Of a DNA stretch of 64,000 nucleotides, positions 1 to 64,000 are shown piece by piece. Source of the DNA: Trichomonas tenax (Eukaryota; Parabasalia; Trichomonadida; Trichomonadidae); contig JALKBU010000004.1 in the NCBI GenBank assembly GCA_023091735.1, positions 1-64,000 on the forward strand, read 5' to 3'. The position numbers and the translations under genes are program-made. Below the pieces are notes generated by a model. The model saw nothing but the letters and a program-made list of their open reading frames with translations, did not search any database and was not told where the DNA came from. Every line of letters begins with the position of its first letter. The first letter of the stretch is position 1.

Positions 1-665
1 GCTGAATTTGAATCAGAAGTTAAAAATGAAATGCTAGATCAAAAATTTATAGATGAATATCCAAACGATATAAATCCACCAGATATTTCTAATGATGAAA
101 ATTATATTAATCAGTTAGAGAAAATTTCTAATGAAAATCTCGAGAAAATTGTTCCACAAAATATCGAAAGAAAATCTAAAGTTTCAAAAATATTCGAAAA
201 TCTTGATAATAATCCATTTGGATATAAATTGGATTTATCACAATTTGAAACAGATGATTTACCATTAGTTGATGAAAAACTTAAAGAATTTTATCATAAA
301 CATATTTCATCACAATCTTTAGATACACATATTTTAATACATTATAAGGTAAATGGATTAGAAAAATCACAGCCAATCGATAACGCATCATTTAAGCATA
401 GATTTGTAAATTTATTAAATGGTAATTTCGTATATAAATTAGAAGAATTACCGGCAAATGCTTCAGATGAAGGTACTGAAATATATTTGGAATTTTGTGA
501 TGAGATTTATTTCACAAAACATGAAAAAATATCTAAACCCGCAAATATGAAAAATATGAATGAAAGTAACTTTTGGCCATATAGGTTATCCGATAAATAT
601 TCATTATTAGAAGATACACTAAAACGCTATCAGATATTTACAATATTAACAAATCCTAATGGTAC

Positions 666-707
666 GCGCGACGATAAATCGTCGCAGCCCAACAATTATG
701 TTGGTCC
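666..707 (+). repeat. In-frame double-hairpin insert, copy 1 (42 bp)
   Basis: Starts GCGCGA and ends TTGGTCC. Hairpin 1 is 668-685, stem GCGACGAT with a 2-nt loop. Hairpin 2 is 689-704, stem CCAACA with loop ATTA. The linker is AG plus C. It is GC-richer than the flanking polymerase sequence. It encodes R-D-x-x-S-S-Q-P-N-x-x-V-G-P in the polymerase frame. Stem sequences differ from copies 2 and 3 but pairing is kept. Confidence 0.8.
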
Positions 708-1274
708 AATTCGTAAAGAATTACGATATAATTGCTTAATATATGCGTTATCTTATGTAATTACTGATGAAAATATCTTAATGGAAATATCTAATAAATT
801 TTTAGATTGTAAATATTGTCCAATAAACGTTTTAGCTAAAATATGTGATGAATATAAAATTTGGTGCCAATTAAAATATTATGATGATAAATCTGGTAAA
901 ATGCGTATTGCTAATGAATCTCGTAATAAACATTTGGGACCTGATAACGGTTATAATTACAAAATAAACCTTTACACATATAAAAATCACTATTTCATAG
1001 ATGAAACATTACCTATAAGTTCTTTCTTCATAAAACATTATGATGAAATTGTTGCCTATGGTAATTCACATAAATGGTCTACAGAGAAAATGTTTATGGC
1101 TAGTAATTTCCGTAAAAATAATTTTGAAATCGATACAACAAAATCACACATTAATAGTATTAATCTAATTAAATTATTGGAAGAAATTGGAGCATTCATA
1201 CCATTATCGCATAGTGATAAAGATGTTCAAATTTCTGGTATATCTTCACAACATTTATTAAAAGAAAACAATAA

Positions 1275-1313
1275 GCGCGAATATGATTCGCAGCCCAATA
1301 TTAATATTGGTCC
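1275..1313 (+). repeat. In-frame double-hairpin insert, copy 2 (39 bp)
   Basis: Starts GCGCGA and ends TTGGTCC. Hairpin 1 is 1277-1291, stem GCGAAT with loop ATG. Hairpin 2 is 1295-1310, the perfect palindrome CCAATATTAATATTGG. It has the same codon phase as copies 1 and 3 and encodes R-E-Y-D-S-Q-P-N-I-N-I-G-P. Confidence 0.8.
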
Positions 1314-2477
1314 AAATAAAATTCCCAATGTAATTGCTGATACAAATTTTAGATTAATGTCCGATAATAATTCAAAGAAATACATACCAAAGGATATTTC
1401 TTATTGGTATGCTGATTTTGAAACATGTTCTAAAGATAATAAGGAAATACCATTTATGATATGTTTAAGTAATATTGATGGTAAAATTTCGATAACATTT
1501 AATGGTTTTGATTGTGATAAACAATTTATGGATTTTATTCCAAACAATAGTATCTTATATTTTCACAACTTAGGATTTGATGAAAGAATTTTAATGAAAT
1601 ATGGTGTGAAAAATAGTACTATGAAAGGTTCCAGAATAATTTTACAACAACATAAATACCAAGGTAAAAATATCAAATTACGTGATAGTTATTCTATCTT
1701 TACACAAAAATTGGCAAACTTTCCAATATGTTTCCCTGAAGCATTTGCTGATATGAATATCCATAAAGAACTTTTCCCATATAAATATTATAATTATAAT
1801 CGTGTAATTTCTAACACTGGAATAATTTCTGATGATAGTTCAGAAGAATTGCCACCATGGAATAATAAACAAAAACAAACATTCATAGAAAATATCGATA
1901 AAATTAATGGCTGTAGATTATCAGATAATACATTTGATATGAACAAATATTCTGAATTTTATTGTACACAAGATGTTAATGTTTTACGTATAGGTTTTAA
2001 CGCATTTCGCCAAGTATGTTTATCCGAATTAATTAATATCGCTATATTTAATATAACAACAGCACCATCATTAGCAAATAAATTTTTAAATCGTGAAGTA
2101 TTTTATCCAAATGGTAATTTATATGAAATATCCGGTAATATTAAAGATTATATAATGGGTGCTATTTATGGCGGTAGATGTAAGACCAGAGATAATTTCA
2201 GATATAAAATCCAAGATAAACTTAACGATTTTGATGCGTGTAGTTTATATCCATCAGCTATGGCTAGATTATTTGAAGTTGAAGGTAAACCACAAATAAT
2301 TCCACAAGAATATATTGATGATAAAATTTATGATAAGAATTCACCACATTATTTGCTTAAACATTGTTTTGAAGAAAATCAAACAATTCCGACAGATAAT
2401 AATTACATTAGTTATTTTGTGGTGGATATCGAAATTTGTTCAGTAAATAAATTCAGACATTTCCCATTAATAGTTAA

Positions 2478-2513
2478 GCGCGACAATTTGTCGCAGCCCA
2501 ATTCCATTGGTCC
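2478..2513 (+). repeat. In-frame double-hairpin insert, copy 3 (36 bp)
   Basis: Starts GCGCGA and ends TTGGTCC. Hairpin 1 is 2480-2494, stem GCGACA with loop ATT. Hairpin 2 is 2498-2510, stem CCAAT with loop TCC. It encodes R-D-N-L-S-Q-P-N-S-I-G-P in frame, between the polymerase A and B motifs. Confidence 0.8.
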
Positions 2514-3584
2514 AAAAGATAAAATGGGATTGAATGGGCACAGTGTGACCATGACCGTAGGGAATCATAATGTGAACGAATGCTGTAATATGCGTGTGGA
2601 TCTAATTTCATTAGAAGATTTGGTCAAATATCAAGAAATATCTTATAAAATAATTGGTGGAATTTATTGGTTAGGTAATAGAACACATCGAATTCGTAAT
2701 GTTATTCGTAAGGTTTATGATTTACGTCGGCAATATAAAAAAGAAAAAAATCCAACACAAGAAGTTTTGAAATTAATTATGAATGCTAGTTACGGTAAAT
2801 CCATTCAGAAATCCATTAAAACAAGAAATGCCTATGTAACAAATGATAAAGCAGATTATTATTTATATTCACATTGGCATCAAGTTGAAGAAACATATAA
2901 AACAGAAAATTCCGCCGTCATTGCTGAGGGAGTGCAACTTTATAAGTTGCCTGATATTACATGGTTTAAATTAAATAAAGTATTAGATACTCAATTTAAT
3001 AATCCTGTATTTGGTGTAAGTGTTTTATCGATGTCAAAACGTATTATGAATGAAGTAATGTGTTTAGCTGAAGATCTTAACATATCAATTTATTATCAAG
3101 ATACCGATTGTATTCATATCCAAGATAATTTAATTAATACATTGGCTGAAGAATTTAAGAACTTATTGATACAGATATGGGTCAATTTCATAACGATTTT
3201 GATGAATTACCTAATTGTTATTGTACTTATCACATTTCTATCGGTAAGAAAATTTATTATGATGAATTAGAAAATTATAATGGTGAACATTCACAACATT
3301 TTAGATGTAAGGGTATTCCCGAAAAAAACTATTGTAGATTATGCCAATAAACATTTCGATGATAATGTTAAGAAATTATATGAATATTTATATGATGGTC
3401 ATGAAATAAACTTTGACCTATTATCTACCAGAACAAGATTTAAGATGAATAAAAACGGTGAAATTGCTCACTGTGAAAAGTTTCAATTTAAGGTTAAGGT
3501 ATTAGTACCGGAGAATATATCTAAATAAATACGCAAAAATAAATTTCGATATTATTTTTATGAAAATATTTTTCAGAACACAAC

Positions 3585-4095
3585 CTTAATAGGTATTCCG
3601 ATTTCTTTCATACGTTTGGAAACTTCTGGGCAATCATACTTTAAATTATATGTGGTTTGATAGTACTATAAGCAAATCCTTCACATACGAATTCATTTTT
3701 CTGATATCCTGTAGATCTCTTATTACACATTATTTCTAATTGATCAAATATTTGATTACTTGATTTAAATTCAACGAAAAGTTTACACAAATGCTCTTCA
3801 TCGGTAAAATCTGTAGAAAGTCCATCTATGTGAAGATTTAAGTTAACTTAACATTAAATGTGAGAAATCCATCAGTTAATTGCGTAATATCAAAATCTGA
3901 ATGTGTTATAGCAATTCTTGTTTCTTGTCCTTCGGTAAATGGTGCTGATTGGTCATGGCAATCAACTGTACGTAATTGAAAACTTCTAGTACCATCATTA
4001 ATTTGTACCAGGGATTTTAGATTTTCAAAATATTGTACAACATTACCCTGTAAATTTTTGTTATTATTTAGCCTTGTATTAAATGCCGAGTTCAT
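3585..4095 (-). pseudogene. Maverick capsid-like gene, 5' fragment
   Basis: The N-terminal reading frame (4095 to 3838) is nearly identical to the start of the larger copy at 53503-54413. That copy lies in the position and orientation typical of the Maverick major capsid gene; this functional name is by position and family, not by a diagnostic motif. A 5-nt insertion near 3840-3845 breaks the frame. Similarity to the other copy then continues to about 3650. Beyond that the sequence switches to an unrelated coding-like stretch (around 3590-3650) that abuts the polymerase 3' end, so most of the gene has been deleted by recombination inside the element. Confidence 0.65.
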
Positions 4096-4157
4096 TTTTA
4101 AATAAAAATAAAAAACATAAATAATGATATTAATTTCTAATTTTATTTATAATTAAA

Positions 4158-4427
4158 ATGGCTTGGGGATTTTGGAAACAGCTTAAAGATGTTGCTAAGA
4201 AAATTGGCCGTGGGATTAAATCTGGGTTTAAATTGGTAACTGATAATGTTGTTAAACCTGTAGCTAGTTCTTTCGGTGCGCAATTCGGTGATAAACTTAA
4301 GGGAACATTACCAAAAGTTGGATTTGAATTTGGTGTGAATAATAATGGCGATAGAAAACCTGTGATTAATACTGATGATATTGTTCGGGATATTGGTTCA
4401 TGGGTTACTTCTAAACTAAAATGTTAA
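4158..4427 (+). CDS. Maverick small basic protein, 89 aa, possible minor capsid/membrane-active protein
   Basis: Starts MAWGFWKQLKDVAKKIGRG, a strongly basic amphipathic N-terminus with tryptophans, followed by GIKSGFKLVTDNVVKPVASSFG and a hydrophilic tail. The second Maverick carries a broken copy (53171-53441, minus). Conserved placement next to the capsid-like gene, on the opposite strand, suggests a virion protein. The amphipathic start recalls membrane-active minor capsid proteins such as adenovirus VI, but this is analogy only. The frame is intact here. The ATG is 14 nt downstream of an A/T-rich block, and the divergent capsid fragment starts 62 bp to the left, so the two share a short intergenic promoter region. 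Confidence 0.6.
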   Translation: MAWGFWKQLKDVAKKIGRGIKSGFKLVTDNVVKPVASSFGAQFGDKLKGTLPKVGFEFGVNNNGDRKPVINTDDIVRDIGSWVTSKLKC

Positions 4428-4511
4428 AATTATACAAAAATAAAGTTTTATTTTTATTAAATGGGATTAATAATTTTGCTATTTATTATAGTTGTATATT
4501 TCAGGAATAAA

Positions 4512-4820
4512 TCAAGCGTGAAACATCAAATCACATTTGTTAGGTTTCAATATGATATTATTTAAGATAGTTATAACTTTATTTTTCTTAGCACGTTTTA
4601 GTTCAGAAATATTTTCATGAGCACATCCGGTAATTTTCAAAAGATTTTTATAAATAGTATATAATTTATATTTAACATTTTCTTCATCATCTGCTTTAGG
4701 ATTTCCACCAATGAAAATTTCATTAAATTGTTCCTGTGTTAAACTAAGAATATCTTGTTCTGCCAACATTTTAGAAAATGTTGGAATGCAATCATTTGAA
4801 TGGTTGCCTGAGTACGTCAT
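4512..4820 (-). CDS. Maverick terminal small ORF, 102 aa, unknown function
   Basis: First gene inside the terminal repeat, transcribed inward. It matches the 85-aa ORF at 52826-53083 over about 80 residues (shared LTQEQFNEIFIGGNP and KLYTIYKNLLKITGCAHEN), with only scattered substitutions. That conservation of protein in two decayed elements supports it as real. It is soluble, lysine-rich at the C-terminus, with no signal or membrane segment. This copy has about 17 extra N-terminal residues. Function not recognised. Confidence 0.65.
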   Translation of the reverse strand: MTYSGNHSNDCIPTFSKMLAEQDILSLTQEQFNEIFIGGNPKADDEENVKYKLYTIYKNLLKITGCAHENISELKRAKKNKVITILNNIILKPNKCDLMFHA

Positions 4821-5116
4821 TATTTATTAGAGAAAAAATATATAAATCTTTTCATAACATATAAACAATATTTTTTATTTTAATAATTTATAGGAAACCA
4901 TTAATAAACCCCTACCATAAGAATTTACATTATTAATTAAACAATATATTTTAATAACAAATTATCAGAATTTATTAGGATTTCGATATAAATTATAGGA
5001 AAATTGTTTATTTTATATATTAGGGAAATTATGATTATGGATATTCTCAGAGTGGGGATTTTTTGGGTTAGCCAACTTTTTGGATTACCCCGAAAAATCA
5101 CAATTTGTATACTACT
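4821..5116. repeat. Maverick terminal inverted repeat and leader, copy 1
   Basis: Read from 5116 leftward it begins AGTAGTATACAAATTGTGAT and aligns with 52524 onward for about 300 bp, up to the start of the first ORF. The outer ~80 bp is best conserved, including TTGGCTAACCCAAAAAA. Similarity then continues with small indels. Confidence 0.75.
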
Positions 5117-5737
5117 ATTTGTCAATAAATCTTTAAAAAGTGCATTTTTTCTCCAAAATTATTTTATTACCATATGATTTTAATAAGATAAAGCATTGTT
5201 ATTTCAGACATTAAACCTATCTATTGAGTTCAATCAAAATATTTCAAGCTAAAATGAATTTTCATTAAATTTGTGGAACCAATTATTGTCGAGTTGTGGA
5301 CAGCCATTAGTTTTAATTTTATGATTATTTGCAATCATGTTTGGGTTAGCAAATAAAATTTGAAAATAAGTTAAAATAATATAGAAATTAATCATCGGTA
5401 ACATTATAGACATTGATTCCACAAAGTTGCATAAACATCCGCAACTCTAAATATGTTTAGTTAGAAATATTTAAAATTTTGAATGAAAAAATTGTCGTTG
5501 ATTTTCATTTTTGATAAGAAATTATTGAACTAAACAATATTTAGTAATGATTCATTACTATTTGAGCCAATAAAAACGAAAATTTTCATTTCCTAATTTA
5601 AATTCTGGTTATTTTCCACTTTCAACATATAAAATATGCACTATACAATTAGGTGCTTCCAAAAACATAAAAAAGTTAAACTTCACTAGTGAAGTAGTTT
5701 ACAATGTCAAAAGGAAGTTGTTCATTTTTTAAAAAAA
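5117..5737. other. Intergenic: Maverick flank to FANCD2-like gene promoter
   Basis: AT-rich non-coding sequence. A perfect 16-bp palindrome ACTTCACTAGTGAAGT lies at 5680-5695. A TCATTTTTT initiator-like motif at 5722 lies 14-16 nt before the ATG at 5738. No other gene is seen. Confidence 0.6.
5722..5730 (+). promoter_or_regulatory. Inr-like motif upstream of FANCD2-like gene
   Basis: TCATTTTTT matches the trichomonad initiator TCA(+1)YWW and would give a 14-nt 5' leader. Known from T. vaginalis promoters; use here is inferred. Confidence 0.5.
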
Positions 5738-8700
5738 ATGTCACGAAATTCAAGCTTTGCAAACAGTTCTCCGTTTCGAAGTCGGCCTTCCTCCATCCCA
5801 GACATCACGTGGATGAGAGAGATAGGGGTTAGCTTCGACGAAAACGATGTTCCACACATGGAATTAAAACCGGCGGAAATTTTCGAGAAACTCAATGAAA
5901 TGGTGAAAAAAGACAACAACGATACACTAAACAACAAAATTTTAAGCATAAAGCATATGTTTGTTAATACAAAGAAGTGTTCTGGATGGCTCACGAAAGA
6001 GAATTGGCATTCAATGTCACTTTATAGTATTCTTTGTCAAACAGATAACATCAAGAATGCGATGTTTTTTATGACTAAAGATCTTTTTGCAATGACAGAA
6101 TTCGAAACAGATACTTCACTGGTGAGAGAAATAACAACAAATGTCATTAACGATTTAAGTTTCCTTGATGAAATTAATAGTGACAAATTCTTTATGGATG
6201 AGATTTTTGGAGCAATCAAACAGTGCCATGAGATGGCCAAAACATTATTACTTCAATCAATCTTTAGTTTATGTACAAACGCAGATAAAGTTGTTGATTT
6301 TTTAATGGAATTCATAACAACATATCCATCAAATACCTGTGAAGTTTTGAGAACTTTGTCTGGAACGAAATTAGATAAGAAGACGAAGAAAAAATGCAGA
6401 CAAAAGATAATTGAAGACTTATTACCTTCTGTAAAATCTGCAGATGTTCCATCTCTTGTACAGTTTATTTTCGAAACAACTGATAATTCAAATGCAGAAG
6501 AAACAGTGACATCAATAAGACAAAATCTTTCATCAGCAATCGAATGCTCTTCTTTGACAAATGATTGTGAAACATTCCTCTTAGAAACAATGAAGAACTC
6601 ATTGAACTTTAAGACAGTTTTATCAAATGAATTTATAAAGCAAATCGAAAAAGCCAAAATATGTACTGAGTTTGACTTTTGGGTCATCATTGTCTTGTTT
6701 AACATGCCAATGAGTAGAATGAAAATTTTCGAGTTATTGCCAAAAATATGTGGAAGTTCTTTAAGCATTTCAACTGTCAAAAAATCATTAGAAAACCACT
6801 CGCAGTCATTGATACAAATCTGCCAATCATTCACAGATATTATTAGTGTTCTTATTGTCAGCACTAAAGCGAATATTAGAAACTTTGGCAATGAAATTGC
6901 AAAAACAATTTTTGAAGAAGTTACTTCATTTTTAGTTTTGCAAGATGTTGTTGCATCAATTATCACTCCAATTGGTTCATCAAATACAGAAACAAGACTC
7001 AATATTGCAAATTTGATTTACGATCTCTCAACAAGTTTTCCAAATAAAATGAATGTTTTTGTTCCATTCATCGAAAATTCATTGTTCTACACAAGTGATA
7101 TTGAAGTTGAAGTTTTCACAATTTTCATCAAATCAATTATAAAGCTTGAATATCAAACAAAAGAAGATGCCGAGAAGTCAACGCAATTCATCATTTTAAT
7201 ACAGAAACTTGTATCTTCGAATCGTGATAAAAATCGAGAAATTGGTTCAGTTGCTCATGCATTTGTTATTGAAAGATTCTCAGAGATAGGATCAGACGCA
7301 TATAAATCAATGTATGACTCATTAATCTACAGCATTGGATCTGATCCATTGGCATTAGGAATATTTTTCGACACGATATCAAAGAATCAAATATCTGATG
7401 AACTTTGTTCATTTTTATATGAGAAACTTCAGCCAATCATTCATTCACTTTTGATCAAAGATGATAAAGATAACACTTTTGTGTCATTCCAAAATAATGA
7501 TAAAAGCAAAACGAGGTATGAAGTTTATTCTCAGAGAAAAACACATTCATCGGAATTCTCATTATTTGCGAAGTCTTCTTCGTGTCTTAAATTATATTTA
7601 GAATGTTCAAAGAAATTCAATAAGCTTAATGATTCTAACCTTCACACTTACGAATTGCTTGTTGATGAAACTAACTTAATGAGTTTATTCATGGCTCATT
7701 CATGGGTTACTGAGTGCTTAAATGCATTTTGTGAAATTGATCAAAAATCATCACTTAGACAGCTCATTTACTTACAATCTATTGAGAAATTAATTTGCAA
7801 CAAATCATCAAACTTAGCAAACTTTCAACATCCAATTCTTGGGCAAATATTTGCCAAGAAAAAGAAAATCAATGAAATCGCATTATCAACAAATATTGAC
7901 AATGTTTTTAGGCCAATAAACTCAACAATTCTTTTATTGACAAATAGCATTGATGCAAAACTCAAAAGTTCAAGCAAAGATGAAACAAAGCTCGTGAAAT
8001 ATGGTTTAATTTCACTCAAACTAATGAAAATTGCTTTCAATTTAATGGAATCCTCTGGAGTAGATTCAATTCCAAATGACATAATTTCGTTCTGCTCTTC
8101 TAATTTCTTCGTTATTGACGAAATCATCCAAAATGATGGAGAAGAGAAAACAGTCGAAATATTTACGAATCTTTGTGATACTTTTTGCAGTTTCCTTTGT
8201 AAATTCTTTTCATCTTGTGCCAAAGATCAAAACTTATTCGATTCGTCATTATTGAGCCTTAAGAGAGGAAACACAGAAGAAAACATTTTCAAATCTTTCA
8301 TTGGAGAAATCAAAGAATCTCAAATTGATTCAAAAATCCGAGTAATGAGATTATTATCAACTATCACCAAATATTCCAATAATGATAACAAAAAGCTTCA
8401 TGAAACAATACATAATGCTTTCAAAACAATGTTGGAAGGAGAAGGATTTAACAAGAAAAGCGCTCAATATGCTTATTCATTATTCATCGATCATTCAACA
8501 TCACCTTTAAAAGATGTTGCAGCTTTCGTGAAGTCGCTATCGAAGAATGATTATTGGAAGAGTGTCACTGAAGAAACAATATCTGGTTTCTGCAGGATAT
8601 CTTTCAAGGAAATTTTCGAGAAACTTGTGGCAACGATCAAAAAATTGGAAGCTTGTGAAAAAGATAATAAAACTGAAGATCATGATGTAAGATTCTGCAT

Positions 8701-9088
8701 AGTAAATAGGCTCACGAAGCTTGTTACTCTACACTTAGTATTAATCAAAGCAACATCTCCGTTCAAGTTTAAGGCTCCCAAAAATAGTGTCTCTTGCAAT
8801 AAAGTCATTGTTGAGAGCACAGCAAAGTTCATTGATACAATATCCGGAACAATTAAGTTTATCAAAGAACATGCTCAAAACTCCAAAGAAGAAACTGAGT
8901 TGTTTTTCACCAATATCCATGAACTTATCGATGAAATTGTCTCTGTTACAGACAACATTAAGTCTTATAATTCTAAATCATTAGACTTCCTTCCTCATGC
9001 ATTAAGGACCATATCATCAATTGGCTTCATGTTGAACATGAATCCAAACAAACAGTCTTCACCAGAAGTCCAAGAACCCGAAGAATAA
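5738..9088 (+). CDS. FANCD2: FANCD2-like helical-repeat protein (1116 aa)
   Basis: Long alpha-helical, HEAT-like protein. In animals FANCD2 pairs with FANCI, is monoubiquitinated and clamps DNA at interstrand crosslinks and stalled forks in the nucleus. Family-like segments, judged from remembered family patterns, are: IIEDLLPSVKSADVPSLVQF near residue 220 (compare the RLEDLPVIIKFIL region); a stretch near 310-450 that follows the order seen in FANCD2 (a VMLFII-like helix, spaced KI...I, then LIQICQSF, then ANIRNFGNEIAKTIFEE); and a C-terminal SLDFLPHALRTISSIGFMLN like the family's final helical hairpin. At 1116 aa it is shorter than animal FANCD2 (about 1450), with short loops and an acidic end (EVQEPEE). 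The ubiquitinated lysine cannot be assigned with confidence. Start: first ATG after a TCATTTTTT initiator. Alternative: another HEAT protein such as a condensin or FANCI-like subunit. Confidence 0.62.
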   Translation: MSRNSSFANSSPFRSRPSSIPDITWMREIGVSFDENDVPHMELKPAEIFEKLNEMVKKDNNDTLNNKILSIKHMFVNTKKCSGWLTKENWHSMSLYSILCQTDNIKNAMFFMTKDLFAMTEFETDTSLVREITTNVINDLSFLDEINSDKFFMDEIFGAIKQCHEMAKTLLLQSIFSLCTNADKVVDFLMEFITTYPSNTCEVLRTLSGTKLDKKTKKKCRQKIIEDLLPSVKSADVPSLVQFIFETTDNSNAEETVTSIRQNLSSAIECSSLTNDCETFLLETMKNSLNFKTVLSNEFIKQIEKAKICTEFDFWVIIVLFNMPMSRMKIFELLPKICGSSLSISTVKKSLENHSQSLIQICQSFTDIISVLIVSTKANIRNFGNEIAKTIFEEVTSFLVLQDVVASIITPIGSSNTETRLNIANLIYDLSTSFPNKMNVFVPFIENSLFYTSDIEVEVFTIFIKSIIKLEYQTKEDAEKSTQFIILIQKLVSSNRDKNREIGSVAHAFVIERFSEIGSDAYKSMYDSLIYSIGSDPLALGIFFDTISKNQISDELCSFLYEKLQPIIHSLLIKDDKDNTFVSFQNNDKSKTRYEVYSQRKTHSSEFSLFAKSSSCLKLYLECSKKFNKLNDSNLHTYELLVDETNLMSLFMAHSWVTECLNAFCEIDQKSSLRQLIYLQSIEKLICNKSSNLANFQHPILGQIFAKKKKINEIALSTNIDNVFRPINSTILLLTNSIDAKLKSSSKDETKLVKYGLISLKLMKIAFNLMESSGVDSIPNDIISFCSSNFFVIDEIIQNDGEEKTVEIFTNLCDTFCSFLCKFFSSCAKDQNLFDSSLLSLKRGNTEENIFKSFIGEIKESQIDSKIRVMRLLSTITKYSNNDNKKLHETIHNAFKTMLEGEGFNKKSAQYAYSLFIDHSTSPLKDVAAFVKSLSKNDYWKSVTEETISGFCRISFKEIFEKLVATIKKLEACEKDNKTEDHDVRFCIVNRLTKLVTLHLVLIKATSPFKFKAPKNSVSCNKVIVESTAKFIDTISGTIKFIKEHAQNSKEETELFFTNIHELIDEIVSVTDNIKSYNSKSLDFLPHALRTISSIGFMLNMNPNKQSSPEVQEPEE

Positions 9089-9283
9089 ATAGCTTTTTTG
9101 TTCTTAAAAATGTTTCAAATCAATTGATATAAACTTGAAATGAATTGGTTATAAAGAAGCGACTCTTCGTAATAATTTAACCACATATCATAAGTGAATC
9201 GAAAGCATCACTTCTAACAAGTTCGCAGTTTTATAATGAATTCATTTGAAAATATTAATAAAAACTTGCAGTTTTTGAATTAT

Positions 9284-10093
9284 TTAGTAATGATTGAAAC
9301 ATCTCTTATAGACGAGCTACAAAGCACCAATTAAAGTGCCCATGAAAACCGCAGGCATGAATATGTCAGCAGAGTTCTTCCTCATAAGAATGGCATCTTC
9401 ACAAGTCTTTTCTTCGATTTGTAGGAACGATTTGCGTGTCATAAGGAAGCAGTGATTGATAGTGTTAAAGTGGATTACTGATGTCTCGTTCTTAGTCGCG
9501 TATATTTTCATTCTATGAACAAAATCAGAAAGCCCATCAGTTTCAACGGTTATTGAAAAATCGTGGTATTGGTTATCATTGAATCTGAAACAGTTGTACT
9601 TCTCCGGTGCTCTACGGTCCAATTGAACGTAAATGCACGAATCGAGATTTCTGCCCTAATTTCGAACTTTTCCTTTCAAATTGATGCTTTCACCGTAATT
9701 GTAAACATTTGTAAAGTTATTTTCACTAGTTATAGTGATATCAGGTGTGTAAGTGTCCAAAAGAACAATAGGATAACAGTATCTCGTTTCATCAGGCCAA
9801 GATGTGACATAACTCACTGATGTCGTATTACCAGGCTTCACATTAGGTGTCTTAAATGTAAATGACCCGAAAGTATGGGTGTTAGAGCAATCTAAAGTTG
9901 TATTTGTCTAAATAAATCCATAATCGTCGTAGATATTCATGAGTTTGTCACCCTAACAGTTAGTATAGTACTCAAAAGTGATCGGTTCACCAATTGCATA
10001 CGACGGTTTCAGCGTATTTACTGGATAAAATATTGGTTCATTGTCATAACCATAGTCAATGTACATAAAATTGGCATAATCGAACGCCAGCAT
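9284..10093 (-). pseudogene. Surface-type protein gene interrupted only by TAG codons
   Basis: One frame runs without indels from ATG at 10093 to TAA at 9284-9286. It is interrupted by TAG at 9953-9955, 9908-9910, 9656-9658 and 9317-9319. The protein has spaced cysteines and N-glycosylation-type NT/NN sites, beta-rich segments (YAIGEPITFEYY, YGESINLKGKV) resembling trichomonad Ig-like surface repeats, and a hydrophobic segment near the end (IFMPAVFMGTLIGAL) followed, past the last TAG, by LVYKRCFNHY, which looks like a short cytoplasmic tail. No good signal peptide is seen at the ATG. Most likely a young pseudogene with C-to-T changes at CAG codons. Readthrough is an unlikely alternative, since other genes here rarely use TAG as stop. 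Confidence 0.5.
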
Positions 10094-10489
10094 GTACCTG
10101 GCTATTTAAATTGCTTTTTAAAAATGTTAAGAGAACGGACATTACAACATCATATAGATGTTGTATATTGAACGATTTCAAACGAAAACGATTTTTTAAT
10201 ACAATACTCCTTAAGAAATTTTTGACATTTTTGTTATAATTCAATACTCTTTAAGAAATTTTTGAGGAAAATCATTTTTTGATAAATTTCAAAATAATAT
10301 TTTTAAATCATTCTTCAAACCATCAGATTACTAATTTATTTACTTATTTACTTATCTATTTATTTTTAAGTTTACATGTCAGAAAATTTAAAATCCGAAA
10401 ATTTTAAACAACTCATAATGACCAATACTATATAATATTCTGACTTTTCTAAAAATTTGTAAACTTGTAATCAAACAATATATATCCAG

Positions 10490-11190
10490 CTTTGAATATT
10501 CATTTTTAAATAATTTTGATTCCACCTTTTCCAAAACCGGATATGACATAACGACAGGAAGAGGACCATTCTGTTTATATAATGGAGTTATGAATATTAC
10601 TTCTAATAATTTATCTGCTACAAAAGTCACTGACTATTGTCTTGGTCTATTATTATATGGATAATAATGCATATTTTTCATATTGCTATTTTATGAATAA
10701 CACAAATATTAATCCCGGTGCTTCTATGCTTTTTATTAGAGGTACATCAAGTTTACCTAACATAAAATATTTTCATGTGACTTTATTTCTAATGTCAATG
10801 GGGCGCATCTAATTGTTTGTGATAATATTATGCAAGTTATTTCAAATTGCAATTGCATTGATAATAAGTGTGCTGGTACTACTTTTGACCATCGTGATGC
10901 TTGTAATACACTTGTTAATGACTGCTTTTTAGGTAATGGATATAGTGGCTATCAAAATATAGTCACAGTCCAAAATTCCAAAGCTTAATCAATTGATCTT
11001 CATCTATCTCATTTATCAACCTTTGAATGTTTTGCGAGATATACCATCGTTTATAAAACAATTGAAGTTACAGCCATATCTGATGAAGATAAATTCATTC
11101 TTAGTTTGTACTTTAAATCTTCTATTTATTATTTGAATATTTTAAATGCTAATTTTAAACTTGAAATTATAATTAATGCAGACTAATGGA
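10490..11190 (+). pseudogene. Decayed beta-helix (Pmp-like) surface protein fragment
   Basis: Several frames in turn read like the trichomonad beta-helix surface family: GPFCLYNGVMNITSNNLSA, MDNNAYFSYCYFMNNTN and ISNCNCIDNKCAGTTFDH. They are separated by stops and frameshifts. The spaced C-x-F-x-x-N pattern is typical of the family. No promoter or start is evident. The pieces are collinear on the plus strand, so this is one decayed gene. Confidence 0.5.
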
Positions 11191-11538
11191 GAGTTTTTGG
11201 TGCTATTTAAATACATTTCAAAAATTTGCAAGATTCACAAATCAATTTTGAATTAAAAATATGTAATTAATGTAACAATATTCATATACAGAGTTCCAAT
11301 GATATCTTACGTCGTTGATTAATAGCCGGTATTTTAAAATTAAATGAAATGAACGTTAGGGTTTTGTGAGTACCATTCATCATGTTTGTTACCGATTTTT
11401 TATAATTCCATCATTTGAATGATATCCTTCACGGCAATATATGATCATAAATACAGTTTTGAGAGCATTTTATGAAATGAATTTAAACAATTAAACATTC
11501 AATTTTGAGAAGAAATTATTGTAGAATCATTTTTCTTA

Positions 11539-11967
11539 ATGTTCGCCTACGCCTGCTTCCAACGTCCTCAAGCACCAGATGAATCAAAGTGTACTACATC
11601 TGAGGCTATCAGAGACTTTGAGAGAGTAAAGAAGAGGGTTCAGAACGCTGGAAATCAATTAAACGTTGTCACCGAGTAACTTGAGCCCATCTTTGGACCA
11701 AAGCTTCATGTCTATAATCTGATGAAACAAGCAAACATGCTCAGTGAAAAGCTTGGATTGACTATTGATAAGCTTGCAACAAGAAATAGGAAAGCATTGT
11801 TGTGCTGGTTCACAGAGAATTGGGAAAATATCTGTAACTTCCTTCCAAAGGCTGCCTCTCCAATCCATTGCACATTGTGGCAGCCAAAGATACAACCGAT
11901 TTGCCAGAATGTCCAAGCATTCGACATTGACATTAGCGACATTTCAAACTTACTTAACTATCATTGA
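11539..11967 (+). pseudogene. Hypothetical protein gene with a single nonsense codon
   Basis: A 142-codon frame starts at ATG 11539 and ends at TGA 11965-11967. It has one in-frame TAA at 11677-11679 (codon 47) and no other lesion. The ATG follows an intact TCATTTTTC initiator (11527). The product would be mostly helical: residues 1-46 begin MFAYACFQRPQAPDESKC and the part after the stop includes LHVYNLMKQANMLSEKLG and a Cys/Trp-rich segment. I do not recognise the family. Base composition is more GC-rich than the surroundings, as expected for recent coding sequence. It may be a recent pseudogene, or the downstream part (ATG at 11722) may still be translated. Confidence 0.45.
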
Positions 11968-12554
11968 AGTCATGTATTCTTTTATTATTATTTGCGTATT
12001 TTATTTAAAGAATTATCATGGTTATTTTCAAACACATCATTTTTTTACGTTATATGACAGGGATTCATAATATGTCATTCAGATATTGATATGTTCTAAA
12101 TGATTATTTACTAGACATTTACAAAATGTGTAAAAGGTGAAGTTTGACTGGTTTAGAAACTTTTGAATTCACGAAAAAAAAGAAGCTTTTTTAAGTTTTT
12201 TTTCTTTAACATACTGTAATTTCATTTTACAGCTTTCAAATTCAATTACAACAGCTCTCAAAGATAATCTACAAGAACTGCTGCCTGCTTACTTGAAGGC
12301 AAACAATTTCATAAATGGAATTCGATTAAAAAAAACACATTTTGATTTTGATTCATTTCATTGACGCATATCGAATCTAGTGGATATTTACTTGATCTAC
12401 TTCAATCTGATTCATGTCTTATAATGAAAAATAGAAAATAAAATTTGATATTTTGAAAAATTTGGATAATTCGTTTTCGAGCTATGAGGTATTGCTTAAT
12501 TGTATCGTAGAATTCACTGTATTAACAACTACTGTTAAAAATTCAAATCTAAAA
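11968..12554. other. Intergenic, with one short coding-like relic
   Basis: Mostly AT-rich non-coding DNA. Around 12232-12335 the plus strand reads LSNSITTALKDNLQELLPAY and onward, a short helix-like fragment with no start; it may be a relic of the preceding gene family. Nothing else is supportable. Confidence 0.3.
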
Positions 12555-12895
12555 TTTTAAACTTCATCTTCGCTGAAGTAATCTTCGATGACAATCGCAG
12601 ATTGCTGCCTGGAGAACTCTGCTTGGATCAGCGCTGCTACATCTCCAGAATGAGACTCACAAGCGACCATGAAAGCAGTTTGTCGTTAAAAACAGCGCAA
12701 TGAAGTGGATATCCGATTCTTTCGTATAAATCATTCATTTGTTCTGGATGTTTGTGTATATAATGTTGAAGATCTTTCATATTACCTGTAAATGCATTCC
12801 TTCTGGAACGTCATTCTCATCGATGCCATCATCGCCGACTTCTTCCTCTTCTTCGTAAACCGTTTCTTCCTTCAAACTCTTCTTTGTTCATAAAT
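12555..12895 (-). pseudogene. Ankyrin-type protein gene relic
   Basis: Minus-strand pieces in shifting frames read KEETVYEEEEEVGDDGIDE, then NMKDLQHYIHKHPEQMNDLY, then YPLHCAVFND and VACESHSGDVAALIQAEF, ending FSEDEV and a TAA. The order (acidic N-terminus, then ankyrin-like PLHxAV and a helix pair) fits the abundant trichomonad ankyrin family. At least three frameshifts separate the pieces. ATG near 12890 follows an A/T-rich leader. Confidence 0.45.
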
Positions 12896-14418
12896 AAAAA
12901 TTGTAAAAAATAAAAATCCGTTTTCATACGAAAAGCATAAAAATAGAATGTGTATGGAGTTGCAGTCACTTTTTACGTTCAGATTTTGTCCAAATCCTTA
13001 TTTTAAAATCTTGTTACTTGAAGCTAAAATAACACTATTTGATAACACACCCACTGAATCATAATTTTGGTCTCAAAATCGAAAAACAGAATTTTATTTT
13101 TGGTCATATATCAAAAAGTTGCTTTTTAAGCGCTCAAACTCATGTGGATTAATTTTCTTAAGTAACTATATCAATGCGTTATATTCAATGATTCCATTCG
13201 GTTGATATTAAAATATTATAAAATTCAATCAAAATTTCTTCTGATAAACGTTCTCTGTTGTTTTTATTGGCTGAAATTTAATTCCACAAGTCTAAAAGTA
13301 CTCAATTTCAAAAATGAAAATATCTAAGTATGCAGCACTTACGCATTTTTCAATGGCGTTTTTTGGACATGCGCAAAACCGTTACGCACTTGCGACTTAT
13401 CAAATAACAATAATTTTTTTATTATAGGCAGACAAGGTTAAAATGGAAGTTTCATTAAACGGTAAATATACTTCATAATAGCTTTCGCAATAGAATCAGT
13501 CATAAAATATATTACTTTCCTATCAATAATCCATAGTGCGTGTTCAATTTTAAAACTCATTGATTTTTTTGTATGGTGCGCATAATTGATAGTACGCACA
13601 GGCCAAATAAGTTCTTAAAATCGCCCAGACCTGTTCGATTTTTATATAGCCTACAAAGTGTGAGTACTCAGAATTATACGTACTTAAGAATTTTGTGCGT
13701 GTTCAAATATTTTTTGCTGCAAAATAGCTATATTGATTGTGCCGCATCTAAAATATATGTCAAAGCATTCAAATAAAAAATGTGACATTCAATTCTGTTT
13801 TGGTGGATAATTTTACAGGAGTGGGTTTGGGAGGGGCTTTGCCCCTCCCAATAGAACCGAGCGTTCAGCAAAGCGGCACGCGAGGAAAAATTGTGTATTG
13901 AGTAAAAAAATAACTTTCTTTGTGTCAAATTGCCCCATGCTTAAAAATATCCAAAACAAGTTTAAGTTTTCGGGATTTTTATGGCAATATTTCAAGCTTT
14001 TTTAATGACCAACTTCGAGTTGCACATCTTTTCTAACTTTACATTAATCAATAATGTGATAATAGCAACTCTAATTTGGTCATTTTGCAAATTATGTGTT
14101 CTAAGGTGGAAAGAATGTGTTTTTATCCCTTTAGGTTCACGTACAATAGGTGCATCATTTGCTTCTAACAATTGCATCTAATTAAACAATTCCCTGCAAG
14201 TTCAAATCAACTTTTTAAAATGGATTCTTGAACAAATTTATTGCATTTGCAACTCAACATCATTTTTGTAGTATGTGTTGATATTTATTTTCATTAATGA
14301 ATATTATGCATAATTAAATATTAGCTTTTTGATGGAGATTTTAAAATATGTCATTTCACTTTGAAAGCTTACGATGACACTTTTCTAAAAGGTGACAATA
14401 ATAACGTATATTTAAAAA
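12896..14418. other. Long intergenic region with a GC-rich hairpin
   Basis: No convincing coding sequence. It contains an 11-bp-stem hairpin (13827-13851) in a GC-rich island (about 13815-13885) that stands out from the AT-rich background. Short frames here lack protein-like composition. Confidence 0.5.
13827..13851. repeat. Perfect GC-rich stem-loop
   Basis: TTGGGAGGGGC, loop TTT, GCCCCTCCCAA. Perfect 11-bp stem. The adjoining 13852-13885 is also GC-rich (AACCGAGCG...GCGGCACGCG). Confidence 0.8.
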
Positions 14419-15000
14419 ATGGATCTTCGTCCACCGCAAACAGTTCTCTCGTTCAAGGCCCATCTCATCAGCAAGAATCGTGAAGATATTTTGAGGCAGT
14501 TCATTGTCAACTACTTTGTGGACGATGACAAATTCTCTGTGTTCGAAAAAGTTGTTCCAAACAGTGGATTCTCTGGTGGCAACTTTATTTCGCGCGCTAA
14601 GTTCATAAACCCAGAAACAGGCTCGAAATACAAGACAGAGGAGCTCTACATGGGAGCTAAAGTCGTATTAAATTCTTGGACATTCCAATTGGACGAAGCT
14701 ACAGAGGGAACACTTCGTGCTATGGAAGCCAACTCCGACCAGTTTCCAAGATCCGATCTTTCTTTGACAATCACACCAAAAGTTCACTTATTAAAGGGTC
14801 AGAAGGCTCAGCTTGAAGAGGAGTTCAAGTCCAAGGATAAGCAAGGCCGTGGACGTGTTACATGGGTTGTTGCTCGCAATATTTTCGATGAACACGATTT
14901 ATTCACAGATCCACAAGAGCGCTTAACATTGCTTCGCAGATATCAGTTCGCTGATGTCGAACAATTCAAGTATAGTGAATTTCTCCAAGTTATTCAATAA
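14419..15000 (+). CDS. DM10-domain flagellar protein, EFHC-like C-terminal unit (193 aa)
   Basis: The first ~110 residues are a DM10 domain as found in EFHC1/EFHC2 (Rib72), microtubule-inner proteins of axonemal doublets: REDILRQFIVNYFVDDDKFSVFE, then NSGFSGGNFISRAKF, then YKTEELYMGAKVVLNSWTFQLDEA and ATEGTLRAMEANSDQFP. The rest (residues ~120-193) is helical, with TWVVARNIFDEH and YSEFLQVIQ, resembling the EF-hand-like tail without clear calcium loops. Full EFHC proteins have three DM10 domains; this has one, matching only the last DM10 plus tail. Frame is clean. A Myb-like AACGTAT and an AAAGGTGACA element lie just upstream. Likely role is in the flagellar axoneme; that is inferred from the family. 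Confidence 0.8.
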   Translation: MDLRPPQTVLSFKAHLISKNREDILRQFIVNYFVDDDKFSVFEKVVPNSGFSGGNFISRAKFINPETGSKYKTEELYMGAKVVLNSWTFQLDEATEGTLRAMEANSDQFPRSDLSLTITPKVHLLKGQKAQLEEEFKSKDKQGRGRVTWVVARNIFDEHDLFTDPQERLTLLRRYQFADVEQFKYSEFLQVIQ

Positions 15001-15379
15001 ATTCGATGTTAAAATTATTTCTTACAAAATCACACTATTTTATATATAACAATTATAGCAGGCCAATGCTTTAATTGAATTTTATTATTAAACCAATAAA
15101 TACAAAATAATAACTTATCTAGATAATAAAAACTCTATAAAAAGATAAATCTATATGCAAAATAACGCCTTTTATCCTATAAGAGAGCAGATAATTCTTC
15201 AGAAGCTTCAAAAATTATTAATAGTATTGTTAAAAGATTTAGTTCTATCGTCTTTTTAGGCGAATGTTTGACATTTCATTCAATTAAAAAGTCAAAGAAA
15301 TTAAAGATAGTGTATGGCCATACCTATGAAGTGCTGCATAATGAATGTCACAATTACATGAAAAAACGATAATTTGCTG

Positions 15380-15960
15380 ATTATTATTTTCGTTCATGCC
15401 TGGATTATTATTGTTATCACCTACAAAGCAATCACCTGCTTTGAATAAATTAAGCTCTAGATTTGTGACGTTAAATTATCTTCAAAAGTTACAGCATCAT
15501 CAAAAGTTCCATTATTGTTATCAAAGTAACATTGAATAAATTTTATAATACCAATAGCAATCATATTTCCATTACAACCATTATCTTTAATTATGCAATC
15601 TCTTGCAAATAATTCTGATGATAATCAATCCTGAATAATCCTCCTGAAAATAACAAATTGTTAACAAATATGTTATTATTGTAGATATATTTTTCATCTA
15701 AATAAAACATGCAAGAATATGAAACTCGGTTATTATTAAAATTGCAATAAGCAACATAGTTGCAGCTTAAAAAAGTGGCAGAGCAGAAGTTATGAGGAAT
15801 ATTCGAATGGGTGAGATTATTCGATTTAATTACCTCAGAACAATGAATATCGCCACTTTCACAAATAATAGACATAAAAATGGTTGCATTGGAATTGGAG
15901 CTCTCAATGAGTGAATTATAATTTTTTGACACTATATCTTGCATTCACTTTTATAGGCCA
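15380..15960 (-). pseudogene. Decayed beta-helix surface protein fragment
   Basis: The frame 15944-15591 has the repeated Cys/Asn/Phe pattern of the trichomonad Pmp-like family (FMSIICESGDIHCSEVI, FLSCNYVAYCNFNNNRVSY). Downstream, short similar pieces continue to about 15380 in other frames with stops. There is no signal peptide or membrane anchor, so it is an internal remnant. 15001-15380 holds nothing recognisable. Confidence 0.5.
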
Positions 15961-16193
15961 ATATGTTAAATTTGCAGACAGCTTCTCCTGCATACGCAAC
16001 ATGCTCAGTATTGCCAAAGAATAAATTCCAATTACTTATTAAATAAAAACTAAAGGAACAACCAATACTTACATAAAATATCACTTTTTTCACTATAATG
16101 TCACATTTTGTCGGAACAAAAAAATCGAATAAAACAGTAAATAATGCTATTTAATGAAATATACAAAATCATATATAAACTAATAGAGGGAAA

Positions 16194-18134
16194 TCAATGG
16201 TTTCCTCTTCTTATCTTGATCGCCTTCCTCTTAGGAAGATCTTTCCTTGGAGCTTCTTGTTTTTCTTCATGTTTAATTTCAGGTACTTCTTCTTGCTTTG
16301 TCTCTGCCGGAGGCTCTGGAGCTCTTTCTTCTGTCTCAAAGGTAGCTGGTCCCTCGAGAGGAGGAAGTTCCTTTATTTTGATCTGTGCGTTCTCATCGAA
16401 CTTCATTGCATCATCATCTTCGTCATCGTCACCAAAGAAGTCATTATTTTCTTTTGGATCTACTTTCTTTGGAGCTATTATGAGCTCTTTCTTCGGCTCA
16501 ACCTTTGGTGTTGGCTTTGGTTCTGGCTTAGATGGAACGGCTTTATGTGGTACCTTTTGAACGAGTGGATTTGGTTTAACATCTTCCTCATCTGAATGAT
16601 CACTTGGGAGTTTCAATGCATCGTCGTTTCCATCGTCGTCGCCAAAGAAGTCATCTTCTGCCTTTTGTGCAGGCTTTGGAGATGGCTTGACTTCGGCCTT
16701 TTGAGCTGGCACAGTTTCTTTCTTAACCTCTGCTTTTGGTTCTTGTTTTTGGACAGGGGGTTTCTTTGGCTGAGCATTCTGTACAAGCGGATTTGGTTTA
16801 ACATCTTCATCATCATGATCTGATGGAAGCTTCAAGGCATCATTATCACCGAAAAAGTCATCATTTTCCACAGGTTTTGGAGCTGGTTTCTTAGCAGCAA
16901 CAACAACAACAGGCTCTGGTTTCTTCGCTGGTTTCTTTGGTGGTACTTTTTGAACTAATGGATTTGGTTTAACATCTTCGTCGTCGTGATCACTTGGGAG
17001 CTTCAACACATCATCATTAACATCATCGTCACCAAAGAAATCATCATTTTCAGTATTCTTTTGGGGGTTTGCGGTCTTTGGTTGATTTTGCGTTGATACT
17101 GCTTGCTTTAGCTTGGATCCAGTATTCTGATCACTAAGATTTTCATTGGATTTATCACCAATACTTCTATCTGTTGAATCTTTTCTCTTAATATGTGGAA
17201 TTCTCCTCTTTGTTCTTTGTGGAGTCTTATCATCGGGCTTTGCTTCTTGTGCCTGCACTGCTGATCTTTCTTGTTGTCTTTGTGATTTATCGATAGTGAT
17301 TAAGCCTTCTAATGGCTCTGGTTCTTCTTCTTTCTGTATTTCGGCTTGCTTTGGCTTTTGTGGTGGCGGAGGTGGAACCTTTGGCATTGCAAGTAAAGCA
17401 GACTCACGAGAAATAAAATCAATTGCAGTTTCATGTGATTGACGAAGTTGATCATCAAGATCATCGCTTGTAAGTTTCAGCAATGCCTGCAGTAGTTTCT
17501 TATTTGAGTAAATGTAAGGAATTGATAACCAACTGTGAAGTTCTTTAAGTCCTTGAGCAGTTTTAAGTGATCCAGGAATGAAAGTGAATCTTCCGATCTT
17601 CGATTGTAACAATTCTGGTATAACTGGATCATTTGTTTCGTCCATGAAATTCGAAAATACAACAATTGGAAGATCTAATGGTGATTCTTCGATGATTTTG
17701 TTTGCAAGAGTTATTGTGTCTTTGTGGCGAACATCAATTAGTACAACAAGTCCGTCTGCACGCTTATAAGTATCAATTGTCGATGCATCTGGATAATCAG
17801 CCTTATTTGGACGATCGACAGGAATCAGTGCCTTTTCGACAACGTCCCAAACCTTTAAATTAATGACTTCTCCTTTTGTATAATCGGCTGAAAAGGGAAT
17901 TTCGGATGCATCAAGGAAAGGAGTGGCAAAGTAGTCATCACTGAACTGCTGTCCCAGCATTCGCGTAACAAGAGTTGATTTTCCTGAAGATCTTTGTCCA
18001 CGAACAATAATTAACATCTCGTGTGTCGCGTGGAACTTATACGGATTGTTCTGCTTCGGGGATGGTTCCGGACGCGGTGTTTGTGTTACTCCTGGAGGTA
18101 AATTTTGGACCGGAATCGCTTGTTCATTTCCCAT
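16194..18134 (-). CDS. RABL6/PARF-like atypical GTPase with acidic tandem repeats (646 aa)
   Basis: Residues ~35-230 form a Ras-like GTPase: P-loop GQRSSGKST, then VINLKVWDVV in place of the DxxG switch, ADGLVVLIDV, and IVVFSNFMD in place of NKxD. These substitutions and the following GLKELHSWLSIPY and ALLKLTSDDLDDQL helix resemble animal RABL6 (Parf), which has the same altered G-motifs. The C-terminal half is low complexity: four tandem units of DDFFGDDD...LKLPSDHDDEDVKPNPLVQ joined by Pro/Lys/Ala-rich linkers, then a basic end (PKRKAIKIRRGNH). RABL6 also ends in acidic and lysine-rich disordered sequence. In animals it binds cell-cycle and membrane partners; the role here is unknown. ATG preceded by an A-run and TCGT; the stop is TGA. 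Confidence 0.6.
   Translation of the reverse strand: MGNEQAIPVQNLPPGVTQTPRPEPSPKQNNPYKFHATHEMLIIVRGQRSSGKSTLVTRMLGQQFSDDYFATPFLDASEIPFSADYTKGEVINLKVWDVVEKALIPVDRPNKADYPDASTIDTYKRADGLVVLIDVRHKDTITLANKIIEESPLDLPIVVFSNFMDETNDPVIPELLQSKIGRFTFIPGSLKTAQGLKELHSWLSIPYIYSNKKLLQALLKLTSDDLDDQLRQSHETAIDFISRESALLAMPKVPPPPPQKPKQAEIQKEEEPEPLEGLITIDKSQRQQERSAVQAQEAKPDDKTPQRTKRRIPHIKRKDSTDRSIGDKSNENLSDQNTGSKLKQAVSTQNQPKTANPQKNTENDDFFGDDDVNDDVLKLPSDHDDEDVKPNPLVQKVPPKKPAKKPEPVVVVAAKKPAPKPVENDDFFGDNDALKLPSDHDDEDVKPNPLVQNAQPKKPPVQKQEPKAEVKKETVPAQKAEVKPSPKPAQKAEDDFFGDDDGNDDALKLPSDHSDEEDVKPNPLVQKVPHKAVPSKPEPKPTPKVEPKKELIIAPKKVDPKENNDFFGDDDEDDDAMKFDENAQIKIKELPPLEGPATFETEERAPEPPAETKQEEVPEIKHEEKQEAPRKDLPKRKAIKIRRGNH
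16380..17070 (-). repeat. Tandem acidic repeat encoded in RABL6-like gene
   Basis: Four degenerate copies of a segment coding DDFFGDDD(x)NDDALKLPSDHDDEDVKPNPLVQ, at about 16980-17050, 16795-16870, 16560-16665 and 16390-16455 (the last partial). The repeats are separated by variable Pro/Lys linkers and are prone to length variation. Confidence 0.75.
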
Positions 18135-19117
18135 GTTTTTTTACGATTTAGACGATGAAAATTAATCGTGAAAAGGGATTTAGGTTCTGATGGAGATAAA
18201 GAAAATCAGGTTAATTTTTTGCTCTTTATTTTCAATGCTATATCGATAAGCCCTGTTTTATTTTTATGGCCCCTTTTATATGGATAATATTTACTCTCAT
18301 TTTTATGATGAATTTGGAATATCTGAATCTTCTTAATCCCAAACATCAACTTTCCAAAACATTTCACAAATATTTTCAACATTTGCTTTAATAGAGAATT
18401 AATTTTTTTATTTCCAAATTGTGAATAAAGCTACTTAGAAATATTTTTGAACAAAAATAAATAAAGTGATGTGTTAAATTTTAGTAGATCTAGATTTTTC
18501 ACGAAATTTGGAATATAAAGCATGTTCATATAATTTTTCCAATTCAATTATTCATGTATTGACTCAAACTAATTGTTATTTTATTGTTTATGTTCATGCC
18601 ATTTATGGAATTAGATATTATTGAGAACTAACAATGATTTTAATGGAACGGTAATATCTCTATCAATAGATTAAAGGCAGCATGCTTAGTTTTTCAAATA
18701 TGAATTAAAATGATCAAGAAATGTTATTTACTCAATGATGTTCGCTGATATCAATACAAAAACCAAGATATATTCATTCAAATATTTCATTCTCATGTCT
18801 TTACACCAGGGTCTAAATAAACCTGAGGTTTGATTAAAACCTCATTATGAGGCTCCAATTCCCATAATATATTTTCGAAAATTTATTAATCCAGAATGAA
18901 GCCGTGAAATTCAAGGCATAGATTATGCATGACATATAGAATAAGAACCTAATGAGAAATATATTTCTGCTATAAAAGTGATGAAGTCCTATCAAAATCG
19001 AGGGGTGTAAAGTCACACTTTGCAAAAAATTACAATTTGCCACTTTAGACCCAGAGAAAATTGTATACTGTGATTTTATGCTTGGCGGCTTATGTTTCAC
19101 TTCTTTATTTCTAAGTA
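18135..19117. other. Intergenic between divergent RABL6-like and H2A genes
   Basis: About 1 kb of AT-rich sequence with no coding frame. Near 18809-19052 a 9-bp inverted pair (GGGTCTAAA / TTTAGACCC) is present without further symmetry. The H2A initiator TCACTTCT is at 19097. Confidence 0.5.
19097..19104 (+). promoter_or_regulatory. Inr-like motif of histone H2A
   Basis: TCACTTCT fits TCA(+1)YWW, giving a 19-nt leader to the ATG at 19118. Confidence 0.5.
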
Positions 19118-19537
19118 ATGCCAGCTAAGAAGGGTGTTAAGAAGACAGCAACAAAGACAGCAGTCGATGGTGAGCGCCAGCATCCAAAGACACGTTCATC
19201 CCGTGCCGGCCTTCAGTTCCCAGTCGGTCGTCTTCACAGATTCCTCCGTGAGGGCCGTTATGGTGAGCGTGTCGGTGCCGGTGCTCCAGTCTTCATGGCT
19301 GCTGTTCTCGAATATCTTACAGTCGAAGTTCTCGAACTTGCAGGTAACGCTGCTCGTGATAACAAGAAGACACGTATTTCCCCACGCCACATCATGCTCG
19401 CCGTCCGTAACGATGAAGAACTTAACCAGCTCCTCTCCAACATCACAATCGCTTCCGCTGGTGTTGTTCCACACATCCACAAGGTCCTCCTCGGCAATCC
19501 AAAGAAGGGCAAGGATGCTTCTCAAACTCAGGAATAA
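19118..19537 (+). CDS. Histone H2A with SQ/TQ tail (139 aa)
   Basis: Canonical H2A fold: [70 protein letters not shown] and the docking [11 protein letters not shown]. The basic N-terminus ([14 protein letters not shown]) precedes it. The last residues are GKDASQTQE, giving overlapping SQ and TQ sites, a possible ATM/ATR-type damage-phosphorylation tail like H2A.X, though not the exact SQE-hydrophobic form. Codon use is GC-richer at third positions (many CGT, CTC, ATC) than neighbours, as for highly expressed genes. No partner H2B lies within the window. TAA stop followed by a T-run. Confidence 0.95.
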
Positions 19538-19923
19538 ATTGTTTTTTTATTATTGATTTTCGAGAAATTTATCTTTTTTTTTTTAAAATCTTGAGCAAAT
19601 TTAGTTTAATGGTACCCCTAACTCAATAATTCCAGAAACTTTTCAGTTCTTCATCGAGAAAACAAATAATTTCGTATGATTTTTTTGCAAATACAGATAC
19701 TTTCTGGAGTATGGCTGCATAATAGGGCATCAATTAAATTACCCATTGGTAAGGTTAAATTTTGTCTTTTCGAAAACATTATTATCATGAATAAAGATTT
19801 TTTTGGAATCATGGATGCATAATCGAGTAGCCATTAAGCTGCTCTGATTAAAGTTAAACATTCACTCATTTTGTCTCTTATAAAGCATCTTCCTCAAGAA
19901 AATAGATTTTTTCATTTTGAAAA

Positions 19924-20976
19924 ATGACAAAAAACTCGACATTTGACACTTTACTTGGTAAAAAAAAACAAAATTTTATGATAAATTCTCATAATGAGGG
20001 ACATATCCAAGGCGGAGACGGTTCAAAGCACAAATTAACGTCTTTGTCAAGGATGTTCCTTTACAAGGTCGCGGAATTGATCTACGAAAATCGAAGCCCA
20101 GAATCATTGCCAGATTTTGAGAAGGATAACCCGCTATTTTCTCTTCAGATTAGGAAATCAAATCAGCTCAGATCGATATTGGCATCAAAGAATTTCTATG
20201 GATGGTTCAAAATTGATATTATTTTAACGAATCCAGATATTGTCGTGGAAAGATGGCATTTAATTCAGCTCCCTAATCAGAATGACTATAAATCTTCTGG
20301 AATTCTTTCGCAGAATGATCTGAAGATACAGACATACAGACAAATGTCGCAAACCATAAGAAGCATTTATTCTATGCTAAATTGTTTACCAGCAAAGACA
20401 TTAGAAATACATCTGAAGCAGTTACCAACAAGTACAAGGAAATTTAAAGCTGTTTGCGAACCATTCCAATTATTACCTGCAAAGAACGAAGAATACACAA
20501 CATTTGAAACCGCACAGTCGAGGTTTGGCCCTATTACAACGCCTGTCGGAAGAACTGTAATTTTTTTGAATCATCGAATATCTTTAGAAGAAGAGCTTCC
20601 TAGACCCATTATTTCACCACATCAGTGGATTTCTGACTCTCCTTTCCAAATAGACTATTTCCCATCATCAGAGCAATATTCATCTTTCTCGCTCGAAAAT
20701 GAAGTTCCTTTATCGAGTGTTGCATCAAATATTAACTTCTCGAACACACCTGCATTGAGTTCGTTCACTCAGGCAGACTTTTTGCCTTTCCAGAACCAAA
20801 CCAGCTCAGAAAGTGCTTCTCTGCAATCATCAGGACCTTCTTCAAACGTAGAAACAATGGAACCAAATGACATTCTGAAGCTAATCCAAGAAAATATGGA
20901 CAAAGAATTTGAAAGTGCTCCAACAATAGATTCAATCAAAGAAAGATTTGACATAGTCAAGAATTCTGCGATTTAG
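19924..20976 (+). CDS. ATG13: ATG13-like HORMA-domain autophagy protein (350 aa)
   Basis: Residues ~40-230 match the pattern of the ATG13 HORMA domain: a helix with KVAELIYENRSP, strands NFYGWFKIDIILTN and VVERWHLIQLPN, the helix TYRQMSQTIRSIYSMLNCLPA, then the signature end FGPITTPVGRTVIFLNHRI, comparable with the family's VGTPVGTITLSCAYRI. The C-terminal ~120 residues are Ser/Phe-rich and disordered, ending in a short helix. ATG13 scaffolds the Atg1/ULK1 kinase that starts autophagosome formation. ATG is preceded 10 nt upstream by TCATTTTGA. Stop is TAG. The alternative is ATG101, which is shorter and lacks the disordered tail. Assignment rests on domain pattern only. Confidence 0.6.
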   Translation: MTKNSTFDTLLGKKKQNFMINSHNEGHIQGGDGSKHKLTSLSRMFLYKVAELIYENRSPESLPDFEKDNPLFSLQIRKSNQLRSILASKNFYGWFKIDIILTNPDIVVERWHLIQLPNQNDYKSSGILSQNDLKIQTYRQMSQTIRSIYSMLNCLPAKTLEIHLKQLPTSTRKFKAVCEPFQLLPAKNEEYTTFETAQSRFGPITTPVGRTVIFLNHRISLEEELPRPIISPHQWISDSPFQIDYFPSSEQYSSFSLENEVPLSSVASNINFSNTPALSSFTQADFLPFQNQTSSESASLQSSGPSSNVETMEPNDILKLIQENMDKEFESAPTIDSIKERFDIVKNSAI

Positions 20977-21267
20977 ATATGTTTATAAATTGTTTTGTTT
21001 GTTAAATTTCATGTGATGTTTAAATCTTTATTTAGTTGCTGCCAGCTTGGTTTAGGTGATTTACTGAGCATTGCTTGATTTTGAAGATATAATTCAATGA
21101 AATAACTGATTTTCAAAACTCGATATATAATTGGCTGTATTTTTTTTATTTATATGGCTTCAATTAATATATACCTGATAGAGCATTATTCATTTGAAAG
21201 CTCAGAAAATTTGAATTGAATGTGCATGAATGTATATATATCAACAGGAATAAGCTATAGTATTTAT
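20977..21267. other. Intergenic
   Basis: AT-rich; no feature seen. Confidence 0.5.
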
Positions 21268-22040
21268 TCATATTATAATAAATATTAATGATGAAAATAC
21301 AAAGTGCTGTATGTTCACATAAAGGAGATTACATTCAATGCAGATTTTTTCATTATCAACACTCATCACAGGACAAAATATATTATCATTAGTGATGTTG
21401 TTGATTAAAAACACAAATGATTTGCTGTTTTCAAATTTTAATCTAGGTGATATATTGCTTTTAAAAATACAATCAATTGCTTCAACAATTGAACCCGCAT
21501 CGACATGTATTAATCCACTTGGTGATGTATTTTTAGTAAAAAGTCAATTAATGATTGAGACACTTGAGCTTTGATATTAAGCAAAAATGATTCCTCCACC
21601 ATTAGTATCATAATTATTAGCTAAAACATTGCATTTGAACTTCAGATCATCTGATCGACCAATATAAACTATTCTTATATTACTAGCTTTATTATCAACA
21701 AAATAACAACAACATATTTCAGATTCTTTTAAATTATCATAGGAAATTATAGTTGGTTCATCATGCGTAGTCAGTTTCGAGAAATTAATAATCCTATTCT
21801 TTTTCATTTCATTGTATTCGGTCAATGTTGAAGTCCAAGCTGCAGTTCCATATCCGTAAATATAACTAGAATATGAAATTCTCGTGGATGGATTCATGCT
21901 ATTTGATCCCCATAATGCCATCGATTGGGATCCTCCACCTGACCCTGTAGTGGTGTTATATGAATAAACATTATTTATAGCACAAAAACATTGTGGATAA
22001 AAACACAGCTTGCTTTTCCTTTTGTAAAGATATTATTTCA
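21268..22040 (-). pseudogene. Beta-helix surface protein gene with stop codons
   Basis: A continuous minus-strand frame reads CAINNVYSYNTTTGSGGGSQ, then MALWGSNSMNPSTRISYSSY, EICCCYFVDNKASNIRIVYI, and after TAA (21577-21579) and TGA (21544-21546) continues with TKNTSPSGLIHVDAGSIVEA to a TGA at 21268-21270. The GGSQSMALWG segment and the Cys/Asn ladders are typical of trichomonad beta-helix proteins. The 5' part upstream of ~22040 is frameshifted. Only two stops in ~250 codons suggests moderate age. Confidence 0.55.
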
Positions 22041-22224
22041 ATAAACTTCACGGTATGCAGTAATATTTTAGTTTGATTAGTATTTCCGTTCATTATGATA
22101 CAACCATTTTCAATAAAAGTTCTAAATTCTACGTCTTCAACAAAAAATTATTGTTTTGTGAAAAATCTGAATTCATATCATTAACATATATATAATCACC
22201 AGGTGATTGTGGATAGTATTCGTC

Positions 22225-22267
22225 CCACATTCTCTCATCCCCCGATTTCTCGAGGGAGAGAATGTGG
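22225..22267. repeat. Perfect 12-bp stem hairpin
   Basis: CCACATTCTCTC (22225-22236) pairs perfectly with GAGAGAATGTGG (22256-22267), with a 19-nt loop rich in C then CTCGAG. It lies in AT-rich non-coding DNA beside the surface-protein pseudogene. Confidence 0.8.
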
Positions 22268-22829
22268 CAAGATATAAAATTGTCGAATTTTGACTTTACA
22301 TTAAGGTTGAAATTGTTTAGGGACCAATGTAACCGTTTTCAAATTCTCAAAATATTCTATGAGGTATTTTTGTCACATTTTTAAAAACTAAATGTTCAAA
22401 ATTCTCGAAAAATATTTTTCTGACCAATCAATTTGCTTGAATTATAATACGACTAAATTATCATAAAACATATTAAAGATAGTTGCTCTATTTATGTTGA
22501 TTCACACAAAATTCAATTTGATCACTATTTATATATTATGATATTGCATTAATCAATCTCATTTCTTTATTGATGATAAAACAACAGCTACAAACATATA
22601 AAACAGTGATAGAAACATATAAATCAATGCTTATCAAGGATTTTTGTTATGAATAGAAATTTCAAATATTCTTAGATTTTTAGGTGCAAAAAAAAAAAAA
22701 AAAAAAAAAATCAAATTATGTTGAAATATGAATTTTAAAATAAGAATGAAATGTTTATGAAAAACGTTTGATAGTTATAACAGAGAATTTAAAAAGGAAT
22801 AATTCATTTATATCAAGCAATAAAATAAT
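22268..22829. other. Intergenic with poly-A tract
   Basis: AT-rich; a 23-nt A run at 22688-22710. No coding signal. Confidence 0.6.
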
Positions 22830-23885
22830 TTAGTATCCACGAACACCACCTTTACCGATAACTTCACCAACAGCGGCGGTACCAGGTGGAATAACAACCT
22901 TCATATCCTGGAAGTACAATGGGTGATCATCCTTATTAGCGAGATAGTCTGGATAGTCTCCACGCATTGTCGTAGTTAAGACCTTCTCTGTCTGCGGTGT
23001 ATGATCGAATGGGCACGAATAGCATGCCTTATGCTGCGAAGCAGCCTTGAATGTCTCTTCTGGCTTCTTAAGAGGAACATGGGCTGCTTTCTCTTCGGAC
23101 TTCCAATATGATTCTGGAGCCCTCTTTTCTCCCCGTGAAACAGTTGGAATTGGATCTCTCCACTTTGGATGAACATAGCGCTCTCCCGGTGCCGGCTTCT
23201 TCACGATTGTATGTGCTGTTCTGTAAGCAGTGCTGTCTGCGGACTGAACGAGAGATCTGCACATCTCTCTGAAGCTTCTCGTCCAATTGACATCTACATC
23301 GATATATTTGAGCGCCCTCTCCATGGCACGCTCATTTACGACGCCCTTGGAGTAAACAAGGACCTGTTGCACCTTTGTTTGGTTTCTGATCGTGCTTCCG
23401 ACTTCTCCTTTGCAGTAATCGACGACATATGTTGTCTTCATGTTCCTTTCCGCCCATCGGGAGATGTATGCAGGTGAATTTTCGGTAGAATTGATTTGTG
23501 ATTTGTCGGAATCGCGGGTTCTTGTTGGAACAGCGCGGCAAACTTTACGCTGATCGTTCGAAAAGTTCGTGTATGTGAGGTTTGACTCTGTCGGTTTCCT
23601 TAATAAAGCTTCAACTGAATCTCTATCTTCGACATTTTTCTCTACTTCGTTTATAGGAAGAGTATTCCACTCTGGGATTGTGTATTTCGATGCAGAAAGT
23701 GTTGTTTTTTGCGTAACTTTCTCCAAATCTGTTGTTTGAATATCATCGACAGTTAATCGCTTGAAAACGCGCTCAAAAAGGCCGAGAACTTCAGGTTGCA
23801 TAGCATTGACCCACCTGTACGCGGCCGGGAGATAATCCTCTCTGAAGACAGCATCAATAATGTCCTTATGTGGTGCTGAACTCAT
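22830..23885 (-). CDS. Conserved-looking protein of unknown function (351 aa)
   Basis: A soluble, basic protein with good codon use. Recognisable blocks include LPAAYRWVNAMQPEVLGLFE near the start, repeated short charged segments, a Cys pair in ACYSCPFDH, and a tail PPGTAAVGEVIGKGGVRGY. I do not recognise the family; the many short Arg/Trp/Pro motifs (YISRWAERNMKTTY, YVHPKWRDPIP, RAPESYWKS) recall ciliary or microtubule-associated proteins, which is speculation. The frame is open further upstream to an ATG at 23981, but I prefer ATG 23885 because the segment between reads like leader (A-rich, with a GTTACAAAAAAA element like those before other ATGs here). Nearest upstream DNA is a tandem repeat. 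Confidence 0.7.
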   Translation of the reverse strand: MSSAPHKDIIDAVFREDYLPAAYRWVNAMQPEVLGLFERVFKRLTVDDIQTTDLEKVTQKTTLSASKYTIPEWNTLPINEVEKNVEDRDSVEALLRKPTESNLTYTNFSNDQRKVCRAVPTRTRDSDKSQINSTENSPAYISRWAERNMKTTYVVDYCKGEVGSTIRNQTKVQQVLVYSKGVVNERAMERALKYIDVDVNWTRSFREMCRSLVQSADSTAYRTAHTIVKKPAPGERYVHPKWRDPIPTVSRGEKRAPESYWKSEEKAAHVPLKKPEETFKAASQHKACYSCPFDHTPQTEKVLTTTMRGDYPDYLANKDDHPLYFQDMKVVIPPGTAAVGEVIGKGGVRGY

Positions 23886-24002
23886 TATATTTTTTTGTAA
23901 CGTATCTAACCGCCCCAAAATCTCGTTTTTTTGCTTTCTCTTCAAATTGAACTTTCCGAATGTTGTTTTTGATATATTCATCACTTGTAGAGATTATTTC
24001 TC

Positions 24003-24292
24003 CAATTTATTTTTGAAATATCACGATTTTTGAAAAATTGAACATTCATTAGAATTATCAATTTTGCTAATAAGCACATTATATAAACCAATTGTAGAGG
24101 CTATTTTTGCAGTTTAATTTTGAAATATCAACAAATTCGAAAAATTGATAATTTATTAGAACCATCAAATTTGCTATTAAATACATTATATCTATCATTT
24201 GCAGGGCTAATTTCTTCAGTTTATTTTCGAAATACAATGAAATTCAAAAATAATTCATTAGAATCATCAAATTTGCTCATTAGAACATTATT
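24003..24292. repeat. ~106-bp tandem repeat, about 2.7 units
   Basis: Units begin near 24003, 24111 and 24217 and share TTTGAAATA...GAAAAATTGA...ATTAGAA(T/C)CATCAAATTTGCT...ACATTAT. The third unit is cut by the element at 24293. Confidence 0.6.
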
Positions 24293-25394
24293 GTTTTGTG
24301 TGTCAATGAGTAAGGTGTCAGACTGTCAGATTTTTGGTATTGAAAAATAGTCAAAAAACAGTTAAAATAAATTCATTTTGTCAAGTAAAATAATATTTGC
24401 CAAATAAAAGCATATGCGTCATATTAGAAATTAGAGGGGTGAGTATTTCAATTTGAATTTAAAAACATGCTATTCGTCTATTTTTGTTGCTGTGTGCAAC
24501 TACACCATACTCCGTGGCTGCGTGCAGCAGCAAAGCTGGACGAAAAGCACTTTTAAGAAGAAAGCTATGCATCAAAATTATTTCGATGCAAACAGAGATT
24601 TCTCGCTTCTTTAGCAAGTGAATCCTTAGTAGAACATGAAGCTTAGGCAAACACTGCTAAAGAAGCAAGGAATCTCGGTTTTTTTGCCGAGATAACTTCG
24701 ATTCACAAGAATATTTTGCTTTTTGTCCATCTTTGATGCTGTGTGCAGCTACCACACACGTGATAGCAAAGCTTGAAAAAAGTTTTAAACCGATGTTATC
24801 TCGGTGCAGACATATGTTTTTTTTGCTTCTTTAGTTAGTAAAGCCTTAGAACTCCATGTGTCTAAGACTTTCACTAGCTAAAGAATCAAAAAACATGATT
24901 TTGTTCTCAATATATAATTCGAAATAAAAAGCGTGCTTTTCATTCATTTTTGCTGTTATGTGCAACCACTATATACAATAAGGTTGTTCAAATCAACAAA
25001 AATGGACGAATGGCATGCTTTTTTTTCTTATTATAATCGAGGATGAAGCCTTTTTGCCTCTTTTAGCTGGTGAGTGTCTTGAATCTGTGTGATCCTAAGA
25101 TTTCACTAGCTAAAAAAGTAAAAACATAGATTTGCATCAATAATTATTTCAATACAATACTTTTTTTCATAAGTGCTTTTCGTCCATTTTTGCTGCTGTG
25201 TGTAGCTACAGGGTGTGATGTAGTTGCACATAGCAGCAAAAAAGCACGAAATCTCCTTTTTAATGTCACATCAAATTAAAATAGATATTCCCCCCTTTAT
25301 TATATTTTTGACATTTTCCACTTTACATCGAATATCACCTTTTTCAAATCCGACAATCTGACACTTTACAAGGTGACTCATTGACACGCAAAAC
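24293..25394. mobile_element. Fold-back/MITE-like element with 6-bp target duplication
   Basis: Terminal inverted repeats: left GTTTTGTGTGTCAATGAGT (24293 on), right ACTCATTGACACGCAAAAC (ending 25394), continuing inward with matching (A)GGTGTCAGA-CTGTC-type sequence. It is flanked on both sides by ATTATT (24287-24292 and 25395-25400), a perfect 6-bp duplication. It has no coding capacity. The interior carries four imperfect palindromes built from TTTTTGCTGCTGTGTGCA and its complement, near 24470-24560, 24710-24790, 24945-25020 and 25180-25255, separated by AAGAAGCAAAAA-type runs. Non-autonomous; the mobilising enzyme is unknown, although the 6-bp duplication equals that made by Maverick integrases. 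Confidence 0.7.
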
Positions 25395-25599
25395 ATTATT
25401 CCTTACATGTAAACATTATATGTGATATATAAATATTTGACAAGTTTTATTATTCAGGAATTGATTTAAATTTGCATTTATGTTTAAGTAGGGTTGCGCA
25501 TTTGGAAGATAAGTCGAGGTTCCCAATTTACTTTTATCACTAAGAAAAGTTTGAAGAAATCTTTGTTCAATATCATTAAAGCTTTAAAAAATTACATCA

Positions 25600-26620
25600 G
25601 ATGCAAAATAAATCCTAATTTTTATTTAAGATCTTTGATTGCAAATATTGAACAATTTCCTTTGAGTGACACATTTTGGCAATTTCATAAGGCGACTTAA
25701 TCGATATTGGTGAATATTATAGCACAAAGATGAAAAAATGATTAACATTAATGTCATATTATACCGACTAATATATGCTTTCAGGTGAACGTCAGCTCCA
25801 TGTTCAACGAGAGATTGGACGATATTGAACGATTTCATTTCAAAAGCAATCACTAGAGGTGTTTTGGGTGAAAATAAAGAATAAATTTGATTGATCGATT
25901 TCATCTCAGAATGAAAAACAAGTGATACATATTAACTTCATGACATAATGATGAACATATTATGTAAATGAATTGCAAATAAAAACTAAGATCGCTATCA
26001 TAAATTTGCGATAAACAAATATTACTGATTAATATCATATCATTGCGTAAAACAAATGTGACTGATTAATTCCATAACATATTGTTGAATGAATGCGTTT
26101 GATTGATATCATTTGATAATAATGAATAAATGAGATGAAATGATTTCATATCTTAACAATGAACAAATAAAATTAGTAAACATGTTTCACGTTAATGTCA
26201 GCACCATGTTCAACTAAGAATTCAACAATTTCCAGCAATTCCATTCTAATGGCAATAAATAAAGGCGGGTTGACCCATTATTGTAATGACGAAAAAATGA
26301 AATGGATTAATTGAATACCATAATATTGGACACATTGTGTGTTAATATCAGCACCATGTTCTATAAGAATTCAAACGATTTCAAGAGATTTCATTTGAAT
26401 GGCGATATGTAAAGGTTTCTTGAATGACAATAAAGAGCAAATGAATTAAATAAATTGCGAATGAAATTGATTAATATAAAATTACAATGGAGAATACTTA
26501 CACCAACTTCCATGTTAACATCAGCACCATGATGGACATGAAATTAAACTATCTCGATTGATTTCGTTTTGATGGTTAAGGTTAAAGGTGATTCGAGTGA
26601 AATTAAAAAATAAATGAGAC
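25600..26620 (-). pseudogene. Ankyrin-repeat protein gene, decayed
   Basis: The minus strand holds repeated ankyrin-like units. The clearest reads SPKTPLVIAFEMKSFNIVQS then LVEHGADVH (25904-25626). Further copies of the HGAD-encoding segment (plus-strand tcagcaccatgttc) lie at about 26200, 26350 and 26523, spaced ~150-175 bp apart with stops between. The unit spacing exceeds one 33-aa repeat (99 bp), so intervening sequence has been inserted or degraded. Typical of trichomonad ankyrin families. Confidence 0.55.
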
Positions 26621-26639
26621 AGTTTTATGTTCAATTATT

Positions 26640-27189
26640 ATAATAATGGATATTATATATAGATTATGCCAAAAAGTGCCCAAATTATACCAAAAGAGGC
26701 ATCTTAGCATTCTTAAGGATCTCTATTTTTATCAATAATCCTATGGCACTTCTTAAGAAAAATTTCCGCTATGGCCAAACTTCCCATATCGTCACAAAAT
26801 TTTTCAAGTTCATGGTTTTAAACTATTGATCGATTAAGCGAGAAATAATCATGAATCATCTGCATATTCTATATACATAAATACAGATATCATTGTAAAT
26901 CTAGATTTATCTATTTTGCAAGCATCAAATTGTGGGTCGATATCATAGAATATTTTGAGAGCCTTTATTTGGCCATAGCGAACCCTTAATTATATGTGAA
27001 CTAAAACATTACATAGGTGATGAAACAATATGTGTGTGATGCAGTTAAAAATGAATAGTTTAGGTGCATGAAAATTATTCAACAAATACATGAAATACAT
27101 TAAAAATCATGTTGACTTTTAAAAGCCATCACTTCTGGATTCAATCATGCATAATTATTCACCCATTTGCTGCTGCTAATTTATTTAAA
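26640..27189. other. Intergenic
   Basis: AT-rich; contains a CCAAAAAGTGCCC element near 26670. No gene is seen. Confidence 0.5.
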
Positions 27190-28461
27190 TTAAAGAATCA
27201 CTTTTGTGACAGTATTGAGATCTTTGAGGAGTTTTTTCTGGATTTGCCCTATTTCACTAATGGCATCTCCAATCTTTTTCTTATGTGGAATCTTCTTTAA
27301 GCAATGGATGATCGATTCTTGGAATGTTTTCGCCTCTCTGTAGCTTGTTTCCATTGGACAATGAAGAAATCCAACATAAAATGAATTGTCTGACCTTTTG
27401 TTCACATTGTAAGAGTATACACACATCTGTGGGAATTGAGCACTATATGTTGAAAATGTCGTTGTTCTAAAGAAAACATCTGTGATTGGACCTCCTGTTT
27501 TGAATTCCCCAATACTCGTTAAAATCAACGGAGAGCCTTCTATTGGCTTTCTTGATGATATTGTTGATTTCATCCAATCTCGAAGTGCAGCAAATGGAGC
27601 ATTATCCTTTATTCTTTGGTTCATGTTCTGGCGTAATTTTTTCATCAGACACTCCACTGTATCACTTTCTGTAACGCCCTCACAAGCGACATCAAAGTCT
27701 GATATATACTGGCCTTGACCTAAGTTATAACCTTGATCAGGATGAGGACGTGTTCCAAATACTTCTCTGAGTCCTGTTTTTGTTAGTTTCCCATTAAAGG
27801 CACTGCAGCTCAAGATCATGGATGCAAAGAATGATTCAGTCAATCCATGAAGTTTTCGATCCCGCTTTGAGTAGCATTGGAAGTCTTTCATCCTGAGTTT
27901 TCCATAAATAAAGTTACACTTTGATCCAGAAGACAGTTGATCCAAATCTTGAGACTTAAATCTCAGCATTCGGTCATCAAATTGGATTTCTGGGACTTTT
28001 GCTGTTGCTTTAGAGATCTTGTTCATGAAAGGCTCATAGAGACTCGGCGGGATTTTTAACTCCTTTTCTTCAAGGTCATTGACCAACAAGTTAGTGAAAT
28101 ACTTCGCTGCACCACCATCAAACATAGAGTGATTCGCAGAAAGTACAACACTGTCCTTTCCAATGGCTAAAGAAGCCAAGGAGATGTTTGATGGCCTTAT
28201 CAAATGATCTTCGACGTATTCACATTGTTTGTCAAGGTCTGTGATGTACTTTGGAATCTCAAATACAGGTACATCTCGTTTTTGGAAGACTAGGTCTCCA
28301 TCTTCGTAGTGAGTATGAAGTGCACTGCAATTTCGAGCGATTTTCGCTGCAACTTTGTCTCTGGCCTTTGTATCTTTACAACGCCATGAGATTATACAGT
28401 TGATGTTTGCTGGGATCCATTCGGATTCCATGTTCACTGCTTTTCTTCTTCTGCTAAGCAT
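27190..28461 (-). CDS. Condensation/acyltransferase-fold protein with HxxxDG motif (423 aa)
   Basis: Carries NHSMFDGGAAKYFTNLLV at about residue 110, the HxxxDG catalytic motif of the chloramphenicol-acetyltransferase/BAHD/condensation superfamily, in the expected position after ~110 residues. A second half with SPLILTSIGEFKTGGPI and a strand-rich end fits the paired CAT-like domains (the second-domain DFGWG-type motif is not clear). Such enzymes transfer acyl groups from CoA or carrier proteins; the substrate here is unknown. No signal peptide; likely cytosolic. The start follows TCATTATT 6-8 nt upstream of the ATG, a very short leader. A second in-frame Met lies at residue 11. Confidence 0.65.
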   Translation of the reverse strand: MLSRRRKAVNMESEWIPANINCIISWRCKDTKARDKVAAKIARNCSALHTHYEDGDLVFQKRDVPVFEIPKYITDLDKQCEYVEDHLIRPSNISLASLAIGKDSVVLSANHSMFDGGAAKYFTNLLVNDLEEKELKIPPSLYEPFMNKISKATAKVPEIQFDDRMLRFKSQDLDQLSSGSKCNFIYGKLRMKDFQCYSKRDRKLHGLTESFFASMILSCSAFNGKLTKTGLREVFGTRPHPDQGYNLGQGQYISDFDVACEGVTESDTVECLMKKLRQNMNQRIKDNAPFAALRDWMKSTISSRKPIEGSPLILTSIGEFKTGGPITDVFFRTTTFSTYSAQFPQMCVYSYNVNKRSDNSFYVGFLHCPMETSYREAKTFQESIIHCLKKIPHKKKIGDAISEIGQIQKKLLKDLNTVTKVIL

Positions 28462-28463
28462 AA

Positions 28464-28470
28464 TAATGAT
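28464..28470 (-). promoter_or_regulatory. Inr-like motif of acyltransferase-fold gene
   Basis: Minus strand ATCATTA matches TCA(+1)YWW immediately before the ATG. Confidence 0.4.
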
Positions 28471-29270
28471 TAAATTGATAATTCTCTCAAATTTTCAAAT
28501 TCTTTCAATAATTGAATGAATCAATATTTTCCTGCAACTTTTATAAAATTCAGTTAATTTGATCTTTGAACAAATCAAAGCATTAATAATTTATCTGGTT
28601 TTATTACAAAAATCATTTTTGAAAGAAGATTTCGAAAATCAATTACCAGCGGATTTTACACCACAATTAGAATACCCGAGTCATATTATTTTGCTTTTTA
28701 CTGATTGATGAGCAAAATCAAAATTTGAATTGGAGAAAAAGAGGATAGCAGACCAAAAATTCAGATTTGAAAAATTTTGGCAATAAAATAATGATAATTT
28801 TGGATAGTATAGTTAAATGAAAGTTTATTTTTTTCTTCATGTCATATTCTTTTCAAATGGTATTTTTTTGGTTCTTGAATAGTTATAGTTGAGTGGTCTT
28901 ATTTTTCCCATAGATATATAATGTCATATTATATCGAAATAACTAAATAAACATTCAACATGTGATCTTCAAACAAAGTTTACATGTCAAAAAATGACTT
29001 TGCATTTAATTATGATGCTATGACTTAGTAAGCTAATAAACATCATTTCTACATGTCATGTGATCTAAAAATTGAACATTTATGAATCAATATTTTTGAC
29101 AAAAACAATGAAATCAATCAAACACTTCATACCCAAAATCTCCAAGATTATTCTATCTATATGATAACATTTACAAGCTTAATACTCAATGCATTGATTT
29201 TAGATTCAGCATTTTTATTTTATTTTGCGCTTAAAAAGTGACATTTTAATGTGTTATTTACTTTTCTTTT
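28471..29270. other. Intergenic
   Basis: AT-rich, no coding signal; a TTAAAAAGTGACATTTTA element near 29231-29248. Confidence 0.5.
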
Positions 29271-29279
29271 GTTTTGCTT

Positions 29280-30260
29280 TGAATAGCAGAATTAGTTGTT
29301 AGTGGAAATTGCGTTAAACTAAGAAACTCAACATATAACAATTCTGTTATTATTAGTAGACAAATTTTCGGAGTTGCAATTGAAGGAATTTGTGATAATG
29401 GATTTTCCCATTGACGAATTACATCTGTTGATATGTTCAAAACTGTAATAACTGATCTGGGAGCAAATTTATTTTCAGAATCTAATTTTTTTACAGAATA
29501 TCATATTTCCAGAAACATTAAATACAATTAAAGGGGGGACATTTTATGATTCATCAATAAAAAATATTACAATTGGTCCCAATGTTAGATATATTTTTGA
29601 GCATGCTCTTGAAACTAATATCACTGATATTTCTTTTTCGTCATCCAATCAATATTTTTTTTTCTTGAAGACTTTACAAACACACTTGTAAAGATTCTTC
29701 CTAATGCTGTAAAAGGTAGATCTAATGTAAGCAATATCCAAAGGGTTGCAATTATATATTCCACAATGGAAGAGCTAAGATTTGATGCGAATCTTAAAAC
29801 TATCGGATTTTATGCATTTGCTAAATGTAGCACTCTAAAAAGAATTGATATTTCATTATCTCAAGTTACCGAAATCCCAGATAACACTATCCTCCTTCTT
29901 CCAAATCTTGAGCATTTTTACTGCCAAATTGCTTACAATTACTTGATTCAAACTTCTTTGGATGTAATAAACTTAAACTACTTTACATACGCGCTAATAT
30001 TACAGCTTTAAAAACAAATATGTTATCTATCAACAGTGGAGTCAAGAAAATAGTTTACTTTGGATCTGCGGATTTTTCAAACTCCCCATTTCATAACAAT
30101 AAAGCCATAATCTATGTGACATAAATATACCAATTTGAGCTCTTTGGAGGAACACCCGTCAGATTTTTTGACAGCTACTCTTCAGTTTACTCCTTTTTAT
30201 TTCCTTTACCACAATCCTGTCAGATCAGATTCTTCCCAATATTTCAGTTCATTTTCCATT
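29280..30260 (+). pseudogene. BspA-like leucine-rich repeat protein gene, decayed
   Basis: Plus-strand pieces with BspA-type LRR character: ANLKTIGFYAFAKCSTLKRI and SLSQVTEIPDNTILLLPNLE (29766-30011). Upstream are pieces such as LRNSTYNNSVIIISRQIFGV (about 29315) and, in other frames, segments resembling FPETLNTI..GTFYDS. BspA-like proteins are a very large trichomonad surface family. Several frameshifts and stops; no intact start. Confidence 0.6.
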
Positions 30261-31722
30261 TGTTTATATATATATGTAGCGTCATGCCATGTAAATTAGC
30301 TTGCATCTTGAAAAACAAGGAATTCACAAAGATTTGCTAAATAAAATGGCCTTTAGAAGAAAACAAAGAATCCCTGATATGAGATTTTCTTTGTCTCTAA
30401 ATTTGAGGAGAAAACTGACATTTTTTTGCATTTAAGGGGGTACCTTTGAATAGTTTTACATTTTCTACTTTAAATTACCGAACTTCATTGGTGACAACTG
30501 ATACAGTATTGAATACCTCAACTGCTTGTAGTAGCTTTATTGAGAGCAGAAACAATCGTTTAAAAGGACAAGCAGCAACTTATATTTCACGTTGTAATGA
30601 GTTTTTTTTCCCTAATGAATTAAATAAAGGAAATGAAAGCAATTCCTTTATTAGCTATTATGATAAATCGATGGTAAATTACCCAACAAAAGAAAGTCAT
30701 AGAATCCATTGTAAACTTTATCCTAATTAGCATGTAATGATATTATAAAAATACCCAGTTTTGCCGCAGTATGTAGTCCCCAAATAATGTGAGGGGAAAA
30801 TTTATTCGTAAAATTGCATAATGTACAAAGCAAATCAAATTTAAGGTTAATTATCAAAACTTTTTCGTCAAAATTGAATAATATTTCTACATATAGAATA
30901 TACAGTATGAGTAATATCCAATTTATGAGTTTTGAATCAATAACAAAATTAATTTACAAAAAAAATAATCAGAAGTGTATCAACTCTGGGGGTCAGAACC
31001 AGATCAAACATGTATGGGCAAATATAACTTTTATGTGATACCATGCATAGTTGTTGTATTAAACATATATAATATCGTTTCATATTTTTCATTAACAATT
31101 TGAAATCAGCTTATTATTGAATAAATAGCAATATTTATTATAAATATATCACATGCCAACAACATAGTAACATATTACAAATAATACATAATACAAGCTC
31201 CTAATTGAATAATTGTTCAGTATCTTAATTTATAAATACACGAAATCATTGCGGAGACTACAATATACATAGATGCATGCACATATTACATGTTTTTAAA
31301 GTGATACACCAACTTATACTCATAGCCTCCCAATGAATATACTGAAATTATTGATTAATAGAAATAAAGTGTTCAAAAATAAAAAAGATGTAAAAATAAT
31401 CAGCAGCATATATACTATTTTATTAATGTAAACAGTGTCAAATAAATTGTGAAAAAACGTGACTTTTAATCTTATCCACTTTTTAAAATATGGTTTATTA
31501 TAACATTTACATAATGACAATGCTAATTTTGTCAATTTTGGTCGCTAAAAACCAAATTTGAGAGTTAAAAGTTCTAAATAATCGATTTGATTTTCATTTT
31601 TCAGAATTTGATCGCGAATAAACCTTTCAAAAAAAAATCGCCACAACTCAATTACAAAACACAGCACATGAATGTGTAGAATCTAAGCTCAACGATTTCT
31701 GATTGTAAAATCAAAAATTGTT
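30261..31722. other. Intergenic with one unconvincing short frame
   Basis: A 94-codon plus-strand frame at 30446-30730 has Ser/Asn-rich sequence with one Cys pair and may be a beta-helix family relic, but it has no initiator or homologue I recognise. The remainder is AT-rich. ACCCAGTTTTGCCGCAGT at 30753-30770 recurs near 33171. Confidence 0.4.
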
Positions 31723-32976
31723 ATGCAGGGATGGCTAATTAAGCGATCTGGCTTACCGCACATCTGGCATAAGAGATACTGCGTTATTGAGGGCAACACG
31801 TTCTATATATACCTCACGGACTCGAGAAAACGGATGACGAATTCTTTTGTTATTTCTCCACAGTCACAAGTCTCTTTGATCGATTCAGAGAGAACACTGA
31901 GATTCAAGATCATACAGCCGGACAAAAAACAGTTCTACTTTCAGGCTAAAGACACAAAGGAATATAATTTGTGGTTAAATCACATTTTATTGCTTTCCAT
32001 CCCTGAAAACACAAACAAGATCGAGAGCTATGAGAAATTATCGGTACTGGGACGTGGATTCTACGGCAAAGTTGTTCTAGCACGTCACAAAGAGACAGGA
32101 AAGTATTGCGCGATAAAATCGATCCATAAGAAGGCTTTAGTTGATATGCAGAAGGTCGATACTGTTCTTGCTGAGCTGCAGATACTTAAAAGAATTAAAT
32201 GCCCTTACATTGTTTCTCTTTTGTCATCATTTCAAACTCCATCGAAGTTTTATTTAGTTTTGGAGTATGTTTCAGGCGGAGATTTGTTCACACACATCGA
32301 TGCACTAAAGCCAGAACAAATTAAGCTTTATATCGCTGAATTAGCCATCGCATTGAATAATTTGCATGCAGATCACATTATTTATCGTGACTTAAAGCCA
32401 GAAAACGTTCTTGTTGGAGCGGATGGCCATATAAAGCTTACAGACTTCGGAATTTCCAAAGTTTTGAAAGAAGATGAATCGACAACGAAAACTTTGTGTG
32501 GAACTGCCGAATATCTGGCTCCAGAAGTAATTTCAGGCCATGGATACACAGAGGCCATTGACTGGTGGCAGCTCGGCGTTTTGATGTATGAAATGATTGC
32601 TGGAAAAACTCCGTTTTCTGATGCAAACAGAACAACAATGTATTCGAACATTCTCAACAAAAATCCCAATTATTTCCCAATAAAAGATCAACCAGCGCGT
32701 GAGTTGATCTCAATGCTCTTGAAGAAAGATCCAAAAGCAAGAGCAGGATTCAATGAAATCAAGAGCGCAAAATATTTCGAAGGATTTGATTGGGATAAAA
32801 TCAACGAGAGAAACAATTATGTTTTCCCAAGTGACAAAATCAGTGAAGAAAGCTTGAAGAGCGTTGCACAAAAGTTCGCAGAAACGGAAATAGAAGAAAG
32901 TGATGCACTTCCTATTCCTGAGAATTTTGGTGATTTCGAATACATGTCACCAGATTTCGAAAAGAAAGAAAAATAA
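31723..32976 (+). CDS. PH-domain AGC protein kinase, AKT/PKB-like (417 aa)
   Basis: An N-terminal PH domain (residues 1-92; MQGWLIKRSGLPHIWHKRYC, ending LWLNHILLL) would bind membrane phosphoinositides. The kinase domain (~104-354) is complete: GRGFYGKV loop, AIKSIHKK lysine, YRDLKPEN, DFG, activation loop TTKTLCGTAEYLAPE and WWQLGVLMYEM. The C-terminal tail has FGDFEYM at about residue 403. This has the layout of the AGC hydrophobic motif FxxF(S/T)(F/Y), with Glu at the phosphosite, as in atypical PKCs. PH-then-kinase order is that of AKT. The activation-loop Thr suggests PDK1-type control. No convincing Inr immediately upstream. Confidence 0.88.
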   Translation: MQGWLIKRSGLPHIWHKRYCVIEGNTFYIYLTDSRKRMTNSFVISPQSQVSLIDSERTLRFKIIQPDKKQFYFQAKDTKEYNLWLNHILLLSIPENTNKIESYEKLSVLGRGFYGKVVLARHKETGKYCAIKSIHKKALVDMQKVDTVLAELQILKRIKCPYIVSLLSSFQTPSKFYLVLEYVSGGDLFTHIDALKPEQIKLYIAELAIALNNLHADHIIYRDLKPENVLVGADGHIKLTDFGISKVLKEDESTTKTLCGTAEYLAPEVISGHGYTEAIDWWQLGVLMYEMIAGKTPFSDANRTTMYSNILNKNPNYFPIKDQPARELISMLLKKDPKARAGFNEIKSAKYFEGFDWDKINERNNYVFPSDKISEESLKSVAQKFAETEIEESDALPIPENFGDFEYMSPDFEKKEK

Positions 32977-33527
32977 TTTATCAACTTCATGTTATATAAA
33001 TCTTTCATTATTATTATGTTTTTTTTGAAACGCCTTCTATCTACATAAAACAAATCAATCTACGCAAGTTTAAAAAAGTTGTTATGTGTGTGCACGCGAA
33101 AGAGGCTTGCGTCCAGATTGTCATTATCAAGATTAATTGTTTTGTGATTTTTCTGAGATTTTTGCCAATTACCCAGTTTTGCCACAGTTTGTACTAAAGT
33201 TCATTTGAAAATTATATCAATAAATGAAGTGATTTGATTATTTAGACAGCATTGCTTATCTTAATTGAAGCATCCATTATAGGTGAATCTAAATGGATAA
33301 ACAAAGGTTCTTCAAATCCTTTATAAATGAAATATTTTCATCTCAAATTAATCAAGGCGGGGAACAAACAATGGCAAAACTAGATTATTTTGATTTGACT
33401 GCTCAATGAATTAATGAATCTAAATGGTAATAAATTGAAATTTTTCTTTTCAAATGTCCAAAGTATTAGAAACATATAAATGAATTTATTTTAACAAACA
33501 AATAATAAGCTGCATGAAGAAGGTGCC
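32977..33527. other. Intergenic between convergent genes
   Basis: AT-rich; second copy of ACCCAGTTTTGCC(A/G)CAGT at 33171. No coding sequence. Confidence 0.5.
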
Positions 33528-35240
33528 TTATTTAACTAATGAGGTACGTCCACATGCACCGGTTTTCATCATGAACAACTCTATATCAAGAACCTTTTCA
33601 ATAGGCTCATGCAAGAGAACTGGAGAGCCGAAGGTATCACACTCCAAGCTCTGAACAGTATGGAATCCATCTGAGAGAAGAATTGCTGGCTTAGGTCCTC
33701 CAACCATTAACGTATCAGTGTCGACATAGATGAAATTCTTGTTTGGTGGATTAGTGTGTCTGTAACATGTAGCGGTTTCACCACCCTGGAAAACAAATGT
33801 ACTTGCAGTACCAAAGTATCTTGCAGAGCCCTTTGGCGCTTGTGGTGGCTCACTTAAGAATGCACCAATGATAGACTTCTCTGTCTTAATGATCAAAACG
33901 TGAGGAATCTTTTCTGTCTTGACTTGAGAAAGCGAAGAAAATGCTGTGCCATCTTTAGAAAGAGAATAAACTAACTCAGGACACTGGTGAGAGTAAGGGC
34001 AAGGCATGAACTCTCTCATCTCGTACAACATTGAGTTCGTGAAAATTCTTCCACCGTGAACTTCTGGAAGTGATGTGTCGATGTATTTCTTCGCCATTTC
34101 CGCCTGGAACTTTCTGATATCTTCGGGAGTGACAGTCGCTGCTATTTCCTGGATAAAGTTGGCATCTTCAGAGCGTGGGAATGAGAGAGGATTGACATCC
34201 TGTGGAATATGACTCTCGAAGATCGCTGTGATAATTGCAGCTTCTGTATTAAGTTCTGTCATCTTATCAATTTCTCCTGATGATATTCTTTCCATCTCTG
34301 TCATGTGCTTCTTCCTTGCAAGGTACATCTTGAAGCATTCACCGAGAAAATTGTTCAAATTCGTTGGATTTGAAAGTCCATCCATTTCAGCTAAAATTAT
34401 TCTGATAAACTCTTCTGGAGTTGTGCATTTCGCGATTTCGTTGCGATTGTGTTTGAAAATCGTAATAATGAATCTTGTTAACACTTTTCTCCCTTCAACA
34501 ATGAAAGAATCAAAAATTGTTAATGCGACAGGAAGAGGCATGAAAGGCAAGAAAAACGCAGGGATAAGTGTCAAAGTGATGAAGGCGATGTTAAGGCCGA
34601 GATATTGCGCCTTTTTAGCAACATCTCCAACCTTTTTTTGTGTAAGTTTCTCTATAGCGATAACAGACTTATGATAACTCTTCCTATCGACGGCAAAGTA
34701 CCAATCATCATCATATGAACGATTAATCATTGCTTGTATCGTAACATAAGCCAATGAAGGTTCCATGAACAGTAATAATATGATTGAAATAGTAGGAATA
34801 AGCGGAGAGTAATCAATGCCTTTGTTTGTGACCCAGAGAACTTCCAAAAACTCTTTGGCGATTGGAATTATGCTTTCCGGAAGATATTTCAATAATTTTA
34901 CTGATCCACCGAAAAGCTCTTCAAGCGATCGATTCTCTTGCAATTTTTTTTGTCTTTTTGCAAGTAATCGAGCACTTTCATAGACATCTCCCAATTCGTC
35001 CTGTAATTCTTTTCCTTTTGACGCAATAAGCCAAGCTTCACGTCTAAGGTGCATTGGGATCCCCATTCTCGCAGCGTTTTTGAATTTATTTGTGACTGTT
35101 TTTGGTAATGTTCCCATTTGTTCGAAAGTTTTCTTTCTATTCATCTCCTCTTCAAGCCACTCATCAGTGAGTGCGAACCGAAAGTGCGGTAACACTCCGT
35201 GAATGACATGATCGGCAATATTGAATGTTTCTTTAGTCAT
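33528..35240 (-). CDS. TBC-TLDc protein, TBC1D24-like (570 aa)
   Basis: Residues ~45-320 form a TBC (Rab-GAP-like) domain starting AARMGIPMHLRREAWLIASKG. Residues ~395-565 form a TLDc domain (LVYSLSKDGTAFSSL, TEKSIIGAFLSEPP, YFGTASTFVFQGG, GFHTVQSLECDTFGSPVLL, IELFMMKTGACGR). This two-domain order is that of TBC1D24, which binds phosphoinositides and ARF6 in vesicle trafficking and modulates V-ATPase through TLDc. The catalytic IxxDxxR and YxQ fingers of active TBC domains are not visible, as in TBC1D24 itself, so GAP activity is doubtful. A hydrophobic stretch in the TBC region (LTLIPAFFLPFMPLPVALTI) could be core helices. ATG preceded by an A-rich leader with TAACGAAAAAAA. Confidence 0.82.
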   Translation of the reverse strand: MTKETFNIADHVIHGVLPHFRFALTDEWLEEEMNRKKTFEQMGTLPKTVTNKFKNAARMGIPMHLRREAWLIASKGKELQDELGDVYESARLLAKRQKKLQENRSLEELFGGSVKLLKYLPESIIPIAKEFLEVLWVTNKGIDYSPLIPTISIILLLFMEPSLAYVTIQAMINRSYDDDWYFAVDRKSYHKSVIAIEKLTQKKVGDVAKKAQYLGLNIAFITLTLIPAFFLPFMPLPVALTIFDSFIVEGRKVLTRFIITIFKHNRNEIAKCTTPEEFIRIILAEMDGLSNPTNLNNFLGECFKMYLARKKHMTEMERISSGEIDKMTELNTEAAIITAIFESHIPQDVNPLSFPRSEDANFIQEIAATVTPEDIRKFQAEMAKKYIDTSLPEVHGGRIFTNSMLYEMREFMPCPYSHQCPELVYSLSKDGTAFSSLSQVKTEKIPHVLIIKTEKSIIGAFLSEPPQAPKGSARYFGTASTFVFQGGETATCYRHTNPPNKNFIYVDTDTLMVGGPKPAILLSDGFHTVQSLECDTFGSPVLLHEPIEKVLDIELFMMKTGACGRTSLVK

Positions 35241-35950
35241 TTATTTATTTTTTATAATTGTTTTTTTCGTTACATGATCGGTGACGATCAGATTATATAG
35301 TATCATCCCCATTTTATTTTCTCATCATCATTTTAGTAATCCATACGGTGATTTAAATCTAAATCTTGAAATTAGATATTTCAGGGATTTGTAAAATAAT
35401 TTGCCATTAAATTTTTTATTTGAATAGTGTTTAAACATAATACTTTTGATTGAAATAATTTTCTTAATACAAACTATCAAAACAGGGTTTGTAAATAAAT
35501 CTGACATTTGATACATCAAAATTGAATGGAACAATCCCCTGCATTATTTGTTTCACTGATTTTCAAATAGCCACACACAATTTGAGTGAGAAAGCCCTCC
35601 ACACTGTTTGGAACTCAAACTAAAATGAGGTCCGCTCTCATGATTTTCTGCTTACACCAAGAATGAAAAATGAAAATGTTTGCTCCCTTGAACTCCACAA
35701 TCTAAATATTGTTTTAATTCCAAGATTCAAAAGAAGCAATATTTTTCGAAGTCATTGTACAAGTACTTTCTCTAATATATATAATCTGCAAACTTAACAG
35801 AGAATTTCATTATCAGGTTGTTCTCCACTGCCCAAACTAAACAGCGAACTCACACTATTATATGTGTCAAATCTGCACAAAAAGTGACAAAATGCAGACC
35901 AACTTTGTAAAAAATATTTTGTCAAAATCATTAATTTTATTTTATTGAAA
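35241..35950. other. Divergent promoter region, TBC-TLDc and M1 peptidase
   Basis: AT-rich; contains AAAAAGTGACAAAATGCAGA at 35880-35899, ~55-70 nt before the M1 ATG, and TAACGAAAAAAA about 25 nt before the TBC gene. No coding sequence. Confidence 0.5.
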
Positions 35951-37768
35951 ATGAAGCCTTTGAGATATTTTCCAACAATTTCGATCAATGAAGATTTTTC
36001 GGGCTTTAGTGGTGATATTGTTGTTGAAGTAGAAAATGGAGTTGATAATGAAATTGTCGAATTTGATGCCAAATATAATTTAACTCTCAACAATGTCTAT
36101 TTAAACAATCAAAAAGTTAATTTTACCCGAAGCAGTGACAAGGTATTAATAAAATGCAATGAAAAACCTCAAAAATTTAGATTTGAATTTTGTGGAAAAA
36201 TTTGTACTGAAGTTAAAGGAATATTTACAAAAGACAATTGTATTGTTACACAGTGCGAACCTAATTATGCCTCATACATCTTCCCTTGCATTGACAATCC
36301 CAAAAATCGAATTCAAATTTCATTGACACTTCAATATAGTAATAAATATAATGCAGTATCTAATACAGAAGGGTATGTTATTGAAGAAAAAGATAATATG
36401 ATTACCAAAAAATTTAAGGAAACTCTTCCAATTCCGATTTATCTTTTTGCATTTGTTGCAGGAAATTTCGATGTTGTTGAAAGCAAAACAAAGCGTGGAC
36501 TCCCAATCAAAGTGTACCATATTCATGAAATGTCTGATTATTGTAACACAATAGTTACGAAACTTGCTGATTCTATTGACACCCTCGAAAATTACACTGA
36601 AACACAGCTTCCTCTTGAATTGATGCAATTCTTTGTTTGCAGCGGAATGACAGGAATGGAGAACTTTGGATTGATAATTTATGGACCAAATAGATCATTA
36701 TTTAATATGAAGACAGCAAAAGAATCAACAATTAAAGATGCATTTTCAGTGTTTGTTCATGAACTTTTCCATCACTGGTTTTCGTGCATAGTAACAATAT
36801 CGAAATTTGATGATTTATGGATTAAGGAAGGACTTACTACATTCATGACAAGACTTTTTCCTAATAATGATTATATGCAAAGAGAGTTTTTGACTGTTTA
36901 TAACTCTGATACAAAAACACCAATTTTATATAATGGAATGACAGATGAAGATTTTTATAATGTCAAAACATCTTATAACAAAGCTTCATGCTTATTCCAT
37001 TTGCTATATTCGTTACATGGTCCTGATGTTTTTCAGCAGAAAATAAGGAACATAGTCAAAGAGAATTATTTCAAAGATATTGATATCAAAAAATTATGTT
37101 TCCATATGGATATTAGTGAAGATTATATTAACAAATGGCTGCACTACCCTGGAATGCCATGCGTTTATTATGATGGAAAGATAGTAACAAAAGATTGTGA
37201 TTATGATTTACCATTAACATTTTATGATTTCAAATCGGAAAAGAAAGAATTTATTTGGATGAAAGAGAATGAATATCATATTGAAACATCATTAATTGAT
37301 ATTGATAGTTATAACTCAATGCATATTATATACTCCTATGATCATTTATCGAGACTAGAAGATTATTTTAATAACAAATCGATACCAGATACTCATATTC
37401 TAGTTTTGTTGTATTCTTGCATTTCCCAGATGGAATCTTGCCACTTTAATAGAAACATAGGAATTCTGCTTCTTAAGCTTGTTTCTAATAATAATTCGAA
37501 GACAATAACATCACTTGCAATTACATTAATGCTCAATTTAGCCGCAGGAGAAATCAGTGATGAACATATAGAATTTCTTTATGAATTCTTTGATAAGAAA
37601 GGCAAAGATATTGGTGCTGCATGCAGCGTTGATATTTACATGAAAACAATAACTCATTTAACTCGGAAATATTCAAATGATCAAATTTTGAAATCAATGC
37701 AAGGAAAATTTGGCAAAAACGTTATCAAGAACGTAAGAAATAGGTTAATAAAGGATAACGAACTATGA
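35951..37768 (+). CDS. M1-family zinc aminopeptidase (605 aa)
   Basis: HELFHHWF (zinc HExxH, His at about residue 270 and 274) with the third ligand Glu in WIKEGLTTFM 18-19 residues later. The exopeptidase motif GAMEN is present as TGMENFG, about 32 residues upstream. The N-terminal beta domain precedes it, with the substrate-binding-type TQCEPNYASYIFPCIDNP. It releases N-terminal residues from peptides. It lacks a signal peptide and membrane segment, so is probably cytosolic. At 605 aa it is shorter than the usual 850-900 aa M1 enzymes because the C-terminal helical domain is abbreviated. The frame is open two codons further upstream without an ATG; the first ATG is 35951. Confidence 0.92.
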   Translation: MKPLRYFPTISINEDFSGFSGDIVVEVENGVDNEIVEFDAKYNLTLNNVYLNNQKVNFTRSSDKVLIKCNEKPQKFRFEFCGKICTEVKGIFTKDNCIVTQCEPNYASYIFPCIDNPKNRIQISLTLQYSNKYNAVSNTEGYVIEEKDNMITKKFKETLPIPIYLFAFVAGNFDVVESKTKRGLPIKVYHIHEMSDYCNTIVTKLADSIDTLENYTETQLPLELMQFFVCSGMTGMENFGLIIYGPNRSLFNMKTAKESTIKDAFSVFVHELFHHWFSCIVTISKFDDLWIKEGLTTFMTRLFPNNDYMQREFLTVYNSDTKTPILYNGMTDEDFYNVKTSYNKASCLFHLLYSLHGPDVFQQKIRNIVKENYFKDIDIKKLCFHMDISEDYINKWLHYPGMPCVYYDGKIVTKDCDYDLPLTFYDFKSEKKEFIWMKENEYHIETSLIDIDSYNSMHIIYSYDHLSRLEDYFNNKSIPDTHILVLLYSCISQMESCHFNRNIGILLLKLVSNNNSKTITSLAITLMLNLAAGEISDEHIEFLYEFFDKKGKDIGAACSVDIYMKTITHLTRKYSNDQILKSMQGKFGKNVIKNVRNRLIKDNEL

Positions 37769-37884
37769 ATAACCATGTGCCTGTGAACATACTAATGTTA
37801 TTAAAATTTGAATAAATTTTTGTCATGTAAAATTAAAATGTCATAAAAGTAACTTTACATAAAAATTTACATTAATTTTTATAA

Positions 37885-38736
37885 ATGATTTCAGGAGAGT
37901 TTTATAACGAAAATCCGAACCAATTCCAGGGCGGAAGACAGGCACCGCCACCACAGATGCAGGTGACAAACTTAGTTTCGCCAGAAATGTTCAAAATGGC
38001 GCAAATTTTCACACAATCAGCTCTTCCAGATGAATTAAAGGATCTTGATCCAACAAGAATCGAGCAGAGAATCAGCGCGTCACAAGCATTAATTCCTCCG
38101 TATTTTGCAGTTTCTAAAACTTCAATTCTTCACAGAATCAAGAACTTAGCTTGCCCATTTATTGTCAAACAGTGGGCTCGCTCAGTTCCAGATGGACAGC
38201 AGTGCATTCCACTCTCAAATCCAAACGCACCAGAATTATACACTCCAATCTTGTTCTGCTTGATTTTCTTCTTACTTTCTTCGCTTATTTCGGGCGTTCA
38301 AAACAATTTCTCGATGGATCAACTCTATTCCAACATCTTGAAATTCGGATTGGTTATTTTCATTGAAGTTATTGTTTCTAAAACACTTTTCAAGAATGTA
38401 AGCGTTCAAGGAAGCTATCCAATTTTGTCCCTCATTGCCGACTTCTCATGCATTTCGTTCTATATCAGCTTTGTCACACTTTTCTCATGGAATTCTTTGC
38501 TTTATTGGGTTTCTTTCTTATATTGCGCTTTAGCTGCACTTATTTGGACACTTAGAACACTTAATAGCGAGCAATGCATGGCAGGACGCCAGACATCATC
38601 AACATTTATCACATATATTCTACTTGGTTTCGCTGTCTTACAAGTCATTCTTCTCTATATCATGGCACCAACAATTTACAACATTGGTGCTAAAGCTGTT
38701 GTCAAACCAGTCCAAAATGCTACAACTGTTGAATAA
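37885..38736 (+). CDS. YIF1: YIF1-like Golgi/ER membrane protein (283 aa)
   Basis: N-terminal ~120 residues are hydrophilic (Pro/Gln-rich start, then IPPYFAVSKTSILHRIKNLACPF). They are followed by the family-type segment SNPNAPELYTPILFCLIFFLL and five hydrophobic spans to residue ~270. The NAPELYxP motif entering the first span fits YIF1/Hrf1 (DxxAPDLYIP) rather than YIP1. YIF1 with YIP1 and Rab/Ypt proteins works in ER-to-Golgi vesicle transport. The upstream neighbour ends 116 bp before on the same strand. Complete and of typical length. Confidence 0.78.
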   Translation: MISGEFYNENPNQFQGGRQAPPPQMQVTNLVSPEMFKMAQIFTQSALPDELKDLDPTRIEQRISASQALIPPYFAVSKTSILHRIKNLACPFIVKQWARSVPDGQQCIPLSNPNAPELYTPILFCLIFFLLSSLISGVQNNFSMDQLYSNILKFGLVIFIEVIVSKTLFKNVSVQGSYPILSLIADFSCISFYISFVTLFSWNSLLYWVSFLYCALAALIWTLRTLNSEQCMAGRQTSSTFITYILLGFAVLQVILLYIMAPTIYNIGAKAVVKPVQNATTVE

Positions 38737-39203
38737 ATATATAAATTTTAATCTCTTTCAATAAACGTATTAATCATCTTTAACAATGTTGTTTAAAATG
38801 TGCAAAAAGTGCTATGGAAATAAATAGAAGAAAACATTATATAAAATTTCATGCATTCATTTTGCGGTAAACAAATTTGATTCACTCATTTAAGTTAACT
38901 TTTTTCAAGCATTATCTTATGGCTTTTCTATGTTAATTCATCTTTATTTAATGAGATCTTTTATTTAGCAAATTTACTCGATATTAATTCTCATTTTCAC
39001 CCCTTGATGCATTCTTTCCATGACAATTATTGAATCAGAATATCAATAAAACTCTTTCCATGACGCCAAGATATTATATGTAGAACCGATCGTATTAATT
39101 GCATTTACATTAATAAAAATGTTTAGTTGATGAAGTTCCTATGCAAAACATTTTGCCAACAAAAAGTCAATTTTCAATCTATTACAAAAATAGTTTCTGT
39201 CAA
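38737..39203. other. Intergenic
   Basis: AT-rich; no feature. Confidence 0.5.
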
Positions 39204-40169
39204 TGGAGTTTAATGGAATAAAAAATTTTATTGGAATAAAGGTGACTTTATGCGAATAAAGTGAATTTGGAATCAGACCCTATTTTGGAATAACCGCCAA
39301 TTTGGAATAATGACGGTTATTCCATATGCCAAAAATAGTTCGAAAAGTGACAATAATGAAATACCCGAATTAGTTGGAATCGCCGAATGCTTGGATATGT
39401 GCATAATGCTCTCAAAATTTGGAATCAACTTCGATATTGGAATTAGGAATAATAGAATCAAAAATACTTTGGAATAACCGACAACTTTATCCTTAATTCC
39501 AATTCAAATTGAGATAGCATTATCATCCAGAATTTGTGGTAAAAAGGAAAAAGGAAGGACTACGCGAGTCAAACCAGCAAACCTCTTCATTAAAGCTTGG
39601 TGTGTTTTGCCAATTGAGCTTTGAGGCAAAGCAATTTTTCTCAATCTATTTCAGGTATTTAAACGCACGCTAAATATTTGGAATCTCAGGATTTTCAAAA
39701 TCGATGTACACTTCAAATATAGAGCATATGCAATAGCAATGATTAAAAAATCGAAAAGTTAGAAGTGATTTATTCTGATATCTTTTCATTTTATAGTAAA
39801 ACTACATTTTCAATTCATAGAATTCATTGGCTGTTGTCTTGCATATATCATAGCACGCATCAATGTATTTTCTATTCAACAAAAACGTGGAATCAAAATG
39901 GAAGAATAATTGACATGTAAACAAGCTCGATGTCAGTTAACAGCTTCATAATAAGTTGCTATATAACAGAGACCTTGAGGTCGATTCCTAATTCCATTAT
40001 TCCACTTTTGATTCCAAAAAATCGGGTATTCCATTATTGTCACTTTTCGAACTATTTTTGGCATATGGAATAATGACGGTTATTCCAAAATAGGGTCTGA
40101 TTCCAAATTCACTTTATTCTCATAAAGTCACCTTTATTCCAATAAAATTTTTTATTCCATTAAACTCCA
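39204..40169. mobile_element. MITE-like element with ~170-bp terminal inverted repeats
   Basis: The left end (39204 on) TGGAGTTTAATGGAATAAAA and the right end (to 40169) are inverted copies over about 170 bp, with few mismatches, including GGAATCAGACCCTATTTTGGAATAACCG and ATATGCCAAAAATAGTTCGAAAAGTGACAATAATG-type blocks (pieces of each). Possible 3-bp duplication AAT flanks it if the ends are GGAGTTT...AAACTCC. The interior (39380-39990) has no coding frame. GGAATAA/TTATTCC recurs many times inside the ends. It lies 195 bp upstream... of the DsbA-like gene region without interrupting a gene. Confidence 0.7.
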
Positions 40170-40273
40170 ATAACTGAGATATAATTACAAAAAACAAATC
40201 ATAGATGATGGAAATCTCCTTTATATAATAAATCAACAATTTTCTTAAAATAACAATAAAAGGTGACATAATA

Positions 40274-40867
40274 ATGTTAGCTTTGTTTTCTGCGTTTTCT
40301 TTTTCAGTTCCGAGCAGGTATCCAGGAATGATCTACGGCTCAGACAAATACAAGATTCTCATTGACTTTTACTGCGACCCTCTCTGCTCCGATTGCGCTT
40401 ATTCTTGGCCAACAATTAAAAAATTACTCGATAAGTACCCAAAGGATTTGCAATTGAGGTTCCACACAATCCCATTGGCCATACATACATGGTCTTATCA
40501 CTCTGTTAAGGCCGTTCAAGCTCTTCGCTTACTGAATGTTGATTACGCAAAGCTAATGCTCGATAAGTTATATGACGGTGATCAGATTCAGTTCCTTAAT
40601 ACAGCTATGATGGATACAAGTGAAAGAGGAGCAAATCAAAAATTCTGTGATTATGTTGGAAACAATTTCGACGTTAACCAGACAGAATACTGCAATTTGT
40701 ACCTTTCCATGGACGCCCGTCGTGCAGCTGGTGCCGAATCTGTTATGGCGATTACTCATCAAATTATGGGAACACCATCTTTCGAAATTAACGGTGTTCT
40801 CGATCCAAACCTTAACGAGGAAACAACATTCACACAGTGGGTTGAATATATTGACAACCTCTTATAA
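40274..40867 (+). CDS. Secreted DsbA-like thioredoxin-fold protein (197 aa)
   Basis: A short hydrophobic start (MLALFSAFSFSV) is a likely signal peptide. Then IDFYCDPLCSDCAYSW gives a CxxC pair (CSDC) after the first strand, a long helical insertion, and TPSFEINGV with the cis-Pro loop typical of the fold. This is the DsbA/DSBA-like layout (about 190 residues). The protein may act in disulfide or redox chemistry in the secretory route. Extra cysteines (CD-P-L-C, FCDYVG, YCNLY) may be structural. ATG follows AAAAGGTGACATAATA. It belongs to a small eukaryotic group of DsbA-like secreted proteins; substrates unknown. Confidence 0.7.
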   Translation: MLALFSAFSFSVPSRYPGMIYGSDKYKILIDFYCDPLCSDCAYSWPTIKKLLDKYPKDLQLRFHTIPLAIHTWSYHSVKAVQALRLLNVDYAKLMLDKLYDGDQIQFLNTAMMDTSERGANQKFCDYVGNNFDVNQTEYCNLYLSMDARRAAGAESVMAITHQIMGTPSFEINGVLDPNLNEETTFTQWVEYIDNLL

Positions 40868-41089
40868 ATTGATACTTTTTCAATAACATTTAAGTAAATA
40901 CGTGTTATATTACCTATCATTTCTTTATCAATATGAAAGTGCTTATAAATTAACAAGTTTACGAATTCAAAATTAACTGATACGAAAATATAGAAATATT
41001 TATTTTAACATTGAAAAACTTTGATAGGTATTATCATCAGTAGCCAAAATTTTCTTTCAATTTCAATGGATAATTGATTCATTAATTGA

Positions 41090-41275
41090 GCAATTAAATT
41101 TTTATACGCAAAGTCGGCGAAACTCGTTTTTTAACTCACTGGATTAACTTCTTGATAAGTTATTGAACCCTTATGTACAAAATCATGTTGTGCATGATAT
41201 ATTAAAGAATTAACTAACAAAGTCTATATTTCATTAAAATATTAGATATATCTTGCATCAAAAACATTGATTTGA
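41090..41275. repeat. Dispersed 185-bp repeat, copy 1
   Basis: CAATTAAATTTTTATACGCA through AAAAACATTGATTTG; about 95% identical by eye to 60881-61063, same orientation. Contains CGCAAAGTCGGCGAAACTCG. Confidence 0.85.
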
Positions 41276-41664
41276 GTTAGTAATAAACATTTCGCACTGT
41301 GGCGACTGCGCCGTCAGACCTTGTCAGGGTCAATGGTACACACTCGGGTCCCCCATGTAGGGATTAATTTTTTCAATTCTTTCAAAACAAATGTTATTAT
41401 TAATTCTAAATTTTATGACTTTATAAAATGTAAAGCTCTTAAAAAGAGCCCACTCTCCTCTATAGGGAATTAAAGATTTCATAAATTTCAAAATCAGCAT
41501 TAATTTTTTTATTTTAAATGTATGATATTATTTATTTTTCCATTTATTTTAAAATTTGTGACCTAAAACTATGTCAAGGTGAAGGGGAGAGATCTCACCT
41601 GAAAACACACCCATTATAAAAATATGAAGTCAAAAGTGGTAAAAATAATGTAAAAGTTTTAGTC

Positions 41665-41800
41665 ATTCTTCTTCTGTTCTTCCTCCTTCTTTGCTTCTTC
41701 CGCTTCTCTCATACGCTTACTTATTCATCTTGGATTTTTTCCTGCTGCAAGTGCTGCTAACTGCTTTTCAGTGCATTTATGAAAATCAGGAATGCAGCTG
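41665..41800 (-). pseudogene. Short coding relic
   Basis: The minus strand reads SCIPDFHKCTEKQLAALAAG, KNPR, TGA, then ISKRMREAEEAKKEEEQKKN and a stop. Composition is protein-like, but the family is not recognised and there is no start. Confidence 0.3.
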
Positions 41801-41968
41801 GAGAGGGCTTTTTGAGCCCAGAGGCACTTCGCCCTTCGGGTTGCAACCGATGATTGCGTGCCAAGGAACCTTTACTTTGAATCAAAGTGTCGAATTGTTA
41901 CGAACCAGGAGTTTTAAAATAGATGGGTAAAAATACTTCGTTTTTTTTTGACTCTTTTCAATGCTGAA

Positions 41969-42014
41969 AATCTGACGATCTGACACTTTACAAGGTGACG
42001 TTGACACGCAAAAC
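41969..42014. repeat. Solo terminal repeat matching the 24293-25394 element
   Basis: AATCTGACGATCTGACACTT through GTTGACACGCAAAAC matches the right end of the fold-back element (25349-25394), with a 2-nt difference in length. No left partner is found nearby, so it is an orphan end. Confidence 0.7.
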
Positions 42015-42321
42015 AAGGCCAGGAATACAAAACAGTCCTTTTAGTGTTCTTCCACTCCATAGATAGTTATTTTCTTGATATCTATAGAGGAAAACAAGTA
42101 TAGATTATGTATAATGTCTTTTTATCATTGTGGACATTGATGATTATAGAAAAAAGTGCAAATCAAAGTGGCAAAAAATACTTAATTTGACAAAAAACCG
42201 TTGTCATTCGACAAATTTAGGTATAAAAAGTGATTCAAAAACCAAAAATTTTTTGCATAGATAACCGTAAAAGTCCATGTTTTTTCGATAAAATCAAAAT
42301 CGACATTTTTGCCATTTTCAA

Positions 42322-44769
42322 ATGTTTTTATCTCTTTATTTTGTCTACACTCGGAGTGAATTTAATCCGACCGATCCATATTTTCCGATGCAGTTCCCGC
42401 TGAAGAATCAGGGAAAGTGGCTCGGATACCAAGGCGAGGACATTAGTATTGATTATTGTTGGAATAATGAATATTTTGGTCAAGGATCAGCGGTTGCGGT
42501 TATAGATGACGGATGCAATTACACACATGAAGACTTTAATCGATCTTACGTTGAAGAAAAATCGTTTAATTACAAAACTTGGACAACAGACGCTATAAAT
42601 GACGATGAAACATACACATCTGGAACTACCAATGCAGGAAACATCGCTGCGGATGGAAATGACATCGCTATCATTGGTGTAGCGAAAGATAGCAAAGTTG
42701 GTTGCTTTAATATCAAATCTAATCTTACAACAGCGAATATTATCGATTCAATACAGCGAAATAACGACTTCTACAATATAAAACTTATAGGTTTCACAAA
42801 AGAATGCGGCAAATCTTGCGATTTCGACGAACCAAGCGTAGATATTCAACAAGCGATACAAAATGCCAACGAAAACATGATTTTTGTTAAGCCAGCGGGC
42901 TATGATGCGATTTTAGGCGGTGATACGAACTATGACGTAATATCTCGATCACCAAGAGTCATCGTTGTTAGTGACTCCAACCACAGAGGTGCACGTTCAG
43001 CATGGTCAAACAGAGGCACAAATATTATGTGCACAGCTCCGGTTGGAGGAAGTTCATCATTTGATAGTATTCGAACACCTACATTTCCAAGTTTATCAGT
43101 GACAAACAACACTGGAGTACAGATCAATGATCCCAGAAACAAAGGTGCATCTTTTGTTGCTGGCGCAATTGCAGTTATTTTAGGCAAATATCCACAATTG
43201 ACGTGGCGTGATGTACAGCATTTGATAGCAATCAGCTCAACGAGGATAGATCCGAACCATCCTTCGTGGGTCATCAATGGAGCCAAATTCTCATATTCGC
43301 ATATCTACGGATTTGGAAGAATTAACACATTCTTTATGATGTCCAATGTCGAAAACATCAATAAATTACCAGAGCAAGTCACTGCCACAGTTGAAAATAA
43401 TGATGAAGGAGTAATTCCTGTTTTAAGAGGCGGATCTATGACAAGAAAGGTTAAATTTGATGGCAATGATGTTGTAGGTTCAATGGAATATGTTACACTC
43501 AAAATAGACCTCGATTCAATTGATTTCAGTGTCCTTAGAATTTTAGTTTGGTCCCCTTCAAACACATTTTCGTATATTAAGTCTCCTTCAAGAATTACAG
43601 AGAATAAAGGAAGGAAGACATACGAATTCCTTATAAGAACATTCTATGGTGAGTCAAGCAAAGGAGAATGGACAATCAAATTCATTTCCGACTCTATGAT
43701 ATTCCCGCCACACTTTTACAAGTTGACTCTTTCTGCAACAGGATGCAAAGATCCAAATATCTTCACATCTTATCAGAGAGACGGCTCTGACCCATATGCA
43801 GCATTCAATGCACAATACATTCCAAACATTACAATCACTTCACCATTCGGAAAGCCATTGGAAAGAATTGCATGCGGAATTCCATTCAATGTCAATGTTA
43901 CTTTGCCACAAGAAGTAGCACAGCCAATTTCATTCACACTTGGCGATGCTATGAAGACCAGCAGATGGCCTATTCTTGACGGAGCTGTTCCTGCAGAATC
44001 AGTGAACCAATTGACAATTCCATGTCATTTCAAGAACTTCTCAAGAATGAACTTATCAGTTGAAAACTTTGAAGAAGGAATTTACGGTTCACAATCAATT
44101 GTTATTGAAAACCTGGACAAATTTGTTAATGAAGTTGTTGATCCACAGACCTATGAAGTCATTAGAATTGATGACACAGGAGCTTTGCAATTCTCTCTTC
44201 TTTTAAGAATGTCTCTTAACTATTGGATCGATGGAGCATATGCACAACGCGCAAGATTGCAATTCTATGATATAGATAATGACAAAATCATTCACACGAG
44301 TTACTTAGACTTAATCAACGCGACAAATATTAAAATAGAAAACGTAACAAGATGCTACAGATGTATGATGTCAATTGTTCCAAGCTGGTATTCTAATATG
44401 ACAGATGAATGTCTCAACATTATTCAGCCTGTTTCCATTCTCAAGCCACTCGAAAATGCTCCTGAGCCATGGATTCTTCCTCTTTCGAACGCTTGTCCAA
44501 TTCCAAGGAACATTAAGACACCAACGCCTCCACCAGCAACGCCAAATCCTTCAGCATCACCTTGGCCAGATCCAACTTGTTCACCAACAGCTACAATACC
44601 AGGTGAAGGTGCGAAACAGAACAAAGCTGCAGTTATTGTTGGCTTAACATTCCTCAGCGTGTTTGCTGTTTTCCTTGGTGTTTTCTTATGGATCAATAGA
44701 AGACGTAGAGAATCATTCTCTAAGAACTCAAGTAGAGAAAAAATAACAGATTTCTCATTAATTGAGTAA
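42322..44769 (+). CDS. Kexin/proprotein-convertase-like membrane protein, catalytic residues lost (815 aa)
   Basis: Subtilase S8B layout: short signal-like start, no clear prodomain, subtilisin-like domain (~35-345), P/Homo B domain (~355-475), a long extracellular region, a Pro-rich stalk, a membrane span near 766-790 (VIVGLTFLSVFAVFLGVFLW) and a basic tail. The aspartate site is kept (VIDDGCNYTHEDF). The histidine site HGTxxAG is SGTTNAGNIAA. The oxyanion Asn region reads VKPAGYD. The serine site GTSAxxPxxAG is RNKGASFVAGA, so the nucleophile is gone. The rest of the fold, including YPQLTWRDVQHLIAISS, is well kept, so this is a pseudoprotease rather than a decayed gene. It could bind or chaperone substrates on the surface or in the secretory path. 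Confidence 0.85.
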   Translation: MFLSLYFVYTRSEFNPTDPYFPMQFPLKNQGKWLGYQGEDISIDYCWNNEYFGQGSAVAVIDDGCNYTHEDFNRSYVEEKSFNYKTWTTDAINDDETYTSGTTNAGNIAADGNDIAIIGVAKDSKVGCFNIKSNLTTANIIDSIQRNNDFYNIKLIGFTKECGKSCDFDEPSVDIQQAIQNANENMIFVKPAGYDAILGGDTNYDVISRSPRVIVVSDSNHRGARSAWSNRGTNIMCTAPVGGSSSFDSIRTPTFPSLSVTNNTGVQINDPRNKGASFVAGAIAVILGKYPQLTWRDVQHLIAISSTRIDPNHPSWVINGAKFSYSHIYGFGRINTFFMMSNVENINKLPEQVTATVENNDEGVIPVLRGGSMTRKVKFDGNDVVGSMEYVTLKIDLDSIDFSVLRILVWSPSNTFSYIKSPSRITENKGRKTYEFLIRTFYGESSKGEWTIKFISDSMIFPPHFYKLTLSATGCKDPNIFTSYQRDGSDPYAAFNAQYIPNITITSPFGKPLERIACGIPFNVNVTLPQEVAQPISFTLGDAMKTSRWPILDGAVPAESVNQLTIPCHFKNFSRMNLSVENFEEGIYGSQSIVIENLDKFVNEVVDPQTYEVIRIDDTGALQFSLLLRMSLNYWIDGAYAQRARLQFYDIDNDKIIHTSYLDLINATNIKIENVTRCYRCMMSIVPSWYSNMTDECLNIIQPVSILKPLENAPEPWILPLSNACPIPRNIKTPTPPPATPNPSASPWPDPTCSPTATIPGEGAKQNKAAVIVGLTFLSVFAVFLGVFLWINRRRRESFSKNSSREKITDFSLIE

Positions 44770-44913
44770 TCCCAAGAAATAATACTTTTGTTACACATAT
44801 TTACTAAAAATTAATCTATTCATTCCCAAATATGATATTTAGCCTTATTTTAAAAAATTGAATTATGTCAAAAAGTGGTATTTTATGATACCTTCTTAAT
44901 TTGTTGATTCTCA

Positions 44914-45167
44914 TTAAAAGTTTTCGCTCCATCTAAGTAATATAAACGCTTGGCAGTATTTCTTTAATGTCTCAAACCCACAAGTTATATCAAATAACAA
45001 TCCAGAGTTTTCAATACGGACATTGTCAAGGGAGTTTCTGGTACAATAACTTTGTTGTAATGTAATATAGATTGTAAATCATGTTGTGATGGAGTTAATG
45101 ATGCCGATTTTCTACCTTTTAATGAAGCGCCCAATGTGACTTTTGTTTTTACAATGTCTGAATTCAT
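44914..45167 (-). pseudogene. Short hypothetical gene with a frameshift
   Basis: ATG 45167 opens MNSDIVKTKVTLGASLKGRK, SASLTPSQHDLQSILHYNKV, IVPETPL. The frame then runs out at 44985, while the next frame continues DNVRIENSGLLFDITCGFET, LKKYCQAFILLRWSENF to TAA at 44914. Both parts look coding. The shift lies near 45035. Unknown family; low confidence. Confidence 0.35.
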
Positions 45168-46560
45168 CAAATGGAAAATGCAAACAAATGAATGTAAATT
45201 AAAAATAAATGTTCCAATTCACATTCTATTTATCATTTATGATTCATTTTCTCGAGACATGTCACCTTTCGGCAACTTGATGCAACTGTAAACTATTCAA
45301 TCTCACTTTTTGTTTGGTCGGATAAAATTTTGGTTGATTTAACATCATATTCTTCTTTAAATCCTTTTGTATCTTTGATTTCATCAAAGAAAATCATAAT
45401 TTTCATCCTGGTTACCCAGATACAAATCGCATCTTTGTTTCAGTTTGAAACCATGGTTTTATCTCTTGTTGACGTATGCTCCATATTCTATATCTACCAA
45501 TGCCACAATCCAAGCACGTCATTGTCGGTAAGACCGAAATCTCGAAAAAATTATCTTTTTCTACAGTGCGTATTGAGAAGATTTGATACGCTACAATGAT
45601 ACACATCAGCATCTCTATGCAAAGTCACTATTCAGAATACTCAAATCGTCAAAATGTTGCACGTTTATAATATATGCGAAATATAACAATTCGATTTTAA
45701 GAAACAACTAACTCACAAATACATTAACTGCGTTACGCTGTATGATTTGTGTATAGTAAGTGCACATAAATATACTTTTCGATATTTTGCATTATTAAAT
45801 TAATCAAGTTCGTCTTTAATATCATTGGATTGGCATTATTTGTTTCTTCTAATGAATACTATCTTATTTTATAATGAATTACAGCCCAAAATTTTCATGC
45901 AAAAAATCAAATGCACATATATATAGATCAACTGACAATATGCATTTTATTTATAGAATATATAGAAAAAACAGTATATATGAGCTATAAAACTTGTTTA
46001 TTCAAAGATATGATAAAAATCTAAAATAGGAATATATATATTTTGGACATCCATCGGTTTCTTCAATTGGACATATTCTCCCAACATATGTAATTTCAAT
46101 TCTAGATATAAATGTTAGCTATAGGATGTTTGATTTTTCATTTTCATTTTTACATAAAAAATCCATTAAACTTTAGCTTCCTGTATTAGACTGATTTCAA
46201 CAAAATTTAATCGAATGGACTTTAATAAGGATCCTTTGCCAATGCCATCAAGAACTCCTATTTGTTATTTAAGTTCTGTGTCAACATATCGTGTTGATCT
46301 TGCAAAATTTGTTATGACTGTAATAAATATTTAGACTTTTTCAATATTTAATATAAACTAGGGGTATCAGGAAATGAGATATCCGAAATTTGTGGCGCAT
46401 AATTACTTCTGTGATGATCATTTTCGTATTTTCTTTGCAATAAATTGAAAAAAAAAATATTAACAAACTGCAAAATACTTGTGGTGATTACATTTACCCA
46501 AGTCGGGGAGGTATTAGAATCACCAGAAATGGATTAAAAATTATCAAAGTTGCAATTGCT
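45168..46560. other. Intergenic
   Basis: AT-rich, with no convincing gene, repeat or RNA. Confidence 0.5.
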
Positions 46561-46573
46561 AATGGTTAAATTT

Positions 46574-47420
46574 TCATAACCTATATATATAGAAAGCTGG
46601 TCCATTTCCAAAAATGCTGCAATTTTCAACGATCAAATCTGCGCCCAAATAAATTATTCCTCTAGAAGTTGTTTTTTTTTTTTTTTTTTTTTTTGTATTG
46701 CTTAGGATGTTACAACAAAAATCTTTATAACTTCCATTAGATGTTGTTCCATGTTCGAGGCATCTACGATTACTTGCAAAGTTACTTTCAATTGTTGAGA
46801 AATTAATAATGCAATTTCCTTTGGGCTTAGCCATATAAAATCCTGAGGCCTCAAAAATATTATTACGAGAAATGTTTGATGAAAAAATGCCGCAATTTCC
46901 AAAAATAAAATGAAACAAATTGCTTTGAGTCTCTTCATTACAATCATATATAGAGAATTCAATAGCATAGTTTTGTTTATCGCTGTTATCAGCCAATTCA
47001 GTATATGAATGGAATCCACTCCCATTTGTTACAAATGAACTTATAGTACAGAATCTGTGTTAAATAATTGGACTGTCACTCTTAAAATAAATAGCGCCGC
47101 CATCGCTTTTTCTGCTGCAATTATAGAAAAAATCAAAAAGAATGTAGGAACTTGATAGAATCTGAAGTAATATACATTGACCCTTTTTTTGGTCAATAAA
47201 TGAACTTTTGTAAACGTAAATTTCGTTGTTGTTTTGGGAAATGTTACAATTTAGACAGTTTTCATATTTGTTTCCATCATATTTCTCGTCATAGAACATT
47301 CGCCAGACATCACTTGGAGCATTATCTTTGTGAATGAAACCATTAAAGTAACCAGATGCAACAGATAACTCTCATCAATAATTTGTTAATGTTATAAATT
47401 TTCCACCACCAAATAAACAT
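46574..47420 (-). pseudogene. Beta-helix surface protein gene with one stop and a lysine run
   Basis: A collinear minus-strand frame: SVASGYFNGFIHKDNAPSDV (about 47375), then YENCLNCNISQNNNEIYVYK, SDGGAIYFKSDSPII, TAA at 47060-47062, then ITINE-like region NCIINFSTIESNFASNRRC and NGSYKDFCCNILSNT, a polylysine run encoded by the A-tract (T23 at 46672-46694), IYLGADLIVENCSIFGNGPA and a stop at 46574. The DAPSDVW..F and FxxxxENC(S/T)IFxN patterns are typical of the family. A single stop plus a homopolymer suggests fairly recent loss. Confidence 0.6.
46672..46694. repeat. T23 homopolymer in pseudogene
   Basis: Twenty-three consecutive T on the plus strand; read as lysines on the minus strand. 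Confidence 0.9.
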
Positions 47421-47502
47421 CGGCAAATGAATATAATAAACATTGAAGTTCTATGATGGAATTTCAACACTATGTTAATTTATAAATCAATACAAACAAA
47501 TT

Positions 47503-48795
47503 TTATTCAGAGTTGGCGAAATCATTAAGTTGAGATGTGCAAGCAATAATTTTAGCTCTAGCATAGTCAAAGGAAGGAGAAAGGCCAACAGCAGGTGTAT
47601 ATTGATCAACAAAAGATGAAATCTGAGTCATATCAATACATGAACTTGCAATTACGATGGCCATGAAAATCGTGAATGTTTCCTCGAAAGAGAAAATGGT
47701 CTTCGTCCCATTACAATAATGGGAGGCACATCTATTGAGAACCAACACTGTCTGATGAACTGTGCTTATTATATCTAACGGATTAGTTTGGAACAGTATT
47801 TCTTCGAATTTCGCAACTGCTTCTTTATATAAAGGATCATATCTAAATATATTAACAACTGTATCATTATCATTATATTGTGGACTAATATCGTTTGGAA
47901 TCTGTAAGAAAGAACACGTTAAATTTTGCAATTTTGGATTTAATGGTTCTATTTTCTGTAAAAACTTATTATTGAAGTAAACTTCGTCGAATATATATCT
48001 GTATAGCAAATAGGACATCACTCTGCATGAATCATCTGTGTTAAAATCAATATCATTGAGAATATTTGGAATTAAGGTGAAAATCTGGTTCATGAACTCT
48101 TGCGGCTCAAGAATTTCGAATGATTCTATGATTTCTTTTATTAGTTGCTTATATTTAAACAAATCAGACATTATTAGAGTTTCAAATCTGATTTGAAGCG
48201 AACTTATTGGAACATGTGTGGTTTTGTGGTCCATTCCTTTGATGTAGCAACTAATTATGCTCGTTAATTCCATTCTAAGATTTTCAAAATCGATATTTAT
48301 TGGAAAAAGAAGATTAACTTTCTGCTGTAGTCTGTTCGATAGCTGTATTATCTGTTTTGCTTTCGGCGAATCGCTTTCAATATCTGAAAATAAGAGATTT
48401 GAGTCAACATATATCAAAAAATCTTCGTCTATTGGTTTATGGCGCTCCAAAAGTTCAATAATCTTTCCAATAAGTTGTATTGAGTCTTCTTTTTTCTTTT
48501 CTCGCAGCCTTTTCAGTTTATAATCAAGAAATTTTATCGCATGAAAAGTATTTTTTGGAGTTCCGTGCATCATTTCATCACAATGTAGATCTGAGAGCTT
48601 GAATTTTTTACTAATTAAGTTATAATTGTAGTATGTCGTTAACTTTCCTAATTGTTTTAAATATAAATCCTCAACCTTTTGATCTGAGAACCTTTGGCCA
48701 TTTTGGTTGTCATTGAGGGTCATGAAAGCGATGTAACGAAGAATATCTATTTGGTCTTCGATCTCTTCGAAAATCAATTCTTCATTTTTTGTCAT
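47503..48795 (-). CDS. VPS9-like domain protein, possible Rab5-type GEF (430 aa)
   Basis: Mostly helical. Residues ~215-425 have the order of a VPS9 domain: a helical lead, RVMSYLLYRYIFDEVYF, a segment with DPLYKEAVAKFEEIL and VHQTVLVLNRC, then SFEETFTIFMAIVIASSC, IDMTQISSFVDQY, and FDYARAKIIACTSQLNDF at the position of the family's final helices. The key VPS9 Asp/Tyr positions are only roughly matched (FEETF for aDDLLP; FDYARA for GExxYY). VPS9 proteins activate Rab5-type GTPases on endosomes. No signal or membrane segment. Start: ATG 48795 with CCATTTTA just upstream. An unrelated helical protein is possible. Confidence 0.5.
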   Translation of the reverse strand: MTKNEELIFEEIEDQIDILRYIAFMTLNDNQNGQRFSDQKVEDLYLKQLGKLTTYYNYNLISKKFKLSDLHCDEMMHGTPKNTFHAIKFLDYKLKRLREKKKEDSIQLIGKIIELLERHKPIDEDFLIYVDSNLLFSDIESDSPKAKQIIQLSNRLQQKVNLLFPINIDFENLRMELTSIISCYIKGMDHKTTHVPISSLQIRFETLIMSDLFKYKQLIKEIIESFEILEPQEFMNQIFTLIPNILNDIDFNTDDSCRVMSYLLYRYIFDEVYFNNKFLQKIEPLNPKLQNLTCSFLQIPNDISPQYNDNDTVVNIFRYDPLYKEAVAKFEEILFQTNPLDIISTVHQTVLVLNRCASHYCNGTKTIFSFEETFTIFMAIVIASSCIDMTQISSFVDQYTPAVGLSPSFDYARAKIIACTSQLNDFANSE

Positions 48796-49516
48796 TAAAA
48801 TGGCTAAATGTTCTTATTTTATCTATGATTTACAAAATTAACCTTTTATTTATCAATCTCGTTATTTTCTTTTCTGTTGCAGTTTGCTTTATTTTTTATG
48901 TATTATCGTTTTTTGACATTTTAATTAGTTCAACAGTGAAAATATGGAAAAGAATAAATTTATGTAATTTTGAAAATGAGGTTTTATAAGTTAACCACTA
49001 AAATAAAAGATCTATGAACTCAATATATTATGTTTATATATGCAAAATTGAGCAAAACCATATATTTGATGTCTCAAGAAATGTTTGGAGGAAAAAAATC
49101 ATAATAACAAAGGAATTCCATATTAGAAACAGTGATAATTCTTGAATTTAATTCAATACACCAAATCCTAGTCTAATCCCATTCGTTATCAAATTTCGAA
49201 ATTTGATTTTTTTCTACTTACAGGCTGACAATCCAAGGATCCATTACTAAACTGATTTTCAATAGGTGTGTAAGTGTTTCTCTATATTTTTTCCTGAAAT
49301 ATTGATTTAATTATAATACTTTCAAAAATCAGCTTTGTAAATATTCCCAAATTCTTAAACTTCCACTGAAATCTATTAACTTTCAGTTAAAGCCATATTT
49401 CCAGTTATTTTGTTTAATCGAATTTATCATTTGATATTATTGAGATTTTAACAATAATATGATTATTAGACATGAACATTGTAAAAATATATCAAACATA
49501 CAACTTTATTTCTATC
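48796..49516. other. Intergenic
   Basis: AT-rich, no gene supported. Confidence 0.5.
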
Positions 49517-50740
49517 TTATATCAAAGGAGTCAACAATGAACTTTCAGTTGTTTGCGATTCAGAAACTACTGAAACATTTTTGAAGAAAAATGAAATAAT
49601 GAGTAAAATAATAGAAATAGAAAGCTCAGGAACCAAATAAATAATTTGGAAAGCTTTCCATGAATATACATCATTAAATTTCTTTGCCACATTCTTGTGA
49701 TAAAAATCAACAAGAATTTTCTTAATTTGGACCAAAACTTGGATCCAAGCCACAAGATAACATGTAATGGATAATTCAAAGTTCTTAACAAGGAGAGAAA
49801 TGGATATAGTGATTTGCGGACGACTTAAAAAGTTCAATAATCCAACAATAATAGCAACTGTCAATGAGTTGAACTTTGAACCAATATAAATATAAATGGT
49901 GAATATAATGACCAGCAAACTTAATGAAATAATAAGAATTGTCTTTGTGTTCGCAATAAAGTAGTCAAGAATTGGGAAAACAATGGAACCAATGATTTCT
50001 CCAACATTAAATGTTAACAATTTGTTCATCTTTTCTTTATATGAATTGGAAAGAAGCTGATTGTTAAATATTTCATAAGGATCCATAACGAGATATATTA
50101 ACAAAGCAGAATAAAGAACTAATGCATATAAATCCAATTTTTTCAAAGTTCCTCTAAACTCTTTCCAAAAATGACTTAATCTTTCTTTTATGCTTAATTT
50201 TGCATAGCTGAATACTTCCTTGTTGTCGCTGTTGCTTGAGATATTAAGTGGAGGAAATATGTGAGCTTCTGGAACATCAGTGTACAAAAATGCAACACCC
50301 GAAAGGAATTCAAATGCAGCAATGATGTAAAATATCAAAAACCAAAGATAATCATGCGACGCTAATCTTTAAGCAAGAGCATTTGGTATGTCACTTAAAG
50401 CTATAATTGCAATAGTGATAAAACACATTACTCCTCAAATTGCAAATGAGTAATGTTTCATTGAGAACCAAAGGCTTATTATTTTGATCATTACTCCATG
50501 AATTAGTATAGAAGTCAATCCGAAAACAGCAGAATTAATTGTAACTAGGATTAAACTAGATTCTGCTAAGAATATCGAAGCACCTGTTCTGATGAATGAA
50601 AAATAAAAGATTATATAGGTTGGTTTGTAAATATCAAATAATATAGAAAATAATAGTGTTCCTACGATCATGCAAACATTGTATGTAGTAGAGATCGTGG
50701 TTATGTCGCCTTTTTATATTTGAATGATTTCAATTTTTGT
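49517..50740 (-). pseudogene. MFS-type transporter gene with in-frame stops
   Basis: One continuous minus-strand frame encodes hydrophobic spans typical of a 12-TM major facilitator: TTYNVCMIVGTLLFSILFDI, FYFSFIRTGASIFLAESSLI, IKIISLWFSMKHYSFAI, TGA (50435-50437), CFITIAIIALSDIPNALA, TAA (about 50369), SHDYLWFLIFYIIAAFEFL, then a soluble loop and six more spans to TAA at 49517. The first one or two spans are missing and an upstream in-frame stop lies near 50720. The C-terminal half (273 codons) is intact. Substrate not predictable. No frameshift is needed to join the pieces, so the loss is recent. Confidence 0.65.
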
Positions 50741-51011
50741 TGGCAAATGACATGTCAAAAAAATATTACGATGACACATTTTATTGAAAGCATAACTGAA
50801 TTTCTTGTTTTCAAAGCATCTTTAATATCAATAGAAATCTGAGTGTTTTAAAATTAGTTTGTCTTTGTTAATTAATAGGCTTGAAGGTTCAGTGAAATGA
50901 AATGTCATCTTGAGTGGTATAAGATATGGAATTAAACTTGGGTCGATTTTCGAAAAAATCATGATTCATCAAAATTACTAACAAATAAATTATATGATTT
51001 AAACATAATAA
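50741..51011. other. Intergenic
   Basis: AT-rich, no feature. Confidence 0.5.
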
Positions 51012-52316
51012 TCAAGGTTTCTTTTTTGATGACTTGAGTTCTTTTATTTCCTTCTGTAGCATTGATACTATTGACTTGAGGCTAGTTACTTCTTTCGATA
51101 ATTTTTCTACTTTTGTTTCTAATGATTCATGAACTTGTTCGCTTTCGAGTGAATCGTCATCGAGATCACAGAAAATAGGCTCTTCATTAGGAATGCTAAT
51201 CATTGAAATGTGGTCGCTTCCAACATTTTCGAACTTCTTCATTGTGATACTGTTTGTTGTATCCATGCTCGAAGAAATATGTGGAATTGCATCGATTTTA
51301 TCTTCGATTTCGTCCGAGTTTATGTTAACTATACTAGAACCTTCCTGATCTTCAATAAGTTGAACCTGGAAAACTACTGGACAATCGATATTGATTGCAA
51401 GAGGAGATTTCTTGTTTAGTGAAAGTTCTGTCAATGAACATTGAGATGAAATGCGTGATTCAATGTTATTCACGATTTTCATAACTTCTGTCTCTGTCTG
51501 TATGAAAGATTCTGTGTCAATTTCTGATTGTTCGCTTTTAACTGAAGAATTATCATTAATTGCGGAATTACTTGATTTTCTTGTAAAAATAGGTATCTTC
51601 GTTTTCTTTGGTGATGTTGGTGTCTTTGATTGCTTTTCTTGCGATGAAGATTCTTTATTTTGTGGTGATTCGAGATTAGTTGTAATTTTTGGAGGTTTTG
51701 CGTTCGATTCCGGTGATTGTTGTTTCTGTTGTAGTTGCTTCTTTGGTAAATCAGATGGAACTAAAGAAACGCGTCTAGGAGGCGCATTTTCATCTTTTCC
51801 TTCGTTTTCTATTAATTGTGATATACGAGGCTCTTCTTCGAACTGAAAAGAGCTCTTTGGAGACTGACTTGTGCTGTCATTTAGTGTATCACTGAATGAT
51901 TTGCTAAATTCTGTTGTATTTTCTTTAATTTCTTCTAATTTAATCAAATGCTCTGCTAATTGCTGGGCAACTAAGTAATCTTCGCTAGAAATAGCTTGTT
52001 CATGTCTTTCTCTGAGAATTAATTCGATTTTTGGTATAGCTGATGGTTTTATTGCTTCCAATTCGCAACCATCGAGTAAAGAATCTACAACAGCGTTCAA
52101 TTTCACTCTCTCATTGGCTGTTATTGTTACCTTAGGAGATGAAGGATTTGAATTTTCTTGAGATGACTGCGATAACAGTGTTAATTTCTTATCAATATTC
52201 GCCAATGTTTCCGTGTTATTGCTCAGAAAAGCTTTCTTCCTTCTTTTCCGCAATAACAATCGAATTTGTTTAATTTGCTCTGCAGATAAATCGCTGGGAA
52301 CAGAATCATTCGACAT
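51012..52316 (-). CDS. Coiled-coil, low-complexity protein of unknown function (at least 434 aa)
   Basis: Residues 1-150 contain helical repeats with paired patterns (LSAEQIKQIRLLLRKRRKKA; KPSAIPKIELILRERHEQAI), each a short helix motif seen repeatedly in trichomonad coiled-coil proteins. The middle is Ser/Pro/Lys/Gln-rich and disordered. The C-terminus is a coiled coil (LETKVEKLSKEVTSLKSIVS, MLQKEIKELKSSKKKP). Likely scaffold or cytoskeletal; function unknown. The frame continues upstream as coding-like sequence (KRKTPTRPKTQKGIVELAD) to a TTG at 52382, but no ATG is found there, so the start is ATG 52316 or a non-ATG start. A TCATTACC initiator-like motif lies near 52404-52411, which favours an upstream start. 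Confidence 0.65.
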   Translation of the reverse strand: MSNDSVPSDLSAEQIKQIRLLLRKRRKKAFLSNNTETLANIDKKLTLLSQSSQENSNPSSPKVTITANERVKLNAVVDSLLDGCELEAIKPSAIPKIELILRERHEQAISSEDYLVAQQLAEHLIKLEEIKENTTEFSKSFSDTLNDSTSQSPKSSFQFEEEPRISQLIENEGKDENAPPRRVSLVPSDLPKKQLQQKQQSPESNAKPPKITTNLESPQNKESSSQEKQSKTPTSPKKTKIPIFTRKSSNSAINDNSSVKSEQSEIDTESFIQTETEVMKIVNNIESRISSQCSLTELSLNKKSPLAINIDCPVVFQVQLIEDQEGSSIVNINSDEIEDKIDAIPHISSSMDTTNSITMKKFENVGSDHISMISIPNEEPIFCDLDDDSLESEQVHESLETKVEKLSKEVTSLKSIVSMLQKEIKELKSSKKKP

Positions 52317-52523
52317 TATGTTGTCTGCGAGTTCAACGATTCCCTTCTGAGTTTTCGGCCTTGTTGGTGTTTTGCGCTTCAAATTCGGGACAATAAAAAA
52401 CGGTAATGAGTATTCTTAACATTGCATTTTTGGATTCAGCATAACATATATTCATTGATTTGATGGCAAATTTGGCTTCAAAGAAAGAGAATTGCCGAAA
52501 TATTTTCATTAATGTTACATATC

Positions 52524-52825
52524 AGTAGTATACAGATTGTGATTTTTTGAGGTAATACAAAAATTTGGCTAACCCAAAAAAATCAGCAATCTAAAAGTAT
52601 CCATAATTATAATTTCCCCAAAATTCATATTATAACAATTTTCCTATCATTTATATCGAAATTCTAATAAATTATCTAAATTTGTTATTAAAATGTATTG
52701 TTTAATTAATAATCTAAATTCTTATTGTTATGATTTATTAATGGTTTCCTATAAATTGTAAAAATAAAAAATAATTGTTATATGTTATGAAAAAATTAAT
52801 ATATTTTTTCTTCTAATAAATAATC
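52524..52825. repeat. Maverick terminal repeat and leader, copy 2
   Basis: Inverted counterpart of 4821-5116; the outermost ~80 bp, including TTGGCTAACCCAAAAAAAT, is best conserved. Confidence 0.75.
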
Positions 52826-53083
52826 ATGACAACAACTCAAAATCTTCTTAACTTATCACAAGAACAATTTAATGAAATTTTCATTGGTGGAAATCCTAAC
52901 GTAAATGATGAAGAAAATGTCAAATATAAATTATATACTATTTATAAAAATCTTTTGAAAATTACCGGATGTGCTCATGAAAATATTTCTGGTCTAAAAC
53001 GTGCTAAGAAAAATAAAGTTATAACTATCTTAAATAATATCATATTGAAACCTAACAAATGTGATTTGGTGTTACACGCTTGA
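52826..53083 (+). CDS. Maverick terminal small ORF, 85 aa
   Basis: Paralogue of the 102-aa ORF at 4512-4820: same LSQEQFNEIFIGGNP, KLYTIYKNLLKITGCAHEN and KPNKCDL end. The frame is intact although the element around it is decayed. Start MTTTQNLLNLSQ lies directly after the leader. Unknown function. Confidence 0.6.
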   Translation: MTTTQNLLNLSQEQFNEIFIGGNPNVNDEENVKYKLYTIYKNLLKITGCAHENISGLKRAKKNKVITILNNIILKPNKCDLVLHA

Positions 53084-53170
53084 TTTATTCCTGAAATATA
53101 CAACTATAATAAATAGCAAAATTATTAATCCCATTTAATAAAAATAAAAATTTGTTTTTGGACCAATATT

Positions 53171-53441
53171 TTAACGTTTTAGTTTAGAAATAACCCATGA
53201 ACCAACATCAGATATAACATCATTTGTATTTATCTCAGATTTTCTCTCACCATTATTATTTACACCAAAATCAATACCAACTTTTAGTAAATTTTCTTTA
53301 ACTTTATTACCGAATTGAGCACCAAATGAACTAGCTACAGGTTTAACAACATTATTTGTCAACCAATTAAACCCAGATTTAATTCCACGACCAATTTTCT
53401 TAGTAACATCTTTTAGCTTTTTTTCAAAATCCCCAAGCCAT
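53171..53441 (-). pseudogene. Maverick small basic protein gene, broken copy
   Basis: Counterpart of 4158-4427. ATG at 53441; the sixth codon (Trp in the intact copy) is TGA and a frameshift follows in the next codons. The remainder (VVKPVASSFGAQFGNKV, then IDFGVNNNGERK) is intact to the stop at 53171. Just after the stop, ATATTGGTCCAA occurs on the coding strand, matching the 3' end of the hairpin inserts. Confidence 0.65.
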
Positions 53442-53502
53442 TTTAATTATAAATAAAATTTTGACATTAATACTATTATTTATGTTTTTTATTTTATTTA
53501 AA

Positions 53503-54413
53503 ATGAATTCAGCATTTAATATAAGGCTAAATAATAACAACAATTTACAGGGTAATGTTGCACAATATTTTGAAAATCTAAAATCCCTGGTACAAATTAA
53601 TGATGGTACTAGAAGTTTTCAATTACATACAGTTGATTGCCATGACCAATCAGCGCCATTTACTGAAGGACAAGAAACAAGAATTGCTATAACACATTCT
53701 GATTTTGATATTACGCAATTAACTGATGGATTTCTCACATTTAATGTTAAGTTAAATCTTCAATTGAATGGTTTAGATCCAAACTTTACAGATGATGAAC
53801 ATTTGTGTAAACTTTTCGTTGGATTTAAATCAAGTAATCAAATATTTGATCAATTAGAAATAATGTGTAATCACAGATCTACAGGATATCAGCAAAATGA
53901 ATGCGTACGTGAAGGATTTGCTTATAGTACTATTAAACCACATAATGAGAAAAAGACTAAGAAATATACACATTCATTATATGAAAACGTTGAAAATCTT
54001 TCCGAATCTATTGCTGGAACATATGTTAATTTAATGGATTTCAAAGAAAATAACGAATATAAGGAAGTTAACTTTGAACTTAATGTTCCTATTGAAAATC
54101 TTTTGTGTTTACAAGCTTTCGATATGTTTGTTAATAAAATTATCGGTGAACTTGAATTGAAATTTTATCCAAGATCTAAGGGATTAGTATGGTGTTCAAT
54201 AAACCCAGAAAAGTTAAGGATTATAAGTTAATAAGAGAAAATGAACAAATTGATGGTATATTTACTAAAAATCCTTCAGAATGTTTTACACATCAATTTA
54301 GTCAGATAAATAATAAAGCAAAAGGTATCGTAAAATTTTCTAAAACAACAACTGGTGCCACAAGGCCACAAGGAGCACTACTTCCCTGTATTGCTATGAC
54401 TTCTGTTGTGTAG
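53503..54413 (+). pseudogene. Maverick major capsid-like gene, 5' part, frameshifted and truncated
   Basis: ATG 53503 opens MNSAFNIRLNN, intact to about 54215. It has a mixture of beta-rich segments (FTEGQETRIAITHSDFDITQ; LTDGFLTFNVKLNLQLNGL) consistent with a jelly-roll capsid protein. A 1-nt deletion near 54210-54218 shifts the frame, and the next frame continues IRENEQIDGIFTKNPSECFT to TAG at 54411-54413. Full-length Maverick capsid proteins are longer, so the 3' end is missing. Identity of the gene is inferred from position, size and beta-rich character. Confidence 0.6.
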
Positions 54414-54420
54414 TTGCTGA

Positions 54421-55651
54421 CCATGATATTTCTGTCACTTTTACAATTTTCCCGCTAAATATTTTTGTTAACATATGTTCTTGCTTCGTATATAATATGT
54501 GTATATATTATGAAAATAAATTGCTGAATTAAAATAGCTCTAAGTCTCTATTTCAATGAAAAAATGCAACAAAAGTATTTATGATTTAAAAATTAAATAA
54601 TCTTTTTTAAAAAAAGGGTGAGATAAAGCTGAATGCGATGATGATAATATGATGGCTTATCACCTGCATATGTATCCGATTAAATATCAATACCCAATCT
54701 GTTCATTTTAGTAATCCTGATTTTATCTCGTTATTATTCACTTGATTTGTCCATTTTCAACGCAAACAAATCAGTATCTACTAAATGTTGGACTTACAGG
54801 ATAAAAATGTGTTGCTTTTTATTCGCAAAATATTTAATCTTAATTTGCAACCCTTACTTTTCATCCACACAGCATGCAAACAACATGAGGAATGATAACC
54901 CGTCAGTTAACATCAAAATAAATCAAGACATTTTTTTGATATAATATTGAATAATATATTTTTCATGCTTTATATATCCACAGCATTTTAGATGGGAAAA
55001 TTTTTCATTTGCCACCAAAATTAGACCTTAAATATTCATACTGGTGGAGAAAAATCGAGATGTTTGAGTAGGCGTAGAAAATTCAGTGACGCCAATAAAA
55101 ATGTGTAAAGAGTATCTTCGCCACCGATTTAAGATTTCACATATTTAGGCCATACATTACAATACTATCATATTCACGATTCCTGACAATTCTAATACAA
55201 TTTTTTTCTCAAAAATAATTTGTAATGTTTTCAATTTTTTATTGAAATATTATTTTTGGTTATAGGTATTCTAGGTTTAAGATAATTTTTGTAAAGTTTG
55301 CAAAACTTGCCACTAAAATTTTCATGAAAATATTAAACTTTACAAAGATATATTAAACTGATGATATAATCTTTTCAAAGAATTTTTGAATTGATGAAAA
55401 TTTTGTTAGCAATTTGATAAGAAAATGGTATGCATCACTTTAAACCTTTATTATTTTCAGAGACTATTCAAATTATTCAGAGAGTTGTTATTATTTTCAG
55501 AGCAAATAAAAAATATTTATTACAAAATTTTGCTCCATATAATGAACCGAATATAATTCTTTGATCAAAATTTTAAAAATTGTCATAACATTCAAAACTT
55601 TTTGCCACATTTATAATTTTTTTCTAAACTTCCAAAAAACTCACATTAAAA
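54421..55651. other. Intergenic
   Basis: AT-rich; no coding frame supported. A TCACATTAAA initiator-like motif at 55641 precedes the next gene. Confidence 0.5.
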
Positions 55652-56110
55652 ATGTGGATGACAAAGTGTTCTAATGTCAACAACAACTTCAACCAGTTGT
55701 ATTACAACGCCAGGCCGGCCTCCAGCGCCCTTATTTACTCTGATTTCGAACCAATCCAGCGACCATCAAGAAAGCGCTCTTTCGAAGTCGATATTTCCCC
55801 GTTCCAAGGTTCAGATAACTCTAATGAAAATTGTGGTTATCAGGAACCTTTGGAGGATAATTTGTCGCTCAAAAGTTACACAAACGCTTCTTGTAGCAAG
55901 TTCAAGATATCACGTGTCAAGCACTCTTCTGAGGAGTCTGATTTCTCACACGACCTTTGTGATTTCAGGAACTTAAATAAATCTCATGACATTTTCGATT
56001 TGAAGAACACAGAGGTTAAAGCTGCGCAAACATCTAAGTTCCATATAGATGTAATGCCTTTCGTGTGCCAATCCCCTCCAGTTGCAGTAGATGACTTAAT
56101 TCAGTTTTAA
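55652..56110 (+). CDS. Small hypothetical protein (152 aa)
   Basis: Acidic, Ser/Asn-rich and largely disordered. Two similar short motifs stand out: SFEVDISPFQGS near residue 45 and KFHIDVMPFVCQSP near 135, possibly paired short linear binding motifs. No recognised domain, signal or membrane segment. ATG 55652 follows TCACATT at 55641, giving a ~9-nt leader; a second in-frame ATG lies at 55661. Codon use is moderately GC-rich, supporting a real gene. Confidence 0.6.
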   Translation: MWMTKCSNVNNNFNQLYYNARPASSALIYSDFEPIQRPSRKRSFEVDISPFQGSDNSNENCGYQEPLEDNLSLKSYTNASCSKFKISRVKHSSEESDFSHDLCDFRNLNKSHDIFDLKNTEVKAAQTSKFHIDVMPFVCQSPPVAVDDLIQF

Positions 56111-56803
56111 TTTTCACCAATTTATTCGATCCTTTTTGTATTTTGTTTGTTTGTACTGATGTAAAGCGATTCACCTTAGATTTTTCTTTACGAAAACAAC
56201 AATATAACAAATTTTATTTCATTTTGTTATTTTGCAGTGAGATCAAACGATTAGCTTTACTTTAGGATTACAGGAAAGTTTGTCACTTGGTTCCTGGTTT
56301 ATCGGACTTTAATATTGTTATCATATTTTGAGTTTACGTATGTTGAGTACTGTCATCCATATATTCCCATCCAATTCGTATATCAATTAATTTTACATCA
56401 CAAATTAGCGAAAATAAGAGAAATTTCGCAGATATTTTGTTTATTGAAATATTTTACGTTCTTGTTATGAGAAACACATTATATCGACCATAGAATATAT
56501 GGTAATGTAGACGTTATTCAATTCTCTAATATTCTATTTAACCTTATTTTTAAAATTTTGATGTTAGAATCGATACAACTCTCCATTGTTTTTATAACAA
56601 ATGACAAACAATTAGGAGCAGATCTATTTCTGCTATTTCTTGAATATTTAATGTGGCAGCCTAAAAATCGAAATATTATTATTTTTTATGCATTTGATAA
56701 TGTATAAATTAGGAGAGACATACATAAACAAGGTTATGTTTAATTAATTTGCATGAATTCAGCTTTAACATATATAAACAAACAATAAATATAATTTCTT
56801 TGA
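56111..56803. other. Intergenic
   Basis: AT-rich, no feature seen. Confidence 0.5.
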
Positions 56804-58354
56804 TTATTGATTCCACACAATCATTACTTTCTGTGGTTTAAGTTTTGGAGAGAAGTCTTTTTTGACTTTCTTTGAATTTGATGTATGAATGGACATCTTA
56901 ATCTGTTTCTTTGGAGGATCTGGTTTTTGTGGCATATTTTCGAAGAAATATTTAATGTCCATTTTTTCTTTCTTTTCTTTTTTCTCGACTTTGGGAGTTT
57001 CTTTTGGTTCGATTTCATCCTTATCTTTCATATAATTCTTAATTGATACTTGTTTCTTATCTCCTGGTGCTGTCAGATTTGATGCTTTGACACCAACGAG
57101 TCTTAATTTTATAGATCTTTCATTTCTTTCTTCTAATAATAGTTTCAACGCTGCATTAACAATATCTGTTGTAGAAGATGTATCATAATCAAAAGTGTAT
57201 GACTTTGATGTGACCTTGAAGTTAATGTCTTTAAACTTCACACTTATGTTCCTACAAGCGATATTCATCTTTTGTAATTTCTTAGCTACCTTTGAAGCCA
57301 ATAATTCCACCCAATCCATGAGTTCATGCTTAGCATAAGTTGCATCAAATGTTCTATCTTTTGATATAGATTGCTGTGGTCCAGAATCAACTTCACGACT
57401 TTGAACACCAACAGCAGCAGAAAAAACAAATTTACAGAATTTATGACTCATTGAAGCCCAAATTTCTGCTCTCTTTTCGATAATCTGTCCAATTGTTTCG
57501 ATACCAATTCCATTCAGTAGTTGTTCACTGACACCACCAATTCCTGGAATTTTCCTAATTGGAAGTGAATTCAAGAAAATTTTGAGTTGTTCATCATTAT
57601 TTGGAACAATAAAAATTCCATTTGGTTTATTAATATCTGATGCTATTTTTGAGAGCTGCGGTGTATGAGCAACACCACAAGAAATCGTTAATTTTGTTTT
57701 ATCGAACACTTCACGTTGAACTTTGAGTGCAATCTGATCAGGTTTTGTTTCTTCGTTAATCAATGGCGTAATGTCGAGTGTAGCTTCATCGCAGCCAAAG
57801 CTCACAAAATTCGAGTCATATTTCTTAAAAATCTCTTGAACTTCATTCGAATATTCCATATATTTGTCTCCATGATGTCTGACGACATTAAGATGAGGAC
57901 ACAATTTCATGGCCACAAATACAGCCATTCCCGATCTTACACCGTATTTTCTCGCTTCGTATGATGATGTTGAAATAATTCCGTGTTGTATTGATCCTCC
58001 AACAGCAAAAGCGGTATCCTTGAGAGAAGGATCAAGAAGAGCTTCGACTGATGCGAAAAAAGAGTCCAAATCGCAATGCATATAAATTGTTGAATAAGAT
58101 CTTTTTGATTCTAAGCCTTTAATGAAGTAGTCAACTTGATAAGTCGCGAAGTCGAGTTCAGCTGCACTCATTGATCGTATTTTTTCTTTAATCTTCAAAA
58201 TTTGAGCATCACAATTTTTTGATCTTTCCTTTTGTAACCGATAATAACGCGTGTCTTTTGATGCCTCGACGACTTTTGCCGCAATGTCGTCTGCTGCTGA
58301 CACTAAACCTGCTTTTACTTGGTTGTAGATAATTCCTGCATGAGGTTGTGTCAT
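56804..58354 (-). CDS. POLK: DNA polymerase kappa (Y-family, DinB-type; 516 aa)
   Basis: Translesion polymerase. A helical N-clasp-like extension (~1-80, with KAGLVSAADDIAAKVVEASK and YYRLQKERSKN, conserved in Pol kappa) precedes the palm: MHCDLDSFFASVE (first two metal-binding Asp positions, ~90), STSSYEARKYGVRSGMAVF, KYMEYSNEVQEIFKKYDSNF, GCDEATLDIT (Asp-Glu pair, ~188), then TISCGVAHTPQLSKIASDIN and KPNGIFIV. Helix-hairpin-helix: LPIRKIPGIGGVSEQLLNGI. The little-finger domain follows. The Lys-rich C-terminus holds two PCNA-binding-like motifs: QVSIKNYM (~435) and KMDIKYFF (~465; Lys replaces Gln). No zinc fingers, unlike human Pol kappa. DEAY is DEAT here. TCATTT lies directly before the ATG. 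Confidence 0.93.
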   Translation of the reverse strand: MTQPHAGIIYNQVKAGLVSAADDIAAKVVEASKDTRYYRLQKERSKNCDAQILKIKEKIRSMSAAELDFATYQVDYFIKGLESKRSYSTIYMHCDLDSFFASVEALLDPSLKDTAFAVGGSIQHGIISTSSYEARKYGVRSGMAVFVAMKLCPHLNVVRHHGDKYMEYSNEVQEIFKKYDSNFVSFGCDEATLDITPLINEETKPDQIALKVQREVFDKTKLTISCGVAHTPQLSKIASDINKPNGIFIVPNNDEQLKIFLNSLPIRKIPGIGGVSEQLLNGIGIETIGQIIEKRAEIWASMSHKFCKFVFSAAVGVQSREVDSGPQQSISKDRTFDATYAKHELMDWVELLASKVAKKLQKMNIACRNISVKFKDINFKVTSKSYTFDYDTSSTTDIVNAALKLLLEERNERSIKLRLVGVKASNLTAPGDKKQVSIKNYMKDKDEIEPKETPKVEKKEKKEKMDIKYFFENMPQKPDPPKKQIKMSIHTSNSKKVKKDFSPKLKPQKVMIVWNQ

Positions 58355-58837
58355 AAATGAAACTTTTTTTGTTTATAAATCATTGCAAAATCATAACGTA
58401 GACTTATTGTAATTGTTTTCTAATTTTTTTTTATTCAAAACTGTCAATGGACTTATTAATCATTTTATAACTTTTCAAAGAAAAATCTGAGATTAATATC
58501 TCTTTCATTATTTTATAAAACCTCAACAATATGATATATTTTCTTATTTAGTTTCTGATGGTATTGTATATGGATCTCAATTGAAGTGATATTTAGAGTT
58601 CTTCTAACATCTATCATTGTGAAACTTCATAAAGCTATTATGATATTTGTTGGTTGATGTGGCAGCAATAAAATATGCCATTAATAAGAATAGTATATAT
58701 TTAATATAAAACAAAATTAAAAAAATAGAAAGATAAGTAAACATGATTGATTTTTTTTTTTTTTTTTTTTTTTTTGAGATTGAAAAGTGATTAAAATTGC
58801 TGAAAGAGGATTGAAGTTCTTGGCATTGGGGATAAAT
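58355..58837. other. Intergenic with T25 tract
   Basis: AT-rich; T run at 58751-58775. No gene. Confidence 0.6.
58357..58362 (-). promoter_or_regulatory. Inr-like motif abutting POLK start
   Basis: Minus-strand TCATTTATG: the initiator A would be only ~4 nt from the ATG. Confidence 0.4.
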
Positions 58838-60430
58838 TTAGAACTTTTTGATTGAGGTAACAAAGATTGATGGTCCGAGTTCTGTTGTTTTTGAAATAGA
58901 GCTTCTAGTGACGATTGATTTCGACGTCAAATTGTTCGGAATTTGTTTTGCATCTTTCTTTCTTCTGTCTAAGAAAGGAGAGCCTGATAAAGATGTTGAA
59001 GACATTTTCTGTGACGCTGACATCATTCTCATTTTATCTCTTGATGTATTTGGTCGAGATTCAACTTTCCTTGGTGTTGTCACTTCAGAGAAACTTAGTT
59101 TTGGTATCTTTGGGGTAGATTGACATCTTTCTTTCAGTGTTGAGCGCTTAGAAATCAATGCTTTGACTGGAGCGTTTGCATCAATTTTAATCAATCGATC
59201 TAAATAATCTGGCGCCATTTTTGATGATTTAAGTGAACTGAAGCATGAAATAAAGCACTGTTGCAACCAATAAATATTGCAATTCATAAATTTCGACACA
59301 GTTTCGATGATGATTAAAACGATTCTTTCATTTTGATTGTTCTGCTTCATTGCACCAATGAAACCAAAAAGTTTGCGAATACAGTCAGAAAAGTAATTTC
59401 TTACATCAAGTTTTTCTCCAAGTTTCAATCCAATGTTGAAAAATGTGTTGAAAGAAACTCTACAAAAAACTTCATTTTCTGTTCCAAGATTATATAAAAC
59501 TGTAACAGCAGCAATGAGAGCTGCAGAGTCTAAATGCGGTATATATTCGCTGATTATTTCAAAATCTATTAAATATTTAAGACCTCTGTCGCAAATTAAT
59601 TTCACAACTTTCTTCTTTGAAACTCCCTCTGGTTGCATTTCATTAAATTTGATTAAAGTGTAGTAATATGGTGTTAAAATCGATGAATTAAAAGCAATTG
59701 TCAATGCATTATGAAATTCATTTTTTGTTGCATATTGCAAATAGATTTTCAAGGCGCAAGTGACCATATAAATGAGGTCTTGTTGATAATTTGGTGGAGA
59801 AACAACAATCGCATTTGAAATAATTGTGATTAATTTCAATGCTCGCGGTTGTATTAAATCACAAACTAATTTCACGTTCTCCAGTATCGATAATAAGAAG
59901 AGTATCCTGTTTTTGATGTGTTTCCATTTCTTTTCTTTTATTGAAATATCGGTAAAGAATGAAAATGCTTGATAGGCAGCATCGGTGTCGTTTATGAAGG
60001 TTTTCCAGATGTCATGATTATCGAATTTACACGCGAGCATGAATTTAACAAAATTTTTATTATTTCCAAGAAAAAATGGAAATTTAAACACGATATCTGA
60101 AGGTTTGAAGTCTTGCGCTAGATACTGCCGAAGTATTCTTGAATTTCGAATCGCTCGTTTTTGCAATCTGAATTTTATTGTAAATAAATCTGAAACGAAT
60201 TTGTTGAAATCTATATACGGATCTGCTATCTCCACGCCCGTGACTTGGCAAATGAAGTCCCTAATTCTTTGCCAATACTCCTCTTCAGTATTTGCGCGAA
60301 TTAATAACAAGATAGGTATCTCTTTTCGCCAAATGCGGACAGCGTATGAAGACCTCAGGCACTCTGTTGCGTGATCAAACGGATATCCGCCCTCGCAGCG
60401 ACTCAAATACCAACGGAGGGCGGAATCCAT
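58838..60430 (-). CDS. Helical-repeat (ARM/HEAT-like) protein of unknown function (530 aa)
   Basis: Residues 1-400 are predicted helical with ARM/HEAT-like spacing (PNYQQDLIYMVTCALKIYLQ; LDSAALIAAVTVLYNLGTEN; WLQQCFISCFSSLKSS). The C-terminal 120 residues are Ser/Thr/Lys-rich and disordered (PRKVESRPNTSRDKMRMMSA; TKSIVTRSSISKTTELGP), a possible microtubule- or phospho-binding tail. No motif identifies a family. ATG 60430 is preceded by TCATAAAAAAAT, an initiator match. Codon use is consistent with a genuine gene. Confidence 0.65.
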   Translation of the reverse strand: MDSALRWYLSRCEGGYPFDHATECLRSSYAVRIWRKEIPILLLIRANTEEEYWQRIRDFICQVTGVEIADPYIDFNKFVSDLFTIKFRLQKRAIRNSRILRQYLAQDFKPSDIVFKFPFFLGNNKNFVKFMLACKFDNHDIWKTFINDTDAAYQAFSFFTDISIKEKKWKHIKNRILFLLSILENVKLVCDLIQPRALKLITIISNAIVVSPPNYQQDLIYMVTCALKIYLQYATKNEFHNALTIAFNSSILTPYYYTLIKFNEMQPEGVSKKKVVKLICDRGLKYLIDFEIISEYIPHLDSAALIAAVTVLYNLGTENEVFCRVSFNTFFNIGLKLGEKLDVRNYFSDCIRKLFGFIGAMKQNNQNERIVLIIIETVSKFMNCNIYWLQQCFISCFSSLKSSKMAPDYLDRLIKIDANAPVKALISKRSTLKERCQSTPKIPKLSFSEVTTPRKVESRPNTSRDKMRMMSASQKMSSTSLSGSPFLDRRKKDAKQIPNNLTSKSIVTRSSISKTTELGPSIFVTSIKKF

Positions 60431-61836
60431 ATTTTTTTATGACTTTGTAAAAAAAATTACTTGTGAGGTAATGATTGATTTGATATTTACTCATTATGGA
60501 GTTGAGATTTTTCATGTTATTTTTGTCAGATTCCAAGATATTATTTTTGCACTCACTTATTTCCGTACAATTACAGTATAAATGCTCTCTATAAAGGACC
60601 CACATTTTGCAATTTTGAAACCTCAATCGCATTCCTTATTTTTGAGCCAAAAATTCATGACAAAATATTTTAAAAAGTGCCACAAATACTTTTTGTTGAG
60701 GGGGCATCCTGCTTAAAAATCTGACTAACGTATTTTATAAACTGATCAAAAAAATTGTTCACTTACTATTTCTGTCTATTAATTAATTTTTGTTAGTGTT
60801 CATTATACAATCAAATAAATAGACAACTTGACAGAAATCGCTGGATATATTTCTTTTTAATTTTAATGGTGTCGCTAGGGACAATTAAATTTTTATACGC
60901 AAAGTCGGCGAAACTCGTTTTTTAACTCACTGGATCAACTTCTTGCTAAGTTATTGAACCTCAATGTACAAAATACTGTTGTGCATGATATATTAAAGAA
61001 TTAGCTAACAAAGTCTATATTTCATTAAAATATTAGATATATCTTGCATCAAAAACATTGATTTGCCATGATATGCTTTGCTCATTATATTATATTCCCA
61101 TTGTATAGCATTTTTATAACGTAAAATATGTTGTTGTCGATGATAAATAGGTAAATCTAATCATAAATATGTTTTTTAGCTTTTTTTGGAAAAAAAAGTA
61201 TTCCAAGTGTTCACACATAAGCTCTGTGTGTTGTTCTCCCAAAAAATAATGATTATTTTCAAATTTTCCCGCTCTATTCTTCTCAATTTAATAAATTTGT
61301 CAAATTTAGCCGCAAAAAAGAATCTTTAAAGACACTCATCCAGCTTGGCAAAATAATGCAGACCCATATCATGTAAATGATGGAATCAGTGAAAATCATG
61401 TGTCAAAAGAAGAGAATTATCAATGGTTTCAAATTATTTTCGAATCATTTCATATTATTCTTGAAAGTTTTTATGTAATAGCATATGCAAAAAGACTGAG
61501 ATGTTTTTATACACTTGGGTCTAATGATGAGGTAAATTTTAAACAATATTCAATCTAGATCATCTCCATACAACGAACCAGTTCATCTATGCATCTCTGA
61601 TGGTATAAATTAAGCTAAGCCATAGTACTTGTCTAGGTTTTGATGAAGCATATGCTATAGATATTTATTGAATTGTTTTTTTAGGTTTGATTTATTGTGA
61701 AGGTGAAAATTCTCATCTTCAATACCAAAAGAAAGTCATTTTTTTGGTTTTATTAATGAAGTATTTATGGCAAGTTGCTATTGAAAAATCAAAGTTAAAC
61801 AATTTTAATGAACAATAAGAAAAAATACAAATATAT
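60431..61836. other. Intergenic with dispersed repeat
   Basis: Contains the second 185-bp repeat copy (60881-61063) and a TTAAAAAGTGCCACAAA element near 60671. No gene is supported. Confidence 0.5.
60881..61063. repeat. Dispersed 185-bp repeat, copy 2
   Basis: Same orientation as 41090-41275; flanking sequences on both sides are unrelated, so the ends of the unit are sharp. Confidence 0.85.
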
Positions 61837-64000
61837 TTATTGAGAATATTTTGATTTGAACATATTAATCAAACAAACAGTAAAGTCTCTCTTAATCTCT
61901 GCTGGAATTGAACCCTGTGCTCTTGCATCAAGCGATGGATCAGGAACGAGAATGAATTTAGTGCTTTGATCAACCCAAAGCTCGATTTCATCGACAGTGT
62001 GAGGTATTGCGGAAACTTTCACAGTCTTCCACTTTGCGATCTTCTTCACACCATTCTTTGAAATCATGCTCAATCCGCTTGTTCCACATGTGCAATTCCA
62101 GAACGAGTTACCTACCGTTGATGCAGCAGTGAACTTGAATACTCCTGTTCTGAAATAACTGCTGATGAAAGAAGCGACTTTCTTTGGCATAACGATTTCT
62201 TCTGTGAAATTGGTTGTCAATCCATTTGTAGAACGGGCTCTTATCTTGCATCCAATGTGATTGGCAGTCACCAGCATTTGGCTGTCTTGAATTTCATCAA
62301 TCAAATCATTGCCATTGTGAATTTCAAATTTAACTGTCTTTTCTGCTTCTTCAGGTGGAAGATTTGTATGAAGAACAGTTCCAACTGTTGATAAATCAGC
62401 TCCATTAAGGCCAACTAATATTAGACCTGTTCCATCACCAACAGTTCTCTGTGTTTCAATGATGTATGGTTCGCATTTCCATCCATCGTTGTTATAAGCA
62501 ATAACTTCGCATTTAACGAGTTTAGCAACATCTTTATCAGTTGGAGCATATTCAACACCTGTTTGTCCTTCTATGATCTCCCATTCATCGTATCCTGATC
62601 TATACCATTGATACTTAATTCCATTATGATTGACTGCTTTGATCTTAACACGGAATAATGAACCAGAAACGAGTTTTCCGTTCTTAACGAGCAAAGTAGC
62701 ACTTTCAATCAATGGAAGTGGCTTAACATTGACTGGGCTTTCAGCGAGGACTGGATTTCCAGCAACACCATCAACTCTCTTTGGTGTGACAACAGCAGAA
62801 ATGTTCTTTTCGAACATATCAGGAAGAGGAACAATGACTTTTTGTTTAGTCTTTCCAATACTTCGCATTGATTTTCCTGAAACAATCACCCATTCGATTT
62901 CAGTCTGTCCTTCTTCACCTCCATAATAGTTGTATTTGACTTCAAGACGTCCATTCTGTCCTTGAATGACTTTGACTTTCTCAGCAACTGGAACATGTGA
63001 AACAACAGGTCCAATATCAATTGTTGTTGTTGGACCTGTTGTTCTATTGTCTGATCCATAAGCTGCAACAGAGAACATCAAGAATGAACCAATATCTTCG
63101 AATTTAGGAATGTAATCCGGTGTTTCTGCAATTAACGTTAATTCTCCGCGTTCTGACTTCCTGTACCACTGATATTGGAACTTATTGTACTTAACTGGAT
63201 CACCAGAAACAACTTCAGGAACGATTCTTTCTCCTTCAAATACTTCTGCAGGCGCTGAAACTTTAATTGATGGGAAGTATAATCTGACGTATTCATCTGC
63301 TTGTGTCATAACCGCAAACTTCTCATAGCCACCATTTGGACCTTTGTTCTGCTGCAATATTGTTACTTGTGCTTTGATAAGAGAACCAACATCAGCAGCT
63401 GTGAGTGTATATTCTTTTTCTATTGAAACAATCTCAAGAGATGCTAAAGCATTGGATCTGTACCAGGTAACTTTCTCCCAAGGAACATCGCTTTCAATGG
63501 TACAATTAGATCCTTCAATCATTGTTCCAACAATATTAGGAAGAAGCAAATCTGATTTTGCGATCTTTCTTGTTTTCTTTGATGTGTACTTCTTGATAAG
63601 TTTACGATTCTCATCGAATAAAGCAACAACTGCGAAAACAACATTATCAATATCATCAGGTGTCAAAACATAATCAGGAGTATCAATTGCAACAGCTTTT
63701 GTGATATCATTGCAAACTCTGAACCAAACAACTTCCATTCTATCGAATGAAATGCCTTTAGCTTTAACATTGAGTCTGACAATTCCATCATCAACATCTG
63801 ATAACGTCATCTCTGTGATTTCAGGTTCTGCTGGAACAATTTCTCCCATGATTGTATCTGTTGTTGCATTTGATATTCTGAGCATGCGGCCAATGTATTC
63901 TTCCTTTGGATTGAACTTAAGACCCTGCTTAACAAGAGCAAAGCCATCAGGTTGAGAAGAATCAGAGATACTCAAGTTGTATTTCTGTTGGAATTCGAGT
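61837..64000 (-). CDS. AIR9-like protein with Ig-like repeats, 3' part (over 720 aa, start outside window)
   Basis: The frame is open to the right edge, so the N-terminal part is missing. It contains a row of ~90-residue Ig-like units, each with a YQWYR-type core and a Y.P...D.G/V..(V/I) ending (for example YQWYRKSERGELTLIAETPD then YIPKFEDIGSFLMFSV; YQWYRSGYDEWEIIEGQTGV then YAPTDKDVAKLVKCEV). This is the A9-type repeat of AIR9 proteins, which bind microtubules in plants and kinetoplastids. The last ~110 residues are a different, PH-like domain (FRTGVFKFTAASTVGNSFWN, IELWVDQSTKFILVP, ending KRDFTVCLINMFKSKYSQ). AIR9-like proteins usually also have N-terminal leucine-rich repeats, which would lie outside. 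Confidence 0.7.
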   Translation of the reverse strand, partial: LEFQQKYNLSISDSSQPDGFALVKQGLKFNPKEEYIGRMLRISNATTDTIMGEIVPAEPEITEMTLSDVDDGIVRLNVKAKGISFDRMEVVWFRVCNDITKAVAIDTPDYVLTPDDIDNVVFAVVALFDENRKLIKKYTSKKTRKIAKSDLLLPNIVGTMIEGSNCTIESDVPWEKVTWYRSNALASLEIVSIEKEYTLTAADVGSLIKAQVTILQQNKGPNGGYEKFAVMTQADEYVRLYFPSIKVSAPAEVFEGERIVPEVVSGDPVKYNKFQYQWYRKSERGELTLIAETPDYIPKFEDIGSFLMFSVAAYGSDNRTTGPTTTIDIGPVVSHVPVAEKVKVIQGQNGRLEVKYNYYGGEEGQTEIEWVIVSGKSMRSIGKTKQKVIVPLPDMFEKNISAVVTPKRVDGVAGNPVLAESPVNVKPLPLIESATLLVKNGKLVSGSLFRVKIKAVNHNGIKYQWYRSGYDEWEIIEGQTGVEYAPTDKDVAKLVKCEVIAYNNDGWKCEPYIIETQRTVGDGTGLILVGLNGADLSTVGTVLHTNLPPEEAEKTVKFEIHNGNDLIDEIQDSQMLVTANHIGCKIRARSTNGLTTNFTEEIVMPKKVASFISSYFRTGVFKFTAASTVGNSFWNCTCGTSGLSMISKNGVKKIAKWKTVKVSAIPHTVDEIELWVDQSTKFILVPDPSLDARAQGSIPAEIKRDFTVCLINMFKSKYSQ

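Follow-up and report, generated by a model that had tools for sequence, protein, structure and literature searches.

Palindromic DNA in coding sequence and mobile pairs of hairpins have each been described, in different systems. Rickettsia palindromic elements (RPEs) are bacterial elements of about 150 bp (PMC10969869), and double-hairpin elements (DHEs) are mitochondrial, those of fission yeast being GC-rich and located in intergenic or rRNA sequence (PMC10085805). A putative AG target duplication is given for GC42, one of the GC clusters of yeast mitochondrial DNA (PMC4478555), and the palindromic coding repeats named PARCELs are characterised as tandem amphipathic repeats of 25 residues (PMC2996958). 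No description of such elements in Mavericks or trichomonads was found among the titles and beginnings of abstracts returned by searches of open-access literature.

The elements reported here likewise consist, as RPEs do, of palindromic DNA inserted in frame in unrelated ORFs (several sites of a polymerase and a second, convergent gene) and read as protein, and like DHEs they are made of two adjacent, potentially mobile hairpins. They were noticed in a stretch of 64,000 nucleotides of Trichomonas tenax DNA (the window), and are members of a real, structure-defined family that has been inserted many times. The entire positive evidence is from one genome assembly.

Results

Three elements in a polymerase reading frame

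The window opens with a Maverick-type DNA polymerase B ORF of 1089 codons (1..3270, + strand), the upstream side of which is open at the contig start. Its match to PF03175 (E 1.9e-30, residues 510-971) provides the family B DNA polymerase that is a trait of Mavericks/Polintons. Past about residue 1055 (window 3150-3270) the ORF diverges in frame from its homologues, so that this copy of the polymerase looks broken close to its C-terminus.

All three elements lie on the + strand. Element 1 (666..707, 42 nt) is composed of hairpin 1 at 666-688, hairpin 2 at 689-704 and the tail TCC at 705-707; element 2 (1275..1313, 39 nt) of the same parts at 1275-1294, 1295-1310 and 1311-1313; and element 3 (2478..2513, 36 nt) at 2478-2497, 2498-2510 and 2511-2513, respectively. 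Each begins on the third position of a codon in the ORF and is open throughout; the in-frame peptides encoded are TRDDKSSQPNNYVGP, KREYDSQPNINIGP and KRDNLSQPNSIGP, respectively. The positions, the lengths of 42, 39 and 36 nt, the common frame and the identical codon phase given in the initial annotation were all reproduced exactly, and the frame GCGCGA..TCGCAGCCCAA..TTGGTCC occurred three times in the window, against no occurrence in 100 shuffles. That the elements sit outside the catalytic motifs was only loosely right: element 3 falls inside the PF03175 match (residues 510-971). On another contig (C916) an element follows immediately after YADFETC, which we take to be the exonuclease motif. 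In an AlphaFold model of the polymerase, built on a five-row alignment, the three inserts lay in coil, which is uninformative at the mean pLDDT of 45.4.

A dispersed family

The genome of the window (53.4 Mb, 1528 contigs) was searched with sequence patterns, each accompanied by its reversed pattern as a control. The full pattern gave 7 matches, CGCAGCCCAA..TTGG 43 rows, GCGCGA..TCGCAGCCC 18 matches, CGCAGCCCA..TGGTCC 45 matches and GCGTG..CGCAGCCC 37 matches, with 0 matches for each reversed pattern, and CGCAGCCC..GGTCC gave 64 rows with 1 for its control. The union of the CGCAGCCCAA..TTGG, GCGCGA..TCGCAGCCC, CGCAGCCCA..TGGTCC and GCGTG..CGCAGCCC searches amounted to 81 core places on 65 contigs, about seven of which were chance by eye (C1075, C56, C540, C829, C731, C1110 and perhaps C1397). 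About seven copies were added by CGCAGCCC..GGTCC, which brings the family to roughly 80 by hand count; this is a lower bound, because mutated cores escape the search patterns. Dozens of further hairpin pairs are present in the same genome; a lack of any other copies, which by the initial annotation would have counted against its proposal, was not observed. The lengths were mostly 36-53 nt within a full range of 30-53 nt.

Three candidate loci (L017, L027 and L049) were rejected as chance, since their two stems were not both paired and they had no link to the similarity network described below. In viral and prokaryotic collections, a loose pattern gave 264 cores among the matches listed; both stems reached at least 5 pairs in 6 of them, no paired GCGYG anchor was seen by eye, and we attribute these to chance. 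Nor was a core match present on two viral contigs whose polymerases are 28-30% identical.

Structure of the elements and paired stem changes

Hairpin 1 has the form GC-GYG-stem / stem-CGC-A-GC with one A bulged, hairpin 2 the form CC-stem / stem-GG, and the tail TCC follows; the letters of stems and loops differ between copies. The two adjacent hairpins reported for each copy were confirmed on the + strand, a fold as good being obtained in 0, 3 and 2 of 200 shuffles for elements 1, 2 and 3, respectively.

Covariation was determined on nine 42-nt copies in a gapless alignment with 15 pairs, where 97% of the cells were paired. Changes on both sides were seen in 6 of the 15 pairs, against 2.8 (sd 1.1) in shuffles, and the covariation score reached 0.356, against 0.156 (sd 0.025). 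The count of further pair types was not above the shuffles (9 against 7.8, reached by 116 of 500). Pairing in the stems was also counted genome-wide by means of the anchors only, with an alignment not fitted to structure and with the chance rows left in. For hairpin 1, with 39 distinct sequences, 97 of the 117 cells at the three inner positions were Watson-Crick, against 43.7 (sd 5.2, largest 67) for shuffled partners; for hairpin 2, with 33 distinct sequences, 79 of 99 were, against 51.9 (sd 4.4, largest 68). The matching changes in the stems, asserted earlier from the three copies, are thus real. In a subfamily with CCCGTCAACGGG or CCCATTAGTGGG as the second hairpin, even the third stem base covaries with its partner; some copies miss one pair, as does that on C444 at site 2. 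Selection on moving copies, copying of one arm from the other, or both may have produced the matching changes.

A possible diverged subfamily, with the core CGCAGTCAAA, the end TTTGCCA and two paired hairpins retained, was observed at L333 (about 135-175, C1213) and L041 (C384). Rfam returned seven matches up to E 10 for window 1-4000, all of them under the gathering scores and none over an element.

Empty sites and separate insertions

Counterparts without an element were accepted when the gap differed from the element length by 1 nt at most and 30 of 40 positions were identical in each flank. Among 46 copies, which include one that is not a true element (the C1143 copy, starting GTACACCG), 29 were matched by at least one cleanly empty site on a different contig, corresponding to about a dozen distinct sites, and 17 (one of them not a true element) had none among the loci compared. 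A looser count of 56 of 70 was too generous, because partial alignments had been accepted, and was replaced by 29 of 46.

Site 1, that of element 1, was cleanly empty on 8 other contigs, and other contigs there carry the element, a neighbouring insertion or nothing. Site 2 showed an exact 39-nt gap (aacaataa^aaataaaa) and was cleanly empty on 11 other contigs. Site 3 had an exact 36-nt gap on C753, the sole clean empty contig, and carried shortened 30-nt forms of the element on C978, C1144, C767 and C679. A second length polymorphism was observed at window 2478-2560, where C1227, C761 and C444 are without 57-63 nt that cover element 3 and the stretch following it. The comparison of polymerases with and without inserts, suggested in the initial annotation, thus disclosed exact empty sites among close genomic copies. 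Nor are the segments common to all Maverick polymerases: four distant homologues are without them at sites 1 and 3, site 2 being poorly aligned, and the insert-like motif was absent from 16 distant polymerase homologues.

On C305, one element is nested within hairpin 2 of another; the outer element stands alone on C178, and the same place is without it on C110 and C1102. C916 and C977 carry elements with different stems at one site, which is empty on C1341, and C444 carries an antisense element in the polymerase at a place that is cleanly empty on 12 contigs. The nested copy, the site occupied by two different elements and the exact empty counterparts at about a dozen sites together require many separate insertion events, undated as these are.

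On C862 (L329, C862:168890-169090), two elements are fused and polymerase sequence is joined to a stretch that has its match in the neighbouring region on C1227, which looks like recombination between elements; on C737, C1475 and C1227 the left flank comes from one site and the right flank from the neighbouring site, which fits the same process. Such cases, together with the stops in 34 of the 48 polymerase matches of the genome and the pair lost in some copies, agree with an account in which the insertions are old and no longer move, filled and empty sites stem from recombination, gene conversion and deletion in decaying Mavericks, and the stem changes come from hairpin-templated correction and not from selection for mobility. 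However, the many insertions required by nesting, by the doubly used site and by the empty sites stand against this account, which we regard as possible, leaning to unlikely.

Insertion junctions

No clear target-site duplication was seen across the filled and empty junctions compared. Often the placement of one C or A left the junction ambiguous. More letters are concerned at site 1 and the exonuclease site, where as many as four positions of the flank (TGGT, GT) equal the end of the element; these junctions are ambiguous, and a short duplication may have occurred there. For some copies outside genes, the insert was one nt longer than the GCG..TCC unit. Among 32 distinct flank pairs, some of them from one site, position -3 was T in 22, position -2 was A in 27, position -1 was C or A in 27 and position +1 was A or T in 31, which gives TA[C/A]^[A/T] as the preferred context; insertions occurred in both orientations.

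Transposons of the IS200/IS605 type insert as single strands at a short target without duplication and have subterminal hairpins that are recognised partly by sequence. A miniature derivative of such a (Y1, HUH) transposon, moved by a transposase in trans, would account for the two hairpins, the left-flank preference, the use of both orientations and the lack of a clear duplication, but the stems vary freely here and the enzymes in question were not found. Y1_Tnp had 0 matches in the genome (control positive in 5 of 14 genomes, though a distant enzyme may have escaped annotation), PF07282 (TnpB-type) likewise had 0 (control positive in 6 of 14), and Helitron_like_N had 0 with an equally silent control, which is uninformative. 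We consider a derivation from IS200/IS605 unlikely.

Reading frame

Inserts in other Maverick genes, which the initial annotation had proposed to look for, were found in a second, convergent gene beside the polymerase; the tested genes beside the polymerase had no trusted Pfam or PHROGs match. Further settings were the antisense strand of the polymerase and stretches without detected protein homology. A count of lengths based on long ORFs is partly circular, because a frame-breaking insert shortens its ORF, and the count was therefore made by homology of the flanks. For 24 of the 46 copies, at about 10 sites, the two 100-nt flanks agreed in the protein that they matched (the polymerase or the convergent neighbour) and in its strand. 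The length was divisible by three in all 24, whereas it was so in 14 of the 22 others (8 not; one of the 22 no true element). The core pattern used misses a degraded copy on C1341 in the neighbouring gene; one base is missing from this copy and its length is no multiple of three, and counting it gives 24 of 25. With their frame-preserving lengths, the genic copies would be read through as short polar linkers.

Phase was recorded in ORFs with 80 codons or more, in 29 rows, several of which share a site and two of which were re-anchored by hand. Nineteen rows were sense at codon position 3 and 8 were antisense at position 1, with C310 at position 2 and C1341 otherwise; the strand of C1465 was ambiguous. 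When stop codons were examined in 30 elements, 27 were open in the rarely used sense phase and 24 in the used one, so stop codons alone are insufficient to explain the uniform phase. It may be due to selection for the polar peptide (RD..SQPN..GP or GPS..GCDD..SR) or to target bias.

Since the hairpins sit inside genes, ribosomes might skip them, as happens with the translationally bypassed inserts in mitochondria of the yeast Magnusiomyces; bypassing would not need divisibility by three, and the 24 of 24 lengths with same-protein flanks make this very improbable. A reading as ordinary protein linkers or repeat modules expanded by slippage, in keeping with polar, flexible-looking peptides and with the coil of the uninformative model (mean pLDDT 45.4), is refuted by exact empty sites and by copies outside genes, is at odds with antisense copies, with lengths not divisible by three among copies without protein homology and with pairing kept over sequence, and has a practically negligible probability.

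Genomic setting

A similarity network was built from 55 heavily overlapping loci (full-pattern, CGCAGCCCAA..TTGG and GCGCGA..TCGCAGCCC searches) and counted by contig. True elements were located on 32 contigs, 10 of which also carry a polymerase locus; the other 22 link to polymerase contigs by at least 120 bp, 18 with a single step and 4 with two steps, and the three chance loci were without a link in this network. Confinement to Mavericks is suggested and not proven by this, because 6 of the 20 chunks of host sequence from the window that served as a control also link to the repeat network. A polymerase match was present on the same contig for 24 of the 81 core places, in all 24 within 10 kb, and elements have also entered a distant second polymerase lineage (C1172). 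Of 11 further loci, 10 match known element or polymerase loci over at least 86 nt and C486 matches over about the element only. Of the further Maverick components (retroviral-type integrase, ATPase and capsid), the integrase was looked for: the genome has 33 integrase-core matches, of which one on C54, above the cut-off, and one on C384, under it, fall within 5 kb of elements.

The contig of the window (158,089 bases) carries protein kinase, TBC/TLD and YIF1 genes, and window 42322-44769 encodes a furin/kexin-like subtilase with a P-domain, an ordinary host gene. Window 4001-7000 and 52001-55000 were observed to have repeats in common with element or polymerase loci, e.g. 503 bp at 95% with C981.

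Discussion

The data are best described by a mobile miniature element that is defined by its shape, inserts as a unit into Maverick-type transposon DNA and is retained within genes almost exclusively at lengths that keep the frame, and we hold this with high confidence. The targets comprise the polymerase, the convergent gene next to it, further stretches and, once, an existing copy of the element. The suggestion of a selfish miniature mobile element tolerated in proteins, made from three copies, is supported by the dispersed copies, the exact empty sites and the inserts in several settings.

Replication of Mavericks is protein-primed and proceeds with strand displacement, so that single strands would be exposed. 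As a tentative proposal, to which we give somewhat less than an even chance, the elements would move in trans through an enzyme recognising the folded single strand, most plausibly during this replication; the lack of a clear duplication is consistent with a single-strand route of insertion. Joint changes in the stems might partly arise when one arm is copied off the other during such synthesis. Taken further, the elements could constitute a purely structural class of eukaryotic elements, parasites of Mavericks that move as folded single strands by an undescribed enzyme, have their stems rewritten from arm to arm, so that the shape would be passed on under free drift of the sequence, and act as a source of in-frame linkers, a possibility that we put forward as rather doubtful.

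To our knowledge, it is not settled for either palindromic inserts in proteins or mobile double hairpins which enzyme moves them, or by what route. A single genome that offers many filled and empty sites among paralogues makes it testable how such minute elements move and how a structure is inherited despite changes of letters. The elements also represent a route by which a replication gene can gain in-frame segments repeatedly.

The resemblance to RPEs and DHEs pointed out in the initial annotation holds for the way in which the elements work, but by size, host and compartment they belong to neither. In contrast to RPEs, they are mostly 36-53 nt long, form two separate hairpins with freely changing stems and reside in Maverick-type DNA of a eukaryote. 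Compared with the published description of DHEs, they differ in lying in protein-coding frames, on contigs that also bear eukaryotic host genes. The GC clusters of yeast mitochondrial DNA (GC42) are likewise short, palindromic and mobile, with merging elements and an unsettled mechanism, whereas no clear duplication accompanies the elements here. PARCELs are also palindromic DNA in coding sequence, but the present inserts are single and polar. Miniature elements derived from IS200/IS605 have the hairpins in common with them and, as far as the partly ambiguous junctions show, may also resemble them in a short preferred target and the absence of a clear target duplication, whereas no matching transposase was found in this genome. 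Unlike a classical MITE, they have ends (GCG and TCC) that are not mutual inverted repeats, and no clear target-site duplication. Palindromic inserts in proteins have been known from a small number of bacteria, and mobile pairs of hairpins from mitochondria; here both features are combined in the virus-like transposon DNA of a eukaryote.
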